A stretch of 64,000 bases of DNA. Origin: Sphingopyxis sp. USTB-05 (GTDB taxonomy: Bacteria > Pseudomonadota > Alphaproteobacteria > Sphingomonadales > Sphingomonadaceae). Where the stretch lies: NCBI RefSeq assembly GCF_023822045.1, contig NZ_CP084712.1, positions 3,038,001 to 3,102,000 of the forward strand, given 5' to 3'. The notes under the pieces are model-generated. The model did not search any database and was not told the DNA's origin. It was given only the letters and a program-made list of their open reading frames with translations. This document shows, in pieces, positions 1-64,000 of the stretch. Made by a program: the position numbers and the translations under genes. Each line of letters begins with the position of its first letter. Positions within the stretch are counted from its first letter, which is position 1.

Positions 1-543
1 GGATGCTACGCCAGCCATTTCTCGATCTGGCAGGACATGGTCGCGCGCGGCGTGCGGCAGGCGATCGTCCTTGAGGACGATACGGTCGTCGACTGGGCGT
101 ATCTCGAACCGCTCGCCCGCACCGATCTTCACGCCGAGGGTATCGATTACCTGAGGCTCTATGCAAAGCGCCCCACGTGGCAACGCGTCGTTCGGCGCGA
201 CTTCCTCCAGCATTCGCGCGCGATCGTCGAGCTGGTCGGACTTGCCTATGGCACGCAGGGCTATGCGATCACGCTCGACGGCGCGCGGCGGCTTGCCGAG
301 CATTGCCGCACCGTCCGCCGCCCGATCGACGACGAGATGGACCGGTCGTGGGCGCATGGCCTGCCCAATCTCGCGCTCTATCCCGCGCCAATTCTGGAAG
401 CGGCGATCGTTTCCGATATCGGCAGCTCGCGCTTCGGACCCAAGAGCGATCCGCTCTATCATTCGGTCAGGCAAAAGGCCTGGCGCTCGCTCGAACGCGC
501 ACGCATGCGGATGCTGAAAGCGAGACGCCTGCTTGAGCGCTGA
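1..543 (+). CDS. Glycosyltransferase family 25 (LPS-type), 5' truncated
   Basis: The reading frame is open from base 1, so the N-terminus lies outside the window; 180 codons remain. The first residues, GCYASHFSIWQDMVARG followed by AIVLEDD, match the signature of GT25 enzymes (LgtB/LpsA type), in which the acidic ED-D triplet sits in the nucleotide-sugar site. These enzymes add galactose or a related sugar to LPS or capsule at the cytoplasmic membrane. The next gene starts inside its last codons (11-base overlap), and a flippase and a pyruvyltransferase follow, so it belongs to a surface-polysaccharide operon. The donor sugar cannot be read from the sequence. Confidence 0.85.
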   Translation, partial: GCYASHFSIWQDMVARGVRQAIVLEDDTVVDWAYLEPLARTDLHAEGIDYLRLYAKRPTWQRVVRRDFLQHSRAIVELVGLAYGTQGYAITLDGARRLAEHCRTVRRPIDDEMDRSWAHGLPNLALYPAPILEAAIVSDIGSSRFGPKSDPLYHSVRQKAWRSLERARMRMLKARRLLER

Positions 544-2014
544 CCTCCCCGCCCGCTTCGACGACGGGTTACGCGCGCGCAGTCGCAGCTCGATTGGCTG
601 GACGGTCACGCGCTTCCTGTCGGACCAGATTTTCTCGTTCATCGTCTTCGTGATCCTTGCGCGTCTGCTGACGCGCGCAGATATCGGCGCCTTTGCGGTG
701 ATGGCGGTGACCGCCGAAGCCTTCCGCATCATCGCGACCGCGGGGCTGGTGCAGACGATTGCGCGCAAACGCGACATCACCCCCGCCTTCCTCGACACCA
801 TCTATCGTTCGCAACAGGCCTTTTCCTTCGTGTCGGCGATCCTGATCATGGCGCTTGCGGCGCCGATCGCCGACTGGATGGGCGCGCCAAATATCGCCCT
901 CCCGCTTGCGGTGATGAGCCTTGCGCTGCCGATATCCTCCTTTGGCGCCACCCATATGGCGCTGCGGCTGCGCGAATTCGGGCATCGGACCACCGCGCTC
1001 CGTTCGGTCGTCGGCGGGTTGATCGGCGGTGCCTGCGCGGTGGCCGCCGCCTTTGCGGGACTGGGCCTCTGGAGCCTCGTCATCCAGCGCCTGGTCACCG
1101 AGATCGTCGGCGTCGTCCTGTCGCGCGCCTCTTATGACTGGAAGCCCGGCTGGCAATTCGACTGGGCCATATTGCGCGGCAACATCATGCTCAACGCCAG
1201 CCTGATCTATGTCCAGCTCGCCTTCCTTGCCACCGTACGCGTGCAGGAGATGGCGATCGGCGCAGGAATCGGGCTGGCGGCCGTCGGCGTCTATCGCACC
1301 GCCTGGCGCACCGTCGAACTGATCGGCCGCGGCGCGATCCAACCTTTCACGCAGGTGGCAGTCCAGACGCTCGCGCGCGTGAAGGACGATCCTGCCGAAC
1401 TGCGCGAAGCCTATCGCTGGATGATCTCGCGCGCCTCTGCTCTGTCCTTTCCGGCGCTCGTCGGTTTCGGCGCGCTCGCGCCGATCGCGATCCCCACCGT
1501 GTTCGGAGCGAAATGGGACGAGGCCGGGCAGCTCGCACAGATTTTCGCCTTCATGGCCGTGCCGTTCACGCTCAATTTCTTTGCCTCGCCGTCGCTCAGC
1601 GTCCTTGGCGCATCGCGCAGCCTGATTTCGCTTTCGACGACGCAATTGGCGCTGGGCGTGATCCTGACGCTCGCGGCGCTACCTTATGGGCTGTTCGCGG
1701 TCGCCGTCGCTTATGTCGGGCGCGCTTATCTGACACTGCCAATGCAGATATGGCTGCTGCGCCGCGCCTCTGGAATCCGACCGATCGACAGTTTCCGCGC
1801 CGTGCGCGCTCCCTTGTTCGCCTCGACGCTGATGGGCGTGGCGCTCGCGATCGCGATGCGGCTGCTCGATGCGCGCCTGCCGGACTGGCAATCGCTGCTG
1901 CTGCTCATCGCAATCGGCGGATTTTTCTATGCCATCGCGCTGCTCGCCATCTCCGGGTCGTGGCGCGGCCATTTCCTCTCCCTGTTCAGACGCTTTAGAA
2001 AGATCCCGACATGA
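533..2014 (+). CDS. Lipopolysaccharide/exopolysaccharide flippase (Wzx/MOP superfamily)
   Basis: This 493-residue protein is almost entirely hydrophobic, with about 12 to 14 predicted membrane segments and the even helix distribution of the polysaccharide-transporter branch of the MOP superfamily. It probably flips lipid-linked oligosaccharide units across the inner membrane. The first usable start is a TTG at 533 inside the upstream glycosyltransferase gene; an overlap of that kind suggests translational coupling. The stop codon shares ATGA with the following pyruvyltransferase. The family is clear from topology and context; the exact glycan is unknown. Confidence 0.85.
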   Translation: MSADLPARFDDGLRARSRSSIGWTVTRFLSDQIFSFIVFVILARLLTRADIGAFAVMAVTAEAFRIIATAGLVQTIARKRDITPAFLDTIYRSQQAFSFVSAILIMALAAPIADWMGAPNIALPLAVMSLALPISSFGATHMALRLREFGHRTTALRSVVGGLIGGACAVAAAFAGLGLWSLVIQRLVTEIVGVVLSRASYDWKPGWQFDWAILRGNIMLNASLIYVQLAFLATVRVQEMAIGAGIGLAAVGVYRTAWRTVELIGRGAIQPFTQVAVQTLARVKDDPAELREAYRWMISRASALSFPALVGFGALAPIAIPTVFGAKWDEAGQLAQIFAFMAVPFTLNFFASPSLSVLGASRSLISLSTTQLALGVILTLAALPYGLFAVAVAYVGRAYLTLPMQIWLLRRASGIRPIDSFRAVRAPLFASTLMGVALAIAMRLLDARLPDWQSLLLLIAIGGFFYAIALLAISGSWRGHFLSLFRRFRKIPT

Positions 2015-3009
2015 CACAGAAGACCGCCGACCAGCTCGTCGGCGAACTCGCTCAGCGGTTCTCGCAGCAACTCGACCGGGTACTCCCCGCGGGCCAGCTC
2101 GCGCTGGTCGACTTCCCCGATCATTCCAACGTCGGCGATTCGGCGATCTGGCTCGGCGAGATGGCCTATCTGCGACGGTCGGGCCGCCTTCCCGCTTATT
2201 ATTCGGCGATCGCCGATTTCGACGACGCCGCGTGCCGGGCGGCGATCGGCGGCGGGGCGATCCTGATCCATGGCGGCGGGAATATGGGGACGCTGTGGCC
2301 GAAGCACGAAGCATTTCGCCTGCACCTGCTGCGCACGCATCGCGGACGCCCGATCATCCAGATGCCGCAGTCGATCCACTATGCCGACCCCGCCGCAGCG
2401 GCCGAAATGGCCGAGGCGATCCGCGCGCACGGGCAATTCACCCTGCTCGTTCGCGACGCGCGCTCGCTCGCCTTTGCCGAGCAGCATTTCGATTGCGATA
2501 TCCGGCTGTGTCCCGATGCCGCGCTGATGCTAGGGCGCCAGCGGCGCGACCCCGCCACCGTCCCGGTCTTTGCCCTGCTCCGTACCGACCATGAACGCGC
2601 CGCCGACGAGGCCACCCTGCCCGCCGGCGTCGTCGCCGACGACTGGCTAGAGGAAGATGCGGGCCAGAAACGCCGCCTGCGCCTGTCGCTAAAGCTCGGC
2701 CGCCTCTTCACTCGCGATCCGATGGCGCAGCGCGCCGCGCGACAACGGCGCCTTGCCGAATGGCGGTTCCAGCGCGGCCTCACCATGCTGTCGGCCGGCG
2801 AGCTGGTCGTCACCGACCGGCTGCACGCGCATATCCTGTCGCTGCTGCTCGACATCCCGCACGTCCTGCTCGACAACAGCTATGGCAAGGTCGCGGGTTT
2901 CGCCGATCAATGGACGGGCGATTATGCGGGGCTGATGCGCGCCACCACCCGCGCCGAAGCCTTCGACACGGCCCTGGCCTGCCGCGCCCCGCAGATCGTG
3001 GACGGCTGA
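2011..3009 (+). CDS. Polysaccharide pyruvyl transferase family protein
   Basis: The 332-residue protein has the two hallmark blocks of the family (PF04230): NVGDSAIWLGE near residues 40-50 and TDRLHAHILSLLL near residues 265-278. Members such as ExoV and CsaB transfer pyruvate from phosphoenolpyruvate to make ketal groups on surface sugars. It has no signal peptide and is presumably cytoplasmic. Its start overlaps the flippase stop (ATGA), making it the last gene of this plus-strand operon; 22 bases later it meets the convergent priming transferase gene. Some family members are not pyruvyltransferases, so the reaction is inferred. Confidence 0.82.
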   Translation: MTQKTADQLVGELAQRFSQQLDRVLPAGQLALVDFPDHSNVGDSAIWLGEMAYLRRSGRLPAYYSAIADFDDAACRAAIGGGAILIHGGGNMGTLWPKHEAFRLHLLRTHRGRPIIQMPQSIHYADPAAAAEMAEAIRAHGQFTLLVRDARSLAFAEQHFDCDIRLCPDAALMLGRQRRDPATVPVFALLRTDHERAADEATLPAGVVADDWLEEDAGQKRRLRLSLKLGRLFTRDPMAQRAARQRRLAEWRFQRGLTMLSAGELVVTDRLHAHILSLLLDIPHVLLDNSYGKVAGFADQWTGDYAGLMRATTRAEAFDTALACRAPQIVDG

Positions 3010-3031
3010 GCGCCGTCCACAAGCCTTTACC

Positions 3032-4420
3032 TCAATAAGCGTTGCGGTGGACGAGTACTTGCGCGGTGCGCGCGAGGATCGAAACGTCGCGCAGCAACGA
3101 CCAGCCATGCTGATATTCGAGATCGGATTCGAGCCGGTCGAGAATATCGCGCTTCGTGTTGGTGGCCCCGCGAAAGCCGCGAATCTGGGCGAGCCCCGTG
3201 ATCCCGGGCTTGAGTGCATGACGGTGCCAATATTGCCGGTCGACGCGCCAGAACAGCTCGTCCCCGGCGGTCGAACCCAGCGCGTGCGGGCGCGGCCCGA
3301 CAAGGCTCATCTCACCCGACAACACATTGATGAGCTGCGGCAGTTCGTCGATGCTCGTCGCGCGGATGAATTTGCCGACGCGCGTGATCCGGTCGTCGTC
3401 GCGGCTTGCCGACCGCGCCCCGTTCGCGTCGGTCGTCTCGACGCGCATGCTGCGGAATTTCAGGATGCGGAAGATGCGATTGCCGCGTCCCATCCGTTCC
3501 TGACGGAAAAAGACCGGGCCGGGCGTATCGAGCTTGATCGCCAGCGCGACAATCATCAGCAGCGGCGACAACAGGATCAGCGCAGGGATCGTCACGGCCA
3601 GGTCGAGCGCGCGTTTCTTTACCCGGTTCGCCCGGTTGAGCGGGCCCCACGACACGACCAGCGTCGTCACCCCGCCGCGCTGCCGCGTGGTGAGCGGGCC
3701 CAGTTCGGCAATCTCGGGCATCACGATCTCGCCCACGATGTTGACGCCCTTCAACGCGCGCGCCCATTCGGCCCGATGCGCGGGGGCACAAACGATCGTC
3801 ACGCGATCATAATCTTGCAGCACCGTACCGAGACGATCGAGCATATAGGGATCGTCCAGATCGGTCCGCAGCCCCGATGCGCGCGCGTCGATGATCTCGC
3901 GATCAAGGTAGGAGGACGGCAGGTTCGCGCCGTCGACGATGACCAGTTCGGCGGTCATATCGCCGAAAGCGCGGCGCACCATTCGGCAGATCAGAAGCCG
4001 CTGCGCCACCAGCAACGTCACCGCGGTCACCATGCCCATCCCGATGGCGAGCCGCGGCACCTTGCCGGTGATCCGTAGCGAGAAGGCGACCAACAGGAAG
4101 ACGAACAGGGTTGTCGCGAACGACAAGAGCGTCTGCCGCACGCTTTTGACCGGATGCGTCAGGCAGCGCGGATTATAGGCCTGATTCTGGAATGCGATCG
4201 CGAAATGGACGAACAGGGCACCCAGCATCGCGGTCAGCAATCCATCCGAAATGACGCGCGGCTGTTCGATCATCAGCGTCACCGCAAAGCCGACCGCGAG
4301 CGCGGCCGCGTCCAGGGCGATCAGCCCGAGACAGAGCCATATTTTGGCATCGCGCCGTGCCGCTTTGGCGAGTGGCGTTCGAACGGGCGCACCGTGGAGC
4401 GCCAAGTCGATCTTTGTCAT
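3032..4420 (-). CDS. Exopolysaccharide polyprenyl glycosylphosphotransferase (priming transferase)
   Basis: The 462-residue protein has an N-terminal block of four to five hydrophobic segments (about residues 25-135), a middle Rossmann-like region, a re-entrant hydrophobic segment after KKRALDLAV, and the C-terminal bacterial sugar transferase domain (PF02397). Conserved motifs visible there are [36 protein letters not shown] and [11 protein letters not shown]. Homologues (WcaJ, GumD, SpsB) load the first sugar-1-phosphate onto undecaprenyl phosphate. I chose the ATG at 4420 rather than the longer upstream frame because the family begins shortly before the first membrane helix. It converges on the polysaccharide operon but may serve a different polymer. 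Confidence 0.88.
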
Positions 4421-4453
4421 GGGATGGGGAGGCTCCCTGAATTTGCATGATAT

Positions 4454-4468
4454 TGTTGCGATGCAACA
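4454..4468. promoter_or_regulatory. Short palindrome in divergent promoter region
   Basis: TGTTGC-GAT-GCAACA lies 34 bases upstream of the priming transferase start, inside the 271-base divergent gap shared with the thioredoxin-like gene. It could be a repressor or activator site. No regulator is identified, and nothing else recognisable is seen in this gap except the AAGGA ribosome site before 4692. Confidence 0.3.
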
Positions 4469-4691
4469 TGCCTGGGCCCTCGGCGAATACAAGCGGACCG
4501 CGCGAGCACGTGCCGGATACAGGATGATCCGTGCGGAGACCGTCGGTCCACCGCGTTCAAGCGGGCGCGCGCAGCCGCCGCGCGCGGCAGGTAACTTTTC
4601 TGTCCGCGTAAACGAAGGTGTCATTGCGGCCGCCAAGCGCAAGCATGATCCTCGGCCTGTGAAGCATCTTTTATCGAAGGAAAGACAGTTT

Positions 4692-5789
4692 ATGCCCGGC
4701 AAAGGACGCCGTTTCGGTTTCGCCAGCATTGCAGCGCTTGCCGCGGTGGGCGCCGTCGTCGCCTGTTTCGGCGACATTCCCGGGGGGCCGCTCGTCGCTC
4801 GCCCAATCCCCGTCGCCGGCGCTGCCGAGACGTCTGTCCGCCCCCTTGCCGCGCTGGACGCCGACGGACCCTGGCTGGGCAATGACGCACCGAAAGCGCT
4901 GCGCGGAAAGGTCGTCCTCGTCAATTTCTGGACCTATTCGTGCATCAACTCGCTGCGCCCGCTCCCCTATCTTCGCGACTGGGCCCAAAAATATAAGGAT
5001 GACGGCCTGGTGGTGGTCGGCGTGCATACCCCCGAGTTCGCGTTCGAAAAGAATGTCGGCAACGTCCGGCGCGCCGTCGCGGAGTTGGGCGTCAGTTGGC
5101 CGGTCAAGCTCGACAGCGACTATGCCACCTGGCAGAAATTCGGCAACGACGGATGGCCGGGCTTCTATTTCATCGACGCCAAGGGCCGCGTCCGCAGCCA
5201 CCGCTTGGGCGAAGGCGATTATGCGGCGTCCGAGCGGCTGCTTCAGGAATTGCTGGCCGAAGCGAACGGAAGGCCGATCCATGCGCCGCTAACCGGCGAT
5301 ATCGGAAAGGGCATCGAGGCATCGCCCGATTGGGCCGAACTACGCTCGGGCGAAACCTATGTCGGCTATCGCCAAGCCCAGAACCTCGCCGCGCCGCAGC
5401 GGTTCAAATCCGACAGCTCGGCCCAATATGACGCCCCGGCGTCGATCGGCCCGAACCAATGGAATCTCGCCGGACGGTGGACCGTCGGCGGCGAATACGC
5501 GCGTGCGGATGCGGCGTCCGCGCGGATACGCTACCGCTTTCAGGCCCGCGACCTGCATCTCGTCCTCGGCGCGCGGCCAGACGGCAAGCCCGCGCGCTTT
5601 CGGGTGACGCTCGATGGACAGCCGCCCGCGGGCGATCACGGCGTCGATGTCGATGCAAACGGGATGGGCGTCGTCACCGGCGACCGTTTGTATCAACTGG
5701 TCCGACAGTCGGCGGGCGTGAAGGCGCGGACGTTCGAAATCGAATTTCTCGACCCCGGCGTCCGCGCCTATGCCTTCACCTTCGGCTAG
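4692..5789 (+). CDS. DipZ-like thioredoxin-fold lipoprotein/exported protein with degenerate active site
   Basis: The 365-residue protein begins with a hydrophobic export segment ending in VVAC (possible lipobox, Cys25). Residues about 60-190 form a TlpA/redoxin-type thioredoxin fold (VVLVNFWTYSCINSLRPLPY, GVHTPEFAFEKN, WPGFYFIDAKGR), and the remaining half resembles the beta-sandwich C-terminal domain of DipZ proteins. The usual CxxC is CINS (Cys84, Ser87), so a classic dithiol reaction is not possible unless another cysteine takes part. No CcdA/DsbD membrane partner is adjacent. The ATG at 4692 is supported by an AAGGA about 10 bases upstream. Role in envelope thiol chemistry is inferred. 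Confidence 0.75.
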   Translation: MPGKGRRFGFASIAALAAVGAVVACFGDIPGGPLVARPIPVAGAAETSVRPLAALDADGPWLGNDAPKALRGKVVLVNFWTYSCINSLRPLPYLRDWAQKYKDDGLVVVGVHTPEFAFEKNVGNVRRAVAELGVSWPVKLDSDYATWQKFGNDGWPGFYFIDAKGRVRSHRLGEGDYAASERLLQELLAEANGRPIHAPLTGDIGKGIEASPDWAELRSGETYVGYRQAQNLAAPQRFKSDSSAQYDAPASIGPNQWNLAGRWTVGGEYARADAASARIRYRFQARDLHLVLGARPDGKPARFRVTLDGQPPAGDHGVDVDANGMGVVTGDRLYQLVRQSAGVKARTFEIEFLDPGVRAYAFTFG

Positions 5790-5793
5790 TTCG

Positions 5794-6465
5794 TCACGGC
5801 CCGGCGTTGAATTCGGCGACCAGATCGAAACGATCGCCGCGAAATAGCTGCCGCACATGCGTCACGACGCGGCCCGCGCGCCAGGTCGTCCGGTCGAGTT
5901 CGAGGCAGGCAGTGCCCGTGAGCAGCCCCGCTTCCTTGCGCGTCGGGTTCACCGCGCGGATCACGTGGCGCGCCTGCGTCCAAGGGATATGGCCGAGCAG
6001 CCAGGTTCCAGGCGCCTCCTGCGCAAAGTCGGCATCCGCCGCCTCGGGCACTTCGCCGAGCGCGATGAAGCGGCGCTCCAGCGCAAACGCCTCGCCCGCC
6101 GCCATGTGGACGCCCTCGATGCATAGCGCCGGTCCGGGACATAGCTCTTCGCCCGCCGTCGATGTTTCGATTGACGTCAGTTCCCAGCGATAGGCTTCGC
6201 CGCGCGCCGCGATCAGTTCGGCAAGGTCGGGCACGGTCATCACCGCCGAATGGACCGGCGGATGCGCTACGAATGTCCCCGCCTTGCGTCGGCGTTCGAC
6301 CAACCCCGATGCGGCAAGTTCGCCGAGCGCCTTGCTCACCGTCGCGCGCGCGCAACCGTAGCGCGCAGCGAGTTCCTGTTCGGTCGGCACGCGGTCGCCG
6401 GGGCGCCATTCGCCAGTCTGGATCGACGCGGTGATTTCGTCGCGGATACGGCGCGCAGGGTTCAT
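5794..6465 (-). CDS. hutC: Histidine utilisation repressor, GntR/HutC family
   Basis: The 223-residue protein has an N-terminal GntR winged helix (RRIRDEITASIQTGEW, PTEQELAARYGCARATVSKAL, residues about 4-65) and a C-terminal UTRA ligand domain of the HutC type. HutC represses the hut genes and is released by urocanate. The ATG at 6465 shares ATGA with the hutF stop, so hutF and hutC form one minus-strand operon diverging from hutIHGU. The likely operator is the palindrome at 7825-7842. Alternative upstream starts would run far into hutF and are unlikely. Confidence 0.93.
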   Translation of the reverse strand: MNPARRIRDEITASIQTGEWRPGDRVPTEQELAARYGCARATVSKALGELAASGLVERRRKAGTFVAHPPVHSAVMTVPDLAELIAARGEAYRWELTSIETSTAGEELCPGPALCIEGVHMAAGEAFALERRFIALGEVPEAADADFAQEAPGTWLLGHIPWTQARHVIRAVNPTRKEAGLLTGTACLELDRTTWRAGRVVTHVRQLFRGDRFDLVAEFNAGP

Positions 6466-7808
6466 GCGAGCAGCCGCGCGACGCAGGCGCGATAGGTCGC
6501 ACCGACTGCCTCGCCCTCGACATGACGGCCATGCGCGACGCGCTTGACGCCCGCGCGCCAAACGCTGTCGATCGCACCTGAGCGTGCCGCAAATATCCAG
6601 CGGTCGAGCAGCGTGGCATCGTCGGTTCCCGCGAAAACGGGATGATCGAGATCGAGGGAAACGATGTCCGCGGCGTGCCCGGCGGCCAGTCCGGCCGGCA
6701 CGCCCAGCGCCTGCGCCCCGCCCTTTACGGCATTTGCGAAGAGATTGGCGCCGACGAACGGCGCCGCGTCGCTTGCAAGCAACGCGCGCGCGCGCTGCGC
6801 CAAGCGCTGCGAATATTCGAGCGCGCGCAGTTCCTGCGCCGCATCGACGAGGATATTGCTGTCGGTGCCGACCCCGAAGCGCCCACCCGCGGCGAGATAG
6901 TCGACTGCCGGAAAAATGCCGTCGCCCAGATTACCTTCGGTGATCGGGCACAGTCCGGCGACCGCGCCGCTTGCGGCAAGCCGAGGGACTTCGTTGGCAT
7001 CAAGGTGAGTCGAATGGATGAGGCACCAGCGTTCGTCGACCCCGGCGTTATCGAGCAGCCATTCAACCGGTCGCGCGCCGCTCCATGCGACGCAGTCGGC
7101 GACTTCCTTCACCTGTTCAGCGGCGTGGATATGCACCGGCCCCGTCGGCGACAGGTCGAGCAGCGCCGCCAGTTCATCGGGCGTCACGGCGCGAAGCGAG
7201 TGGGGCGCGACCCCGATATTGGCGTCGCCGGAGAGTTTCGACCGCGAGGCGTCGAGCAACGCGGCAAAGCCGTCGATGTCGTTGAGGAAACGCCGCTGCC
7301 CAGGGCTCGGCGGCGCCGCATCGAAATTGCCATGCGCGTAAAAGACGGGGAGCAGCGTCAAACCGACACCCGTTTCGGCGCTCGCCCGCACGATCGCGCC
7401 GGCCATTTCCGCGCGATCGGCATAGGCAGCGCCCGCCGGATCATGGTGCAGATAATGAAATTCGCCGACGCGGGTGAACCCCGTCTCCAGCATCTCGACA
7501 TAGGCCTGCGCGGTGATCGCCGCGACATCCTCGGGCGTTAGCCGATCGAGGAAGCGGTACATGATCTCGCGCCAGCTCCAGAAATTATCGTCGGGGCGGC
7601 TGCGGCGCTCAGAAAGTCCGGCCATGCCGCGCTGGAAGCCGTGGCTGTGGACGTTGCAAAGACCCGGAAGCGCGACGCGATGCCGTTCGTCATCGGGCTC
7701 GGCCGCAACACCGGTTTCGATCGATGCGATCCGGCCGTCGGCAACACCCAGCCGCACGTCCTTTTTCCATCCATTGTCGATCCACGCACGTTCGAACCAG
7801 AGAGCCAT
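6462..7808 (-). CDS. hutF: Formimidoylglutamate deiminase
   Basis: This amidohydrolase-superfamily enzyme of 448 residues converts N-formimino-L-glutamate to N-formylglutamate and ammonia, feeding HutG in the five-step histidine pathway. Metal-binding signatures include [11 protein letters not shown] near the N-terminus, HIHAAEQ in the middle and GVGTDSN towards the C-terminus. The ATG at 7808 has AGGA about 9 bases upstream; a GTG one codon earlier (7811) is an equal alternative. It is co-transcribed with hutC and its promoter lies at the hut operator. The presence of hutG nearby supports this assignment over other deaminases. Confidence 0.93.
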
Positions 7809-7824
7809 CACCTGTCGTCCTCAT

Positions 7825-7842
7825 ATTATGTCTAGACATAAT
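7825..7842. promoter_or_regulatory. Probable HutC operator in the hutF/hutI divergent promoter
   Basis: ATTATGTCTAGACATAAT is a perfect 18-base palindrome centred between the divergent hutF and hutI genes. Its core GTCTAGAC agrees with the GT-n-TA-n-AC pattern typical of HutC-subfamily GntR regulators. It lies 16 bases upstream of hutF and 25 bases upstream of the favoured hutI start, well placed to shut both promoters. The sequence is direct observation; binding by the adjacent hutC product is inference. Confidence 0.75.
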
Positions 7843-7867
7843 GGCGCATAAGAACGACAGTGTCCAG

Positions 7868-9052
7868 ATGGAGCAACACTGGACGAACGCCCGACTCGCG
7901 ACGATGGCCGATGGAGACCTCGGCCTGATCGACGATGGCGTGGTGGCCGCGAAGGACGGCCGAATCGTCTATGCCGGTCCGGCCGAAGGCGCCCCAGCAG
8001 CGACAGGAACGGTGCATGATTGCAAAGGCCGGCTGATCACCCCCGGGCTGATCGACTGCCACACGCATCTCGTCCACGGCGGCAATCGCGCGAACGAATG
8101 GGCGATGCGATTGGCGGGCGCGAGTTATGAAGAGATTGCCCGCGCCGGCGGCGGAATCGTTTCGACGATGCGCGCAACGCGCGAGGCGAGCGAGGCCGAA
8201 CTGGTCGCCAGCGCGCTCCCGCGTCTCGACGCACTGATCGCCGAGGGTGTCACGACGATCGAGATCAAATCGGGCTATGGCCTGTCGACCGACGACGAAC
8301 TCAAGATGCTGCGCGCCGCGCGCGCGCTTGGCGATCACCGCGCGGTCCGTATCGAACCGACCTTTCTCGGCGCGCACGCGCTGCCCCCCCAATATAAGGG
8401 CGACAGCGACGCCTATATCGACCTCGTCGTCGGCGAGATGATCCCCGCGGCGGCGCCGCTCGCGACCGCGGTCGACGCCTTTTGCGAAGGCATCGGCTTT
8501 TCGCCCGCGCAATGCTCGCGCGTGATCGAGGCGGCGCAGGCGCACGGCCTCGCGGTCAAGCTCCACGCCGAACAATTGTCGGCGCTCCACGGCAGCGCGC
8601 TCGCCGCACGGCATGGCGCGTTATCCGCCGACCATCTCGAACATGCGACCGACGATGATGTCCGCGCGATGGCCGAGGCCGGAACCGTCGCCGTGCTGCT
8701 GCCCGGCGCTTATTATTTCATGCGCGAAACCAAGCTGCCGCCCATCGACGCGATGCGCCGCCATGGCACGCGCATTGCGATCGCGACCGACAACAACCCC
8801 GGCACCTCGCCGACGACGTCGCTGCTGCTGATGCTCAACATGGGCGCGACCTTGTTCGGCCTGACGGTCGTCGAGGCGCTGCGCGCCGTGACGGTCAACG
8901 CCGCGGCGGCGCTCGGGCTAAGCGCCGAGGTCGGCACGCTCGAGCCCGGCAAGGCATGCGATCTCGCGATCTGGAACGTCAGCGACCCCGCTGAACTTGT
9001 CTATCGCATCGGCTTCAACTCACTTCACCAACGCATCAAGGACGGACAATGA
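7868..9052 (+). CDS. hutI: Imidazolonepropionase
   Basis: The enzyme hydrolyses 4-imidazolone-5-propionate to N-formimino-L-glutamate, the third step of histidine degradation. Amidohydrolase motifs are clear: [21 protein letters not shown], then KLHAEQLS and [11 protein letters not shown]. From the ATG at 7868 ([10 protein letters not shown]) it has 394 residues, close to the family norm; an in-frame ATG at 7841 would add nine residues but would overlap the operator palindrome and has no ribosome site. Its stop shares ATGA with hutH, so the hutIHGU genes are one coupled operon. Confidence 0.94.
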
Positions 9053-10581
9053 TCATCGAGCCCGGGCATATATCGCTCGCCGACTGGCGTGAAATCTATG
9101 AGGGCGCGAGCGCTGAACTAAGCGACGGAGCATGGGAAGCGATCGACGCGAGCGTTGCCGCGGTCGCGCGTATCGTTGCGAAAGGCGCGCCCGTCTATGG
9201 CATCAACACCGGCTTCGGAAAGCTAGCGAGCGTGCGTATCGCCGACGACGATCTGGCGACGCTCCAGCGCAATATCGTGCTCAGCCATGCCGCGGGCACC
9301 GGCGCTCCATCACCGACAAAGGTCGTGCGGCTGATGATGGCGCTGAAGCTTGCGAGCTTCGGCATGGGCGCCTCGGGCGTGCAACGCGAAACCGTCGCGA
9401 TGATCGAGGCAATGCTGGCGAAAGGCCTCACCCCCGTGGTCCCGTCGCAGGGTTCGGTGGGCGCGAGCGGTGACCTTGCGCCGCTGTCGCATATGGCCGC
9501 CGCGATGATCGGCGTCGGGGCGATCGAGGTCGGCGGCAAGACGTTGCCCGCCGCCGAAGCGCTGGCGCAGGCCGGCCTGGCGCCGCTCGACCTTGGTCCG
9601 AAGGAAGGCCTTGCGCTTTTGAACGGTACGCAATTTTCGACCGCCAATGCGCTCTCGGGCCTGTTCCGCGCCGAGACCGTCTTCCGCTCGGCGCTCATCA
9701 CCGGCGCGCTTTCGACCGAGGCCGCGAAAGGCTCCGACGCCCCCTTCGACGCGCGCATCCACGCATTGCGCGGCCATGCGGGCCAGCGCGAGGTCGGCGA
9801 CACGTTGCGCACTTTGATGGCCGGATCGGCGATCCGCGCCTCGCACGCCATCGACGATCCGCGCGTGCAGGACCCCTATTGCCTCCGCTGCCAGCCGCAG
9901 GTGATGGGCGCCGTGCTCGATCTGCTGCGACAGGCCGCAACGACGCTCGGCATCGAGGCCAATGGCGTTTCGGACAATCCACTGATCTTTGCCGGAGCTG
10001 GTCCGTTTGGGGACGAGGCACTATCGGGCGGCAATTTCCACGCCGAGCCCGTCGCCTTTGCCGCCGACATGATCGCGATGGCCTTGTGCGAGATCGGCTC
10101 GATTTCGGAGCGGCGGATCGCGATGCTCGTCGATCCCGCACTTTCGGGTCTGCCGGCCTTCCTCACGCCGCGTCCCGGCCTCAACTCGGGCTTCATGATC
10201 CCGCAGGTCACCGCCGCCGCGCTCGTCAGCGAGAATAAGCAGCGCGCCTATCCCGCCAGCGTCGACTCGATCCCGACCTCGGCCAATCAGGAGGATCATG
10301 TGTCGATGGCCGCACACGGCGCGCGCCGCCTGCTCGACATGGCCGACAATGTCAGCGCGGTGATCGGCATCGAATTGCTCGCGGCGTGCCAGGGCATCGA
10401 CTTCCACGCGCCGCTGAAATCGAGCGATGCGCTGGAGGCGGCGCACAAGCATCTGCGCGCCGAGGTGCCGACGCTCGAAGACGACCGGCATTTCCATCCC
10501 GATATGGAGGCCGCAACCGCGCTGATCCGCACCGGCAGCCTCGTCGCTGCCGTACCCGCCAGCCTGCCGGGCGTAGGCTGA
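9049..10581 (+). CDS. hutH: Histidine ammonia-lyase
   Basis: The 510-residue cytoplasmic enzyme deaminates L-histidine to urocanate. The Ala-Ser-Gly triplet that cyclises to the MIO cofactor is present at residues 139-141 within [14 protein letters not shown]. Other family blocks are [11 protein letters not shown] and [13 protein letters not shown]. Length matches HutH of other bacteria. It overlaps hutI by ATGA and hutG by TGATG, which suggests translational coupling throughout the operon. Confidence 0.96.
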
Positions 10582-11384
10582 TGGATTGGCTGCGCGTCCA
10601 TCGCGGCGACGCGCCGCTCGTTATTTCCTTCCCACACGGCGGGACCGATCTGGCGGGTCTCGACGAGCAGTTCGTCTCACCCTGGCACGCGCAGATCGAC
10701 ACCGACTGGTGGATCGCCGAGCTCTACGCCTTCGCCGCCGATCTGGGCGCAACGCTGGTCGCGACCGACATCTCGCGCAGCGTGATCGACATGAACCGCG
10801 ATCCCTCCGGCGCGTCGCTCTACCCCGGACAGGCGACGACCGAGCTGTGCCCGACGACGACCTTTGACGGAGATGCGCTCTATCGCTTTGATCCACCGGA
10901 CGAGCCAGAGATCATGCAGCGGCTGAACTCTTACCACCGACCGTATCACGATATGCTGACACGGGAACTCGACCGCCTGCAATCGGCGCATGGCCGCGTC
11001 GTCCTCTATGACGCGCATTCGATCCGCAGCCATGTCCCGCGCCTGTTCGACGGCGAACTGCCGCAGTTCAACATCGGCACCAATGGGGGCGCGACCTGTG
11101 CGCCCGAGCTGGAAACCATCGTTGCGAACATCTGCGCCGCGAGCGGCCGCAGTCATGTCGTCAACGGCCGTTTCAAGGGTGGTTGGACAACGCGCCACTA
11201 TGGCCGCCCCGACGACGGCATTCATGCCATCCAAATGGAATTGGCACAGCGCGGCTACATGACCGAACCCGAACCGATCACCCACGCCAACTGGCCATCC
11301 ACCCTTGCCCCCAATCCCGCGATCCGGCCCGTGCTGGAGCAAGTGATCGCCGCGACCCTCGATTTTGCGAAAGGACATTCATGA
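10581..11384 (+). CDS. hutG: N-formylglutamate deformylase
   Basis: The 267-residue protein hydrolyses N-formylglutamate to glutamate and formate, the last step when HutF is used. Family motifs include [42 protein letters not shown] and [14 protein letters not shown]. Its ATG overlaps the hutH stop (TGATG) and its stop overlaps hutU (ATGA). The pairing of hutF and hutG shows the organism uses the two-step deiminase/deformylase route rather than a formiminoglutamase. Confidence 0.94.
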
Positions 11385-13060
11385 CCACCCGCCCCCTGAA
11401 TCCAAGACTCGATAACAGCCGCGTGATCCGCCCGGCCACCGGCAGCGAGATCAGTGCGAAAAGCTGGCTCACCGAAGCGCCGATGCGGATGCTGATGAAC
11501 AATCTGCACCCCGACGTCGCCGAAGCACCGCACGAACTCGTCGTCTATGGCGGCATCGGCCGCGCCGCGCGCGACTGGGAAAGCTATGACAAGATCGTCG
11601 AGACGCTGAAGCGGCTCGAAGGCGACGAGACTTTGCTCATTCAGTCGGGCAAACCCGTCGGTGTCTTCCGCACTCACGAAAACGCTCCGCGCGTCCTGCT
11701 CGCCAATTCGAACCTCGTCCCCGAATGGGCGAATTGGGAGCATTTCCATGAGCTCGATAAAAAGGGCCTGATGATGTACGGCCAGATGACGGCCGGAAGT
11801 TGGATTTATATCGGCAGCCAGGGCATCGTTCAGGGCACCTACGAAACCTTCGTCGAAATGGGCCGTCAGCATTATGGCGGCAGTCTAGCGGGGCGCTGGC
11901 TGCTCACCGCCGGGCTGGGCGGCATGGGCGGCGCGCAGCCGCTCGCGGCCGTGATGGCGGGCGCGAGCTGTCTTGCGATCGAATGCCAGCCGAGCCGCAT
12001 CGAGATGCGCCTGCGCACCGGATATCTCGACAAGCAGGCGAACAGCATCGACGAAGCGATCGCAATGATCGAGGCGAGCCATGCCGAGGGCAAGCCCGTG
12101 TCGGTCGGCCTGCTCGGCAACGCCGCGGAGATCCTGCCGGAGATGGTCCGCCGCGGCATTCGTCCCGACCTGCTCACCGACCAGACCTCAGCGCACGATC
12201 CGGTCAACGGCTACCTCCCCGCCGGCTGGAGCCTCGACCAATGGTTTTCGAAACGCGAGAGCGATCCCGTCGCGGTCGCCAAGGCCGCGAAGGCGTCGAT
12301 GGCCGTGCATGTTCAGGCGATGCTCGACTTTCAGGCCGCGGGCGTCCCGACAACCGACTATGGCAATAATATCCGGCAGATGGCCAAGGATGAGGGCGTC
12401 GAAAATGCGTTCGACTTCCCGGGCTTCGTCCCGGCCTATGTCCGCCCGCTCTTCTGCCGCGGCATCGGTCCGTTCCGCTGGGCGGCGCTGTCGGGCGATC
12501 CCGAGGATATCTACAAGACCGACGCCAAGGTGAAGGAACTGCTTCCCGACAATGCTCACCTTCACAACTGGCTCGACATGGCGCGCGAGAAGATCCAGTT
12601 CCAGGGCTTGCCCGCACGCATCTGTTGGGTCGGCCTCGGCGACCGCCACCGGCTTGGCCTCGCCTTCAACGAGATGGTCGCCAACGGCGAGCTCAAAGCT
12701 CCGGTCGTGATCGGCCGCGACCATCTGGATTCAGGTTCGGTCGCCAGCCCCAATCGCGAGACCGAGGCCATGCGCGATGGCAGCGATGCCGTCAGCGACT
12801 GGCCGCTGCTCAACGCGCTTCTCAACACCGCGAGCGGCGCCACCTGGGTGTCGCTCCACCACGGCGGCGGGGTCGGCATGGGTTATTCGCAGCACAGCGG
12901 CATGGTGATCGTCGCCGATGGCACGCCCGAGGCGGCGAAGCGGCTTGAGCGCGTGCTGTGGAACGATCCCGGCACCGGCGTGATGCGCCACGCCGATGCG
13001 GGCTATGACATCGCGATCGACTGCGCGCGCGAAAAGGGACTCGACCTGCCAAGCGTTTAG
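11381..13060 (+). CDS. hutU: Urocanate hydratase
   Basis: The 559-residue NAD-dependent enzyme converts urocanate to imidazolonepropionate. Family blocks are [16 protein letters not shown], the glycine-rich NAD-binding [12 protein letters not shown] and the C-terminal [17 protein letters not shown]. The ATG at 11381 shares ATGA with the hutG stop, which fixes the start against a longer upstream frame. It is the last gene of hutIHGU, and a hairpin follows at 13100. Confidence 0.96.
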
Positions 13061-13099
13061 CGCTTGTTTCAGTTGCGCCGAAACAGCTTCGCATTCTAA

Positions 13100-13126
13100 G
13101 GCTCTCCCCACACCAAGGGGAGAGCC
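13100..13126 (+). terminator. Hairpin after hutU that also covers the next ribosome site
   Basis: GGCTCTCCCC and GGGGAGAGCC form a perfect 10-bp stem with a 7-base loop, 40 bases after hutU. No T-run follows on the plus strand, so rho-independent termination would be weak. The right arm contains GGGGAGAG, the apparent Shine-Dalgarno of the acyl-CoA dehydrogenase gene starting at 13135, so the stem may instead limit its translation. Confidence 0.5.
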
Positions 13127-13134
13127 AAAAGCCG

Positions 13135-14298
13135 ATGTCCGAAGCGCAGTCGCAGAGCCACCCGGAAATCCGCGATGCAGTGCGCAGGCTCTGCGCCGAA
13201 TTTCCCGGCGAATATTGGCAGCGGCTTGACCGCGATCGCATCTATCCGACCGAATTTGTCCGCACGTTGACCGAGGCGGGGTTCCTCTCGGTCCTTATCC
13301 CGGAACAATATGGCGGATCGGGCCTGGGGCTGAGCGCCGCAACCGCGGTGCTCGAGGAAATCCATCGTTCGGGCTGCAACGGCGGTGCGTGTCACGCACA
13401 GATGTACACGATGGGCACGCTGCTCAAACACGGATCGGACGCGCAGAAACAGGCCTATCTTCCCGCCATCGCCAGCGGCGAACTGCGGCTGCAGGCCTTC
13501 GGCGTCACCGAACCGACCGCAGGCACCGACACCACGCGCATCCGCACCTTTGCCAAGCGGGTCGGCGACAAATATATCGTCAACGGCCAGAAAATCTGGA
13601 TCAGCCGTGCCGAACATTCCGACCTGATGGTCCTGCTCTGCCGCACCACCCCGCGCGAGGAGTGCGCGAAGCCCTCCGACGGGATGAGCGTCCTCCTCGT
13701 CGACATGCGCGAGGCGCAAGGGAACGGCCTCACCATTCGCCCCGTCCGCACGATGCTCAACCATGCGACGACCGAATTATTCTTCGACGACCTTGAGGTT
13801 CCCGCCGCCAACCTGATCGGCGAGGAGGGCAAGGGCTTTCGCTATATCCTGTCGGGCATGAACGCCGAACGCATCCTGATCGCATCCGAATGCATCGGCG
13901 ACGGCCGCTTCTTCATCGACCGCGCCACGGCCTATGCGAAGGACCGCTCGGTCTTCGGCCGCGCCATCGGAGAAAACCAGGGCGTACAGTTCCCGATCGC
14001 GCGCGCTTATGTACAGGTCGCCGCAGCGGCCGAGATGGTCGACAAGGCGGCGCGCCTGTTCGACGCCGGGCAGGATGGCGGGACCGAGGCGAATATGGCG
14101 AAGATGCTCGCATCCGAGGCGAGCTGGTACGCCGCCGATATGTGTGTCCAGACGCACGGCGGCTTCGGCTTTGCCGAGGAATATGACATTGAGCGCAAAT
14201 TCCGCGAGACGCGGCTCTATCAGGTCGCGCCGATCAGCACGAATTTGATCCTGAGCCACGTCGCGACCCACGCGCTCGGTCTGCCCAAAAGTTTCTGA
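13135..14298 (+). CDS. Acyl-CoA dehydrogenase family protein
   Basis: The 387-residue flavoprotein has the ACAD domain order: N-terminal helical domain, beta domain with FGVTEPTAGTDT and GQKIWISRAEHSD, and C-terminal helical domain with GGFGFAEEYDIERKFRETR, which carries the likely catalytic glutamate region. It would oxidise an acyl-CoA to the enoyl-CoA. The next gene, a MaoC-type dehydratase, starts inside its stop codon (TGATG), so the two probably act on the same CoA thioester. The substrate is not evident. The ATG at 13135 follows GGGGAGAG by 10 bases. Confidence 0.9.
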   Translation: MSEAQSQSHPEIRDAVRRLCAEFPGEYWQRLDRDRIYPTEFVRTLTEAGFLSVLIPEQYGGSGLGLSAATAVLEEIHRSGCNGGACHAQMYTMGTLLKHGSDAQKQAYLPAIASGELRLQAFGVTEPTAGTDTTRIRTFAKRVGDKYIVNGQKIWISRAEHSDLMVLLCRTTPREECAKPSDGMSVLLVDMREAQGNGLTIRPVRTMLNHATTELFFDDLEVPAANLIGEEGKGFRYILSGMNAERILIASECIGDGRFFIDRATAYAKDRSVFGRAIGENQGVQFPIARAYVQVAAAAEMVDKAARLFDAGQDGGTEANMAKMLASEASWYAADMCVQTHGGFGFAEEYDIERKFRETRLYQVAPISTNLILSHVATHALGLPKSF

Positions 14299-15140
14299 TG
14301 GACGACTATTCCGCCTGGGTCGGTCGCAGCGAAACGCGCGTAGATGTCGCCACCGCTGCCCCGCTCGCTGGCCTCGCCGCGCTGCTCGATCATGACGTTT
14401 CGCCATGGGTTCCCGGCGAAGTGCCGCCGCTTGGTCATTGGCTCTATTTCCTGCCCGATGCGCGCCAGTCGGTGATCGGCGAGGATGGCCATCCGCGCCG
14501 TGACGGCACGGGTCTGCTGCCCCCCGTTCCTCTCCCCCGCCGCATGTGGGCGGGAAGCCGCATCGACTTCCTCGCGCCGGTCGCGGTGGGCGCCGCGCTG
14601 ACCCGCGTCACGACGATCGAGGCGATCAAGCCCAAACGCGGCGCGAGCGGGGACCTCCTATTCGTTACCCTGCGTCACGACATTGCGGCGGACGGCGTCG
14701 CCGCGATCCGAGAGGAACAGGACATCGTCTTTCGCGAACCCGCGCCGACGGTTCCCGCGCCCGCCGCCCTTCCGGTCGCCCCGCCAGAATCCGAGCCCGC
14801 CGACGCGGTGCGCAGCCTGACGCCCGACCCGGTACTGCTGTTCCGCTACTCGGCGCTTACCTTCAACGCGCACCGCATCCACTATGACCGCGACTATGCC
14901 CGCGATATCGAGGGTTATGCCGGTCTCGTCGTCCACGGTCCGCTGATCGCGACCTTGTTGATGGATCATTTCCTGCAATCCACGGCTGGCGCGAAGCCGC
15001 GCCATTTCCGCTTCCGCGCCGAAGCGCCTCTCGTCGACGGCGCGCCCTTCGACCTCTGCCTTGCCCGCGATGGCAACACCGCGCGCTTGTGGGCGCGTGA
15101 CGCGGCGGGGCGTGCAACGATGCGCGCGGATATCGGCTGA
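14298..15140 (+). CDS. MaoC/FAS1-type dehydratase (mesaconyl-C4-CoA hydratase-like)
   Basis: The 280-residue protein has an N-terminal FAS1-like dehydratase half (WLYFLPDARQSVIGEDGHP, PPVPLPRRMWAGSRIDF) and a C-terminal MaoC hot-dog half in which FNAHRIHYDRDYARD and VVHGPLIATLL hold the conserved Asp/His-type hydratase site. This layout matches mesaconyl-C4-CoA hydratase and HTD2-like proteins. It is coupled to the acyl-CoA dehydrogenase by TGATG, suggesting consecutive oxidation and hydration of a short or branched acyl-CoA. The specific substrate is inferred only. Confidence 0.82.
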   Translation: MDDYSAWVGRSETRVDVATAAPLAGLAALLDHDVSPWVPGEVPPLGHWLYFLPDARQSVIGEDGHPRRDGTGLLPPVPLPRRMWAGSRIDFLAPVAVGAALTRVTTIEAIKPKRGASGDLLFVTLRHDIAADGVAAIREEQDIVFREPAPTVPAPAALPVAPPESEPADAVRSLTPDPVLLFRYSALTFNAHRIHYDRDYARDIEGYAGLVVHGPLIATLLMDHFLQSTAGAKPRHFRFRAEAPLVDGAPFDLCLARDGNTARLWARDAAGRATMRADIG

Positions 15141-15390
15141 TGGCGCGGCCATTCCCGAGCATATTCCTCGCGAAAGTCGGCGCGAGGCGGATTTCGGACT
15201 GATCAGCATGCGCGAACGCGCCGAACGGATCGGCGGCAAATTCGCAATCGACAGCGCACCCGGAAAGGGCACGATGGTGTCGCTGAGCGTGGCGGCTAAC
15301 CTCGTCTACAAGCACTCCCGACGTGCAGGCCTTTGGAAACGGCTCAAGGATTATTTCGCCGGCGGTACTTACGATTCTCGTCCCGACTGA
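15141..15390 (+). pseudogene. C-terminal remnant of a sensor histidine kinase
   Basis: An open frame ending at 15390 contains DFGLISMRERAERIGGKF followed by an SAPGKGTMVSLSV block (about 15190-15297). This is the G-box end of a HATPase_c domain of the NarX/DegS type (GLxxMRERAxxxGG, PGxGT). The dimerisation domain, N and F boxes and any sensor region are missing, and the frame upstream runs through the end of the dehydratase gene without a credible start. It is therefore a decayed 3' fragment, probably left by a deletion. It sits directly upstream of the secreted-protein cluster. Confidence 0.7.
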
Positions 15391-15584
15391 CCTCCGCAAA
15401 TCCCCCTACGGGGATCATCTGGGTATTTCTCCACGCCCGACATTGTGAATTCGCAAAGCGGGCGAGGCATCGGCGGATCATGATCGCCTTGTTCGCACCG
15501 ATGCGGACGGAGTCGGGGAGGATCCGCATCAGCAATGCCGTTCGGGCATCGCGAGCCATCCCCTTTTATCGAGAGGAAGAAGTC
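15391..15584 (+). promoter_or_regulatory. Upstream region of the secreted-protein operon with three palindromes
   Basis: This 194-base stretch has no gene. It contains ATCCCC-CTAC-GGGGAT at 15400-15415, the palindrome GATCATGATC at 15476-15485, and a small hairpin ATGCC-GTTCG-GGCAT at 15535-15549. GAGAGGAAGA at 15571-15580 is a strong ribosome site for the gene at 15585. No convincing sigma70 boxes could be named. The first palindrome could suit a LuxR/NarL-type regulator, which is inference. Confidence 0.4.
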
Positions 15585-16118
15585 ATGATGAAGAAAGTCA
15601 TGCTGGCGGTGTCGACGCTGGCTCTTGCTGTCACGGCCGCACCCGCCTTCGCGCAGGGCAGCCAAGATCAGGACAACGACAACACCACGACCGGCGCCGC
15701 AGGCGGCCTCGGCAACGACACCACTGTCGTCAACGACCTGATCGATCTGTTTGTACAGGACAATGCGGCCGACACCTTCTCGGACGACGACCAGGACAAT
15801 GACGGCAATGGCTCGGGCAACGGCAATAATTCCGTTGTTGCGTTCCAGGTTCTCACCGCAACCAACACCAACCAACAGATGGACGAACTCGTCGATCTGG
15901 ACGGTGAAGACGACACCGATACGGCTGTCGGCTACAACAGCGGCAACAACTCGGTCTCTGGCAGCGCCTTCGCGGCATATGCCGGTATTCTGAACGCTGC
16001 TTGGAACACGGGCATCAACTCGAATGCCCAGGCTGCAACCAACATCGCAGCACAAGGCACGGTCAGCTTCGGCGACAGCGCTCCGGCCGCAGCCGGCGGC
16101 GGTGGCGGCGACGACTAA
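15585..16118 (+). CDS. Secreted Asn/Asp/Gly-rich protein, candidate fibre subunit
   Basis: The 177-residue protein has a clear Sec signal peptide (MMKKVMLAVSTLALAVTAAP, cut near AFA-QG). The mature part is very rich in N, D, Q, G, S, T and A, nearly free of aromatic and basic residues, without cysteine. GNNSV occurs at 80-84 and again at 120-124, a 40-residue spacing, and DLIDL (51-55) is echoed by ELVDL (101-105). Segments such as TATNTNQQM and NTGINSNAQAATNIAAQ resemble the low-complexity repeats of Fap-type amyloid subunits, without clear homology. Strong ribosome site, operon-leading position and a following hairpin suggest high expression. Function is not established. Confidence 0.7.
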   Translation: MMKKVMLAVSTLALAVTAAPAFAQGSQDQDNDNTTTGAAGGLGNDTTVVNDLIDLFVQDNAADTFSDDDQDNDGNGSGNGNNSVVAFQVLTATNTNQQMDELVDLDGEDDTDTAVGYNSGNNSVSGSAFAAYAGILNAAWNTGINSNAQAATNIAAQGTVSFGDSAPAAAGGGGGDD

Positions 16119-16130
16119 GCGTCCCCCCGG

Positions 16131-16164
16131 ATGGCCGGCCCGGCACCACTGGCGGGCCGGCCAT
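16131..16164 (+). terminator. Strong intra-operon hairpin after the candidate subunit gene
   Basis: ATGGCCGGCCCG and CGGGCCGGCCAT form a perfect 12-bp stem with a 10-base loop, 12 bases after the stop codon of the 177-residue protein. Only TT follows, so it may act as a partial terminator or an RNA-stabilising 3' structure, giving more of the first gene than of the genes downstream. Confidence 0.55.
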
Positions 16165-16199
16165 TTACACCAGTTTCGCTTTCAAGGAGCGCCCGTGTC

Positions 16200-16601
16200 A
16201 TGAAACCCCCGATCGTCCTGCTGCTCATGGCGGGCTTATCAACGCCGGCTTGGGCGCAATCGCCTCCTCCGCAAGCCCAGCTCCCGATCGTGACCCAGGC
16301 GGCTCCGTCCGACATCGTGGTGACCGCGGACGTGCCGGTTCGCGCCGAACGCAAGTCGCCGATGTTGAAGGATGCCGAGCTTGAAACATTGCGCGGCGGC
16401 CAATCGCTCGTGATCACCAATCAGACCATGGACTCGATCGTCAGCGGCAACGTCCTCAAAGGCGACTATACCGCCGGCGCGGTCACGCTGAGCGATTTTG
16501 CGCTGTCCAATTTCAACGGTGTCGGCAATCTTTTGATCAACACCGGTGCGCAGGTGAGTGCCCAGAGTGGTATGAACCTGACCATCAACCTCGGCGATTG
16601 A
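16200..16601 (+). CDS. Small secreted protein with double-glycine leader-like motif
   Basis: The 133-residue protein starts at an ATG preceded by AAGGAG. Residues 1-19 are a Sec signal peptide (cut near AWA-QS). After a proline/alanine-rich stretch comes LKDAELETLRGG (56-67), which looks like the end of a double-glycine leader of the type cut by C39 peptidases. The C-terminal half is hydrophobic and N/G/S-rich, containing GVGNLLINTGAQVSAQSGMN. The GG motif and the LINT block recur in the protein encoded at 17340, so the two are probably related. It may be a minor subunit, nucleator or chaperone; no function is proven. Confidence 0.72.
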   Translation: MKPPIVLLLMAGLSTPAWAQSPPPQAQLPIVTQAAPSDIVVTADVPVRAERKSPMLKDAELETLRGGQSLVITNQTMDSIVSGNVLKGDYTAGAVTLSDFALSNFNGVGNLLINTGAQVSAQSGMNLTINLGD

Positions 16602-16608
16602 GCCCGCG

Positions 16609-17343
16609 ATGCGGCGCATGCGCTTCTTGATCGCAGGCCTGCTGTGTGCCCTCTCCGTCACCCCGGCCACCGCCGAGGTCCGGCTCACCGGTCCCGAAAC
16701 GGGCGGCAATTACCAGCTTCACGTGATGACCTGGTGGGACATCCCTTTCCGTTCCGTCATTCGCCAGCGGTATGATTTTAGCTGCGGCTCCGCTGCCGTC
16801 GCGACCCTGCTCACCTATCATTATGGCGCACCGACATCCGAATCGATGCCGTTCCGTTCAATGTGGGAAAAGGGCGACCGCGAAGCGATCCGCAAAGTCG
16901 GCTTCTCGATGCTGGACATGAAGAATTATCTCGCGACGCGCGGCTACCGCGCCGAGGGATTCCGGATCACCGCCGAACAATTGAAACAGGTCAAGCGTCC
17001 GACGATCGTCCTGATGGACCTTAAGGGCTTCAAGCATTTCGTCGTGATCAAAGGCGTGCGCGGCGATCGCGTACTCACCGGCGATTCGGTGCTCGGCCTC
17101 AACGAATATTCGCTCGCGGATTTCGAGAAGCACTGGAATGGCATTGCGCTGGCGATCGTGGAGGGCGGACAGAAGCGCCCTTCCTTCAATCTCGCCGGTG
17201 ACTGGGGTCCCTGGTCACGGGCTCCCTTGGAAAGAGAAGGGTCGCTTCATGTATCGGTCGGCGATCTGACGACCAACCTTCCCCCTCAGTATCAGCTGTC
17301 GCCGCAGATCCTGCTCGATGTGCGCGTCGGTACCGTGAAATGA
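16609..17343 (+). CDS. Exported C39-family cysteine peptidase (FapD-like)
   Basis: The 244-residue protein has a signal peptide (residues 1-22) followed by a C39 papain-like domain. The catalytic set is intact: oxyanion Gln53, Cys59 in YDFSCGSAAVATLL, His143 in GFKHFVVIKG and Asp159 in LTGDS. Unlike bacteriocin transporters it has no ABC or membrane domains, so it works alone in the periplasm, as FapD of Pseudomonas does. Likely substrates are the neighbouring secreted proteins with double-glycine motifs at 16200 and 17340. The gene begins 7 bases after the previous stop and overlaps the next start by ATGA. Confidence 0.85.
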   Translation: MRRMRFLIAGLLCALSVTPATAEVRLTGPETGGNYQLHVMTWWDIPFRSVIRQRYDFSCGSAAVATLLTYHYGAPTSESMPFRSMWEKGDREAIRKVGFSMLDMKNYLATRGYRAEGFRITAEQLKQVKRPTIVLMDLKGFKHFVVIKGVRGDRVLTGDSVLGLNEYSLADFEKHWNGIALAIVEGGQKRPSFNLAGDWGPWSRAPLEREGSLHVSVGDLTTNLPPQYQLSPQILLDVRVGTVK

Positions 17344-17918
17344 GATCAACCATGTCCCCACGCATCCTCCTGCTCGTCTTCGCGCCCACGCTCCTCGCCG
17401 CGAGCGAGCCGGAGGATGCAACCCTGCTGGCCGAGGCACAGACCGTACCCGACGAAGTGCTCGCCATTCAGCGCGGCGGCTTCGCCTTTCAGGGCATGAC
17501 CATTTCCTTCGGCGCCGATATCCGCAGCTTCGTGAACGATGAGCTGGCGCTCCGCACGATCGTCAGCTGGACGCCGGAAGGACAGACGATCGAACGCTTT
17601 GTGTCGCCGTCGCTGACCGCGGTCAGCGCAGCGCAGGTTCAGGGCGGCATTTTGACCAGCGGCGGCATCACCATGCGGGTGGGCGATGAATCGGTGTTCC
17701 TCGCGAACAACGGACAAACGGCGCTCGTCCAGAGCACCGATGCAATCCAGAATGTCCTGATCAACACCGCCAGCAACGTCTCGTTGAATCAGCAGGTCGA
17801 CGCCGTGCTCGACCTCAGCGGTTATGAAGGTTTCCGCGACGCAATTGCTTCAACCCGGATGAGCGATGCGATCGGATCTGTGATGGGCGCTCAAACGGTC
17901 AGCGCACTCGGGAACTGA
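17340..17918 (+). CDS. Secreted protein with double-glycine motif, related to the 16200 gene product
   Basis: The 192-residue protein has a hydrophobic N-terminus (signal peptide to about residue 21; an ATG at 17352 would give a shorter, typical signal), then VPDEVLAIQRGG (36-47), again a double-glycine leader-like motif. The remainder is rich in V, S, T, N, Q and G with likely beta strands, and IQNVLINTASNVSLNQQ (136-152) matches the LINT block of the upstream small protein. It is translationally coupled to the C39 peptidase (ATGA). A role as peptidase substrate and secreted fibre component is inferred; no known family is recognised. Confidence 0.72.
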   Translation: MRSTMSPRILLLVFAPTLLAASEPEDATLLAEAQTVPDEVLAIQRGGFAFQGMTISFGADIRSFVNDELALRTIVSWTPEGQTIERFVSPSLTAVSAAQVQGGILTSGGITMRVGDESVFLANNGQTALVQSTDAIQNVLINTASNVSLNQQVDAVLDLSGYEGFRDAIASTRMSDAIGSVMGAQTVSALGN

Positions 17919-17958
17919 ACGACCCCCCGCCCCCGTTTCGACAGGGACGGTTCACCTG

Positions 17959-17987
17959 GCCCCGCCTCTTCAGGCGGGGCTTCTTTC
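17959..17987 (+). terminator. Rho-independent terminator between convergent operons
   Basis: GCCCCGCCT-CTTC-AGGCGGGGC is a perfect 9-bp stem and tetraloop followed by TTCTTTC. It ends the plus-strand secreted-protein operon 41 bases after its last stop and lies just before the convergent outer-membrane protein gene. Confidence 0.8.
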
Positions 17988-18023
17988 GTTATAACTGCTG
18001 TTCCGAACTTTCGGCGTCGGGAT

Positions 18024-19475
18024 TTATATCTTGCCGCCGAACGGCATCCGCAGCGTGATCGACACGTCCGGCGCATCCTCGGTCACGCCGATTTCGAAGC
18101 CGAGGTTTAAGACGTCCCGCTCGGTCAGACGGTAGGACATACCGAAATTGAGCGAACCGACGTGCAGGTAGTTCGATTTCTGACGCGTATCGCCGATCTC
18201 GGTCTTTGTCGGAAAGATATAGTTGTGCCGATAGCCAAGCGAGAAGGAAAAGCGCGGATTGAGCGCGAAACCGAAACCGATATTGGCCGAAACGGCGTCG
18301 CCCGGATCAACGCGCCCGATCATCACATCCCCGACCATCTTATTTACGTCGCGCGGGATATGGTAAAGATAGGCCATTCCGCCGTAGATCACTGCGGGAT
18401 CCGACGGCATCAGGAAATTGACCCCTGGCTGCACCGCCCAAAATCCCGAACCGGTGGCAAGGCCCGTCGCGACGCCGAATTCGTCGTAACCGACCTCGAA
18501 CGGCCCCTTGCCCGTATCCGACTTCACGCGCAGCGTTCCGACGAAGATCGGTTTTTGTCCGACCGGGCGATTGAATTGATAGCGCAGCGAAAATTCCGCA
18601 TCGCCGATTCCGTCCTCGCGCAGCGCGATCGAACGGACGATACCCTCGTCTCGCTGCTGTACGACCTCGATCCGATCGTTGCGATAGAGATAGGGTATGC
18701 GCACCTCGGCTTCGAGCCGGTCGCTGATCCCGTAGCGGAGCGAGGCGGTGCCGACGAGCGTGTCGCGGTCGGCGTCGGTCGCCTCGATCAGCCCGATCTG
18801 GATGCCGGGAATCAGCTCGATCCCGCGGAACACAAGGCGATTGGTCGACGAGCGCGTATATTCGAACGAGGGTTCGAAGATGAGATTGCCGGCGCGCGTC
18901 AACACGCCCTGCCCCTCTGGAACAGCGGCAACGCGTTGCTCAGTCGGCTCTTCCGGCGGCGGCGCCTCGCCCACCGGCGCATCCGGCAGGGCGACCGCGT
19001 CGCTCCCTGGACCGGGAAGCGCGGGGCCGGCCACACCTTGCCCCCCCATGCCCGTTCCGCGAAACATCTCAAGCGGGGCCTCGGCGAGGGCAAAGGAAGA
19101 GAGACGGTCGATCTGTGCCTGCTGGGCGATCAACTGTCCCTGCACCTTCACTATCTGTTGCCGCTGTTCGACGAGCATCGTGTTCTGCTGATCGATTAGC
19201 GCACGCTGCTCCGCGATGATCCGGCGCAGCGCTTCGATCTCACTCTCGACGCTCGCGGCCGGCGGGCTTTCCGCAACGCCCCCCGAACCCGCCGGCGCCG
19301 CGGCTATCGCCGTGTTCCACGTCGGCGCAGTATCCAGAAATGGCAACGCTTCGCACAAACATTCGAGCGTCGGCATTTCATGCGCCTCGGCCTGCGAGGG
19401 CGTAAGAACCGCCGAAAGGCCGACCGCCGCCACACCCATATGGCGCAGCATCGGCGGAGCAACGATGCCGCTCAT
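18024..19475 (-). CDS. Outer-membrane beta-barrel protein with N-terminal coiled coil (FapF-like)
   Basis: The 483-residue protein has a signal peptide (to about residue 31), a heptad-rich coiled coil at about 77-127 (ESEIEALRRIIAEQ to QAQIDRL), a proline/glycine-rich linker to about 190, and a barrel from GVLTRAGNLIFEPSFEY to the C-terminus with alternating strands. This is the architecture of FapF, the trimeric pore that exports Fap amyloid subunits. It lies opposite a FapD-like peptidase. The ATG at 19475 shares ATGA with the preceding Crp/Fnr-type gene, so regulator and pore are co-transcribed. A generic barrel transporter remains possible. Confidence 0.78.
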   Translation of the reverse strand: MSGIVAPPMLRHMGVAAVGLSAVLTPSQAEAHEMPTLECLCEALPFLDTAPTWNTAIAAAPAGSGGVAESPPAASVESEIEALRRIIAEQRALIDQQNTMLVEQRQQIVKVQGQLIAQQAQIDRLSSFALAEAPLEMFRGTGMGGQGVAGPALPGPGSDAVALPDAPVGEAPPPEEPTEQRVAAVPEGQGVLTRAGNLIFEPSFEYTRSSTNRLVFRGIELIPGIQIGLIEATDADRDTLVGTASLRYGISDRLEAEVRIPYLYRNDRIEVVQQRDEGIVRSIALREDGIGDAEFSLRYQFNRPVGQKPIFVGTLRVKSDTGKGPFEVGYDEFGVATGLATGSGFWAVQPGVNFLMPSDPAVIYGGMAYLYHIPRDVNKMVGDVMIGRVDPGDAVSANIGFGFALNPRFSFSLGYRHNYIFPTKTEIGDTRQKSNYLHVGSLNFGMSYRLTERDVLNLGFEIGVTEDAPDVSITLRMPFGGKI

Positions 19476-20152
19476 GCCCCTGCCCCTTGCCCAGTGAATG
19501 TTCGCCGGGGCCGCATCGCACCCATATTGTCGATCGCAACGCCCATTTCCTCGCCGGCGATCGCGCGGAGCCCGTCGAGATCGACCAGCCGGCACAATTG
19601 GGGGCCCTCCAGCTCGATCAGCCCCTGACGAACAAAGCCCGAGATCGTCCGGCTAACCGTATGGATCGTCAGGCCCAGATGATCGGCGATATCGCCGCGC
19701 GTCATCGGCAACGGAACGCTGCCAAGCGCCGACAGCCGTTTCGCCGCGATCAATAAAAACGCGGCAACGCGCTCATTGGCATTGCGGCGACCGAGCAGGA
19801 ATATGCATTGGTTCGCACTGTCCAGCGCCCGTTCGAGCGCTCGATTCTGTCCAAACGAATCGGGATCGACGTTCAATGCCGGACGGCGGGTCAGGATCGT
19901 GTTGGTGACGGCTTCGGCCGCAGCATCGCGGGCGCCATATTCGACGCCAAAGACATCGCCTTGATAGAAGAAGCCGGTCAGTTGGCGGTGGCCATCGACG
20001 TGAAAATGGCAGGTTCTGACGGTTCCCGAGATGACTTCGAACCAGCAATCACCCGGATCGCCCTGCGAAAAAATAATCTCGCCTTTACGAAATTTTAGGA
20101 TGGTATCCTGCGGAATGGACCCGCGTTGAAACTCTGCCGACAGACCTTGCAC
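19472..20152 (-). CDS. Crp/Fnr-family transcriptional regulator
   Basis: The 226-residue protein has an N-terminal cyclic-nucleotide-type beta barrel (FRKGEIIFSQGDPGDCWFEVISG) and a C-terminal winged helix, MTRGDIADHLGLTIHTVSRT, close to FixK/NNR-type HTH sequences. The four-cysteine iron-sulfur motif of Fnr is absent. The start is a GTG at 20152 with GGAG 8 bases upstream. It overlaps the coiled-coil/barrel gene by ATGA and probably controls that gene and perhaps the facing secreted-protein operon. No TTGAT-N4-ATCAA box was found in the surrounding gaps. Confidence 0.88.
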   Translation of the reverse strand: MQGLSAEFQRGSIPQDTILKFRKGEIIFSQGDPGDCWFEVISGTVRTCHFHVDGHRQLTGFFYQGDVFGVEYGARDAAAEAVTNTILTRRPALNVDPDSFGQNRALERALDSANQCIFLLGRRNANERVAAFLLIAAKRLSALGSVPLPMTRGDIADHLGLTIHTVSRTISGFVRQGLIELEGPQLCRLVDLDGLRAIAGEEMGVAIDNMGAMRPRRTFTGQGAGA

Positions 20153-20459
20153 GCCACGTCTCCAATCTGGAATTGGTATTTGCGGCGACCCCGTTTGCGA
20201 GTCTCATCTGCCTTTGCGGGTGTTGAATCCATCCGCATAAAAACCAAGGAATTCGTGTGTATGAACAGCTAAGGAAAATCACTTACGTAAATTTCCTTAG
20301 CATTTCAGGGCAGATTAAGACTGAATTTCAATATCATAGGCCTATTGTCATAGGCAGTGTCGCTAGATAGTTAATTAGCTTAGGTTAATTGATAAACAGC
20401 GCACAAACATATATCATCGAAAGCAGAGCAGGTGGGTTGCGGCTATTGCCGCGCAAAAG
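20153..20459. promoter_or_regulatory. AT-rich regulatory gap with inverted and direct repeats
   Basis: This 307-base gap between two regulator genes is visibly richer in A and T than the surrounding DNA. It holds an inverted repeat GCTAAGGAAA / TTTCCTTAGC (20268-20277 and 20292-20301), the palindrome ATAGGCCTAT (20336-20345) and the direct repeat TCATAGGC (20334 and 20348, 14 bases apart). No gene is supported here. It probably carries the promoters of the Crp/Fnr-type and LuxR-type genes. Confidence 0.5.
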
Positions 20460-20777
20460 ATGCTCGTCGGTCGCACAGAGTCTACGCCTTGGGTGTCAGG
20501 GGATTGCGCCGTGCATCGAAACGCATTGAACACCGAACCGCATTTGACCTTTCGTGAGCATCAAATACTAGAATTGGTAGCAGTCGGCTGCTCGGCCAAG
20601 CAGATCGCGCTTGAGATCAATATCGCTCCGCGAACCGTTGAACGTCATATCGAAAATGTGCGGCTGAAACTGAACGCGCGCAACCGCGCGCATCTCATAA
20701 CGCAGGCGATGCATCTTGGCCTGCTGATCATCGAAACCCCGCCTCCGGACGAACCGACGCTTTTCGAACTCAAATAA
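20460..20777 (+). CDS. HTH-only LuxR/NarL-type regulator
   Basis: Up to 105 residues; almost the whole protein is a GerE/LuxR helix-turn-helix (LTFREHQILELVAVGCSAKQI, then IAPRTVERHIENVRLKL). There is no receiver or sensory domain, so it is either a stand-alone regulator or the tail of a lost response regulator. A GTG at 20511 with AGGGG 8 bases upstream is a better start than the ATG at 20460, giving 88 residues. Its TAA directly abuts the 3' CCA of the convergent tRNA gene. Its targets may include the secreted-protein operon. Confidence 0.72.
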   Translation: MLVGRTESTPWVSGDCAVHRNALNTEPHLTFREHQILELVAVGCSAKQIALEINIAPRTVERHIENVRLKLNARNRAHLITQAMHLGLLIIETPPPDEPTLFELK

Positions 20778-20854
20778 TGGTGCACCCGACTGGATTCGAA
20801 CCAGTGGCCCCCAGATTAGGAATCTGATGCTCTATCCTGCTGAGCTACGGGTGC
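20778..20854 (-). tRNA. tRNA-Arg (anticodon CCU)
   Basis: The minus strand folds into a full cloverleaf: acceptor GCACCCG/CGGGTGC, D stem GCTC/GAGC, anticodon stem TCAGA/TCTGG with loop TTCCTAA, T stem ACTGG/CCAGT with TTCGAAT, and encoded CCA. The anticodon CCU reads AGG arginine codons. Its 3' end faces the unusual 15-20.8 kb cluster, a common position for integration of foreign DNA. Confidence 0.97.
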
Positions 20855-20903
20855 GCCGTCGTTCGTGTAGCGGCGCTGCGAGCGAAGCGTCAATCGCGAT
20901 GGA

Positions 20904-21371
20904 TCAATTGGCTGCTTCGGGCGGAACAATTGGTACGAGCAGGGGCATCGCTGCGATCCCATCGTCGCGGAGCGATTGCGCCTCTTCGGGCGACGCCTGG
21001 CCGTGGATCAGGTCCTCGGTCGCTCGGCCTTCGTGCATTGCGCGCGCGGCGTCGGCGAAATCGCGGCCCACCCAGCGCGACTGCGGCAGCATCTCGGCCT
21101 GTTTCGCCGCAATATCCGCGAGCAATTTACGCACCAGTTCGGGCGACGGCTCCCCCGGCCCAGCCGCTTCCCGAGGGGCGTGAGCCACAAGTTGCTGGTT
21201 GGATTTGGCGCCGACCCGGGGTGCCATCACCGCCTTTTTGACATCGTCGTCGCCGCACACGGGGCAGTTGATGAGCCCGCGCACCTGCTGATCAGCAAAA
21301 CTCTCGCTACTCGCGAACCAGGCTTCGAAACGGTGATCTCCGGCGGCACAACAAAGGTCGAAAACGATCAA
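20904..21371 (-). CDS. DUF1178 family protein
   Basis: The 155-residue protein begins IVFDLCCAAGDHRFEAWFASSESF and contains LINCPVCGDDDVKKAVMAP, the conserved start and CxxC block of DUF1178. This family is small, cytoplasmic and uncharacterised; only one CxxC is present, so metal binding would need partner residues. A TTG at 21371, one base after the grxC stop, aligns with the usual family start. It forms an operon with grxC. Confidence 0.82.
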   Translation of the reverse strand: MIVFDLCCAAGDHRFEAWFASSESFADQQVRGLINCPVCGDDDVKKAVMAPRVGAKSNQQLVAHAPREAAGPGEPSPELVRKLLADIAAKQAEMLPQSRWVGRDFADAARAMHEGRATEDLIHGQASPEEAQSLRDDGIAAMPLLVPIVPPEAAN

Positions 21372-21372
21372 G

Positions 21373-21633
21373 TCAGGCCAGTCCCAGCAACGGATCGAGG
21401 CCGCCGCGCGCATCGAGCGCCGCCATGTCGTCGCTGCCGCCGATATGCTTCCCGTCGATGAATATCTGCGGGACGGTGCGCGCGCCGCCCGCGCGCTCGA
21501 CCATGGCGTCGAATCCGGCGCGGTCCGTCGTCAGGTCGATTTCCTGATATTCGACGCCCTTGCGATCGAGCAGCGCCTTGGCGCGCGAGCAATAAGGGCA
21601 GAAAAATTTCGTAAACACTTCGATCTTGGCCAT
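21373..21633 (-). CDS. grxC: Glutaredoxin 3
   Basis: The 86-residue thioredoxin-fold protein has the dithiol site FFCPYCSRAK near residues 11-20, TVPQIFIDGKHIGGSDD for glutathione binding and the usual family length. It reduces disulfides and ribonucleotide reductase using glutathione. It lies in one minus-strand run from comF (upstream, 4-base gap) to the DUF1178 gene. Confidence 0.95.
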   Translation of the reverse strand: MAKIEVFTKFFCPYCSRAKALLDRKGVEYQEIDLTTDRAGFDAMVERAGGARTVPQIFIDGKHIGGSDDMAALDARGGLDPLLGLA

Positions 21634-21637
21634 GCGG

Positions 21638-22501
21638 CTATCCTGTCATCACTAGGTCCGTCATATCGGAATCCAACGAAGCAAAGTCAAATATGTTGCC
21701 TGTCATCAGGGCCTCGGGGACCACCCGGGCCCAGGTAAGCGCCGATACGCGCGCCGTGCCGAGGCGTCCGAGCAAGCGCGCCGCCGCACGGAGCGTCGCG
21801 CCGCTGGCATGGACGTCGTCGACCAGCACCAGATGCCGCCCCGCGGCCCGCACCTTGGCATCCGCTGCCAGCGCAAATGCGCCTGCAACGATCCGCTCAC
21901 GCTCACGCCGTCCCTTGCCGCGCAGCGATGCGGTCGGCTTGGCCCGCAAAAGCAGGTGGTGGTCGTGGGGTACGCCGGTCAGCCGCGACAGTTCGTCGAC
22001 GACCAACGCGGCCTGGTTGAACCCACGCGACCAGAGTCGCCAGCGATGCAGCGGCACCGGAACGAGCAACATCGCCTCCATATCGCCGAGCATATTAAGT
22101 TGCCGCGCCATCAGCCGCGCCATCAACCGCGCATGGCCGGTACGCCGCGCATATTTGAGGCGAAGCGCCACCGTGCGCGCGACGGGACCGTAAGCGACGG
22201 CAGCGGGAGCGCCCTCGAACGGCGGAGCGTTTGCGAGACACGCGCCGCATTCGACAAATCCGCCGGACAAGCTTGTCGGCAGTGGGATCGAGCAGCGCGA
22301 GCAGGACGGTCCATCGAGAAAATCGAGCGAGGACCAGCACGTCAGACAAAATTGCCGGTCTTCGCCGACGACAACTCCGCAGCCGGGGCAACGCGGTGGT
22401 AACGCATAATCGATGATCATACGCGCCGCGACGTGCAAACCGCTGCGCCAAGCCCCCGACGGCGCGCCGTCTTTTTCGACATCCCCCTTCGTCGTCGCCA
22501 T
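21638..22501 (-). CDS. ComF family phosphoribosyltransferase-like protein
   Basis: From the ATG at 22501 the protein has 287 residues. An N-terminal zinc-finger part (CPGCGVVVGEDRQFCLTC and CSRC...CGAC) precedes a phosphoribosyltransferase domain with the PRPP loop HLVLVDDVHASGATLRAAARL. ComF proteins help DNA uptake in competent bacteria, but in alphaproteobacteria the role is often unclear. It is the first gene of the comF-grxC-DUF1178 run and diverges from a methyltransferase gene with 42 bases between starts. Confidence 0.88.
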   Translation of the reverse strand: MATTKGDVEKDGAPSGAWRSGLHVAARMIIDYALPPRCPGCGVVVGEDRQFCLTCWSSLDFLDGPSCSRCSIPLPTSLSGGFVECGACLANAPPFEGAPAAVAYGPVARTVALRLKYARRTGHARLMARLMARQLNMLGDMEAMLLVPVPLHRWRLWSRGFNQAALVVDELSRLTGVPHDHHLLLRAKPTASLRGKGRRERERIVAGAFALAADAKVRAAGRHLVLVDDVHASGATLRAAARLLGRLGTARVSALTWARVVPEALMTGNIFDFASLDSDMTDLVMTG

Positions 22502-22543
22502 CCCCGGCTTGTGCAGCATCGCCGGGAACGGCACAAGCGGCGC

Positions 22544-23395
22544 ATGTCGCAACCTCCCCGCCCGCTTTTCTCCCCATCCCGTCATCGTGCCCAGCGCGAC
22601 CGCATGGCGCGCCTGCCCGCATCGGCCAATTTTCTTGCGCCGATCATCGCCGAAACGCTTCTCGACCGGCTGACGATGGTCACGCGCGAATTTTCCCGCA
22701 CCCTGCTGATCGGCGCGCATGACCCGGCACTGGCCGACCATCTGCGCAACACCGGCACCGACCTTACCCTTGTCGAGGCGGGGCCGTATCTTGCGGCGCA
22801 AACCGGCGCGATCACGGTCGAGGCCGACGCCATCGACCTGCCCTTCGGCAGTTTCGACCTGATCCTTTGGCCGGGCGGGCTCGACAGCGTCAACGACGTG
22901 CCGGGCGCCCTGCTCCGCCTCCGCGCGCTGCTCGCACCCGATGGCTTGCTCCTCGGCGCATTTGTCGGCGACGGCAGCCTGCCGCGTCTCCGCCGCGCGG
23001 TAATGACCGACGGGGTACGTTCGATCGCGCGCCTGCATCCACAGATTGATCTTTCCGCGATGGGCAATCTGCTCCAGCGCGTCGGCTTCACGCTACCCGT
23101 CGTCGACGTCGAGGCGTTGACAGTGCGCTATGGCGACTGGTTCACGCTCGTCCGCGATCTGCGTGCCGCGGGCCTGTCGAGCCGACTCCTGCCCACGCCT
23201 TCGCCATTGACCCGCGAAGAAGTCGCTCGGATTGCGGCCGCTTTCGCCGCCCACGCCGATCCCGACGGTCGGATCGGCGAAACATTCCGCCTCGTGCATT
23301 TCAGCGGCTGGGCGCCGCATCCCGATCAGCCGCAACCTGCGCGGCGCGGCAGCGGCACTGCCTCGCTGGCGGCAGCGCTGAAACCGAAGGATTAA
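22544..23395 (+). CDS. SAM-dependent methyltransferase (NDUFAF5/BioC-like)
   Basis: The 283-residue protein has a class I methyltransferase fold: FSRTLLIGAHDPALADHL in place of motif I, VEADAIDLPFGSFDLILWPGGLDSVND, and LAPDGLLLGAFVGDGSL. Alphaproteobacterial proteins of this length are related to mitochondrial NDUFAF5, an arginine hydroxylase for complex I, and to BioC. Motif I lacks the usual GxGxG, as in NDUFAF5. The ATG at 22544 was chosen over longer upstream frames by family length. Substrate is not known. Confidence 0.72.
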   Translation: MSQPPRPLFSPSRHRAQRDRMARLPASANFLAPIIAETLLDRLTMVTREFSRTLLIGAHDPALADHLRNTGTDLTLVEAGPYLAAQTGAITVEADAIDLPFGSFDLILWPGGLDSVNDVPGALLRLRALLAPDGLLLGAFVGDGSLPRLRRAVMTDGVRSIARLHPQIDLSAMGNLLQRVGFTLPVVDVEALTVRYGDWFTLVRDLRAAGLSSRLLPTPSPLTREEVARIAAAFAAHADPDGRIGETFRLVHFSGWAPHPDQPQPARRGSGTASLAAALKPKD

Positions 23396-23820
23396 ACCAG
23401 CGCCTCCAGCAAGCCGATCAACGGCTTGTCGGCGGGCGGCATATCGAGGCCGTGCAGTTCGACGGGGCGCACCCAGCGGAGCGCGCTGGCGTGCTGGGCA
23501 ACAGGCGTCCCGCGCCATTTGCGACAGACGTAGAGCAGCAGAAGAAGATGCCGGTCGCCGATCATATCGCTCGCGAAACAGGCTGGTGCGAGGCAGGCAT
23601 GGTCGACATCGATCGCGAGCTCCTCTTCGAGTTCGCGGATCAAAGCCTGCTCGGGCGTTTCACCCGGCTCCAGCTTGCCGCCCGGAAACTCCCACAGCCC
23701 CGCCATCGACAGGCCTTCGGGACGCTGCTGGACAAGCAATCGCCCATCGCGGTCGACAAGCGCCACAGCGACAACCACAAGCGAGGTTTTCTGCGGATTT
23801 CCGGCTTCGGACACGGACAA
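23392..23820 (-). CDS. mutT: MutT-type (deoxy)nucleoside triphosphate pyrophosphohydrolase
   Basis: The 142-residue protein carries a Nudix box, GGKLEPGETPEQALIRELEE, with the metal-binding REL-EE glutamates, and LWEFPGGKLEPGE typical of 8-oxo-dGTP hydrolases. It would remove oxidised guanine nucleotides. The best start is a TTG at 23820 with AGGAAGG 8 bases upstream; a GTG at 23814 is possible. It converges with the methyltransferase gene and their ends overlap by four bases. Confidence 0.88.
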   Translation of the reverse strand: MSVSEAGNPQKTSLVVVAVALVDRDGRLLVQQRPEGLSMAGLWEFPGGKLEPGETPEQALIRELEEELAIDVDHACLAPACFASDMIGDRHLLLLLYVCRKWRGTPVAQHASALRWVRPVELHGLDMPPADKPLIGLLEALV

Positions 23821-23886
23821 ATTATTAACCTTCCTGTGTAAATATTGGCACCCTCGGGAACTATAATTTCAGTCAGGGGTGGAACA

Positions 23887-24057
23887 ATGCGAAACTTTTA
23901 CAGGCTGATGCGGTCGACCAGGGCCGCCACAGCCGTCGAATATGGGCTGATACTGGCCCTTGTCTTTTTGGCGGCTATTGTTGCGATAACCGATGTCGCG
24001 AACTCGACGAGCGCCATGTGGGGCAAGGTCTCGACCGCCGCCACAGAGAATATGTAG
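23887..24057 (+). CDS. Flp-type pilin, divergent copy
   Basis: The 56-residue protein has a short basic leader and the Flp motif TAVEYGLILALVFLAAIVAI, including the conserved Glu and Tyr after the prepilin peptidase site. Flp pilins build Tad adhesion pili. No tad/cpa assembly genes are in the window. It precedes a more typical Flp pilin gene by 144 bases, and its C-terminal half is unlike that copy. Confidence 0.85.
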   Translation: MRNFYRLMRSTRAATAVEYGLILALVFLAAIVAITDVANSTSAMWGKVSTAATENM

Positions 24058-24201
24058 CATATAACGGCATTCTCATTTCGGGACCGCGGTTCGGCGTGTC
24101 TCCTTCAGCCATTAAGATTTTCAAAACCTATTCGCCCTAAACCCGCTGATGTTGACCCAGACCAGACCGTCAACAGGGTAAGTGAAATCAGGAGACCAGT
24201 C

Positions 24202-24369
24202 ATGAAGTTCATCAAGAAGTTCGTCCGCGACACCAAAGCCGCCACCGCCATTGAATATGGCCTGATCGCCGCTCTGATCGCCGTTGCCGGCATCGCCGCG
24301 ATGGGCGCAGTTGGCAACAGCGTTACCAACACCTTCGAAAAGGTCGATACTGGCCTCCAGAACCAGTAA
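24202..24369 (+). CDS. Flp-type pilin, canonical copy
   Basis: The 55-residue protein has leader MKFIKKFVRDTKA and the Flp block ATAIEYGLIAALIAVAGI, ending in FEKVDTGLQNQ. An AGGAG lies 9 bases upstream, and a strong terminator follows, so it is probably highly expressed as the major Tad pilin. The assembly apparatus must be encoded elsewhere. Confidence 0.92.
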   Translation: MKFIKKFVRDTKAATAIEYGLIAALIAVAGIAAMGAVGNSVTNTFEKVDTGLQNQ

Positions 24370-24405
24370 TCGACGTCGCACCCGGTTTTCGGGCGCAACA
24401 AAAAG

Positions 24406-24438
24406 AAAGGGCGGTGGAGCAATCCACCGCCCTTTTTC
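24406..24438 (+). terminator. Strong rho-independent terminator of the pilin genes
   Basis: GGGCGGTGGA-GCAA-TCCACCGCCC is a perfect 10-bp stem with a GCAA tetraloop, extended by AAA/TTT pairing and followed by TTTTTC. It ends the pilin transcription unit 39 bases after the stop and could also serve the convergent protease gene. Confidence 0.92.
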
Positions 24439-24457
24439 TTGTCCGTCGCAGACGGCG

Positions 24458-25957
24458 TTACCGGCTGGCATATACCACGATCTTCACCCTCTGCCCCGGG
24501 GTCAGGCGGCTCGATGCGGTCAGGCGGTTGAGCACCTGGAAACGCTCCGCCTGATAATCGCTATAGGCCATCCGCCGCGCCAGGCTGGCCATCGTGTCGC
24601 CGCGCCCGACCGTAACGACATCGATCCGCCGCGGTTTGATGGCCGCCGCCTCCGCGGTGCTCAAACGCCGGACGCTGTTGAACATCGAATTGAAGACGCT
24701 TCCGCCACCCGCCTGCGTCAGCGCGACGAAGTGAAACGCGCTGCTACGCGAAAATTCATAAGCGAAAATGGTGAGGTCGACCTGTCCCGATTGGGTATTC
24801 ACCCGCGCAGTCGAATAGGATGCGGGGATGCCGTTCACCGTCGTGCGCTGGATCGCGCCGGGGGTAATCGACGCATTGCCCGCGACAGCCTTGAACGCCG
24901 CTGCGATATAAGCGTTCATGTCGCCGCTGTACGGCCCCGTCGTAAATTGCGCCTGCCCGCCATTACCGCTGACGGAAACTGCATCGGCGCCATTCTGCAT
25001 GCCATAACCGTTCGGGACGGTGAAACGCAGCTTGAGATCGGGATGCAGGAAATCGCGCCCCTCGACCACGCCTTGTGCAGGGTCGTCGCCATAAAGCACG
25101 CCATCGACCGAGGCGAGGAAGGCGTCGGCGTTGCGATTGCCGCCACTGCCCCCCACCCTGCTCGCAAGCGTCTGTGCATTGCGCACGCGCGAAGCGGGGT
25201 CGGGGTGCGTGCTCGCCCATTCGGGCAGCGACCGCGCATCGCCCCCCGACAGACGCGCGTCGAGCGTGGTCTGGTTGGCAAGGCTCGTCAGCATCGTCGA
25301 CAGCGCGAGCGGGTCATAGCCCGCGCTTCGCAGATATTGCACCCCGAGCTGGTCGGCCTGCAATTCCTGGCTACGCGAAAAGCCCAGTGTCGCAAGCTGC
25401 GCGACGCGCATCGAATTATTCTGGAGGAGCCCGCCGAGCCCCCCGAGCAGTCCGCCATTGTCCCCTATCGCGCCGCCGAGCACGGCCCCAAGCACGCCGA
25501 GGATCTGATTGCGCGTCGCGGCCGACTGGCGCTTCTTGCTATGCTGCGCGGCGACATGGCCGACTTCGTGCCCGAGCACGCCGGCAAGCTCGGCCTCATC
25601 GTTCATCAGCGCCATCAGTTGGCGCGTGACGTAGACATAGCCCCCTGGGATCGCGAAGGCGTTATTGACCGGCGAATTGAGGAGCGTGACGGTAAAATCG
25701 CTGGGCGACCGCGAAAGCCCCGACTGGACCGCGATATTCTGGCCGATGCGGTTCACATAGGCGGCCTGCGGTCCGCTGTATGCGCCGCCGAATTCCTGAA
25801 GTAGCTGCGGATGCGCCTCGTCGCCCTGCTTGCGTTCGGCGGGCGAAATATTGGTCTGGGTCCTGATCGCCTTCAACTGCGCATCGGCGACGCCGGTAAA
25901 GGCAAGGCCGCCCACCGCCAGCACCGCCGCCAGTTTTTTTCCGGTCTTCCAGTTCAT
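24458..25957 (-). CDS. M48-family metalloprotease with C-terminal LysM-like domain
   Basis: From the ATG at 25957 it has 499 residues: signal peptide (to about residue 26, VADA-QL), M48 peptidase domain with the zinc motif HEVGH at 130-134 in LAGVLGHEVGHVAAQHS, a long middle part, and a C-terminal LysM-like segment (VGRGDTMASLARRMAYSDYQ, LNRL, LTPGQRVKIVVY). It resembles periplasmic BepA/LoiP-type proteases that survey outer-membrane proteins, here with a peptidoglycan-binding tail. The gene stands alone before accA. Confidence 0.88.
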   Translation of the reverse strand: MNWKTGKKLAAVLAVGGLAFTGVADAQLKAIRTQTNISPAERKQGDEAHPQLLQEFGGAYSGPQAAYVNRIGQNIAVQSGLSRSPSDFTVTLLNSPVNNAFAIPGGYVYVTRQLMALMNDEAELAGVLGHEVGHVAAQHSKKRQSAATRNQILGVLGAVLGGAIGDNGGLLGGLGGLLQNNSMRVAQLATLGFSRSQELQADQLGVQYLRSAGYDPLALSTMLTSLANQTTLDARLSGGDARSLPEWASTHPDPASRVRNAQTLASRVGGSGGNRNADAFLASVDGVLYGDDPAQGVVEGRDFLHPDLKLRFTVPNGYGMQNGADAVSVSGNGGQAQFTTGPYSGDMNAYIAAAFKAVAGNASITPGAIQRTTVNGIPASYSTARVNTQSGQVDLTIFAYEFSRSSAFHFVALTQAGGGSVFNSMFNSVRRLSTAEAAAIKPRRIDVVTVGRGDTMASLARRMAYSDYQAERFQVLNRLTASSRLTPGQRVKIVVYASR

Positions 25958-26092
25958 CGAAAAGCCTCCCACTGAACTTCTTCGGTCAGGGATATCCCCA
26001 TCGCGCGACAAGGCAAGCCGCGCGATGAACCGCGGTCGCCGATTTCGAAATGGGAACGCGATGACCCGCGAACGGGTTCCGCCGGAGCGCGC

Positions 26093-27040
26093 CTAAGCGC
26101 GCCCCATCGCAAGGAATTTTTCCTCGCGCGCGGCGAGCAATGTCTCACGCGGGAGGCCTGACAGCGCGTCGAGCTCCTGCGCGATGGCATCGCCCAGCGC
26201 CGCGATCGCGACGTCGGGCGCACGATGCGCACCGCCGACGGGCTCGGTCACGATACGATCGATGACTTTCAGACCCAGCAGGTCCTGCGCCGACATCTTC
26301 ATCGCGGCGGCGGCATCGGCCGCCTTGTCCGACGTGCGCCACAGAATCGACGCGCAGCCCTCAGGCGAAATCACCGAATAGACGGCATGTTCGAACATCA
26401 AGACACGGTTCGCGGCTGCCAGCGCAATCGCGCCGCCCGAGCCACCTTCCCCGACCACCGCGGCGACCATCGGCACGCCCAACGCAAGGCATTGTTCAGT
26501 CGACCGCGCAATCGCTTCGGCCTGACCGCGCTCTTCCGCCTGGATGCCCGGAAAGGCACCCGAAGTGTCGACCAGCGTCACGACGGGCAGCCCGAAGCGG
26601 TCGGCAAGCTGCATCAGGCGGATCGCCTTGCGATAGCCTTCGGGCTTCGCCATCCCGAAATTATGCTTCATTCGCGACGGAATATCGTCGCCCTTTTCAT
26701 GACCGATCACCATGACACGCCGGCCGCGGAACTGCGCCAACCCGCCCAGGATCGCCTGATCGTCCCCGAAATTCCGATCACCGGCCAGCGGCATCCAATC
26801 GTCGAACAGGCCGGCGACATAATGTTTGAAATGCGGACGATCGGGATGGCGCGCAACCTGCGTCTTTTGCCAGGGCGTCAGCTTCGAATAGATTTCCCGC
26901 AACAATTTCGAGGACTTGCCCTCAAGCTGCGCAATATCATTGTCGATGTTGAGCGTGGGGTCGTCCCCCATCTCGCGAAGCTCGGCAATCTGCCGATCGA
27001 GCGCGGCGACCTGTTTTTCGAAATCCAGAAAGGCTGTCAT
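26093..27040 (-). CDS. accA: Acetyl-CoA carboxylase carboxyltransferase subunit alpha
   Basis: The 315-residue protein forms, with AccD, the carboxyltransferase that makes malonyl-CoA for fatty acid synthesis. Family blocks are FRGRRVMVIGHEKG, GRKAIRLMQLA-type KAIRLMQLADRFGLPVVT, DTSGAFPGIQAEERGQ and VGEGGSGGAIALAAANRVLM. Length matches the standalone alpha subunit. It follows xerD by 9 bases on the same strand. Confidence 0.96.
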   Translation of the reverse strand: MTAFLDFEKQVAALDRQIAELREMGDDPTLNIDNDIAQLEGKSSKLLREIYSKLTPWQKTQVARHPDRPHFKHYVAGLFDDWMPLAGDRNFGDDQAILGGLAQFRGRRVMVIGHEKGDDIPSRMKHNFGMAKPEGYRKAIRLMQLADRFGLPVVTLVDTSGAFPGIQAEERGQAEAIARSTEQCLALGVPMVAAVVGEGGSGGAIALAAANRVLMFEHAVYSVISPEGCASILWRTSDKAADAAAAMKMSAQDLLGLKVIDRIVTEPVGGAHRAPDVAIAALGDAIAQELDALSGLPRETLLAAREEKFLAMGRA

Positions 27041-27049
27041 AGGGGAGCG

Positions 27050-27973
27050 CTAGGACGAAGGCGTCGCAACGTCAACTTCGGGGTGGGTGCCATCCATCCG
27101 TGCCAGCGGATGCCGTTTGTTGACCAGTTCGACGAGGCGGCGGCTATCGACATGCGTGTAGATTTCGGTCGTCGCAATATCGGCGTGGCCGAGCATCAAT
27201 TGCAATGCGCGCAGATCGGCGCCGCCCTCGAGCAGATGCGTGGCGAAAGCGTGACGCAGGACATGCGGGCTGATCGCAGCGGGATCGATCCCTGCGCGCG
27301 CCGCCAGTTCGCGCAGCATCTGGAACAGCCGCACGCGCGAGATATGCGCCTTGCCCGACGGAAACAGCCAAGTCGAACCGTCAGCCAGCAACGGCACCCA
27401 GCGGTCGAGCGCCTCGCGCGCACGTTCGGACAGAGGAACCAGCCGTTCCTTGTCGCCCTTGCCGCGCACGATCAGATATTCGCGCTCGCCGGCGATGGCG
27501 CGGCGCGGCAGCGACACCAGTTCGCTGGCGCGGAGGCCCGAACCATAGAGGAGTTCGAGCAGCAGCAGCATCCGGACGGCGGCTGCGGGCGGCGTTTCGC
27601 CTGACGCCTCCTCGCCGGCCTGCTCGAACAGCCGCGCGACATGCGCGTGGGTCAGTATCCGCGGCAGAGGTCGGCGCGTCGCGGGCCGCGCAATGTCGAG
27701 CGCCGGATTGTCCGCCCGTTCGCCTTCGCCTTGCAGAAAGGCAAAAAACTGGCGCAGCGCCGACAGCTTGCGCGCCGCGCTGCTTGCTGCAAGCGACTGA
27801 TAATCAGCCATCAATTTGCGCAGGACCGCCGCGTCGGCGTCAGCCAGCGGGCCCTTTACCCACTCTGCCGCCTGCTCCAGATCGCGGCGATAGGCGGTCA
27901 GCGTGTTACGTGACGCTCCGCGCTCGGCCGCCATCATCTCGAGAAAACGGTCGATCAGGACGCCGTCAGACAC
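27050..27973 (-). CDS. xerD: Tyrosine recombinase XerD
   Basis: The 307-residue protein has an N-terminal SAM-like core-binding domain and a catalytic domain with the set Arg (GSGLRASELV), Lys (GKGDKERLVPL), HxxR (SPHVLRHAFATHLL), His (MLGHADIATT) and Tyr (EIYTHV). It resolves chromosome dimers at dif with XerC. I prefer the GTG at 27973, which overlaps the end of the upstream gene by eight bases; a start at 27994 is possible. The neighbours accA and aroK are the same as in many sphingomonads. Confidence 0.92.
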   Translation of the reverse strand: MSDGVLIDRFLEMMAAERGASRNTLTAYRRDLEQAAEWVKGPLADADAAVLRKLMADYQSLAASSAARKLSALRQFFAFLQGEGERADNPALDIARPATRRPLPRILTHAHVARLFEQAGEEASGETPPAAAVRMLLLLELLYGSGLRASELVSLPRRAIAGEREYLIVRGKGDKERLVPLSERAREALDRWVPLLADGSTWLFPSGKAHISRVRLFQMLRELAARAGIDPAAISPHVLRHAFATHLLEGGADLRALQLMLGHADIATTEIYTHVDSRRLVELVNKRHPLARMDGTHPEVDVATPSS

Positions 27974-29783
27974 GCACCAGCGCTTCGGCGGCAATCATCC
28001 GCGCTTCCGGCGCAAGGCCCACGTCGCGCAACGCCCGGACGATATAATAGAGATGATAGGGCGGCACTTTCGACCACTCGCCCTGCATCCCCGCCGCCGC
28101 GAGAAGCGCCACCATGCCGGGTTCGCGCCGTTCGGCGGCCGCCATGATCGCCCGCGACCAGCGCGTCTGCTTGCCCAGATCGACCTCAAGGTCGCTCGCC
28201 GCCGATGCCGCCGCGCTCGTGTCGAGCCGCCCCAGGCCGGCGAGGCCCGCAAGCAGGAATTTCGATCGCAGTGCGTCGGCGCTGTCGTCGTCGCCCGCGA
28301 ACTGACCGACAGCGCCGGCGCTCATGCCTGTCAGCGGTCGCGGCGATCCCACCGCGAGCACGCCCCACGCGCGGCTGCCGACCGAAACGGTCGGGACCCA
28401 TGCGACGGCATTTTCGTCATATCCGCCAGCCAGCATCGATCCCAGGAGCTGCCAGGGATCGCCGCCGACGTCGGTATTCACAGGCAAGGCGGCTGCGGCG
28501 CGTGCGGTTGCGACCATCGCCGCATAACGGCCGGTCGGATTGGCATCGGCGCCCCAAAGACGCTCCATTGCCGCATAGCGATCGGCACCGGTTGCCAAAC
28601 GAAAGGCTGCGCGCAGTTGCTCGGTCTGCGCGGTGACCGCCTCGGCGGGTTCCTCTTCGCTCGCAGCGGCGCTCAGCAACGATACATAGGCCTCGCTCGA
28701 CAGCACGCCGCGCGCGGCGGCTTCGGGCGCTGCGGCGATGCGGCTCGCCATATCGGTCATCGGCGCCAGGACCGTCCAGCTCTTGATATTGGGCGCCGCC
28801 GATGTGCGCAGCGCCTCGGGCACCGGAATCGCGGTCGCCGTCGCCATGCCAAAGCGCCAACTGGTCAGTCGGTCGATATTATTCCATTCGATCGTTGTCG
28901 AACGGCGGCCGGCGCCCGTCGCGCCCAGCACACGCTCGGCCAGCAATATGTCGAAGTTCGATATCCTGCCGCTCGACCGCACGCGGCCGATCGCCCAGCC
29001 CGCAGGCCCGGCTTCGCCCGACAGCCCCGAACAGATCGCCGACGACAGGCGCCAGGCCTGCTCGTCACCATGCGCAAGGCCCGCGGGAACATAGGGACAC
29101 ATGCCCGCCGGGTCGGCGTTGGCAAGATAGGTCTGCTGTGCCGCGGCGACCAGGCGCGGGCTCGCGCGGTCATAGTCGACCGACTGGACGATCCGGCGCG
29201 CCGTGATCGATTCGCCCATGCGCAGCAGCAACGAAGCACGGTCGGCGGCAAGGTCGGCACCGTTGATCGTCTCGGGCGTGTCGATCGCCGACGCGAGCGA
29301 GCGGCGGAGCAATATCTGGCCCCAGCGCGAGGCAAGCTGGCCATTCGTCTTGCGCATGATTGCAGCGGCATATTGCCCGCGTACGCCAAAGGCATCGGGA
29401 GCCAGCCCGCCCGTTTCGGGCGTCAGCGGCCCGATCCGGGTGAGCAGACGGCGCGCGCCCGGCGGCAGGTCATATTTCAATCCGCCTGCTTCGGCTTCTT
29501 CGCCTTCCTCACCCTCTTCGCCATCTTCGGCGGGTGCACTGACGCTCGAAGCCCCGATCGTCGGCGCGACGGGCGGTGGGGTGCTGCCATTTGCGGGCGC
29601 CGAACTCGGCGTCGGGGTTGCGGTCGGCGATGGCGTCGGGGCTGGGCGCGGCGCGGGCGTCTCGGCGGGGTTGCCAAAGCCCTCGGGCAACAAGGATTCC
29701 TGCGCGAGCGCGGGCAGGACCAGCACGGCTGCGAGCGCGGTGCCCGAAAGGCCCAACGTCAGCGAGAGCGTTTTCATCTTCAT
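27966..29783 (-). CDS. Periplasmic protein of unknown function
   Basis: The 605-residue protein has a signal peptide (residues 1-27, ALA-QE), a Pro/Thr/Ala-rich spacer (about 40-85), an acidic run around EEGEEGEEAEAGG (near 90-102), then a long alanine-rich helical region that may be a solenoid of TPR-like or similar helices. I recognise no catalytic motif and no named family. It overlaps xerD and diverges from aroK with 159 bases between starts. Its permanent pairing with xerD/aroK suggests a conserved envelope role in this lineage, which is inference. Confidence 0.8.
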   Translation of the reverse strand: MKMKTLSLTLGLSGTALAAVLVLPALAQESLLPEGFGNPAETPAPRPAPTPSPTATPTPSSAPANGSTPPPVAPTIGASSVSAPAEDGEEGEEGEEAEAGGLKYDLPPGARRLLTRIGPLTPETGGLAPDAFGVRGQYAAAIMRKTNGQLASRWGQILLRRSLASAIDTPETINGADLAADRASLLLRMGESITARRIVQSVDYDRASPRLVAAAQQTYLANADPAGMCPYVPAGLAHGDEQAWRLSSAICSGLSGEAGPAGWAIGRVRSSGRISNFDILLAERVLGATGAGRRSTTIEWNNIDRLTSWRFGMATATAIPVPEALRTSAAPNIKSWTVLAPMTDMASRIAAAPEAAARGVLSSEAYVSLLSAAASEEEPAEAVTAQTEQLRAAFRLATGADRYAAMERLWGADANPTGRYAAMVATARAAAALPVNTDVGGDPWQLLGSMLAGGYDENAVAWVPTVSVGSRAWGVLAVGSPRPLTGMSAGAVGQFAGDDDSADALRSKFLLAGLAGLGRLDTSAAASAASDLEVDLGKQTRWSRAIMAAAERREPGMVALLAAAGMQGEWSKVPPYHLYYIVRALRDVGLAPEARMIAAEALVRV

Positions 29784-29942
29784 CGCACTTCGCTTTCGGG
29801 CGCAACACGCCGGGGCGGCGCGCTTGGGGCAATCTCGTCGGTCACATCCACCTCAATCATTCGCGGCTCGATCGGCCGGTCTTTTCGCCGCAGGCAGTAA
29901 AGCATTGTCCCGCGCGGCACGGGCGGTATAGCCGCGCGGACC

Positions 29943-30533
29943 ATGTCGCGAAACCCGAAAAGCCCGGGCCCCGTTTCTTCGGGCGCCGTCCCCGCGTCGA
30001 TCCGCGACCGGTCGATCGTGCTCGTCGGGCTGATGGGGTCGGGAAAGTCGACGATCGGCCGCCGCCTCGCGCAACGCCTGGGCATGCGCTTCGCCGATGC
30101 CGACGACGAAATAGAGCGCGCGGCGGGCATGACGATATCCGATATTTTCGCGCGTTTTGGCGAGGCGCATTTTCGCGACGGCGAACGCCGCGTGATTTCG
30201 CGCCTGCTGGGCGAAAAGCCGATGGTGCTCGCGACGGGCGGTGGCGCGTTCGTCAATGAAGAGACGCGCACCCTGATCCTCCGCGACAGCCTGTGCATCT
30301 GGCTCGACGCCGATATCCCGACATTAGTCGAGCGCGTCGGCCGCCGCAGCCACCGCCCGCTGCTCAGGAACCGCGATCCTGGCGAAGTGCTGCGCGAACT
30401 GGCGGCGGTCCGCAATCCCATCTATGCCGAAGCGCATCTTCGCATCAGTTCGGCAAGCACGCCGCACGACCATACGGTGCGCGCGATCCTGGAGGCCCTG
30501 TCAAAGTGGGAAAATCCGAAATGGAAAGCCTGA
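29943..30533 (+). CDS. aroK: Shikimate kinase
   Basis: The 196-residue protein has Walker A GLMGSGKSTIG (29-39), the shikimate-binding FADADDEIE and FGEAHFRDGERR, ATGGGAF and the lid RRSHRPLLR. It phosphorylates shikimate in chorismate synthesis. It is about 20 residues longer than the usual enzyme because of an N-terminal tail. Its 3' end overlaps aroB by 13 bases, so kinase and dehydroquinate synthase are coupled. Confidence 0.95.
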   Translation: MSRNPKSPGPVSSGAVPASIRDRSIVLVGLMGSGKSTIGRRLAQRLGMRFADADDEIERAAGMTISDIFARFGEAHFRDGERRVISRLLGEKPMVLATGGGAFVNEETRTLILRDSLCIWLDADIPTLVERVGRRSHRPLLRNRDPGEVLRELAAVRNPIYAEAHLRISSASTPHDHTVRAILEALSKWENPKWKA

Positions 30534-31615
30534 CCGTTGACCTCGGCAGCCGCAGCTACCCGATATTGATCGGCGACGGACTGATCCGCGAGATCGGCGC
30601 GCATGTCGCACCGCTGCTGAAACGCCCGCGCACGATGATCGTCACCGACAGCCATGTCGCGGACCATTATCTGATCCCGCTCGGCACGTCGCTGGCGATG
30701 GAGAATATCTCTTTCTCCTCCTTCGTCCTCGAACCGGGTGAAGGAACGAAAAGCTGGGCCGGGCTCGCGCGGCTGACCGAATGGCTGATCGGTGAAGGGG
30801 TGGAGCGCGGCGATCATGTCATCGCTCTGGGCGGCGGCGTGATCGGCGACCTCGTCGGATTCGCCTGCTCGATCGTAAAGCGCGGCTGCAATTTCATCCA
30901 GGTGCCGACCACCTTGCTGGCGCAGGTCGACAGCAGCGTCGGCGGCAAGACCGCGATCAACGTGCCCGCGGGCAAGAACCTCATCGGTGCCTTCCATCAG
31001 CCCGCCTTGGTCGTGATCGACCCGACAACGCTCGAAACGCTGCCGCGCCGCGAACTCGGCGCGGGCTATGCCGAGGTCGTCAAATATGGCCTGATCGACG
31101 ACGCCGATTTCTTCGCATGGTGCGAAAACCATGGCGCGGCGCTGCTCGCGGGCGACAGCGCGGCACGCCACAAGGCGATTGCGCACAGCGTCGCGGCCAA
31201 GGCGCGGATCGTCGCTGCCGACGAGCGCGAGACGCAGGATATTCGCGCGCTGCTCAACCTCGGACACAGCTTCGGCCACGCGCTCGAGGCTGAAACGGGC
31301 TATTCGGACCGGCTGCTCCATGGCGAAGCCGTCGCGGCGGGCATGGTGCTCGCGCATCAATTCTCTGCCGCGAACGGTCTTTGCACCGCCGCAGACGCCG
31401 AACGCGTGCGCGCGCATCTGGCAAGCGTCGACCTTCCGCACAGCCTTGCCAGCGCCGGAGTCAACACCGATGGCGCGACCCTCGCCGGCCATATGGCGCA
31501 TGACAAAAAGGTCCGCGGCGGCAAGCTGCCGCTGATCCTGACCCGCGGCATTGGGCAGAGCTTCGTCACCGAGGACTACGGCCTCGATGCGGTGGCGGCA
31601 TTCCTCGACCGCTGA
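30521..31615 (+). CDS. aroB: 3-dehydroquinate synthase
   Basis: The 364-residue enzyme cyclises DAHP to 3-dehydroquinate. NAD-binding GGGVIGDLVGFACSI, metal/active-site blocks TTLLAQVDSSVGGKTAINV, ELGAGYAEVVKYGLI and LLNLGHSFGHALE are all present. The ATG at 30521 lies inside the end of aroK. No obvious terminator follows. Confidence 0.96.
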   Translation: MESLTVDLGSRSYPILIGDGLIREIGAHVAPLLKRPRTMIVTDSHVADHYLIPLGTSLAMENISFSSFVLEPGEGTKSWAGLARLTEWLIGEGVERGDHVIALGGGVIGDLVGFACSIVKRGCNFIQVPTTLLAQVDSSVGGKTAINVPAGKNLIGAFHQPALVVIDPTTLETLPRRELGAGYAEVVKYGLIDDADFFAWCENHGAALLAGDSAARHKAIAHSVAAKARIVAADERETQDIRALLNLGHSFGHALEAETGYSDRLLHGEAVAAGMVLAHQFSAANGLCTAADAERVRAHLASVDLPHSLASAGVNTDGATLAGHMAHDKKVRGGKLPLILTRGIGQSFVTEDYGLDAVAAFLDR

Positions 31616-31796
31616 AGGGGGCGCAGCGAGAGTCAGGTCGGTCAAGCGAACGTACACTTTCGACCGGAAGTCGCCATTTGCGCAGCCATGGTCGATGTCG
31701 CGTATGGGCGCCCAACCGCACGGCGCAGCCATCGTGTGAAAGGGGTTTTTAGTTTAGTTTGGCTAGCGCAGTAATCGACATTGCAGGTGAAACGAA

Positions 31797-32153
31797 GTGA
31801 AGCTGCCATTTATCGTTGGGACTGCGCTGATGATGACGGGTTGTCAGGTCTCCGAACCGGAGCGGCCTCGCTTTATCCCAATAGCCTCCCTTTCAAACGA
31901 GCAGCTCTGGAGCGTCGGGGTTCGGTATGGCGCCATTCAGGAACTCATGTGCGAGAACATCGCGCGGCCCGATGCCGAGCGGTTGCTGGATCAGCGCTAT
32001 GGGGCGCAAGAGCGTCGCATTGCTGAGCGCCTAGGCGAGAAGACGGCAGAGGAAATTATTCTCACTCTGCCGCCATGCTCTTTTTTTCGCGGAGCCACGG
32101 ATCGCTACGCGGACAGCCTACGCGAGCTGGGAAAGCGTCTTACGATGTTTTAA
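31797..32153 (+). CDS. Small putative lipoprotein of unknown function
   Basis: The 118-residue protein starts at a GTG with AGGTGA 6 bases upstream. Residues 1-16 look like a lipoprotein signal (ALMMTGC, Cys16). The rest is helical with charged residues (PDAERLLDQRYGAQERRIAERL), and no family is recognised. It stands alone in a 1.5-kb low-density region between aroB and nth, preceded by 181 bases in which I see nothing. Composition is slightly less GC-biased than the neighbours. Confidence 0.55.
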   Translation: MKLPFIVGTALMMTGCQVSEPERPRFIPIASLSNEQLWSVGVRYGAIQELMCENIARPDAERLLDQRYGAQERRIAERLGEKTAEEIILTLPPCSFFRGATDRYADSLRELGKRLTMF

Positions 32154-32250
32154 CCGGGTTACGGACCGCTGCCTCTAAGCCCCCGCCCCGCTGCCCTTGC
32201 GGGTTTCGCTATTACGGCGGGAATCGACCGGTTGCTGCCGTTGCAGGTGT

Positions 32251-32334
32251 GTGCCCCGCCGAAGGCCGGGGTCCAGAGCGCAACGAGCAGAGGTCGGCTC
32301 TCTGAAGCCCTGGGCCCCGGCCTTCGCCGGGGTG
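32251..32334. repeat. Palindromic repeat, type A
   Basis: Long inverted repeat with arms GTGCCCCGCCGAAGGCCGGG and the near-complement CCCCGGCCTTCGCCGGGG, separated by about 40 bases. The same unit occurs again at 32503-32588, and relatives lie at 35421 and 52265. It looks like a REP-like element scattered between genes. Confidence 0.75.
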
Positions 32335-32374
32335 CGCAAATGGGAAACGACCGGTTGCCGACCAATCCTTTTTC

Positions 32375-32464
32375 GTCACCCCGGACTTGATCCGGGGTCC
32401 CGCTTGAAATCGAAGTCAGTCAGCGCGCCAAAAAGCGGGATCCCGGGTCAAGCCCGGGATGACG
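32375..32464. repeat. Palindromic repeat, type B
   Basis: Paired short hairpins: GTCACCCCGGACTTGATCCG at the left and CGGGTCAAGCCCGGGATGAC at the right, with GGTCCCGCTT / AAAGCGGGATC inside, giving an outer palindrome of about 90 bases. Close copies are at 55595-55683 and 57516-57605, and a minimal form at 40676-40703. Confidence 0.75.
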
Positions 32465-32502
32465 AGAGCGAAGAAACGACCGGACACTAACGACGGTATT
32501 GT

Positions 32503-32588
32503 GTGCCCCGGCGAAGGCCGGGGTCCAGGGCGGCGATCCGCACAGCTCGGCTTTCCAGAGCCCTGGGCCCCGGCCTTCGCCGGGGTAC
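32503..32588. repeat. Palindromic repeat, type A, second copy
   Basis: Arms GTGCCCCGGCGAAGGCCGGG and CCCGGCCTTCGCCGGGGTAC pair almost perfectly over 27 bases, with about 30 bases between. It lies next to the dispersed repeat copy that starts at about 32603. Confidence 0.78.
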
Positions 32589-32602
32589 AACATAGTAGCA
32601 AA

Positions 32603-32869
32603 CGTCCGCTCACCACCCCAAAACAGACATCACCTTCAAAATAGGTCTTTCCTACATTATCCGGCTATGCCAGCCTTCATCCGGCTCTTTCATTCGGTGA
32701 ACAAAAAGGTGGTCGCTGCCCGAATTGCGGGTGCGACCATGATCGGACGTGCCGCGCACATCCAGCACCCCGCGACTTGCAAATCGGGGCGCTCATAGGG
32801 CTGAACTTTCCTGAACTTTGGAATATTGCGCGGCCCTTGCGCCGATCCGATCCGGATACAGCCGGGCGA
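32603..32869 (-). repeat. Dispersed repeat of about 260 bp, copy 1 (inverted to copy 2)
   Basis: The reverse complement of this segment matches 57231-57497. Bases 32771-32843 are identical to 57259-57331 (73 of 73), and the flanking parts match at roughly 85-90 percent by eye. A short frame ending IQHPATCKSGRS on one strand and one ending TTFLFTE on the other are open in both copies. Both copies abut palindromic repeats on the same side. It may be a non-autonomous mobile sequence or a remnant; no transposase is seen. The adjoining 32870-33131 holds only a weak open frame (REEFDAIVERILMSAAKAK) with no recognisable identity. Confidence 0.75.
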
Positions 32870-33131
32870 AGTTCCGCGCTTCGCTTTGGCGGCGGACATC
32901 AGGATGCGTTCGACAATGGCGTCAAACTCTTCCCTGCCCATCGGGTGGAGCGAATCGTAGCTGGTGACGCTGTCCGGCCACCGTCCATGCCCCTCGCCCG
33001 ACAAATATAGCTGCCGGCTACGGTCTCGACCTCTTTGGCGGTTGAGCGATCGCTGCCTATGAAACGAGGCTGATGCATGACCGACGTCTATCGAAGCCAA
33101 TATCCTCTATCCCCCCAAGCCGTCGTCTCCG

Positions 33132-33788
33132 TCACGCCGCCTTTTTTGCTTTCGGCGCCGGCGTCTTGGGCTTGTAACGGCAGAGGTCGTCGACCGGACA
33201 CCGCCAGCATTCGGGGGTGCGCGCCTTGCAGATATAGCGGCCGTGGAGGATCAGCCAGTGATGCGCGCCGACGCGGAAGGGCGCGGGCGTGTTTTTTTCG
33301 AGCTGCTTTTCGACCGCAAGAACCGTCTTGCCCGGCGCAAGACCCGTGCGATTTCCGACGCGGAAGATATGGGTGTCGACCGCGAAGGTCTCGGCCCCGA
33401 AGGCACAGTTCATCACGACATTGGCGGTCTTGCGCCCGACGCCGGGCAACTCGACCAGCGTGTCGCGGTCGGCGGGCACCTCACCGTGAAACTCGCGGAC
33501 GAGGATTTCGCTGAGCGCGATGACATTCTTTGCCTTGCCGTTGAACAGCCCGATCGTCTTGATGTGCTGCTTCAGCCCCTCCTCGCCAAGGTCGAGCATT
33601 TGCTGGGGGGTCTTTACCTCCTGAAACAGTTTCCGCGTCGCCTTGTTCACGCCGACATCGGTCGCCTGCGCCGACAGCACGACCGCGACGAGCAACTGAT
33701 ACGTGTTGTCGAACTCCAGCTCGGTCTCCGGACTTGGGTTAAGCTCGGCAAGCCGACGATAAAATTCGAAGATATCGGCCTTTTTCAT
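33132..33788 (-). CDS. nth: Endonuclease III
   Basis: The 218-residue DNA glycosylase/AP lyase removes oxidised pyrimidines. The HhH motif ELPGVGRKTANVV holds Lys120 and the later VDTHIFRV holds Asp138, the same positions as in E. coli Nth. The C-terminal C-x6-C-x2-C-x5-C (CKARTPECWRCPVDDLC) binds the 4Fe-4S cluster. Start at 33788 is 5 bases after the dapB stop, forming a dapB-nth unit. A lysine/alanine-rich tail follows the cluster. Confidence 0.96.
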   Translation of the reverse strand: MKKADIFEFYRRLAELNPSPETELEFDNTYQLLVAVVLSAQATDVGVNKATRKLFQEVKTPQQMLDLGEEGLKQHIKTIGLFNGKAKNVIALSEILVREFHGEVPADRDTLVELPGVGRKTANVVMNCAFGAETFAVDTHIFRVGNRTGLAPGKTVLAVEKQLEKNTPAPFRVGAHHWLILHGRYICKARTPECWRCPVDDLCRYKPKTPAPKAKKAA

Positions 33789-33793
33789 GGCGG

Positions 33794-34522
33794 TCAGTTC
33801 AGCCCCAGCACCTGCGGCATCGTATAACGCTCGGGCTTCTGGTTCATCAGCCACAGCGCCGCTCGCACCGCGCCGCGCGCGAAGATCATGCGATTCTCGG
33901 CGCGGTGCGATAGGGTGATCACCTCTTCGTCGCCTGCGAAAATCACGTCATGGTCGCCCGCGACCGTGCCGCCGCGCAGGCTTGCGAAGCCGATATTGCC
34001 GCGCCCGCGCGCGCCGGTGAGGCCATCGCGGCCGCGTTCGGAGGCGGTGTCGAGATCGATCCCGCGCCCTTCGGCCGCAGCTTGCCCCAACAGCAGCGCG
34101 GTGCCGCTCGGCGCGTCGACCTTCATCCGGTGGTGCATCTCGACGACCTCGATATCCCAACCGGCGTCGAGCCGCGTCGCCGCCTCGCGCACCAGATGCG
34201 CAAGCAGGGTGACGCCCAGCGACGTATTGCCCGTCTGAAGCACCGCGATGTCCTTCGCAGCATCGTCGATCAGCCAATGGTGGCGCTCCTCGAGCCCGGT
34301 CGTACCGATGACGATCGGGGTTTTCGCGGCAACGCAGGCGTCGAGCGTCGCCTCAAGCCCGGCTGGCGAAGAGAAATCGACGAGCACGTCGGCATCGCTG
34401 GCGAGCTTCAGGACGTTGCCGCCCTTGTCGACGCCGATATGCTGCTGCCCCGCCTCGGATATCGCGGCCGCGAGCGCCACGCCCATCCGGCCTTCGCTGC
34501 CGATAATCCCGATGCTGGTCAT
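33794..34522 (-). CDS. dapB: 4-hydroxy-tetrahydrodipicolinate reductase
   Basis: The 242-residue enzyme of lysine and diaminopimelate synthesis has the nucleotide site IGIIGSEGRMG at the N-terminus and the substrate block EMHHRMKVDAPSGTALLLG with catalytic His and Lys. Length is typical. It is upstream of nth on the same strand and diverges from cobB across a 22-bp inverted repeat. Confidence 0.95.
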   Translation of the reverse strand: MTSIGIIGSEGRMGVALAAAISEAGQQHIGVDKGGNVLKLASDADVLVDFSSPAGLEATLDACVAAKTPIVIGTTGLEERHHWLIDDAAKDIAVLQTGNTSLGVTLLAHLVREAATRLDAGWDIEVVEMHHRMKVDAPSGTALLLGQAAAEGRGIDLDTASERGRDGLTGARGRGNIGFASLRGGTVAGDHDVIFAGDEEVITLSHRAENRMIFARGAVRAALWLMNQKPERYTMPQVLGLN

Positions 34523-34556
34523 GATGCGTCCCCTTGCTTTCGCTCCCCCTTAGCCG

Positions 34557-34630
34557 TTCGTGTCGAGCGAAGTCGAGATGCCCGTCGGCCAGACATGCCA
34601 TCAGCGTGTCTCGACTTCGCTCGACACGAA
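34557..34630. repeat. 22-bp perfect inverted repeat in the dapB/cobB divergent gap
   Basis: Bases 34557-34578 and 34609-34630 are perfect reverse complements (22 of 22), with a 30-base spacer. The arm core is TGTCGAGCGAAGTCGAG, itself partly palindromic. It fills most of the 124 bases between two divergent genes. It could be a repeat element or an extended cruciform; regulatory use is unproven. Confidence 0.8.
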
Positions 34631-34646
34631 GGGATAGATAGGAGGG

Positions 34647-35351
34647 ATGAGCAGCATACAGAATATCGTCATCCTGACCGGCGCCGGCGTTTCGGCCGAA
34701 AGCGGCATCGATACCTTTCGCGATGGCGGCGGCCTGTGGGAACAGCATCGTGTCGAAGACGTGGCGACGCCCGAAGCGTTCGCGCGCGATCCCGACCTTG
34801 TCCTCCGTTTCTATGACATGCGGCGCGAAGCCATCCAGACGAAGGCGCCCAATGCCGCACACAAGGCGCTCGCACGGCTCGATGCCGAGTGGTCGGGCGA
34901 GCTGCTGATCGTCACGCAAAATGTCGACGATCTCCACGAGCGGGCGGGGGCGAAGCGGCTGATCCATATGCACGGCGAACATCTGAACGCCTGGTGCACC
35001 GGATGCGACACACGCGTGCCTTGGACGGGCCCGCTGCTTGACCGGCCGGCGTGTCCGGCGTGCGGCGCGGTCGGCCTGCTCCGGCCCGACATCGTGTGGT
35101 TCGGCGAGATGCCGTATCGGATGGAGGATATTTATCGTGCGCTGAACCGCGCCGACCTGTTCGTCTCGATCGGCACGTCGGGTGCCGTCTATCCCGCCGC
35201 GGGTTTTGTGCGCGAGGCGCGCGCATCGGGCGCGCGTACGCTTGAACTCAATATGGAACCAAGCCAGGGCAGTTACTGGTTCGACGAGACGCGCCAGGGC
35301 CCGGCGACGCAGCTTGTGCCCGAATGGGTCGAGCAAATGCTGGGCAATTAG
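34647..35351 (+). CDS. cobB: NAD-dependent protein deacylase, sirtuin class III
   Basis: The 234-residue sirtuin has GAGVSAESGIDTFR for NAD binding, TQNVDDLHERAG, catalytic His109 (LIHMHGEH) and zinc cysteines 117, 120, 136 and 139. Tyr56 and Arg59 in FYDMRR form the YxxR motif of class III sirtuins, which remove succinyl and malonyl as well as acetyl groups. A likely target is acetyl-CoA synthetase, encoded at 44719 in this window. The gene stands alone. Confidence 0.93.
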   Translation: MSSIQNIVILTGAGVSAESGIDTFRDGGGLWEQHRVEDVATPEAFARDPDLVLRFYDMRREAIQTKAPNAAHKALARLDAEWSGELLIVTQNVDDLHERAGAKRLIHMHGEHLNAWCTGCDTRVPWTGPLLDRPACPACGAVGLLRPDIVWFGEMPYRMEDIYRALNRADLFVSIGTSGAVYPAAGFVREARASGARTLELNMEPSQGSYWFDETRQGPATQLVPEWVEQMLGN

Positions 35352-35420
35352 GTCCTCCGCGCACAAGGCAGAGGCGGCGGGGGGGCACGGAGGCGGCGAC
35401 TGGACGTTGTCGATAGAGAC

Positions 35421-35509
35421 GTGCACCAAGGCGAAAGCCGGGGGACACAGAATTGCAACGCCATCTATGCGCTTTTTCGCATTGCCCCCCACTTTCGCTG
35501 GCGTGCACA
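35421..35509. repeat. Degenerate type A palindromic repeat
   Basis: GTGCACCAAGGCGAAAGCCG and the downstream CACTTTCGCTGGCGTGCAC form imperfect arms about 40 bases apart in the 266-base gap after cobB. Nothing else is recognised in that gap. Confidence 0.5.
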
Positions 35510-35617
35510 TAGGAACTGCTAACGGCAGCGCGTCAGACCCAAGCCGACGCCCCTTCCCCGCACGTCCTTTCCGCTAACCAGCTGCCTGCGATTTCCGCCG
35601 GCCTGATGACGCGGCAA

Positions 35618-37516
35618 TCAGCCCTCGGTCTTCAGGCCCATCGCCTCATCTTCTTCGCGCGCGGCTTTCGCTTCCAGCCGTTTGCGGCGGAATTTTTCGA
35701 GCACACTGTCGGCCTCGCGCCCGCCGCCCGGTTTGAAGCGATGATCCATGCCCGCCGAAATATCGCCCTCGTCGATCTGCGCCTGCAGTCGCGTCTCGTC
35801 GAGATGGCGGAGCGTCGCCTCGACATCTTCCATCTCGCGCGGGTCGACGTCGAGATAGCGCAGCGCCGTGAGACCCATCGCGACCGAGCTTTCAAAGACC
35901 TCGCGAACAACCCCGTCGACCCCTGCCCCGTCGATCGCCAGCAATTGGCGCCGGTCGAACACGCGCATCAGGACTTTCGCGTTGGGAAAGGCGTCGACCA
36001 CCGGTTTCAATGCCGCGGCATCAACCGATGAGTCGTCGATGCAAAAGATGATCAGCCGCGCCTCGTCGGCGCCCGCGCGGCGGAGTAGATCGACGCGTAG
36101 CCCGTCGCCGAAATAGACTTTGGTATCGAATCGACTCGACAGCTCGATCTGGCTCGGTTTTTTGTCGATCAGCGTCACCGAACAGGCAACACCGTGCAGC
36201 ATCTGCGACACGATTTGGCCGAACCGCCCATAGCCAACGACAATCGCCGACCCGCGCGGCGCTCCGGCGGGATCGTCGAGGTCGGCGGGCTCCGCTGCCG
36301 GCGAAAACTCCAGATTGCGCGCGAAGAGCATCAGGAATGGCGTCGTCACCATCGACAGCGTCACGACAGCACTGAACAGGCTCGCCGCCTCGGGCTGGAT
36401 CAGCAGCGCGTCGGCCGCTTGCGTGAAAAGCAGAAAGCCGAACTCGCCGCCCTGGCTGAGGAGCAGTCCGAGCCCGAGCGCGACCGGCCAGGGTTTGCCG
36501 AACAGTTTCACGATCAACGTGAGCACGACGACCTTTACCGCAACAAGGCCGAGCGCCAGCCCGACGACAAGCAGCGGACGCTCCAGCACCGCACCGACGT
36601 CGAGCACCATGCCGACCGCGAGGAAGAAGAGACCGAGCAGAATGAGGCGAAAGGGTTCGACGTCCGACTCGATCTCATGCCGATAGGGCGAGTCGGCGAG
36701 CATCACGCCCGCGATGAACGCACCGAGCGCGGTCGACAGGTGCAGGCTGTGCATCAGCGCCGCGCTCGCCAGGATGGTGAGCAGCCCGACGACGACGAAC
36801 AATTCGCGCTCGCCATAGCGGCCGATAATCCGGAGCAGCGGATTCACGATGAAGCGGCCGGCAAGGACGAGAACGACGATCGCCCAAAGCGTAAAGAAGG
36901 CCATCTGCCATCCCGGGGGTGCCGACGGATCCGCGGGCGCGCGCGACAATACCGCGACGATGGTGATCATCGGAACGATCGCCAGATCCTGGAACAACAG
37001 GATCGAAAACGCCTTTTCGCCAAAGGGCGAATTGATCCGCCCCGAACTCTTCAGACCCGGCAACACCTGCGCGGTCGACGACAGTGCGAGCGGCAGTCCC
37101 AGCGCGAGCGAGGCCGCGGGGCTGAACCCCAGCGTCAGGTGGATGAGCCCGGTGAGGACCAGCCCGGTCACCACCACCTGCATCAAGCCCAACCCGAAGA
37201 TAGCGCGCCGCATGTCCCACAGCCGGCGCGGCGACAGTTCGAGCCCGACGAGGAAGAGCAGAAAAGCGATGCCGAGTTCGGCAAAGGCGAGTTTCGATTC
37301 GCCGCCGCCGACAAGTCCCAACCCGTGCGGGCCGACGACCGCCCCCGCGATCAGATAACCGAGCACCGCACCGAGGCCGAGGCGGCGAAAGATCAGCACG
37401 AACAGGGTCGCGACGCCAAGCAGAATCGCGCCTTCGACCAGCGCCGTGTCGGTCGCGGTTTCCCCCACTTTCTCGGCCGCTTCCGCAGCAGCAGCGGTGA
37501 GCGCGAGCAAGGTCAT
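35618..37516 (-). CDS. Kef/CPA2-type monovalent cation:proton antiporter
   Basis: The 632-residue membrane protein has about 12 helices of the Na/H exchanger fold (residues about 20-400; for example GLELSPRRLW and the LPLALSSTAQVLPGL block) followed by a TrkA_N/RCK NAD-binding domain (SAIVVGYGRFGQIVSQML, about 420-540) and a charged tail. This matches KefB/KefC/YbaL potassium efflux systems. Its start shares ATGA with the preceding NifU-like gene. Confidence 0.9.
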   Translation of the reverse strand: MTLLALTAAAAEAAEKVGETATDTALVEGAILLGVATLFVLIFRRLGLGAVLGYLIAGAVVGPHGLGLVGGGESKLAFAELGIAFLLFLVGLELSPRRLWDMRRAIFGLGLMQVVVTGLVLTGLIHLTLGFSPAASLALGLPLALSSTAQVLPGLKSSGRINSPFGEKAFSILLFQDLAIVPMITIVAVLSRAPADPSAPPGWQMAFFTLWAIVVLVLAGRFIVNPLLRIIGRYGERELFVVVGLLTILASAALMHSLHLSTALGAFIAGVMLADSPYRHEIESDVEPFRLILLGLFFLAVGMVLDVGAVLERPLLVVGLALGLVAVKVVVLTLIVKLFGKPWPVALGLGLLLSQGGEFGFLLFTQAADALLIQPEAASLFSAVVTLSMVTTPFLMLFARNLEFSPAAEPADLDDPAGAPRGSAIVVGYGRFGQIVSQMLHGVACSVTLIDKKPSQIELSSRFDTKVYFGDGLRVDLLRRAGADEARLIIFCIDDSSVDAAALKPVVDAFPNAKVLMRVFDRRQLLAIDGAGVDGVVREVFESSVAMGLTALRYLDVDPREMEDVEATLRHLDETRLQAQIDEGDISAGMDHRFKPGGGREADSVLEKFRRKRLEAKAAREEDEAMGLKTEG

Positions 37517-37941
37517 GCCGCGGCGGCCTGTTCCTCGAGCGCCGCGATGGCGGCATCGAAGGGGAGCAGGATCGCACCGTGACGCGCGGGATAGCCCTGC
37601 GCTGCCGCAAGCAGGTCGAAACCCGGCCAGTCGGGCCGATCGCTCTCACCGGCGAACCAGCCCGCAATGCAATCGCGCGCGGCGCGCAGTTCGGCGAGCC
37701 CGAGTCCCGGCGCGTGACGTGCCAGCAGCGTTGCCGACGCCTGCCCCAGCGCGCACGCCTCCACATGCATGCCGATGCGCGTCACCCGGCCCGCATCGTC
37801 GGCATCGAGGTCGAGGATAATCGCGCTGCCGCACAGCGGCGCCCGCTTGCTCACGCGGTAGCGCGCATCGGCGATCGGCAGATATTCCGACGTTGCGACG
37901 GCAAGCGCCAAAATGTCGCGATTATAGAGCGGTGCGCTCAT
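37513..37941 (-). CDS. NifU/IscU-like iron-sulfur scaffold-type protein
   Basis: The 142-residue protein resembles the NifU N-terminal domain, with Cys37 in APLCGSAI and Cys63 in EACALGQASA. The third cluster cysteine is missing: the expected HCS position reads YPARHGAI. Many alphaproteobacterial proteins share this variant form, so it is a family trait rather than decay, but cluster assembly on it is uncertain. It is coupled on both sides by ATGA, to cvpA and the antiporter gene. Confidence 0.75.
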   Translation of the reverse strand: MSAPLYNRDILALAVATSEYLPIADARYRVSKRAPLCGSAIILDLDADDAGRVTRIGMHVEACALGQASATLLARHAPGLGLAELRAARDCIAGWFAGESDRPDWPGFDLLAAAQGYPARHGAILLPFDAAIAALEEQAAAA

Positions 37942-38483
37942 GACTTGTCGGCCTTGGCAGCTTCCGTCTCGGCTTCGCGCGCTTGCGCGCGGCGCTCCGC
38001 GATCACTTTGCTCATCGCGCTACTTGTCGCATTGAGCGCCGGATAGGTCCGGCTGTCAGTCATCCATGCCGGACGCTGTGCATTGCCATATCCGATGTCA
38101 TAGAGAAGCGTCACGAGCATGAAGCCGATCGACGCGATCAACAGGCCTTTCACCGCACCGAATCCCGCGCCGAGCCCACGATCGAACCCGCCGACGAGCG
38201 ACGCGCGGCTGCGCTGTCCCATCGCGCGCGATCCCCATTTGGCGAACGCAAACACGCCGCCAAACAAGAGAACGAAGGCCAGCGCCGCCGCACCACCCTC
38301 AGTCCCAACCCATCCCGTCAGCAGGTCGGTGACGAGCGGGTGAAAGAAACGTACCGCCGCGATCGCAAGTATCCATGCGAGCAGCGTCGTCACCTCCTGC
38401 ACAAGGCCGCGCGAAAAACCGAGCACCGCGCCGCCGCCAACAAGCGTCAGCACGAGGATATCCAGAGCCGTCAAACTTCCCAT
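37938..38483 (-). CDS. CvpA family membrane protein
   Basis: The 181-residue protein has four predicted membrane helices and the CvpA pattern LTALDILVLTLVGGGAVLGF, FSRGLVQEV, and a charged C-terminal tail. CvpA is linked to colicin V production and envelope stress tolerance in other bacteria. It is 10 bases downstream of radA and overlaps the NifU-like gene, so radA-cvpA-nifU-like-antiporter appear to be one transcription unit. Confidence 0.88.
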   Translation of the reverse strand: MGSLTALDILVLTLVGGGAVLGFSRGLVQEVTTLLAWILAIAAVRFFHPLVTDLLTGWVGTEGGAAALAFVLLFGGVFAFAKWGSRAMGQRSRASLVGGFDRGLGAGFGAVKGLLIASIGFMLVTLLYDIGYGNAQRPAWMTDSRTYPALNATSSAMSKVIAERRAQAREAETEAAKADKS

Positions 38484-38493
38484 TCGCCGTGCG

Positions 38494-39855
38494 CTAATCG
38501 CGCCCGAGCATCAGGTCAACGAGTTCGCCGAGCCGGCCAAAACCGGTAACCGAAATCCCGCCCACCGCTTTCATCCCCTTAGGCCCCCAGCCGCGCGAGA
38601 AACCGAGCTTCGCCGCCTCGCGCAACCGCAGCCCGTCGTGCGAAACCTGCCGAACCTCGCCCGACAGCGACAATTCGCCGAATACGATTGCGTCGGCGGG
38701 CACCGGCCGTTCACTAAATGCGGAAATCAGCGCCGCCGCGACGGCAAGGTCGGCGGCGGGATCGGTAAGCCGATAACCGCCTGCGATGTTGAGATAGACT
38801 TCGGCAGCGCCCATCTGGAGTCCGCAGCGCGCCTCCAGCACCGCGAGCACCATCGCCAGCCGCCCGCTGTCCCAGCCCACAACGGCACGCCGAGGTGTCG
38901 CGCCACTCGCCAAGCGGACGGTCAACGCCTGCACCTCGACGAGCACGGGGCGCGTGCCTTCCAGCGCGGGGAATACGACCGATCCCGGCACATCGCGGCT
39001 GCGGTCGGTCAGGAACAGGCTAGACGGGTTGCTCACCTCGCCCAATCCCTCCTCGCCCATCGCAAACACGCCAATCTCGTCGGTACCGCCGAAGCGGTTC
39101 TTCACGGCGCGAAGGATGCGATACTGATGGCTGCGCTCGCCCTCGAACGCCAGCACCGTGTCGACCATATGTTCGAGCACGCGCGGCCCCGCGATCGTTC
39201 CGTCCTTCGTCACATGGCCGACGAGCACGATCGCGGTATCGCTGTCCTTGGCATAGCGGATCAGTTCCTGGGCGCTCGCGCGGACCTGGCTCACCGTGCC
39301 GGGGGCGCTGTCGATCAGGTCGCTGTGCATCGTCTGGATCGAATCGATCACGACAAAATCGGCATCGCGCCCATCAAGCGTCGCCAATATATCGCGCACC
39401 GACGTTGCACTCGCGAGCGCGACCGGCGCATTGCCTAGCCCAAGCCGCTGCGCGCGGAGACGCACCTGCGCCGCGGCTTCCTCGCCGCTGATATAGACGA
39501 CTGACTTGCCCGCTTTCGCCAGTCGCCCCGCGGCCTGCAGCAGCAAGGTCGATTTGCCGATACCCGGATCGCCCCCGATCAGCGTCGCCGATCCCGCGAC
39601 GAAACCGCCACCGAGCGCCCGGTCGAATTCTGCGATGCCGCATAGCATCCGATCGGGCATCTTGCTGTCGGCATCGAGCGTTTCGAGCGCGAGCGTCCGA
39701 CCGCCGCGGCTCAAATCATGCTTCGCCGAAAAGACGGTTTCGGCCGCCTCTTCGACAAGCGTGTTCCATTCGCCGCAATCGGCGCACTGACCCTGCCAGC
39801 GATAGGTGGCGGAACCGCAATTCTGGCAGACATATTGACGCTTCGCTTTGGCCAT
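38494..39855 (-). CDS. radA: DNA repair protein RadA
   Basis: The 453-residue protein has an N-terminal C4 zinc finger (CQNCG at 10-14, CADCG at 24-28), a RecA-like ATPase core with Walker A GGDPGIGKST, the RadA motif KNRFGGTDEIGVF, and a Lon-protease-like C-terminal domain (SGEVRQVSHDGLRLREA). It drives branch migration in recombination. The ATG at 39855 is fixed by the zinc finger; a longer upstream frame is spurious. A candidate LexA box lies 18 bases upstream. Confidence 0.96.
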   Translation of the reverse strand: MAKAKRQYVCQNCGSATYRWQGQCADCGEWNTLVEEAAETVFSAKHDLSRGGRTLALETLDADSKMPDRMLCGIAEFDRALGGGFVAGSATLIGGDPGIGKSTLLLQAAGRLAKAGKSVVYISGEEAAAQVRLRAQRLGLGNAPVALASATSVRDILATLDGRDADFVVIDSIQTMHSDLIDSAPGTVSQVRASAQELIRYAKDSDTAIVLVGHVTKDGTIAGPRVLEHMVDTVLAFEGERSHQYRILRAVKNRFGGTDEIGVFAMGEEGLGEVSNPSSLFLTDRSRDVPGSVVFPALEGTRPVLVEVQALTVRLASGATPRRAVVGWDSGRLAMVLAVLEARCGLQMGAAEVYLNIAGGYRLTDPAADLAVAAALISAFSERPVPADAIVFGELSLSGEVRQVSHDGLRLREAAKLGFSRGWGPKGMKAVGGISVTGFGRLGELVDLMLGRD

Positions 39856-39872
39856 GCCGTGTCGCATAATCG

Positions 39873-39887
39873 GAACAAAGATGGAAC
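39873..39887 (-). promoter_or_regulatory. Candidate LexA (SOS) box upstream of radA
   Basis: On the radA strand the sequence reads GTTC-CATCTTT-GTTC, an exact match to the alphaproteobacterial LexA consensus GTTC-N7-GTTC. It is 18 bases before the radA start codon. The match is observed; LexA control is inferred. Confidence 0.6.
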
Positions 39888-40002
39888 GCCAGTCCTTTCC
39901 CTCTGGGGCCACGAAGAAGGGGCGGCGACGGTTCATTTTACGCGCATGTTGCTCTAGGGGAGCAGCAACGCCCGAATCACCTTCCCGCAGGAAAGCCCCA
40001 TC

Positions 40003-40653
40003 ATGAAATTCTTCGCCGACACCGCCGAAATCGCCGACATCCAGGAACTCGCCGCGACGGGCCTGCTCGACGGCGTCACGACCAATCCGTCGCTGATCGC
40101 CAAGTCGGGTCGCGACTTCAAGGAAGTGACGAAGGAAATCTGCGCGCTGACCGACGGCCCGGTGTCGGCCGAAGTCGTCGCGCTCGATCATGCGACGATG
40201 ATGAAGGAGGCCGAAATCCTCCGCAAGATCGCACCCAACGTGTGCATCAAGGTGCCGCTGACGATCGACGGGCTCAAGACGTGCAAGGCGCTGACCAGCG
40301 ACGGCACGATGGTCAATGTCACGCTCTGCTTCTCGGCGGCGCAAGCGCTGCTCGCCGCCAAGGCCGGTGCGACTTTCGTTTCGCCCTTCGTGGGTCGTCA
40401 CGACGACAATGGCTTCGACGGAATGCAGCTCATCTCCGACATCCGGCTGATCTATGACAATTACGGCTATGAAACCGAGATCCTCGTCGCGAGCGTACGC
40501 CACGGCATCCATGTGCTTGAGGCCGCAAAGATCGGCGCCGATGTGATGACCGCGCCGCCGTCGGTGATCAAGGGACTGTTCAAGCACATCCTGACCGAAA
40601 AGGGCATCGAAGGCTTCCTCGCCGACTGGGCGAAGACCGGCCAGTCGATCTGA
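40003..40653 (+). CDS. fsa: Fructose-6-phosphate aldolase / small transaldolase
   Basis: The 216-residue protein belongs to the compact transaldolase family: [25 protein letters not shown], the Schiff-base Lys83 in NVCIKVPLT, and [10 protein letters not shown]. It would act in sugar-phosphate metabolism as transaldolase or fructose-6-phosphate aldolase; sequence alone does not separate these. AGGAAAG lies a few bases upstream of the ATG. It diverges from radA. Confidence 0.9.
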
Positions 40654-40675
40654 GGCCATCGCCTCACGATATTTT

Positions 40676-40703
40676 CGTCACCCCGGCGAAGACCGGGGTG
40701 ACG
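40676..40703. terminator. Perfect hairpin after the aldolase gene (minimal type B repeat)
   Basis: CGTCACCCCGG-CGAAGA-CCGGGGTGACG is an 11-bp perfect stem located 22 bases after the stop codon. It is the short form of the type B palindromic repeat, perhaps used as a terminator or mRNA 3' stabiliser. No long T-run follows. Confidence 0.6.
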
Positions 40704-40816
40704 ATGTTTGGTGTGTCAACTCGCGCCCTTTCCAGTTGACGTAAACGTTAACGTCGGCCGATAGTTTTTCCCGACAGCCGGATTCGCGCCCTCGCGCGTC
40801 CGGCACAGGGAGAGAC

Positions 40817-41614
40817 ATGATGACCGACACCACCATCCTCACCGAACGCCGCGGCCATGTGTTGATCGTCACGATCAACCGGCCCGAGGCGCGCAATGCC
40901 GTGAACGCGGCGGTTCATGTCGGCATCGGCACTGCTCTCGAAACCGCCGAGAATGACCCCGAAATCCGCGCCGTCGTGATCACCGGCGCCGGCGACAAAA
41001 GCTTTTGCGCGGGCGCGGACCTCGTCGCGCTATCGCGCGGTGAGAGCCTCTATCCGTCGGACCAGGCGCAACAGGCGTGGGGTTTTGCGGGCATGGTTTC
41101 GCACCCGATTTCGAAACCGATCATCGCTGCAGTCAACGGCTTTGCGTTCGGCGGCGGCTGCGAGATCGCGCTGATGAGCGACATCATTATCGCCGCCGAC
41201 CATGCGCAATTCGGCCTGCCCGAAGTCAAGGTCGGACTGTTCGCGGCCGCGGGCGGTGCCTTCCGCCTTGCGCAGCAGCTCCCGCGCAAACTCGCGATGG
41301 AATATATGCTCACCGGTGATCCGATCCCCGCTGCGCGGGCCGCCGAGTTCGGGCTGGTCAACCATGTCGTCCCGCTGGCCGATCTTATGCCGACCGCGCT
41401 CGCTCTTGCCGAAAAAATCGCCGGCAACGCGCCGCTGTCGGTTCAGGCGTCGAAGCGCGTCGCACTCGGCATCGATCAGGGCCGTATCGCCGCTGATGCA
41501 CCCTATTGGGAACATAACACGCGCGAGCGTTCGGTCCTGATGCGCAGCGAAGACGCACGCGAGGGCCCGCTTGCCTTTGCACAGAAGCGCAAGCCCGAGT
41601 GGAAGGCGCGCTGA
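40817..41614 (+). CDS. Enoyl-CoA hydratase/isomerase (crotonase family)
   Basis: The 265-residue protein has the crotonase oxyanion-hole blocks SFCAGADLVALSRGE and AAVNGFAFGGGCEIALMSDI, plus FGLPEVKVGLFAAAGGAFRL. It acts on acyl-CoA thioesters, probably in beta-oxidation. Start is one of two adjacent ATGs at 40817/40820 after GGGAGAG. The thiolase-like gene follows after one base, so they probably function together. Exact substrate is open. Confidence 0.9.
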   Translation: MMTDTTILTERRGHVLIVTINRPEARNAVNAAVHVGIGTALETAENDPEIRAVVITGAGDKSFCAGADLVALSRGESLYPSDQAQQAWGFAGMVSHPISKPIIAAVNGFAFGGGCEIALMSDIIIAADHAQFGLPEVKVGLFAAAGGAFRLAQQLPRKLAMEYMLTGDPIPAARAAEFGLVNHVVPLADLMPTALALAEKIAGNAPLSVQASKRVALGIDQGRIAADAPYWEHNTRERSVLMRSEDAREGPLAFAQKRKPEWKAR

Positions 41615-41615
41615 C

Positions 41616-43118
41616 ATGACGATGATCGATCCTGAGCGCATTCCCGTCATCATCGGCGTCGGACAGGTGAACGACCGCCCCGACGACCCCGATCGTGGCC
41701 TCGACTCGCTCGGGCTGATGGTTGCCGCGCTCAAGGTCGCTGCCGAAGACGCTGGCGTTTCACTCGCCGAGATCGACAGCCTCGCGATCGTCGACCAGAT
41801 TAGTTTCCACAGCCTCGGCAAGTTGCCCGAACCGCTCGCCGCCGCCATCGGCGCGACCCCATCGATCAATTACCAATCGGCCGCCCCGCACGGCGACACG
41901 CCGGTGCGCCTGCTCAACGAGGCTGCGAACCGCATCGGCGCGGGCGAGGTCAAATTGGCGGCGGTGGTCGGCGCAGAGGCGCTGCGCACCGCTGCGGGTC
42001 GCGTCGCCAAGGCCGCGAGCGGCGAAGACAAAAGCTATAATGCGATCCGCCAGGTCGCGACACGGCGCGAGCCCAATTACGCGCAAAAGCACGGGCTCGC
42101 CGCGCCGGTTGATGTCTATCCGCTCTATGAGAACGCCACGCGCGCCGCGTGGGGCGAAAGCCTTGCCGAGGCGCAGGCCGAAAGTGCCGAAATCTGGTCG
42201 CGCTTCTCCGAAGTCGCGGCTGCAAACGACGGCGCCTGGATCAGGAAGCCCGCCTCACCCGCGGACATCCTGCGCGTCGACGAGCGCAACCGTCCGATCG
42301 CTTTTCCCTATTCGAAGCTGATGGTCGCCAATTCGTCGGTCAATCAGGGTGCGGGCTTTCTCGTCGCGAGCCTCGCCGAGGCCCGCCGTCGGGGCGTTCC
42401 CGACGATCGCCTGATCTATGTCGGCATGGGCGCAGCGGCGAAGGAGCCAGCGAGTATCCTGCACCGCGATCGTTATGACGGCAGTGTCAGCATGGAAACG
42501 TCGATTACCCGCACGCTCGACCTCAACGGTATGACGGTCGACGATTTCGACTTCGTCGAACTTTATAGCTGCTTTCCCTGTGTACCCAAAATGGCGCGAC
42601 GCACGCTTGGCTGGCCGGTCGACAAACCTGCTACGGTGTTCGGCGGCCTGACCTTCGGCGGCGGGCCGATCGCCAATTATATGAGTCACGCGATCGTCTC
42701 GATGGTCGACAGGCTGCGAAGCGAAGGCCGCTATGGCTTCCTCTTCGCCAACGGCGGTTTCGCGACCGACAATCATTGCATTGTGCTGGGCAACCAGCCC
42801 ATCGCCGCGGCAATCTTCCCGCAGGATTTCGACTATCAGGCGGAAGCGGAAGCGAAGCGCGGCCCCGTGCCCGAACTTGTCGAGGATTATGCAGGGCCGG
42901 CAACCGTCGAAAGCTACACTGTCTTCTACAGCCGCGACGGCGCGCCAAAGGCTGGCGTGGTCGCTGCGCGGACGCCCGACGGCAAGCGGACGTTGGCGCA
43001 TGTCGACGTCGGCGACGCGGCGATGCTTGCATTTTTGACCGACGGCGCGGTCGAGCCGGTCGGCACGGCAGGACAAATCGTCGCGCTCGACGAGGGCTTC
43101 GGCTGGCGGGCAGCCTGA
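41616..43118 (+). CDS. Thiolase-like acetyl-CoA acetyltransferase family protein
   Basis: The 500-residue protein starts IPVIIGVGQVNDRPDDP and contains thiolase-fold segments (SLAIVDQISFH, FVELYSCFPCVPKMA, TFGGGPIANYMSHAI), followed by an extra beta-rich C-terminal domain (VESYTVFYSRDGAPKAGVV). This resembles the SCP2-thiolase-like group annotated as acetyl-CoA acetyltransferase in sphingomonads. It is one base behind the crotonase gene. Whether it is catalytically competent is not clear because the nucleophile region differs from canonical thiolases. Confidence 0.8.
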   Translation: MTMIDPERIPVIIGVGQVNDRPDDPDRGLDSLGLMVAALKVAAEDAGVSLAEIDSLAIVDQISFHSLGKLPEPLAAAIGATPSINYQSAAPHGDTPVRLLNEAANRIGAGEVKLAAVVGAEALRTAAGRVAKAASGEDKSYNAIRQVATRREPNYAQKHGLAAPVDVYPLYENATRAAWGESLAEAQAESAEIWSRFSEVAAANDGAWIRKPASPADILRVDERNRPIAFPYSKLMVANSSVNQGAGFLVASLAEARRRGVPDDRLIYVGMGAAAKEPASILHRDRYDGSVSMETSITRTLDLNGMTVDDFDFVELYSCFPCVPKMARRTLGWPVDKPATVFGGLTFGGGPIANYMSHAIVSMVDRLRSEGRYGFLFANGGFATDNHCIVLGNQPIAAAIFPQDFDYQAEAEAKRGPVPELVEDYAGPATVESYTVFYSRDGAPKAGVVAARTPDGKRTLAHVDVGDAAMLAFLTDGAVEPVGTAGQIVALDEGFGWRAA

Positions 43119-43121
43119 CCG

Positions 43122-44621
43122 CTACAGGTCGAAACTGACCCCCTGCGCCAGCGGCAACGCATCGGAGTAATTCACCGTGTTCGTCGCTCGCCGCATATAG
43201 GCTTTCCAACTGTCCGAGCCCGACTCGCGTCCGCCGCCAGTGTCCTTCTCGCCGCCGAAAGCGCCACCGATCTCTGCACCGCTCGTCCCGAGATTGACGT
43301 TGGCGATCCCGCAGTCGCTCATGACAAGGAATTGCTCGGCTTCGCGCATGTCGGTCGTGAAAACCGCCGACGACAGCCCGGCGGCAACGTCGTTGTGCAA
43401 AGCCATCACCGCATCGAGATCATCATAGCGCATGATGTAGAGGATGGGCGCGAAGGTTTCCTCGAGCACCGGCCCGACTTGCCCCGGCATTTCGACGAGC
43501 GCCGGTTTCACATAGAAGCTTTCGCCGTCGCCGATCCGCTCCCCACCATAGACGACACCGCCTGCGGCGCGCGCGGCGTCCAGCGCATCCTGCATCATCT
43601 CATAGGCCGCGCGGTCGATCAGCGGCCCGACGAGCACATCGCCTTCCAACGGATTGCCAACACCGACGCTGGCATAAGCCGTCTTCAGCTTGGCGACGAA
43701 ACCGTCGTAGATACTGTCATGCAAAAACAGGCGCCGGGTCGTCGTGCAGCGCTGGCCCGCGGTCCCCATCGCACCGAAGGCGACGCCCCGCAGCGCAAGG
43801 TCGAGATCCGCCGAAGGCGTGACGATCACGCCATTATTGCCTCCGAGTTCCAGGATGGCACGCGCGAAGCGTCCGGCCAATCGTGGCGCCACCGCGCGGC
43901 CCATGCGCGTCGACCCCGTCGCCGACACCAGCGCGACGCGCTTGTCGTCGACCAACGCCTCTCCCGCCTCACGCTCACCGATCAGTATCTGCGCGAGCCC
44001 TTGCGGTGCGTCGCCGAACCGCCGCGCCGCGCGGTCGAAAATCGCTTGCGTCGCTAATGCGGTCAGCGGCGTCTTTTCCGACGGCTTCCATACCACGCTG
44101 TTGCCGCACACCAGCGCCACAGCGGCGTTCCAGGCCCATACCGCAACGGGAAAGTTGAACGCCGAAATCACGCCGACGACGCCCAGCGGGTGCCACACCT
44201 CCATCATCCGATGCCCCGGCCGCTCGGTCGCGATGGTAAGACCATAGAGCTGCCGCGACAGCCCGACCGCAAAGTCGCAGATGTCGATCATCTCCTGCAC
44301 CTCGCCGGCGCCCTCGGAGGGGATCTTGCCCGCCTCTATCGTCACCAGCTTCGCAAGATCGTCTTTCGCGGCGCGCAATTCCTCGCCCCACAGTCGCACC
44401 AGTTCGCCGCGGCGCGGCGCGGGAACCTGGCGCCAGGCGCGAAAGGCAGCACTTGCCCCGTCGAGCGCCTCGTCGATCGCTGCGGCATCCGCGATCCTCA
44501 CTATGCCGATTTGTTCGCCGGTCAGCGGCGTCACCGCCGGCATCGATCCTTCGGTCCACAGCGCGCGGGCGACGCCCAGCCGATCGAGCAGTCCACCTAT
44601 CTCCTGGCCCAGTTGAACCAT
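43122..44621 (-). CDS. Aldehyde dehydrogenase, ALDH7 type (aminoadipate-semialdehyde dehydrogenase-like)
   Basis: The 499-residue enzyme has [39 protein letters not shown], the general base in [11 protein letters not shown] and the catalytic Cys in [16 protein letters not shown]. The GQRCTTTRR sequence and the terminal [12 protein letters not shown] are typical of ALDH7A1/antiquitin relatives that oxidise alpha-aminoadipate semialdehyde in lysine breakdown. Start 44621 was taken as MVQLGQEI. It converges with the thiolase-like gene and diverges from acs. Confidence 0.9.
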
Positions 44622-44718
44622 ATTCCGTCCCTTCGTAAGCGCGCATGCGCCTTGCAACTTGTGGCTCGCGGGTTATCGCAGCCAGCAAGTGAGTCAAATC
44701 GAAAGCGGGAGAATAGCC

Positions 44719-46683
44719 GTGTCCGACCTGCCCCCCTCCGAACCGCTGGTTCCCGTTCCGGCCGACGCCGCTGCGAATACGCATTGCACCGCCGCCGACT
44801 ATGACCGTCTCTATGCGCAAAGCATCGCAGACCCCGACGCCTTCTGGGCGGAGCAGGCGAAGCGCGTCGACTGGATCACCGCGCCGACGAAGATCGCCGG
44901 TTGGTCCTATGATCCCGTCGAGATCAAATGGTATGAGGACGGCGTCCTCAACCTTTGCCACAACGCCGTCGACCGCCATGTTGCGGCGGGCCATGGCAGC
45001 CGCACCGCGATCATCTTCGAACCCGACGCCCCCGACGGCGAGACGCGGACGATCAGCTATGCCGCGCTGCTCGCCGACGTCGTCCGCTTCGCCAACACGC
45101 TCAAGAAAATGGGCGTCCAAAAGGGCGACCGCGTCACCATCTATATGCCGATGATCCCCGAAGGAGCGGTCGCGATGCTTGCCTGCGCGCGCATCGGCGC
45201 GGTGCACAGCGTCGTCTTTGGCGGCTTTTCGCCCGAGGCGATCCATGGCCGGATCGAGGATTGCGCGAGCGACTGGGTGATCTGCGCCGACGAAGGGCTG
45301 CGCGGCGGCAAGGTGGTTCCGCTGAAAGCCAATGTCGACAAGGCATTGGAGCGCGTCGAGGTCAAAGCAGTGCTGGTGATCGCCCACACCGGCGGCAACG
45401 TCGCGATGAAAGAAGGCCGCGACCATTGGTACGACGCGCTGTCTGCCGATGTCGGCGACACCTGCCCGTGCGAGCCGATGAACGCCGAAGATCCGCTCTT
45501 CATCCTCTACACCTCGGGATCGACCGGCAAGCCCAAGGGCGTGCTGCACACCGTCGGCGGCTATTCGGTGTGGACCGCCAGCACCTTCTATTATGGCTTC
45601 GACTATCGCCCCGGCGAAATCTTCTGGTGCAGCGCCGACATCGGCTGGGTCACCGGCCACAGCTATGTCGTCTATGGCCCGCTCCAGAACGGCGCGACGA
45701 CTTTGATGTTCGAAGGCGTACCGAACTACCCCGACCACGACCGTTTCTGGCAGGTCGTCGACAAGCACCGCGTCAATATCCTCTACACCGCGCCGACCGC
45801 GATCCGCGCGCTGATGCGCGAGGGCGACGATTATGTCACGCGCCACGATTTGAGTTCGCTCCGCCTGCTCGGCAGCGTCGGCGAGCCGATCAATCCCGAG
45901 GCGTGGCGCTGGTATCACCAGATCGTCGGCAAAGGACGCGTCCCCGTCGTCGATACCTGGTGGCAGACCGAAACGGGCGGGATCATGATCACCACCCTGC
46001 CCGGCGCACACGCAATGCAGCCCGGCAGCGCAGGCAAGCCCTTCTTCGGCATCCGCCCGCAATTGGTCGATGCCGAGGGCGCAGTGCTCGTCGACGAACA
46101 GACGGGCGGCGCATCCGAAGGCAATCTGTGCATCACGCATAGCTGGCCTGGTCAGGCGCGCACGATCTACGGCGATCACCAGCGCTTCGCCGAGACCTAT
46201 TTCTCGACCTACAAGGGCAAATATTTCACCGGCGACGGCTGCCGCCGCGACGCCGACGGTTATTGGCGCATCACCGGCCGCGTCGACGACGTCATCAACG
46301 TCTCGGGTCACCGCATGGGCACTGCAGAGGTCGAAAGCGCGCTCGTCCTTCACGACCTCGTCGCCGAGGCCGCGGTCGTCGGCTTCCCGCACGACATCAA
46401 GGGTCAGGGCATCTACGCCTATGTGACGCTCAACGCCGGGGTCGAGCCGACCGAGGAGGTCGCCGCCGCGCTCAAGCAACAGGTCCGCAAGGAAATCGGC
46501 CCGATCGCGACACCCGACCATATCCATCTGACACCGGGGCTGCCGAAGACGCGTTCGGGCAAGATCATGCGCCGTATCCTGCGCAAGATCGCAGAGAATG
46601 ACTTCGGATCGCTGGGCGATACTTCGACGCTGGCCGACCCGAGCCTGGTCGACGGGCTGATCGAAGGACGCAAGAACCGCTGA
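44719..46683 (+). CDS. acs: Acetyl-CoA synthetase
   Basis: The 654-residue enzyme activates acetate with ATP and CoA. AMP-binding motif [44 protein letters not shown] and the C-terminal [14 protein letters not shown], whose lysine is the known acetylation site reversed by CobB, are all present. The start is a GTG at 44719 preceded by GGGAGA. A bidirectional-looking hairpin follows at 46819. Confidence 0.96.
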
Positions 46684-46818
46684 GCGCAGGCGCGCTACGC
46701 ACCGGCATAGGCCTTATCATGCTTTCGTATGATTGAGCCGAGAGGCAGCAGGCGTCATATCGGAGGCACCCCCGAGTTCCGGCGGCCCCTCCCCCCTCCC
46801 TGGCGGCCGGAGCAACAA

Positions 46819-46847
46819 GGCCCGGAAGGTTACGTACCTTCCGGGCC
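46819..46847. terminator. Perfect hairpin between convergent acs and hydrolase genes
   Basis: GGCCCGGAAGGT-TACGT-ACCTTCCGGGCC is a 12-bp perfect stem with a 5-base loop, followed by CTCCCTTT. It stands between two convergent genes and can terminate from either side, although the T-tract is weak. The remaining 135 bases after acs show nothing else recognisable. Confidence 0.75.
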
Positions 46848-46866
46848 CTCCCTTTCCGGACTGGCC

Positions 46867-48069
46867 TTAGCGGTTTGAACCCGCCGCCGCTTCGCACAAG
46901 CGATCGGTGGCAAGCGCGATACGCGATTCCGCGGTTTTTCGATTGGCGGCGCTATTCTCGACTCCGCGCGTTTCGGTGTTGAACGCGAGCAGGCTGCCAA
47001 GATGTTGGTCGGGACAGAGGCTGAGATAGGCGCGAAAGCCGTTCTGGTCGCCATTATGTCCGACGAACCGCACCGCCGCGCTGCGGTCGATGAAAAAGGA
47101 TAGCCCGGCCTGCGTTGTCTTCGCCATCCGGCCTTGTGTAAAATCATCGCCAGCCGCGATTTGCGGTGCCCACATCTCCTCGATCGAAGACCGCTTCAGC
47201 ACTAGGTCATAGTCTGACTGGCGCGCCGGATCGCCGAGCAGAAACGCAGCATATTTCGCCATGTCGGGCATCGGCGCATTGAGCCCGCCATTCGACACCG
47301 TCACCCCGGTATCGACATCGAACGGCGCCGCGACCCGCCGACCATCGCGGATATAATAGCTGTGCGACCGATGCGGCAGCAGGTGCGGCGGTGTGCGGTC
47401 AAAATAGCTGGCGTGCATGCCGAGCGGCTTCAGGATGTTCTTGTCGATATAGACTTCATAATCCTCGCCCGACAAACGCTCGATGACCTGCCCCAGGTAG
47501 ACGATGCCAGGATTGGAATAGCCGAAGCGGCTGCCCGGTTTAAACTCCACGCGGGTGTAAGGCAGCATCGCGACCAACTGCGCCCATCCCTTCGGTTCGA
47601 ACGGCTGCCAATCATGATCACGCCACGGCCAGGTTCCGCTGCGAAAGCCCGCGCTGTGGCTCATCAACTGGCGCAGCGTGATCGCGCCCGTGTCGCCATA
47701 GGGGTTATGGACGGCCGCCAGTTCGGGCACATGAAGGACGATTGGGTCGTCGAGCGACAGCAATCCGCGATCGCGCAATTGCAGTATCGCGATCCCCGTC
47801 ATCGTCTTGGTGATCGAGGCCCAATGATAGATGGTGTCGGCATCGACGGGAATATGGGCATCGGCGTCCTGCTCGCCGAGATGGTCGGCAACGACGGTCC
47901 GGCCGTCGCGTATGACATAGAAGCTGCTCCCCGCGATATTCGCCCGGCGCATTTCCGTGCGATGCAACTCCCGGAAATCGCGCAGCGCCGTGTCGAAACC
48001 GGCTTCTTCAGCCACGGCCGGCTGGGCAATGGCGGCGACGGTAAGTGCGGCGGCAATCCAGCGCGGCAT
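46867..48069 (-). CDS. Serine hydrolase, beta-lactamase/esterase family (class C fold)
   Basis: The 400-residue protein has a signal peptide (cut near AVA-EE), the SxxK site Ser85-Ile-Thr-Lys88 in YHWASITKTMTG, the YSN motif in SRFGYSNPG, and HNG near GHNGDQNGF. This set fits the penicillin-binding-protein-like hydrolases (beta-lactamase family PF00144), many of which are esterases or D-aminopeptidases. True beta-lactamase activity cannot be assumed. It is 48 bases downstream of the Anbu gene on the same strand. Confidence 0.85.
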   Translation of the reverse strand: MPRWIAAALTVAAIAQPAVAEEAGFDTALRDFRELHRTEMRRANIAGSSFYVIRDGRTVVADHLGEQDADAHIPVDADTIYHWASITKTMTGIAILQLRDRGLLSLDDPIVLHVPELAAVHNPYGDTGAITLRQLMSHSAGFRSGTWPWRDHDWQPFEPKGWAQLVAMLPYTRVEFKPGSRFGYSNPGIVYLGQVIERLSGEDYEVYIDKNILKPLGMHASYFDRTPPHLLPHRSHSYYIRDGRRVAAPFDVDTGVTVSNGGLNAPMPDMAKYAAFLLGDPARQSDYDLVLKRSSIEEMWAPQIAAGDDFTQGRMAKTTQAGLSFFIDRSAAVRFVGHNGDQNGFRAYLSLCPDQHLGSLLAFNTETRGVENSAANRKTAESRIALATDRLCEAAAGSNR

Positions 48070-48117
48070 GGCGATCCCCTCTTGTTCGACAACGAAAGGG
48101 ACGGTGGCCGAAGGTGA

Positions 48118-48852
48118 TCAGAAATGAAAGTCGGGAAGCTCCGCGAGCGCAATCCCCAACGCCTCGGCCCAGCCGTCGGCGACGCTTTCGAAATAGGGAT
48201 CGTTGCGCTCGAACCGGCGCTCGCGCACGGTCGAGAAATCGTCGCGCTCATGCACTTTCAGGTCGATGGGCAGATCGACGCCGGCATTGGCGCGGATCGT
48301 CGAATCGAACGAGACGCAAAGCAGCTTCACCGCATCCTCGAACGACATCGCCGGATCGTACGACCGCACGATGATCGGCCGGCCATATTTCGTCTCACCG
48401 ATCTGGAAGAAGGGATTGTCTTCGCCCGCCTCGATGAAATTGCCTTCGGGATAGATCAGGAACAGCCGCGGTTCCGATCCCTTGATCTGCCCGCCCACGA
48501 TCAGCGAGGCCCGGAACAGTGAATCCGCCGCAGATTGGCCCTCGTCATTGTGGCGCATCACGATGTGGCGCAGCGTTTCGCCGATGATCGTCGCAACCGC
48601 GAACATCGACGGCGCGGCCAGGATCGAGGGATGACGTTCCTCGGGCGCCTTGGTGCGCTCGTCGAGCAGGCTTACCACTGCCTGCGTCGTCGCCAGATTG
48701 CCCGCCGACATCAATGTTATCACGCGCTCGCCGGGCACGTGCCAGCTACGCATTTTGCGGACCTGCGAGATGTCGTCGACACCCGCGTTGGTGCGGGTGT
48801 CCGACATGAACACCAGCCCCTTGTTCAAACGCATGCCAACGCAATAAGTCAT
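48118..48852 (-). CDS. Anbu (ancestral beta subunit) proteasome-type peptidase
   Basis: The 244-residue protein starts MTYCVGMRLNKGLVFMSDTR; removal of Met exposes the catalytic Thr, as in proteasome beta and HslV subunits. Further family blocks are SAGNLATTQAVVSLLDER and SFDSTIRANAGVDLPIDL. Anbu assembles into large rings in other bacteria; its substrate is uncertain. It is the last gene of the conserved ATP-grasp / alpha-E / transglutaminase / Anbu operon. A 46-base gap separates it from the transglutaminase gene. Confidence 0.92.
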   Translation of the reverse strand: MTYCVGMRLNKGLVFMSDTRTNAGVDDISQVRKMRSWHVPGERVITLMSAGNLATTQAVVSLLDERTKAPEERHPSILAAPSMFAVATIIGETLRHIVMRHNDEGQSAADSLFRASLIVGGQIKGSEPRLFLIYPEGNFIEAGEDNPFFQIGETKYGRPIIVRSYDPAMSFEDAVKLLCVSFDSTIRANAGVDLPIDLKVHERDDFSTVRERRFERNDPYFESVADGWAEALGIALAELPDFHF

Positions 48853-48898
48853 CGAATCCTGTTTTCCCCGCCCGGAAAGTCCTGATCGTCCCGCCCGC

Positions 48899-49708
48899 TT
48901 ATTGCTGGACCTGCAATTGGACAACCAGATTTTCTTGCGCTGCACCATAGCGCATGCCGCGAACCGGGGCGGCGTCGCGATAATCGAGGCCGGTCGCGAC
49001 ACGAATATAGCGCTGGTCGGGTGAGTGGCCGTTGCTCACGTCGAAACCGATCCAGCCTATATGCTCGAAATACGCCTCGGCCCAGCCGTGGGTTGCATCC
49101 TGATCCGTCCGGTCGTTCATCATCAGATAGCCGGAGACGTAGCGTGCCGGATGCCCGAGGTGACGCATCGCGGCGATAAAGATATGCGCATGATCCTGAC
49201 ACACGCCGCCCTCGCCGGCGAGCGCCTGCTCGGCGGTCGTCTCGGCATCGGTGACGCCGATCCGGTAGGGAAGCTTCGCCAGGGTCAGCGCCGAAAGCGC
49301 ATGTGCGCGTTCGATCTCGTTCGCAAAATCGCGGCCGAGCTCGGCGGTCAGCGAACGCACTGCGCGCCCCGCGCGCGTCAGCGGCGTCGGACGGAGGAAG
49401 GTCCAGAGCGGCATTGCGCCGCGATGCGGCCCGATCACCCCGTCCCACGTCACCAGTTCGACCTCGCCGGTGCAGCGAATGAGCAGTTCCGGCGCGCCGC
49501 TATGGACCGAGACGAGGTCGACGCCATTGCCATGATGATCGGTGTAGTGAAGCTGCTGAGTCCCGCCCTCGATCTCGATCGACCAATTGTGGATCAGTTG
49601 CTGCCCCGGGCGCTCCTTCGGCGTCAGCTTCAATTGCTGGAGCGCATATGCGACATGGCCGTCGAAATTATAGTGCGTGCTATGTTCGACACGAAGACGC
49701 ATGCTCAC
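48899..49708 (-). CDS. Transglutaminase-like protease of the Anbu operon
   Basis: The 269-residue protein has the bacterial transglutaminase N-terminal beta domain (residues 1-100) and a papain-like core with Cys170 (GEGGVCQDHAH), His207 (DATHGWAEAYF) and Asp223 (IGFDVSNG), an intact triad. Such proteins are thought to cut or make peptide bonds together with the neighbouring ATP-grasp enzyme. The GTG start at 49708 shares GTGA with the alpha-E gene stop; an ATG two codons on is possible. Confidence 0.92.
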   Translation of the reverse strand: MSMRLRVEHSTHYNFDGHVAYALQQLKLTPKERPGQQLIHNWSIEIEGGTQQLHYTDHHGNGVDLVSVHSGAPELLIRCTGEVELVTWDGVIGPHRGAMPLWTFLRPTPLTRAGRAVRSLTAELGRDFANEIERAHALSALTLAKLPYRIGVTDAETTAEQALAGEGGVCQDHAHIFIAAMRHLGHPARYVSGYLMMNDRTDQDATHGWAEAYFEHIGWIGFDVSNGHSPDQRYIRVATGLDYRDAAPVRGMRYGAAQENLVVQLQVQQ

Positions 49709-50649
49709 TCCACGAACCGGTAGTCGCGCTCGATCTGCCGCGCGAGCACGGCATTGGCGCGGAGAAAATCGGTGATGAATTCGTGCAAGCCGCCATCGAA
49801 GATCGACTGGATGGGCCGCGATAGCCGGTCGCGGCAGATCGACATTCCCATTCGCACCGCCTCGGTCTCCTCCCCATAAGTGCGTTCGAGCAGGCCGAGG
49901 TTGTCGTTCATCTGATCGCAGCAGAAAGCGAGGCTGCGCGGCATCTGTTTATAGAGGATCAGGAATTCGGCAATCTTGAGCGCGCTGATCTCCGCCCCGT
50001 AAAGCCAGTGATAGGCGCGGTGCGCTGAAACCGATCGCAGGATCGTTTCCCACTGCACATTGTCGATCGAGCTACCGATATGTGCAACCGATGGCAGCAG
50101 CAGATAATATTTGACGTCGAGGATGCGCGCGGTGTTGTCGGCGCGTTCCAGAAAGGTGCCGAGCCGCGCGAAATTATAGCCGTCGTTGCGCAGCATCGTG
50201 CCCGAAAAGGCACCGATCACCTGCGCGCTCTGCTGGCGGATCGACGCGAGCACGTCAGGCAGATCATCCTCGCGAACCTGCCGTTTGAGCAGCGCGCCCA
50301 GCGTCATCCAGCTTGTGTTGACCGCCTCCCACACCTCACGCGTGAGATACGTCCGCGCGGTGCGCGCATTGTCGCGCGCGCGTTTGACGACGGACAATAT
50401 GCTCGACGGGTTGGCGGGGTCGCGCAGCAGGAAATCGACGACGCGCTGCGACGTATAGTCCTCGCCGTGCGCCTGCCGAAACGTGAGATCCTGTCCCGCG
50501 GTGACGAGCACCGATCGCCATTCGGACCGCGCGGTGCTCGATCGCGTGAGAGCGATACGGAAACCCGCATCGATCAACCGCGCATTATTCTCGCTCCGTT
50601 CGAGGTAGCGCGCCATCCAATAGAGGCTTCCTGCGGTTTTCCCGAGCAT
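49705..50649 (-). CDS. Alpha-E domain protein (DUF403)
   Basis: The 314-residue helical protein begins MLGKTAGSLYWMARYLERSE, the signature of the alpha-E family, and contains FARLGTFLERADNTARILDVKYY. It is found nearly always with circularly permuted ATP-grasp enzymes and is thought to support amide-bond formation on an unknown peptide. Its start overlaps the ATP-grasp stop (TGATG), implying fixed stoichiometry. Confidence 0.92.
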   Translation of the reverse strand: MLGKTAGSLYWMARYLERSENNARLIDAGFRIALTRSSTARSEWRSVLVTAGQDLTFRQAHGEDYTSQRVVDFLLRDPANPSSILSVVKRARDNARTARTYLTREVWEAVNTSWMTLGALLKRQVREDDLPDVLASIRQQSAQVIGAFSGTMLRNDGYNFARLGTFLERADNTARILDVKYYLLLPSVAHIGSSIDNVQWETILRSVSAHRAYHWLYGAEISALKIAEFLILYKQMPRSLAFCCDQMNDNLGLLERTYGEETEAVRMGMSICRDRLSRPIQSIFDGGLHEFITDFLRANAVLARQIERDYRFVE

Positions 50650-52106
50650 CAGTCTTCCAATACCCAGGTGTCTTTGGTCCCGCCGCCCTGGCTGCTGTTC
50701 ACCACCAGCGATCCCTTGCTCATCGCGACGCGCGTCAACCCGCCGGGCGTGATCCGGATCCTCTGCGGCGACATCAGCACGAAAGGTCGTAAATCCACGT
50801 GCCGCGGCGCCAAGCCCGCCTTGGTAAAGATTGGTACGGTCGACAGCGACAGCGTCGGCTGCGCGATATAATTGCGCGGGTTCGCTTCAAGCTTCGCGCG
50901 GAAGGCGGCGATCTCCTTCTTGCTCGCGGCGGGGCCGACGAGCATGCCATAGCCACCCGACCCATGGACTTCCTTCACGACCAGTTCGGGCAACCGGTCG
51001 AGCACCTCGCGCAGATGTTCGGGCTCGCTGCAGCGCCAAGTCGGCACATTGGGAAGCAGCGCCTTCTCTCCCGTATAGAATTCGATGATGTCGGGCATGT
51101 AGCTATAGAGCGCCTTGTCGTCGGCGATCCCCGTCCCCGGCGCATTCGCGATCGTAATCCCGCCGGCGCGATAGACGTCCCAGATCCCCGGCACGCCGAG
51201 CACCGAGTCCGGGCGGAAATTGAGCGGGTCGAGGAAATCATCGTCGACGCGGCGATAAAGGACGTCGATCGGCGTATAGCCCTGCGTCGTCCGCATCGCC
51301 ACGCGGCCGTCGACGACACGCAGATCATGACCCTCGACCAGTTCGGCACCCATCTGATCGGCAAGGAAGCTGTGCTCGAAATAGGCGCTGTTGTGGATAC
51401 CCGGCGTCAGCACCGCGACCGTCGGCGTTCCACCACACGCCGGCGGCGCGCAGGCGGCGAGCGACTTCAACAGGTTTAGCGGATAATCGCTGACCTCTCG
51501 CACCGAAATCTTCGCGAACAGCTCGGGAAACATCTGGAGCATCGTCTCGCGATTTTCGAGCATGTAGGAGACGCCCGACGGCGTGCGCGCATTGTCCTCG
51601 AGCACATAGAATTCGTCGGCGCCGGTGCGCACGATATCGATGCCGCTGATGTGCGTATAAACGCCGCCCGGCGGATCCATCCCCATCATCATCGGCAGGA
51701 AGGCTTCGTTGCGCGAGATCAGCTCGACGGGAACACGCCCGGCGCGCAATATTTCCTGCCGGTGATAGATGTCGTGGAGGAAGGCATTGAGCGCGCGCAC
51801 GCGCTGCTCGATACCGCGCGACAGGCGGCGCCACTCGCTCGCCGAGATGATGCGCGGAACGACGTCGAAGGGGATCAGCCGCTCGTCGGCCTCATCCTCG
51901 CCATAGACGTTGAAGGTGATGCCCGTGGTCCGAAAAAATGCTTCGGCCTGCTGCGCCTTGCGCTGGATGCGCGCCGCATCCTCGCGCCCGAACCAGTCCG
52001 AATAGTCGCGATAGGGCGAGCGGACTTCACCGCCCTGCCCCGTCATTTCATCGAAAAAGGAGATGCCCCGACCCTTTCCACGCTGCACGCCACCGTCGGG
52101 CCGCAC
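50649..52106 (-). CDS. Circularly permuted type 2 ATP-grasp protein
   Basis: The protein of up to 485 residues has the family blocks FDEMTGQGGEVRSPY, FNVYGEDEADERLIPFDVVPRI, GIDIVRTGADEFYVLEDN-type PSGVSYMLENR, ELVVKEVHGSGGYGMLVGP and FVLMSPQRIRITPGGLTRVA. These enzymes are carboxylate-amine ligases predicted to make an unidentified peptide. The start is uncertain: GTG at 52106 (AGGGG upstream), GTG at 52088 or ATG at 52046; the conserved FDEM argues against the last. First gene of the Anbu operon. Confidence 0.9.
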   Translation of the reverse strand: MRPDGGVQRGKGRGISFFDEMTGQGGEVRSPYRDYSDWFGREDAARIQRKAQQAEAFFRTTGITFNVYGEDEADERLIPFDVVPRIISASEWRRLSRGIEQRVRALNAFLHDIYHRQEILRAGRVPVELISRNEAFLPMMMGMDPPGGVYTHISGIDIVRTGADEFYVLEDNARTPSGVSYMLENRETMLQMFPELFAKISVREVSDYPLNLLKSLAACAPPACGGTPTVAVLTPGIHNSAYFEHSFLADQMGAELVEGHDLRVVDGRVAMRTTQGYTPIDVLYRRVDDDFLDPLNFRPDSVLGVPGIWDVYRAGGITIANAPGTGIADDKALYSYMPDIIEFYTGEKALLPNVPTWRCSEPEHLREVLDRLPELVVKEVHGSGGYGMLVGPAASKKEIAAFRAKLEANPRNYIAQPTLSLSTVPIFTKAGLAPRHVDLRPFVLMSPQRIRITPGGLTRVAMSKGSLVVNSSQGGGTKDTWVLED

Positions 52107-52264
52107 GCGGGGAGCGGCCCCCTATGTTCCTGCCTGCTGCGCTGCTTGTCTGGCTACGCGGCCGCCAAGCTTGTGAGACGGATGCTAATCGCGCCCGCAC
52201 ACCTTGGCAAGCGGACTCGTCGCGCCGATTGATACGGCAACTTCAAGAGCTTGCGAGATGGGCT

Positions 52265-52340
52265 GTCGCCCCCGCGAAGGCCGGGGGCGCCGGAAGCCTT
52301 TCGCTCGGCCGATAGCGGCCCCCGCCTTCGCGGGGGCGAC
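52265..52340. repeat. Palindromic repeat near the 3' end of secA
   Basis: GTCGCCCCCGCGAAGGC at 52265-52281 and its exact reverse complement at 52324-52340 frame a 42-base spacer with further partial pairing. It is a type A relative and may also end secA transcription, whose stop lies 11 bases away. The 244-base gap between secA and the ATP-grasp gene shows nothing else. Confidence 0.75.
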
Positions 52341-52350
52341 GACTATCGGG

Positions 52351-55086
52351 TCAGATCGCCCCGTGGCAATGTTTGTATTTGCGCCCCGAACCGCACGGAC
52401 ATGGCGCGTTGCGGCTGATCTCCAGCTCGGCGTAGGGATTTTCGCCCTCGGGCAGATCGGGCTTCGGCACCTGCATCGGCGGGAGCGTATTCGCGATCAC
52501 GCCGAGCGTACCCGCATCGATGTCGGCGCTGTTATCCTCGCCCGTGAACGGGTCGATGTGCGTCGTCAGGAAATCGGGCAGGTCGGGCAGCGGCATCGCC
52601 TCGGGCTCTTCGAAGCGAAGGTCGATGCGCGCAACGGTCCGCGTCACATCCTCGCGGATATTCTGCAGCATGCGTTCGAACAGGGCAAAGGCTTCCTGCT
52701 TATATTCGTTGATCGGCTGCTTCTGCGCATAGGCGCGCAGGAACACGACCTGACGCAGCGCGTCGAGCGTCGAGAGATGCTCTTTCCAATGGTGATCCAG
52801 CGTCTGGAGCAGGATCGACTTCTCAATCCCCTTCCACGTTTCGGCATCGACCAGGCCGGCCTTTTCGGCGGCGACCGCGTCGGCCGCCTGCTGAATGCGC
52901 TCCTCGAACATTTCGGCGTCGACCGCATCTTCCTGCATCCAGTCGTCGATCGGCGGCGAAAGGTCGAGGATGTTCGCCGTGCGCTCCTTCATCGCCTCGA
53001 CGTCCCATTGCTCGGGATAGCTGCCCGGGGGGCACGCGTCGGCGACGATTGCATTGACCGTTTCCGCGCGCATTGCGGTCATGACCTCATCGACGGTCTC
53101 GCTGTCGATGATCTCGCCGCGCTGTTCATAGATGACCTTGCGCTGGTCGTTCATGACGTTGTCATATTCGACGACCTGCTTGCGGATGTCGTAGTTGCGC
53201 GCCTCGACCTTTTTCTGGGCGGTCTCGATCGCCTTCGACAACCATTTCGATCCGATCGCCTCGCCATCCTCCAGATTCTTGTTCATCATCTTGGAAAACA
53301 GCGTGTCGGGGCCGAAGATGCGCAGCAGGTCATCGTCGAGGCAGAGGTAGAATTTCGACAGGCCGGGGTCGCCCTGGCGTCCCGAACGGCCGCGCAGCTG
53401 GTTGTCGATGCGGCGGCTTTCGTGCCGTTCGGTCGCGAGCACGAACAGCCCGCCGGCGGCCTTCACCGCTTCGCGCTCGGCAGCGACTTCGGCCTGGATA
53501 CGCGCGACCGCGGCGTCGCGCTCGGGGCCTTCGGGCAGGTCCTTGAGCTCGTCGTCGATGCGGAATTCTTCGTTGCCGCCGAGTTTGATGTCGGTGCCGC
53601 GGCCCGCCATGTTCGTCGCGATCGTCACCGCACCGGTGCGCCCCGCCTGAGCGACGATATGCGCTTCGCTTTCGTGGAAACGCGCGTTGAGCACGCTGTG
53701 CGGCACATTTTCCTTTTCGAGGAACGACGACAGCAGCTCGGATTTCTCGATCGACACGGTGCCGACGAGCACCGGCTGGCCGCGCTCGTTCGCCTCGCGG
53801 ATCGTCTTTGCGATCGCGCCGAACTTGTCGGTGATATTCTTGTAGAATTCATCCTCGTCGTCGATACGCGCGATCGGACGGTTGGTCGGGATGTTGACGA
53901 CGTTCATCTTATAGATGTCGAAGAATTCGGCCGCCTCGGTCGCCGCGGTGCCCGTCATGCCCGAAAGCTTCGGATACATGCGGAAATAATTCTGGAAAGT
54001 GATCGAGGCGAGCGTCTGGTTCTCGGGCTCGATCTGCACGCCTTCCTTCGCCTCGACCGCCTGGTGCAGGCCATCGGACCAACGGCGCCCATCCATCATG
54101 CGGCCGGTGAATTCGTCGATGATGACAACCTTGCCGTCCTTGACGATATAGTCGGTATCGATCCGGAACATCTGGATCGCCTTCAGCGCCTGGTTGACGT
54201 GATGGACGACCTGCGTGTTCTCGATATCGTAGAGGTTGCTGCCCTGCAGCAGCCCCGCGGCTTCGAGCAGGCGCTCGACATGCTCGGTGCCGTCTTCGGT
54301 CAGGCTGATCGACTTGGACTTTTCGTCCTTCTCATAATCATCCTCGGTCAGGCCCAGCACGACCTCGTTGACGCGGATATACAGCTCGGACTTGTCGTCC
54401 GTCGGGCCCGAAATGATCAGCGGGGTCCGCGCTTCGTCGATCAGGATCGAATCGACCTCGTCGACGATGCCGAAATTGAAGGTGCGGTGGACCATCTGCT
54501 GACGGTCGAACTTCATATTGTCGCGGAGGTAATCGAAGCCGAGTTCGTTGTTCGTCGCATAGGTGATGTCGCTGTTATAGGCGTCGCGGCGCTGCATCTC
54601 GTTGAGGTTCGGGACGATGATCCCTGTCGTCAGGCCAAGGAAGCCGTAAACCGTGCCCATCCATTCGGCGTCGCGGCGAGCGAGATAGTCGTTGACGGTC
54701 ACGACATGGACGCCCTTGCCTTCCAGCGCGTTCAGATAGCAGGGCAGGGTCGCCATCAGCGTCTTCCCTTCACCCGTCGCCATCTCGGCGATCTCGCCGC
54801 GATGAAGGACGATGCCGCCGACCATCTGCACATCGAAATGGCGCATGCCGAGCGTGCGGACCGCGGCCTCACGCACCGTCGCAAAGGCTTCGGGCAGGAT
54901 GTCGTCGAGCGTCTCGCCGGCTTCGAGCCGGTCGCGAAATTTCTGCGTCTGTGCCTGCAGCCCGGCGTCGTCGAGCGCCTGCATTGCGGGCTCGAAAGCG
55001 TTGATCTTGTCGACGATCTTGCGGATCGAGTTGACGTAGCGATCGTTGGACGAGCCGAAAAGACTCTTGGCAAGGCCAGCAAACAT
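52351..55086 (-). CDS. secA: Protein translocase subunit SecA
   Basis: The 911-residue ATPase drives Sec export. Visible features are Walker A ATGEGKT (103-109), Walker [22 protein letters not shown], the helicase-type second ATPase half ([28 protein letters not shown]) and the C-terminal zinc site [16 protein letters not shown]. Length is typical. The ATG at 55086 ([12 protein letters not shown]) follows GGAAAAT-type sequence weakly matching a ribosome site. It would export the many signal-peptide proteins of this window. Confidence 0.98.
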
Positions 55087-55194
55087 GGGATTTTCCTCGG
55101 AATTTGAATGAGTGGGCGGCGCTGTTGCCGCGCGAATGTACGAAAAAGGGCCCGTCGCGGGGCGGCGCCTCAAGAAAGGCGCGGGAACGGCGCG

Positions 55195-55461
55195 CTATTC
55201 CAGCGCGCGGTCGCTGCCGGTGAGAATGCCGGGAAGATGCGGCGGCGCCACCTTGCGCGGTTTTCCGGTTCCGCTGGAAACGCGCCGCGTCGGCGCCGTG
55301 GTCGTCGGACGACGTTCGGTATCGCTTGCCTCAGCCTTGCCTGCCGTCTCGGCAAACAGGACCAACGCCCCCATTGCCGCCGGCATGGCAGGCGCGGCAA
55401 CGGCCCGGTCGGCGGAAGCCAGGCCGGTCAACAATGCCAAAAGGGTCAGCAACAGCCGCAA
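55195..55461 (-). CDS. Small putative secreted protein
   Basis: A frame of 88 residues from a TTG at 55461, with AGGGG 8 bases upstream, begins with a credible signal peptide (LRLLLTLLALLTGLASA, then DRAVAA). The remainder is Ala/Thr/Pro/Arg-rich without a recognised domain. It lies 108 bases upstream of secA on the same strand. Coding is plausible but not certain; it could equally be an untranslated leader region. Confidence 0.4.
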   Translation of the reverse strand: MRLLLTLLALLTGLASADRAVAAPAMPAAMGALVLFAETAGKAEASDTERRPTTTAPTRRVSSGTGKPRKVAPPHLPGILTGSDRALE

Positions 55462-55594
55462 GAATCGCCCCTAACTACGTCGGAGCCCCAATTATTGCGC
55501 CCCGTTCCCTGAACATAGGGTGAAAGCGTCGCCGCGTCTAGGGGCGCCGATTGTCGGCTTGGGGTGGCAATTGCCTCAGCCCCATTCCACTTTC

Positions 55595-55683
55595 GTCATC
55601 CCGGGCTTGATCCGGATCCCGCTTCTTTGCCGATCGATCGGCTTCAGCATCAAGCGGGACCCCGGATAAGGTCCGGGGCGACG
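55595..55683. repeat. Palindromic repeat, type B, second copy
   Basis: GTCATCCCGGGCTTGATCCG at the left and GGTCCGGGGCGAC at the right, with GGATCCCGCTT / AAGCGGGACC inside, repeat the type B layout seen at 32375. It lies between the small secreted-protein frame and the 171-residue protein gene. Confidence 0.72.
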
Positions 55684-55738
55684 AGGATGATAGGTGCGGC
55701 TCCCGATCGAAAACGGCTCCCCGGTTCCGTTGCCGCCC

Positions 55739-56254
55739 TCAACCCAATTGCGGGTTCATCCCCTTGACCTCGATAAGGAAACTCTTCGGCTTTTTGAACA
55801 ATTTGCTCTTGCGATCGACCTTCAACCCAACAACCTCGGCAAGTTCCATCACGAAATGGACGCAATTGCGTTTGTTCAAACTGTAACTCGGCTGCTCGCG
55901 GTCTCGCCATTCGGCGACCTTCGCCATCACCCGCGCATAGGTCGCATCGTCGACCGACACATCGAACTGCCGGTCGCTCTTGGCGATATAATCGGCCTTG
56001 GACGATTCCACCTTTCCCTTCACCGATCCCAGAAGAATCGCGGGACTGACCGAAACCGCGGTGAAGCCATAGTTGGTGTCGACAACCTCACCCGTCGCGT
56101 CGAGCGTGCCCTTCACCACGATGAAGGCGTGCGGGAAACGGTCGCCGAAATCATGGCTGTAAAAGCTTACGACCACTTCGGCCCGCGCCGGGACGGCGAG
56201 GCTCGCGCACAGCATCAGCAACGACAGGAAGATCAAGCGGAGGGCGCGGGTCAT
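55739..56254 (-). CDS. Secreted permuted papain-like (NlpC/P60-related) protein
   Basis: The 171-residue protein has a signal peptide (1-25, ARA-EV). His42 in RFPHAFIVVKG precedes Cys131 in SLNKRNCVHFVMELAEVVGL; this His-before-Cys order, with NYGF and P-G in between, is the pattern of circularly permuted NlpC/P60-like enzymes such as YiiX and DUF4105 proteins. It may cleave an amide or thioester bond in the periplasm. Family assignment rests on motif pattern only. It stands alone, diverging from the SDR gene. Confidence 0.62.
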   Translation of the reverse strand: MTRALRLIFLSLLMLCASLAVPARAEVVVSFYSHDFGDRFPHAFIVVKGTLDATGEVVDTNYGFTAVSVSPAILLGSVKGKVESSKADYIAKSDRQFDVSVDDATYARVMAKVAEWRDREQPSYSLNKRNCVHFVMELAEVVGLKVDRKSKLFKKPKSFLIEVKGMNPQLG

Positions 56255-56363
56255 CCGCGCCCTCTTAGCGAGCGGTACTTCGCCTTGCCAAGCCGCGATT
56301 GCCGCTTGACGGAAACGTCAACTTGGCATCTTGTCACGCTGACATCAATGTAAGGAGGGTGCT

Positions 56364-57167
56364 GTGGCACGGAAGGCGATTTTCATCACCGGGGGCGGAT
56401 CGGGCATCGGCCGCGCCGTCGCGCGTCATTTCGCCGGGCAGGGCTGGTTCGTCGGCATCGCCGACGTCAACCGCGCCGGAATCGATGAAACCGCCGCGCT
56501 GCTTCCCGAGGGGGCATCATCGCGCCATGTCATGGATGTACGCGACCGCGATCAGTGGAAGGCCGCGCTCGCCGAGTTTGAGAAGGCCGGCGGCGGCCGC
56601 CTCGATGTGCTGTTCAACAACGCCGGCATCGGGTCGGGAGGCCAGTATATGGACATGGCGCCGGAGGAGGCCGACCGATTGATCGCGATCAATTTCGGCG
56701 GCGTCGTCAACGGCATCTATATGGCGCTTCCGCTGCTCCGCGCGACGCCAGGGTCGACGATCCTCAACACCGGATCGGCGTCGGGCTTTTACGGCGTCGC
56801 AGGGCTCGCAGTCTATTCGGCGACCAAATTCGCGGTGCGCGGTCTGACCGAGGCACTCGAAATCGAGTTCGCCAAACACGATATCAAGGTGCGCTCGCTG
56901 ATGCCGGGCTTCATCGACACACCCTTGCTCGACCAGGTCAGCGCCGACAGCAACGAACCCGCGCGCACCCGCCTGTCGGACAGCGGCTTCGAAATCGTCC
57001 CTGTCGAACGCGTCGCCGAGGCCGCTTGGGAAGCGGTGCACGGGACCAGCGTCCACACCACCGTCGGCAAGATGGCAAAGCGGCTGTCACGCCTCGCGCG
57101 CTGGTTCCCCGGATTGATCGTCCGCCAGTCGAAAAAGATCGACGGGCTGGGCGCGGCGGGACACTAA
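56364..57167 (+). CDS. Short-chain dehydrogenase/reductase
   Basis: The 267-residue classical SDR has TGGGSGIG (9-16), NNAG (85-88), Ser138/Ser140 and the active pair Tyr151-xxx-Lys155 in AVYSATKFAVRG. A hydrophobic/basic C-terminal tail (KRLSRLARWFPGLIVRQSKK) may touch the membrane. The start is a GTG at 56364 behind a perfect AAGGAGG. Substrate unknown; the gene is not in an operon. Confidence 0.92.
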   Translation: MARKAIFITGGGSGIGRAVARHFAGQGWFVGIADVNRAGIDETAALLPEGASSRHVMDVRDRDQWKAALAEFEKAGGGRLDVLFNNAGIGSGGQYMDMAPEEADRLIAINFGGVVNGIYMALPLLRATPGSTILNTGSASGFYGVAGLAVYSATKFAVRGLTEALEIEFAKHDIKVRSLMPGFIDTPLLDQVSADSNEPARTRLSDSGFEIVPVERVAEAAWEAVHGTSVHTTVGKMAKRLSRLARWFPGLIVRQSKKIDGLGAAGH

Positions 57168-57230
57168 ACCGGACGAATGCCTCGGGAACGGCGGGAACGG
57201 GGTGGCGAACGGACGTTACCCTCTTTGGGC

Positions 57231-57497
57231 ATCGCCCGGCTGGCTCTGGGATCGGAACGGCGCAAGGGCCGCGCAATATTCCAAAGTTCAGGAAAGTTCA
57301 GCCCTATGAGCGCCCCGATTTGCAAGTCGCGGACTGCTGGATGTGCGCGGCATGTCCGATCATGGTCGCACCCATAAGCCAGGCAGCGACCGCTTTTTTG
57401 TTCACCGAATGAAAGAGCCGGATGAAGGCTCGCACGGCCAGATAATGTAGGAAAGACCTAATTGAAGGCGATGTCTTTTTTAGGGTGGTGAGCAGAC
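57231..57497 (+). repeat. Dispersed repeat of about 260 bp, copy 2
   Basis: Inverted partner of 32603-32869, 24 kb away. Bases 57259-57331 are identical to the reverse complement of 32771-32843. The match starts 63 bases after the SDR stop and ends shortly before a type B palindrome. A 67-codon frame on the minus strand (57304-57507, ending ATCKSGRS) and one on the plus strand ending TAFLFTE at 57412 are both open. No protein homology is recognised, so I annotate only the repeat. It fills most of the 484-base gap. Confidence 0.75.
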
Positions 57498-57515
57498 ATC
57501 CCGTCACCCTCTTCC

Positions 57516-57605
57516 GTCATCCCGGGCTTGACCCGGGATCCCGCTTTTTGACGCACTCACTGGTTTCGACCTCAAGCGGGACCCCGGGTCAAGCCCGGGG
57601 TGACG
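57516..57605. repeat. Palindromic repeat, type B, third copy
   Basis: GTCATCCCGGGCTTGACCCG and CGGGTCAAGCCCGGGGTGAC form the outer arms, with GGGATCCCGCTTTTT and CAAGCGGGACCCC inside. It is nearly the same unit as at 32375 and 55595 and directly follows the dispersed repeat. Confidence 0.78.
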
Positions 57606-57651
57606 ACGAAAGATAGGTCCGTAACCGGGCGAAACCGTACGTCGAGCGAGC

Positions 57652-58374
57652 CTATTTCCCCGGCCCGCAGGTCACCGACCCACTGCCGATATTGCGCACC
57701 GTACAGACCGGCTTGCCGAGCACGACAGTCTTGCCGATCCCGCGCGCGGTGACCGTGGCGCTTTTGACCGCGCGCAGGATATGGTCGCCTGCGCCCTCGC
57801 TGTCGCTGATCAGCTCGTCGACCGTCAGCGCGCCGGCATCAACCGAGCCGGCGCCGGACAGCGTCATCTGTGCATTTTTGGCGGCGCCCGCGAGGATCAT
57901 CGTACCATTGCCGATCATCCCGACCTGAAGCCGGTCGGTGATAATCTGTCCTACCGTCAGCCTTCCCGGGCCGCGCAGACCGACCATCGCGCGCTGTCCC
58001 TTCAATCTGTCGATCTGGAGCGACCCCGCCCCGGCAAGCGTTGCCGCACGCAGGTTCGCGGCATTGATGCGTACGACCACCGGCCCGCGTGGGCCGCGGC
58101 GCTTTTCATCGCCCGCAAACTGGCGCTCGCTGATCACCAGCTTGCCATCGCGCGCTTCGACGTTCAGCCGGTCGAGCGCGTCCTGCGGTCCGGTCGCGAC
58201 GGCGCTGACGGGGGCGCGGTTCACCACCTCGACCGTCACATCGGCGCTGACGTCGATCGTCTCGAAGCTGGTGAGGCCATAGCGCTTTTCAGCCGCCGAT
58301 GCCGGGCCGGAGAGAAGCAGCGCAGTTGCCGCGAGCGCGGCTCCGCGCAGGATGTCGGACGATAAGCTGGTCAT
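57652..58374 (-). CDS. GIN-domain (DUF2807) secreted protein
   Basis: The 240-residue protein has a signal peptide (ASA-AE near residue 28), then the beta-helical GIN/head domain with FETIDVSADVTVEVV and repeated short turns such as GAGSLQ, GAGSVDAGAL and GIGKTV, ending with a CxxxxxxxxxxC pair (PVCTVRNIGSGSVTC). The family is exported and uncharacterised; it may bind envelope components. It is 43 bases from a paralogous gene upstream. Confidence 0.88.
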   Translation of the reverse strand: MTSLSSDILRGAALAATALLLSGPASAAEKRYGLTSFETIDVSADVTVEVVNRAPVSAVATGPQDALDRLNVEARDGKLVISERQFAGDEKRRGPRGPVVVRINAANLRAATLAGAGSLQIDRLKGQRAMVGLRGPGRLTVGQIITDRLQVGMIGNGTMILAGAAKNAQMTLSGAGSVDAGALTVDELISDSEGAGDHILRAVKSATVTARGIGKTVVLGKPVCTVRNIGSGSVTCGPGK

Positions 58375-58417
58375 GATGCTGCCCTACCCTTTTCGGCCGG
58401 GCAGCACCATAGCCGCA

Positions 58418-59167
58418 TCAGTTGCAGGTCGCGGTGCCCGACCCCATCGTGCGCGTCGAGCATTTGCCGCCACCGCCGATCGTCGCGTCGCCCGATCCGA
58501 GAATCGCGATATCGGCGCTGCTGCTCGCTTTCGCGTCGACGTCACCCGATCCGGTGATCGATACGTCGAGCGTCGTCGCTGAAAGCGCCCCCGCGTCGAT
58601 GCTGCCCGATCCCGTCACATCGAAATCGCCCGATCCGATCGTGCCGCCGCCGACTTCGATGTCGCCCGATCCCGAAACGGTGATTTTTGCGCTCTTGCCG
58701 TTCAGGGTCGCGACTTTCAGGTCGCCCGATCCGGTGACGACCGCCTCGACCGCATCGCCGTCCACAGTGTCCGCGTCGATCTCGCCCGACCCGGTCAGGC
58801 GTACCGCGCGCAGCGCAGGCATGGTGATCGCGATCTCGACATCGTCGTCGCTGCTGCCGAAACTGAAGCCCGAATTCTTGCGCCCGATCGACAACATGTC
58901 GCCGTCCAGCTTGATCTCGAGTTCGTCGATCACGCCCTTCGGCCCCTTCGCGGTGATCGAGAAGGCCGCGCCGCGGCGGATGGTAACATCGTCGGGGCCG
59001 GCCACCTTCACACCGGTAAAATCTTTGAGATCATAGCTCTGCGTGGTCAACGGTCCGGCCTCGACCGTGCGCTTGCCATTCTTGCTGTCGCTCGTCACCT
59101 CGGCGCTGCACGCCGTGACGGTCATCGCAAGAGCCAGCGGCAAAACCGTCATCGTCCAGTTACGCAT
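58418..59167 (-). CDS. GIN-domain (DUF2807) lipoprotein
   Basis: The 249-residue protein has a lipoprotein signal (LAMTVTAC, lipid Cys20). The mature part is a GIN beta-helix whose rungs show a repeated VTGSGDL/VSGSGDI/VTGSGSI/ITGSGDV pattern about every 19-22 residues, and it ends in a CSTRTMGSGTATC pair like its neighbour. The two genes are probably tandem paralogues of one operon. Start 59167 is favoured over an extra nine-residue extension because it gives a normal signal peptide. Confidence 0.9.
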   Translation of the reverse strand: MRNWTMTVLPLALAMTVTACSAEVTSDSKNGKRTVEAGPLTTQSYDLKDFTGVKVAGPDDVTIRRGAAFSITAKGPKGVIDELEIKLDGDMLSIGRKNSGFSFGSSDDDVEIAITMPALRAVRLTGSGEIDADTVDGDAVEAVVTGSGDLKVATLNGKSAKITVSGSGDIEVGGGTIGSGDFDVTGSGSIDAGALSATTLDVSITGSGDVDAKASSSADIAILGSGDATIGGGGKCSTRTMGSGTATCN

Positions 59168-59287
59168 CGATAATCTCCTTCGTGTATTGCGCATCTAACA
59201 CACTGAGGTTGCGCCTGTCCAGCCCGCGCGCCATCTTGTCGCCACCTTCATGGGCCAGGGGCGGCCCTTCAATCAGGAATAGAGACG

Positions 59288-59764
59288 ATGAGCGTAGCAT
59301 TTCGCCGCGAAAGCGACGACGAACATAAGGAACCCGAGTTCGAACTGCCGATCCCGGTCGGCGCGAACCTTGTGACGCCGCGCGGTGCACGCCTGCTCGG
59401 CGAAGAGGTCGTGCGTCTCGAAAGCGAGATTGCGGCAGCGGCGGATGAGGACGCGCGCAAGAAGTTGCAGCGCCGCCTCCGCTATTTCCACACCCGGCAA
59501 GCGACCGCCGAGGTGCAGGCGCCACCCGAGGTCGGCAGCGTCGGCATCGGAAGCCGTGTAACGTACCGGCTGAACCAGGCCGAAAAGACGATCACGATCG
59601 TGGGCGGCGACGAGGCCGACCCGGCGCGCGGCCATATCGCCTTTTCCGCCCCGCTCGCCCGCGCGCTGATGGGCGCAGAGGCTGGTGAGAGCGTCGAATA
59701 TCAGGACCGTCAGGATGCCATCGCAATCCTCGCAGCCGAGCCCGATCCGGAGACGCAGGCATGA
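59288..59764 (+). CDS. GreA/GreB-family transcription factor
   Basis: The 158-residue protein has an N-terminal coiled-coil-like region (ARLLGEEVVRLESEIAAAADEDARKKLQ) and the GreA/GreB C-terminal FKBP-like domain (VGIGSRVTYRLNQAEKTITIVG, ISFSAPLARALMGAEAGE-type FSAPLARALMGAEAGESVEY). Such proteins act on stalled RNA polymerase. The coiled-coil tip lacks an obvious pair of acidic residues at the usual place, so it may be a GreB-like variant. Coupled to the next tiny gene by ATGA. Confidence 0.85.
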   Translation: MSVAFRRESDDEHKEPEFELPIPVGANLVTPRGARLLGEEVVRLESEIAAAADEDARKKLQRRLRYFHTRQATAEVQAPPEVGSVGIGSRVTYRLNQAEKTITIVGGDEADPARGHIAFSAPLARALMGAEAGESVEYQDRQDAIAILAAEPDPETQA

Positions 59765-59940
59765 AAGACAAGTTCGAACGCCACAAGCAGCCGTGGACCC
59801 CGGCCGAAATCGACAAGCTCCACACGCTCGCCAAAAAGGGCATGGCGCTGAAGGCCATCGCCAAGGCGCTGACGCGCAGCGAGGAATCGGTGAAGGTCCG
59901 CGCCAAAGCCGACGGCCTGTCGATCGCAAAGCTGCACTGA
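59761..59940 (+). CDS. Tiny SANT/Myb-like helix-turn-helix protein
   Basis: The 59-residue protein reads WTPAEIDKLHTLAKKGMALK, then IAKALTRSEESVKVRAKADGL, a three-helix SANT/GcrA-like DNA-binding pattern (W at the first helix, IA-L-R-V-R in the last two). It starts within the Gre-family stop codon (ATGA) and ends 7 bases before the flavoprotein gene. It probably acts as a small DNA-binding partner; function is unknown. Confidence 0.75.
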   Translation: MKDKFERHKQPWTPAEIDKLHTLAKKGMALKAIAKALTRSEESVKVRAKADGLSIAKLH

Positions 59941-59947
59941 CGATCCG

Positions 59948-61126
59948 ATGACCACGGTCAATTATGACGCCATCGTGCTGGGTGCCGGCGCGGCCGGATT
60001 GATGTGCGCCGCGGTCGCGGGACAGCGCGGGCGGCGCGTGCTGCTGCTCGACCATGCCGACCAGGTGGGAAAGAAAATCCTGATATCGGGTGGCGGACGT
60101 TGCAACTTCACCAACATCCACACCGCCCCCGACCGCTATATTTCGGCAAACCCGCATTTCGCCAAGTCGGCGCTCGCGCGCTACACCGCTGCCGATTTCA
60201 TCGCGCTCGTCGATCGCTATGGCATCGCGCATCACGAAAAAACGCTTGGCCAGCTCTTCTGCGACGGTTCGGCGAAACAGATCGTCGCGATGCTGCTCGA
60301 CGAATGCGCCAAGGGCGGCGTCGACGTCCGCTGCGGCGAAGCTATCGGCCAAATATCCCATAGCGATGCGACGTTCCGCGGCACTTTCGGCAACTTCCAC
60401 TTCGCCGCCCCAAGCCTTGTCATCGCAACCGGCGGCCCGTCGATCCCCAAGATGGGCGCGACCGGCCTCGCCTATGACCTCGCCCGCCAGTTCGGCCTGA
60501 AGGTCGTGGAGCCGCGCCCTGCGCTCGTCCCGCTCACGCTCGGCGGCGATGATGTCCTGTTCCGCGAACTTTCGGGAATCGCGGCTCCCGTCGAAGCCCG
60601 CGCGGGCAAAATGGCGTTCCGCGAGGCGGCATTGTTCACCCATCGCGGCCTGTCGGGTCCCGCGATCCTGCAAGTGAGCAGCTATTGGCGCCATGGCGAG
60701 CCCGTGACGATCGACCTATTGCCCGACGCCCCGCGTGGCTGGCTGCTCGACGCGAAACGCACCCGGCCCCGCACCACTCTGCGCGCCACGCTCGGTGCGC
60801 TTCTCCCCGACCGCCTCGCCGAAACCCTCGCCGAACGCCTCGCGCTTCCCGGCGAACTCGGCGCCCAGACCGACCGCAAGCTCGCCGATGCAGAGGCGCA
60901 ACTCGCGGGCTGGATTTTCCGTCCGAACGGCACCGAAGGCTTCGCCAAAGCCGAGGTCACGGTGGGCGGAATCTCGACTGCAAACCTATCCTCGCAAACA
61001 ATGATGGCCAAAACCGTCCCGAACCTCTATGCGGTCGGCGAAGCCGTAGATGTCACAGGGTGGTTAGGCGGCTATAATTTTCAATGGGCCTGGGCCAGCG
61101 GACACGCTGCCGGACAGGTGATTTAA
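59948..61126 (+). CDS. BaiN/HI0933-like NAD(P)/FAD-dependent oxidoreductase
   Basis: The 392-residue flavoprotein has the FAD motif IVLGAGAAGLMCAAVAGQRGR, KILISGGGRCNFTN, ATGGPSIPKMGATGLAYDLA and the C-terminal GEAVDVTGWLGGYNFQWAWASG. These match the HI0933/YhiN/BaiN family, whose members are soluble and of uncertain substrate. It is downstream of the Gre/SANT pair by 7 bases, so possibly co-transcribed. Confidence 0.92.
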   Translation: MTTVNYDAIVLGAGAAGLMCAAVAGQRGRRVLLLDHADQVGKKILISGGGRCNFTNIHTAPDRYISANPHFAKSALARYTAADFIALVDRYGIAHHEKTLGQLFCDGSAKQIVAMLLDECAKGGVDVRCGEAIGQISHSDATFRGTFGNFHFAAPSLVIATGGPSIPKMGATGLAYDLARQFGLKVVEPRPALVPLTLGGDDVLFRELSGIAAPVEARAGKMAFREAALFTHRGLSGPAILQVSSYWRHGEPVTIDLLPDAPRGWLLDAKRTRPRTTLRATLGALLPDRLAETLAERLALPGELGAQTDRKLADAEAQLAGWIFRPNGTEGFAKAEVTVGGISTANLSSQTMMAKTVPNLYAVGEAVDVTGWLGGYNFQWAWASGHAAGQVI

Positions 61127-61193
61127 GCCCATTGAGCCCCTTTTCCGTCGGCCCGTCACCGCACCGGTGACTGCCCATATTATTGAGATAAAA

Positions 61194-63053
61194 ATGCCTT
61201 TCGAAAATCTTTCTCCCGTCCTTTCGGACGCCCTTGTCGCGCGCGGCTATGAAGCGCTCACCCCCGTCCAGACGCAAGTCACCGAGGGCGAAGCCAAGGG
61301 CCGCGACCTGCTCGTCTCGGCGCAGACCGGGTCGGGCAAGACCGTCGCCTTCGGCCTCGCGATGGCCGACGAGCTGATCGAGGACGGCCGGCTGCCGTTC
61401 GCAACCTCGCCGCTCGCGCTGATCGTCGCGCCGACGCGCGAACTCGCGCTGCAGGTCAGCCGCGAACTCGGCTGGCTCTATGCCAAGGCCGGCGCGCGCA
61501 TCGCGACCTGCGTCGGCGGTATGGACGCCAGCAAGGAACGCCGTGCGCTCGGCCAGGGCGTGCAGATCGTCGTCGGCACCCCCGGCCGCCTCCGCGACCA
61601 TCTGGAACGCGGCGCGCTCGACCTCACCGCGCTGCGGGTCGCCGTGCTCGACGAAGCAGACGAAATGCTCGACATGGGTTTTCGCGATGACCTTGAGGAG
61701 ATCCTCGACGGCACCCCCGCGACGCGCCGCACGCTTCTTTTCTCGGCGACGCTGCCGAAGCCGATCGTCCAGCTCGCCAAGCGTTACCAGCAAGATGCGC
61801 TGCGCATCTCCACCGTCGGTGAAGACCGCGGCCATGGGGACATCGCCTATCAGGCGGTAACCGTCGCCCCCGCCGACATCGAAGGCGCGGTCGTCAACCT
61901 GCTCCGTCTGCACGACGCCGAAACCGCGATGCTGTTCTGCGCGACGCGCGACAATGTGCGCCGCCTCCACGCCAGCCTGGTGGAGCGCGGTTTCGCCGCG
62001 GTCGCGCTGTCGGGCGAACATAGCCAGAATGAGCGCAACGCGGCGCTGCAAGCCCTTCGCGACCGCCGCGCCAAGGTTTGCGTCGCGACCGACGTCGCCG
62101 CGCGCGGCATCGATCTGCCGACGCTCAGCCTTGTCATCCACGTCGAAATCCCGCGCGACGCCGAAGCGCTTCAGCACCGTTCGGGCCGCACCGGCCGCGC
62201 GGGCAAAAAGGGCACCGCGGTCATCATCGTCCCCTATCCGCGCCGCCGCCGCGTCGACGGCATGCTGCGCGGTGCACGCATCAACGCCGAATGGATGGAT
62301 GCCCCCACCGCCGCCGACGTGCGCAAGCGCGATCAGGAACGGCTGATGGAAAAGCTGCTCACGCCCGTCGAGCATGAGCCCGAGGATATCGAACTCGCGC
62401 AGCGCCTGATGGCCGAGCGCACGCCCGAAGACATTGCCGCGTCGCTCGTCCAGGCGCACCGCGCGCTGATGCCGCCGCCCGAGGACCTGCTCGACAACAG
62501 CCCGCGCGGCCGCGACGCCGCCGGCCGCCCCGAGCGCGGCGAGCGCTTCGAACGCCCCGAGCGTGGCGGCGACCGCCGCGACGGATTCGAGGATAGCGTC
62601 TGGTTCCGCCTCAACATCGGCCGCCACCAGAATGCCGATCCGCGCTGGATCCTGCCTTTGCTCTGCCGCCGCGGCCATGTGAGCAAGAACGAGATCGGCG
62701 CGATCCGCATCGGTCCCAAGGAAACGATGTTCAACATTCCGCGCGCGATCGCCGATCGCTTTGCCGAGGCTGTGGTACGCAGCGCCAACGAGGATGGCGA
62801 GGACGACAGCGGCGTTTCGATCACCCCCGCGCCCGACGGTCCGACCTACCCGCCGCGCCGCGATAAGGGCGGCCATGGCGGCCCGCGCGACGCCGCTCCG
62901 CGCAGCACGCTCGGCCGGGCGCCGGGCGGTGATCGTGGGTTCGGCGATCGTTCGGGCCCGCGCGGCCCGCGTGGCCCCGGTGGCCCAGGCGGCAACGAAC
63001 GCTACAAGCCCAAGCCCTACGGCCAGCGCAGCCCGCGTCGCCCGTCGAAGTAA
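61194..63053 (+). CDS. DEAD-box RNA helicase with DbpA-type RNA-binding domain
   Basis: The 619-residue protein has motif Q (FENLSPVLSDAL, ALTPVQTQV), motif I AQTGSGKT (43-50), DEAD at 153-156, SAT at 184-186, and RxxR-type HRSGRTGRAGKKG. A DbpA RNA-binding domain follows (VWFRLNIGRHQNADPRWILP, GAIRIGPKETMFNI), then an Arg/Gly/Pro-rich tail (GPRGPRGPGGPGGNERYKPK). It resembles DeaD/CsdA and probably helps ribosome assembly or RNA turnover. A terminator hairpin follows. Confidence 0.93.
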   Translation: MPFENLSPVLSDALVARGYEALTPVQTQVTEGEAKGRDLLVSAQTGSGKTVAFGLAMADELIEDGRLPFATSPLALIVAPTRELALQVSRELGWLYAKAGARIATCVGGMDASKERRALGQGVQIVVGTPGRLRDHLERGALDLTALRVAVLDEADEMLDMGFRDDLEEILDGTPATRRTLLFSATLPKPIVQLAKRYQQDALRISTVGEDRGHGDIAYQAVTVAPADIEGAVVNLLRLHDAETAMLFCATRDNVRRLHASLVERGFAAVALSGEHSQNERNAALQALRDRRAKVCVATDVAARGIDLPTLSLVIHVEIPRDAEALQHRSGRTGRAGKKGTAVIIVPYPRRRRVDGMLRGARINAEWMDAPTAADVRKRDQERLMEKLLTPVEHEPEDIELAQRLMAERTPEDIAASLVQAHRALMPPPEDLLDNSPRGRDAAGRPERGERFERPERGGDRRDGFEDSVWFRLNIGRHQNADPRWILPLLCRRGHVSKNEIGAIRIGPKETMFNIPRAIADRFAEAVVRSANEDGEDDSGVSITPAPDGPTYPPRRDKGGHGGPRDAAPRSTLGRAPGGDRGFGDRSGPRGPRGPGGPGGNERYKPKPYGQRSPRRPSK

Positions 63054-63061
63054 GCGATAAA

Positions 63062-63087
63062 CCCCTCCCCCGACGGGGAGGGGCTTT
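63062..63087 (+). terminator. Terminator after the helicase gene
   Basis: CCCCTCCCC-CGAC-GGGGAGGGG is a perfect 9-bp stem and tetraloop followed by CTTTC, 9 bases after the helicase stop. The T-tract is short, so it is a moderate terminator. Confidence 0.7.
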
Positions 63088-63153
63088 CACCGCTCCGCCC
63101 TTGCGCTCTATGTTCCGGCCCACCAGATGGACCGGACAGCAGGAGCGCGCGAC

Positions 63154-64000
63154 ATGAAAGCGATCGAAGCCTTTATCGAAAGCCAGGGCGGACCCGAGGT
63201 CATCGACTGGCGCGAGGTCACGCTCGGCGATCCCGGCCCCGGACAGGTGCTGCTGCGCCAGACCGCGGTCGGGCTCAACTATATCGACACCTATCACCGT
63301 GACGGAACCTATCCTGTCGAGCTTCCCGGTGGCCTCGGCGTCGAAGCTGCGGGCGAAGTCATCGCGGTCGGCCCCGACGTCCACGGCCTCCAGCCCGGCG
63401 ACCGCGTCGCAACCTTTGGGCCGCAGCGCAACGCATATAGCTCGGCCCGCCTCGTCCCTGCAGCGTCGCTGTTCAAACTGCCGCCGGCTATCGACGACGA
63501 CACCGCCGCCGCCGCACTGCTCAAGGCCTGCACGGTCGAGGCGCTGGTCGAACGCTGCGCAAAGGTCGAGGCAGGGACAAGCGTGCTCGTTCACGCAGCC
63601 GCCGGCGGAGTTGGACTGATCCTCGTCCAGTGGCTGAAGGCGATTGGCGCGACCGTTATCGGCACCGTCAGCACCGAAGCCAAGGAACATGCCGCGCGCG
63701 AAGCGGGCGCCGACCATGTCATCCGCTACAAGCAGGACGATGTCGCGGCACATGTCCGCGAAATCACCGACGGTCAGGGTGTCCCCGTCACCTTCGACGG
63801 GATCGGTATGGCGAGCTGGGCGACTTCGCTAAAAGCAACTGCGCGGCGCGGGCTGATCGTCAGCTATGGCAATGCCGGCGGCCCCGTGGCTGGCGTAAAC
63901 CTCGGCATTCTTGCCCAGCACGGGTCGCAGTTCGTGACGCGCCCGACGCTGTTCGACTATTATCTTCATCCCGGCGAGCGGGCTGCGGGCGCAGCACGGG
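63154..64000 (+). CDS. Quinone oxidoreductase (zinc-free MDR), 3' truncated
   Basis: At least 282 residues are encoded before the window ends. The N-terminal GroES-like part (VLLRQTAVGLNYIDTYHRDG, LPGGLGVEAAGEV, GDRVATFG) and the Rossmann part with VHAAAGGVGLILVQ match NADPH:quinone reductases (QorA/zeta-crystallin) of the medium-chain dehydrogenase superfamily. The zinc ligands of alcohol dehydrogenases are absent. Start ATG at 63154 follows AGGAG. The C-terminal ~40 residues lie beyond 64000. Confidence 0.92.
   Translation, partial: MKAIEAFIESQGGPEVIDWREVTLGDPGPGQVLLRQTAVGLNYIDTYHRDGTYPVELPGGLGVEAAGEVIAVGPDVHGLQPGDRVATFGPQRNAYSSARLVPAASLFKLPPAIDDDTAAAALLKACTVEALVERCAKVEAGTSVLVHAAAGGVGLILVQWLKAIGATVIGTVSTEAKEHAAREAGADHVIRYKQDDVAAHVREITDGQGVPVTFDGIGMASWATSLKATARRGLIVSYGNAGGPVAGVNLGILAQHGSQFVTRPTLFDYYLHPGERAAGAAR

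Follow-up and report, generated by a model that had tools for sequence, protein, structure and literature searches.

A Probable Sister Lineage of the Fap Secretion System in Sphingopyxis sp. USTB-05

The gene cluster described here is probably a distant, re-organised sister lineage of the Pseudomonas Fap secretion system, operating by the mechanism proposed below. This reading is drawn from the homology of its peptidase and barrel to FapD and FapF, the FapF fold predicted for the barrel, the separate groups formed in the peptidase and barrel trees and a shared leader. A preliminary description of this DNA had already suggested a distant Fap relative, and the two homologies, the fold and the co-occurrence of the genes support it.

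Organization of the Gene Cluster

All the genes previously described (A to F) were found at their places in the window, i.e., the whole stretch of 64,000 nucleotides that was analysed (Table 1). Genes C and D overlap by 4 bases, as do genes E and F. A crude hydropathy test detected a signal-like N-terminal stretch in A, B, C, D and E, and none in F and the adjoining LuxR-type gene.

Table 1. Features of the cluster, with positions in the window
Feature	Position	Strand	Description
ATCTGGGTATTTCTCC block	15417-15432	+	upstream of A; recognisable in most relatives aligned
A	15585-16118	+	177 aa, N/D/G-rich, predicted exported; one C-terminal repeat; C39 leader not seen; proposed FapC-role subunit
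B	16200-16601	+	133 aa, predicted exported; leader MLKDAELETLRGG ends at residue 67; proposed nucleator or minor subunit
C	16609-17343	+	244 aa, exported stand-alone C39 peptidase; FapD homologue; Q53, C59, H143 and D159 intact
D	17340-17918	+	192 aa, predicted exported; fapE position; leader TVPDEVLAIQRGG ends at residue 47; putative FapE counterpart
E	18024-19475	-	483 aa, FapF-like outer-membrane barrel with coiled-coil helix and disordered linker
F	19472-20152	-	226 aa, Crp/Fnr-type (FixK-like) regulator; sphingomonad-specific accessory
G	20460-20777	+	105 aa, LuxR-type HTH protein, divergent from F

The Peptidase and the Barrel

Comparison with the FapD models, one of the checks proposed in the preliminary description, identified C as a FapD homologue (6.4e-46, 156 bits; the NCBIfam cut-off of 330 was not reached). 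The protein also matched Pfam C39 (1.7e-15) and showed similarity to the C39 domains of PCAT transporters. The tetrad Gln53/Cys59/His143/Asp159, correctly read beforehand as intact in the sequence, was invariant across 35 representatives of the Sphingopyxis type (hereafter the variant) and 15 of canonical FapD, except for L088, a variant entry with a broken frame and a gap at 53 and 59.

The barrel protein E matched the NCBIfam FapF model (1.4e-38, 132.8 bits; cut-off 700 not reached) and the FapF sequence in the PDB (2.3e-29), and its predicted fold was closest to FapF with a target TM of 0.80-0.84. A helix was predicted at residues 76-129 (pLDDT 94-97 over residues 81-120), followed by a disordered linker and by the barrel at about residues 197-482, which bore out the N-terminal coiled coil noted earlier. 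Model searches and structure prediction thus place E in the FapF superfamily, its nearest relative in both sequence and fold, and not in an unrelated porin family.

In both trees the Sphingopyxis type forms a single group that is distinct from canonical Fap. The peptidase tree contained one variant and one canonical group (support 96/95 and 100/99), and the barrel tree separated the two with SH-aLRT values of 98 and 98, E lying outside the canonical group.

A survey of 296 genomes from the window's order (taken as Sphingomonadales) yielded 40 FapD-family places scoring at least 128 bits, and every one of them had a FapF-family barrel within 5 kb. Since B, C and D adjoined the barrel in each of the 20 loci found by searching with E, and A in 18 of them, the cluster is not a chance assembly; the group A to E, whose co-occurrence had been suggested as a check, is widespread. 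The layout was then compared among 59 variant entries which, like the 28 canonical ones, were non-identical over the last 150 residues of the peptidase; this removed L097, L101, L116 and the second L074 copy from an initial 63 variant entries. Also left out were nine loci classed as "other" (L082-L086, L100 and L118-L120). The barrel gene was convergent in 36 entries, downstream in the same orientation, which is the fapABCDEF arrangement, in 16, upstream in the same orientation in six and divergent in one. The two convergent operons of the preliminary description therefore hold at this locus, but not as a general trait.

The barrel might alternatively be a COG4313-type uptake channel, with a C39 peptidase acting elsewhere and the genes neighbours by chance. 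The barrel fold of E does resemble these channels, one of which (PDB 4rl8) was the next fold match after FapF; Pfam Phenol_MetA_deg was matched at 21.9 bits, just under its cut-off of 22, and two variant-type barrels (L081 and L091) had no C39 match in the DNA stretch examined. However, E is more similar to FapF: the top 18 rows of the fold search were all FapF, the weakest of them ahead of 4rl8 by five orders of E-value, and the 40 peptidase places all had their barrel. The available text of PMC6173800 reports no peptidase partner for COG4313 channels. We regard this explanation as scarcely credible.

The Double-Glycine Leader

D, the next gene after the peptidase, is the predicted FapE counterpart, judging from its place and its leader region. 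A profile comparison of D with FapE made on proteins trimmed at the motif was repeated untrimmed, giving a probability of 96.7 and an E-value of 3.5e-10 over 42 columns in the leader region (best of 20 permutations, 0.24); past this region the proteins were scarcely alignable (probability 4). The structure model of D was poor (pLDDT 65), and in a fold search with this weak model no PDB match reached 0.001.

Genes downstream of the peptidase were picked by position and length, the motif not being used. The leader pattern restricts four positions (-7, L/I/V/M; -2, G; -1, G/K/R; +1, F/Y/I/M/L), so that agreement at these is partly built in; the search for leader positions in the downstream genes additionally allowed Q, and the position was set by hand in L071, L077, L094, L096 and L099, where an earlier chance match was present. 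The pattern occurred within residues 1-110 in 85 of the 87 downstream genes vs 310 of 3121 other ORFs, and the remaining two genes were longer and carried it later. At position -1, Gly was found in 58 of 59 variant entries and Lys/Arg in all 28 canonical FapE. This difference tracks one split in the peptidase tree, with L110 as the exception, and thus does not represent many independent events. Peptidase positions 55 and 61, near Cys59, are among those differing between variant and canonical FapD, and the comparison of these positions revealed no clear acidic pocket explaining Lys/Arg.

At positions that the pattern leaves free, a profile of 50 representative leaders showed a mostly hydrophobic residue at -12, D-10 in 33, E-8 in 25 and R-3 in 45. 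Against a background of 3000 ORFs, its ten best matches belonged to the system or were additional leader proteins (L062 and L066), followed by scores of 12.8 (L132, which may be FapA) and 11.8. The profile fits the register given in the available part of PMC6363468, where the ComA leader consensus is Leu-12, Glu-8 and Leu-7 and LahT makes contacts at -4, -7 and -12. In D the leader has V-12, V-8, L-7 and GG, L-7 and GG being invariant in 20 aligned D proteins, while B shows the full C39 double-glycine consensus (L-12, E-8, L-7, G-2 and G-1) and would mature to 66 aa with one FapB-like repeat. Over the loci the B leader is looser: 19 of 35 entries (L074 counted twice, and L110 included with an A-like gene at the B place) scored at least 8, and Gly stood at -1 in 17 of 33, in a table restricted to sites from a limited stretch ahead of the C-terminus, those of L020, L067 and L070 looking misplaced. 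In D and B, a Sec-type signal appears to be followed by a double-glycine C39 leader, a likely cut signal in both.

Consensus and spacing of these leaders are those of PCAT transporters (ComA, LahT), whereas in the variant the leader comes after a Sec-type signal and the protease is an exported protein that stands alone. The same register fits bacteriocin leaders, so that B and D might be bacteriocin- or microcin-like peptides with C as their maturation protease. We consider this very improbable, as no ABC transporter was present among the seven genes scanned, C is predicted to be exported and stands alone, the GG lies at residues 66-67 of B and 46-47 of D behind the Sec-type signal, a C-terminal motif is common to B and D and also to B and A, and the peptidase-barrel pairing is general.

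Repeat-Bearing Proteins

A direct hmmscan with the NCBIfam FapA, FapB, FapC and FapE models returned no match to A, B or D; the remote similarity to FapE, FapB and FapC therefore rests on profile comparison. The repeats of A and B matched each other with a profile probability of 96. Taken together they gave 59.6 against 90 FapB/C repeats (best of 40 permutations, 2.3), whereas B or A alone gave 8 and 20 against all FapB/C repeats. B scored 66 with the last FapB repeat vs 1 with the last FapC repeat, and A scored 15 with FapB and 8 with FapC. The link of the A/B repeat to FapB/C is, on these profiles, a remote one. The subunits had been described as not recognisable as Fap proteins, which holds for the FapA, FapB and FapC models but not for D, with its resemblance to FapE, nor for the remote FapB/C-like repeat in A and B.

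The same secretion route might instead carry non-amyloid cargo, such as an adhesin or a surface coat, with A as a low-complexity spacer or adhesin that forms no cross-beta fibre. The single recognisable repeat in each of A and B, lacking the three imperfect repeats of FapB/FapC, the remoteness of the similarity and the wide range in length of A-like ORFs (168 to 807 aa, longest ORFs) speak for it. Seven loci without an A-like gene had failed a composition filter, and L010, L013 and L110 among them do have one. On the other hand, A and B have a repeat in common, as do FapB and FapC, and their N/S/T/G/D-rich bodies and the gene order resemble Fap. We consider non-amyloid cargo possible, though rather unlikely.

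Regulators and Upstream DNA

Coupling of the cluster to the Crp/Fnr-type regulator had been proposed. F does overlap E but is not core: it was present in 17 of the 20 loci found with E and absent from the stretches examined in Sphingobium and two Asticcacaulis, which makes it a lineage-specific accessory. G adjoins the cluster in L002-L016. The upstream block ATCTGGGTATTTCTCC occurs once in the genome as the pattern was searched, and is a possible regulatory site. A palindrome-like candidate upstream of A, CCCCTACGGGG, was dropped as it was not conserved.

Proposed Mechanism and Significance

In the sister-lineage reading, A, B, C, D and E would leave the cytoplasm by Sec, and periplasmic C would cut the second leader off B and D after the double glycine. 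The mature forms of B (66 aa) and D (145 aa) would then pass, along with unprocessed A, through E, assumed to be trimeric like FapF, whose coiled coil may recruit the cargo as inferred from FapF. Outside the cell, by analogy with FapC, FapB and FapE, A would polymerise via its C-terminal repeat, B nucleate and D tether.

Like canonical Fap (fapABCDEF, in Pseudomonas and others), the variant has a FapF-type coiled-coil barrel, an exported C39 peptidase with the same tetrad, a FapE-position gene directly after it with the same leader register, and repeat-bearing subunits upstream. Unlike it, the variant forms its own group in both trees, has Gly instead of Lys/Arg at -1, shows a single recognisable repeat in each subunit where Fap has three, often has a convergent barrel and does not reach the NCBIfam cut-offs. 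FapA, often lost in Fap, had no model match among the seven proteins scanned. The Fil system (FilA/DUF6160, FilB and FilC; NCBIfam NF050077-9) likewise has an exported C39 peptidase adjoining a FapF-like barrel, and in three of the five loci L082-L086 an adjacent exported protein with a C39-register leader; yet this leader ends in GQ, and a FapE-position gene is absent between peptidase and barrel. C and E were weakly similar to FilB (3.6e-28, 98.7 bits, below the cut-off of 475) and FilC (1.4e-16, 60.9 bits, below 630), and DUF6160/FilA had no match among the window proteins scanned.

The preliminary description had called the system undescribed, which applies, if at all, only to the leader and the subunits, since the available text of PMC6173800 (2018) already records fapD-fapF co-localisation in five further phyla, beyond Fap operons. 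In the literature searched we found neither the leader rule nor the sister lineage, and nothing on FilA/FilB/FilC in Acinetobacter, on FapF/FapD in Alphaproteobacteria or on a fap operon in sphingomonads.

FapD is essential for Fap secretion. Its target is described as undetermined in the available portions of PMC5557850 and PMC6173800, and a 2025 review, in the part available, states only that FapD is thought to process the FapE N-terminus and FapF (PMC12822426). The shared leader register suggests a residue-level cleavage site for FapD. The double-glycine leader is still plain in the variant, and its alignment with FapE exposes a degenerate form there, so that the cleavage hypothesis becomes testable at residue level.

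We consider the chances evenly balanced that Fap, the Sphingopyxis lineage and Fil belong to one general class, in which an exported stand-alone C39 peptidase and a FapF-like barrel would serve cargo bearing a Sec signal and then a C39 leader read in the periplasm, with a lineage-specific -1 residue (Gly in the variant, Lys/Arg in Fap, Gln in three loci of the Fil-like kind, and in L118-L120 a Gly preceded by Ala). In that case FapE would be the substrate of FapD, with the cut at the conserved RG-Lys/Arg some 40-85 residues from the start of the precursor ORF. The sister lineage, which would probably escape surveys that require FapB/C repeats, runs against the view of Fap as a system fixed in evolution, with its three repeats; under the general class, Fap would be a single branch of a wider class that has single-repeat subunits, and not a "fixed" amyloid system.

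Layout and conservation of the cluster

The genes of the cluster are arranged in two groups on opposite strands, and the calls overlap by 4 bases at both C/D and E/F.

Gene calls of the cluster and of the adjoining gene G, in window coordinates
Gene	Position	Strand	Description
A	15585-16118	+	N/D/G-rich protein
B	16200-16601	+	small exported protein
C	16609-17343	+	C39 peptidase
D	17340-17918	+	protein in the fapE position
E	18024-19475	-	barrel
F	19472-20152	-	Crp/Fnr-type regulator
G	20460-20777	+	LuxR-type HTH protein

The preliminary description had treated the small proteins, the peptidase and the barrel as one system, and their joint occurrence was borne out in the barrel neighbourhood of the 20 loci retrieved by E, where B, C and D were present in all 20 and A in 18, including loci of Croceibacterium, Sphingobium and Sphingomonas. 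Two Asticcacaulis loci of this set gave no tblastn match to A. The nearest loci by E mostly carried the name Sphingopyxis, with 73-90% identity in E. An automatic filter placed an N/D/S/T/G-rich ORF upstream of B in 51/58 variant loci, that is, loci of the window's type as distinct from canonical fapABCDEF-type loci. A-B-C-D occurred in tandem duplicate at L074:1588-6970. A TCACTTACGTA block in the F-G gap (20153-20459), present in most of 11 aligned relatives, is possibly a regulator site.

Relationship of the barrel and the peptidase to FapF and FapD

A Fap-like character had been proposed for E and C from the sequence, and the profile searches agreed with it. E matched NCBIfam FapF (1.4e-38, 132.8 bits, cut-off 700) and FilC (1.4e-16), while C matched FapD (6.4e-46, 156.4 bits, cut-off 330) and FilB (3.6e-28). 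Residues 188-479 of E matched the solved FapF structure at 2.3e-29. The predicted model of E (overall pLDDT 78) showed a confident helix at 76-129 followed by a disordered linker and the barrel, and FapF provided all top 18 PDB matches (target TM 0.80-0.84), with COG4313 next; the fold match partly shares its basis with the sequence match, since 5 of the 26 rows of the input alignment were canonical FapF.

Distribution and phylogeny

The phylum survey returned a FapF-family match in 42/398 genomes, and 35 of the 50 places listed were taken for analysis. Of these, 15 were classed as canonical, 14 as variant and 5 as other; the remaining one, L081, is a variant-type barrel beside which no C39 match was found within the fetched stretch, nor was one found beside that of L091 on an Indioceanicola plasmid. 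Among 296 genomes of the window's order, FapD-family matches occurred in 66 and FapF-family matches in 52; many weak FapD matches sit in open frames of ~700 residues, which are probably ABC transporters. When the two tables were compared by reading, all 40 FapD places of at least 128 bits (39 genomes) had a FapF match within 5 kb on the same contig, and these were 25 variant, 14 canonical and one intermediate (L100).

The peptidase tree separated a variant group (34 rows, 96/95) from a canonical group (15 rows, 100/99), and the barrel tree agreed (35 and 15 rows respectively, SH-aLRT 98 each). As the trees have no known root, "sister" of canonical Fap is the most economical interpretation. Outside Alphaproteobacteria, the variants with a name lie on plasmid records of Cupriavidus and Vibrio, and one Vibrio plasmid copy carries a broken peptidase reading frame (L088:10362-11040).

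Canonical-type loci (L061, L065, L121-L132) were found in 14/296 genomes of the window's order, and one genome (G467) carries both types. Between fapE and fapF, a PAS-GGDEF diguanylate cyclase-like ORF, its domains named by eye, was seen at L057:5852-6778, and an extra exported-looking 210-aa protein in a sphingomonad operon at L061:5912-6544. In another locus fapD-fapE is in tandem duplicate (L062:3967-10423). Some canonical Fap loci encode additional small proteins that carry a C39-like leader (L062:8001-8444, L066:11906-12400 and, by eye, L057:2299-2643) and are possible further FapD substrates.

Leaders of D, FapE and B

For each peptidase, the best same-strand ORF directly 3' was chosen by length and gap, independently of any motif. 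The pattern [L/I/V/M]-x3-x-G-[G/K/R]-[F/Y/I/M/L/Q] was present in 59/59 variant and 28/28 canonical downstream ORFs, and at residues 1-110 in 85/87 of them versus 310/3121 other ORFs of the same loci. Counting from the predicted cut site, the profile of 50 representatives showed a mostly hydrophobic -12, D-10 in 33, E-8 in 25, L-7 in 49, R-3 in 45 and G-2 in all 50, positions -7, -2, -1 and +1 being constrained by the search pattern. When 20 D proteins were aligned independently, only the columns of L41, G46 and G47 were invariant. This register is that of published C39 substrates, which have Leu-12, Glu-8 and Leu-7 preceding the double glycine and a leader helix in a groove holding -4, -7 and -12 (PMC6363468). 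The window's D has V (-12), V (-8), L (-7) and GG.

Residue -1 was Gly in 58/59 variant D proteins and Lys in one (L110), and Lys (17) or Arg (11) in the 28 canonical FapE proteins; the difference tracks one tree split and is thus taken as a single change with one exception. In L110 an A-like gene lies directly upstream of the peptidase, and a B-type gene was not seen there.

The window's B also carries such a leader, with L (-12), E (-8), L (-7) and GG. Across loci it is looser, reaching at least 8 bits in 19/35 entries, compared with 0/24 for FapB and 1/27 for FapC. Predicted mature B measured 64-72 residues in 28/33 entries in a search allowing roughly 40 to 90, the longest ORFs being 104-206.

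Identity of the subunits

Untrimmed D and FapE profiles matched with probability 96.7 (E 3.5e-10) over 42 columns covering the leader and first mature residues, while 20 permuted controls reached at most 0.24; trimmed at the motif the value was 94.8 (40 controls, up to 1.8), and past the leader just 4. An earlier D profile had matched the FapE-position ORFs of two canonical loci (3e-4, 5e-4). A and B have one C-terminal repeat in common (probability 96, E 3.6e-9; 20 controls up to 0.4), and a shorter motif is shared between B and D (probability 79). The last FapB repeat scored 66 against B (30 controls up to 0.8) and 15 against A, and the last FapC repeat 1 and 8 respectively. Together, 109 A and B repeats scored 59.6 against 90 FapB and FapC repeats (40 controls up to 2.3), and singly B scored 8 and A 20. 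The subunits had been thought unlike Fap proteins: this no longer holds for the leader region of D, and the likeness of A and B to FapB/C is remote. The repeat similarities to FapB and FapC are suggestive, not firm. With the N/D/S/T/G-rich ORF upstream of B, the profile comparisons let the variant be read as A in the putative role of FapC, B in that of FapB (with a leader), C as FapD, D as FapE and E as FapF.

A third lineage

In three Fil-like loci (L082, L085, L086; DUF6160/FilA) the peptidase directly adjoins the barrel, and an exported protein upstream of the pair has the same leader register with a GQ end. An upstream exported protein with this register and an AG end was seen in L118-L120, L120 giving no barrel match within the fetched stretch. 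In L083 and L084 no adjoining exported protein with a C39-register leader was seen. From these GQ and AG leaders, read by eye in 6/8 loci, comes an evenly balanced proposal that exported C39 peptidases and FapF-like barrels form one secretion class, whose cargo carries a Sec signal and then a C39 leader.

Comparison with published work and conclusions

According to published work, FapD is essential and needs its catalytic cysteine, its target "remains unclear", and FapE alone among Fap proteins shows complete N-terminal processing (PMC5557850). PMC6173800 describes homologues of fapD and fapF lying together in five additional phyla and calls the FapD substrate undetermined. PMC12822426 names FapE and FapF as the presumed targets of FapD processing and describes Fap as fixed with three repeats, its survey requiring FapB/C repeats. 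A 2013 survey confined Fap to Beta-, Gamma- and Deltaproteobacteria (PMC3792158), a list lacking the class of the 14 genomes of the window's order with canonical-type loci; later surveys name many more genera (PMC6173800, PMC12822426). The FapE leader register, the Gly versus Lys/Arg split and the sister lineage were not found in the open-access papers searched, most of them as listings, and may be described elsewhere.

We conclude with high confidence that the cluster is a real, conserved and re-organised Fap relative, best read as a Fap sister lineage. Judging from their leaders, B and D are probably substrates of C, which would cut them at GG. The system may make putative amyloid fibres, the chances lying about equally on either side.
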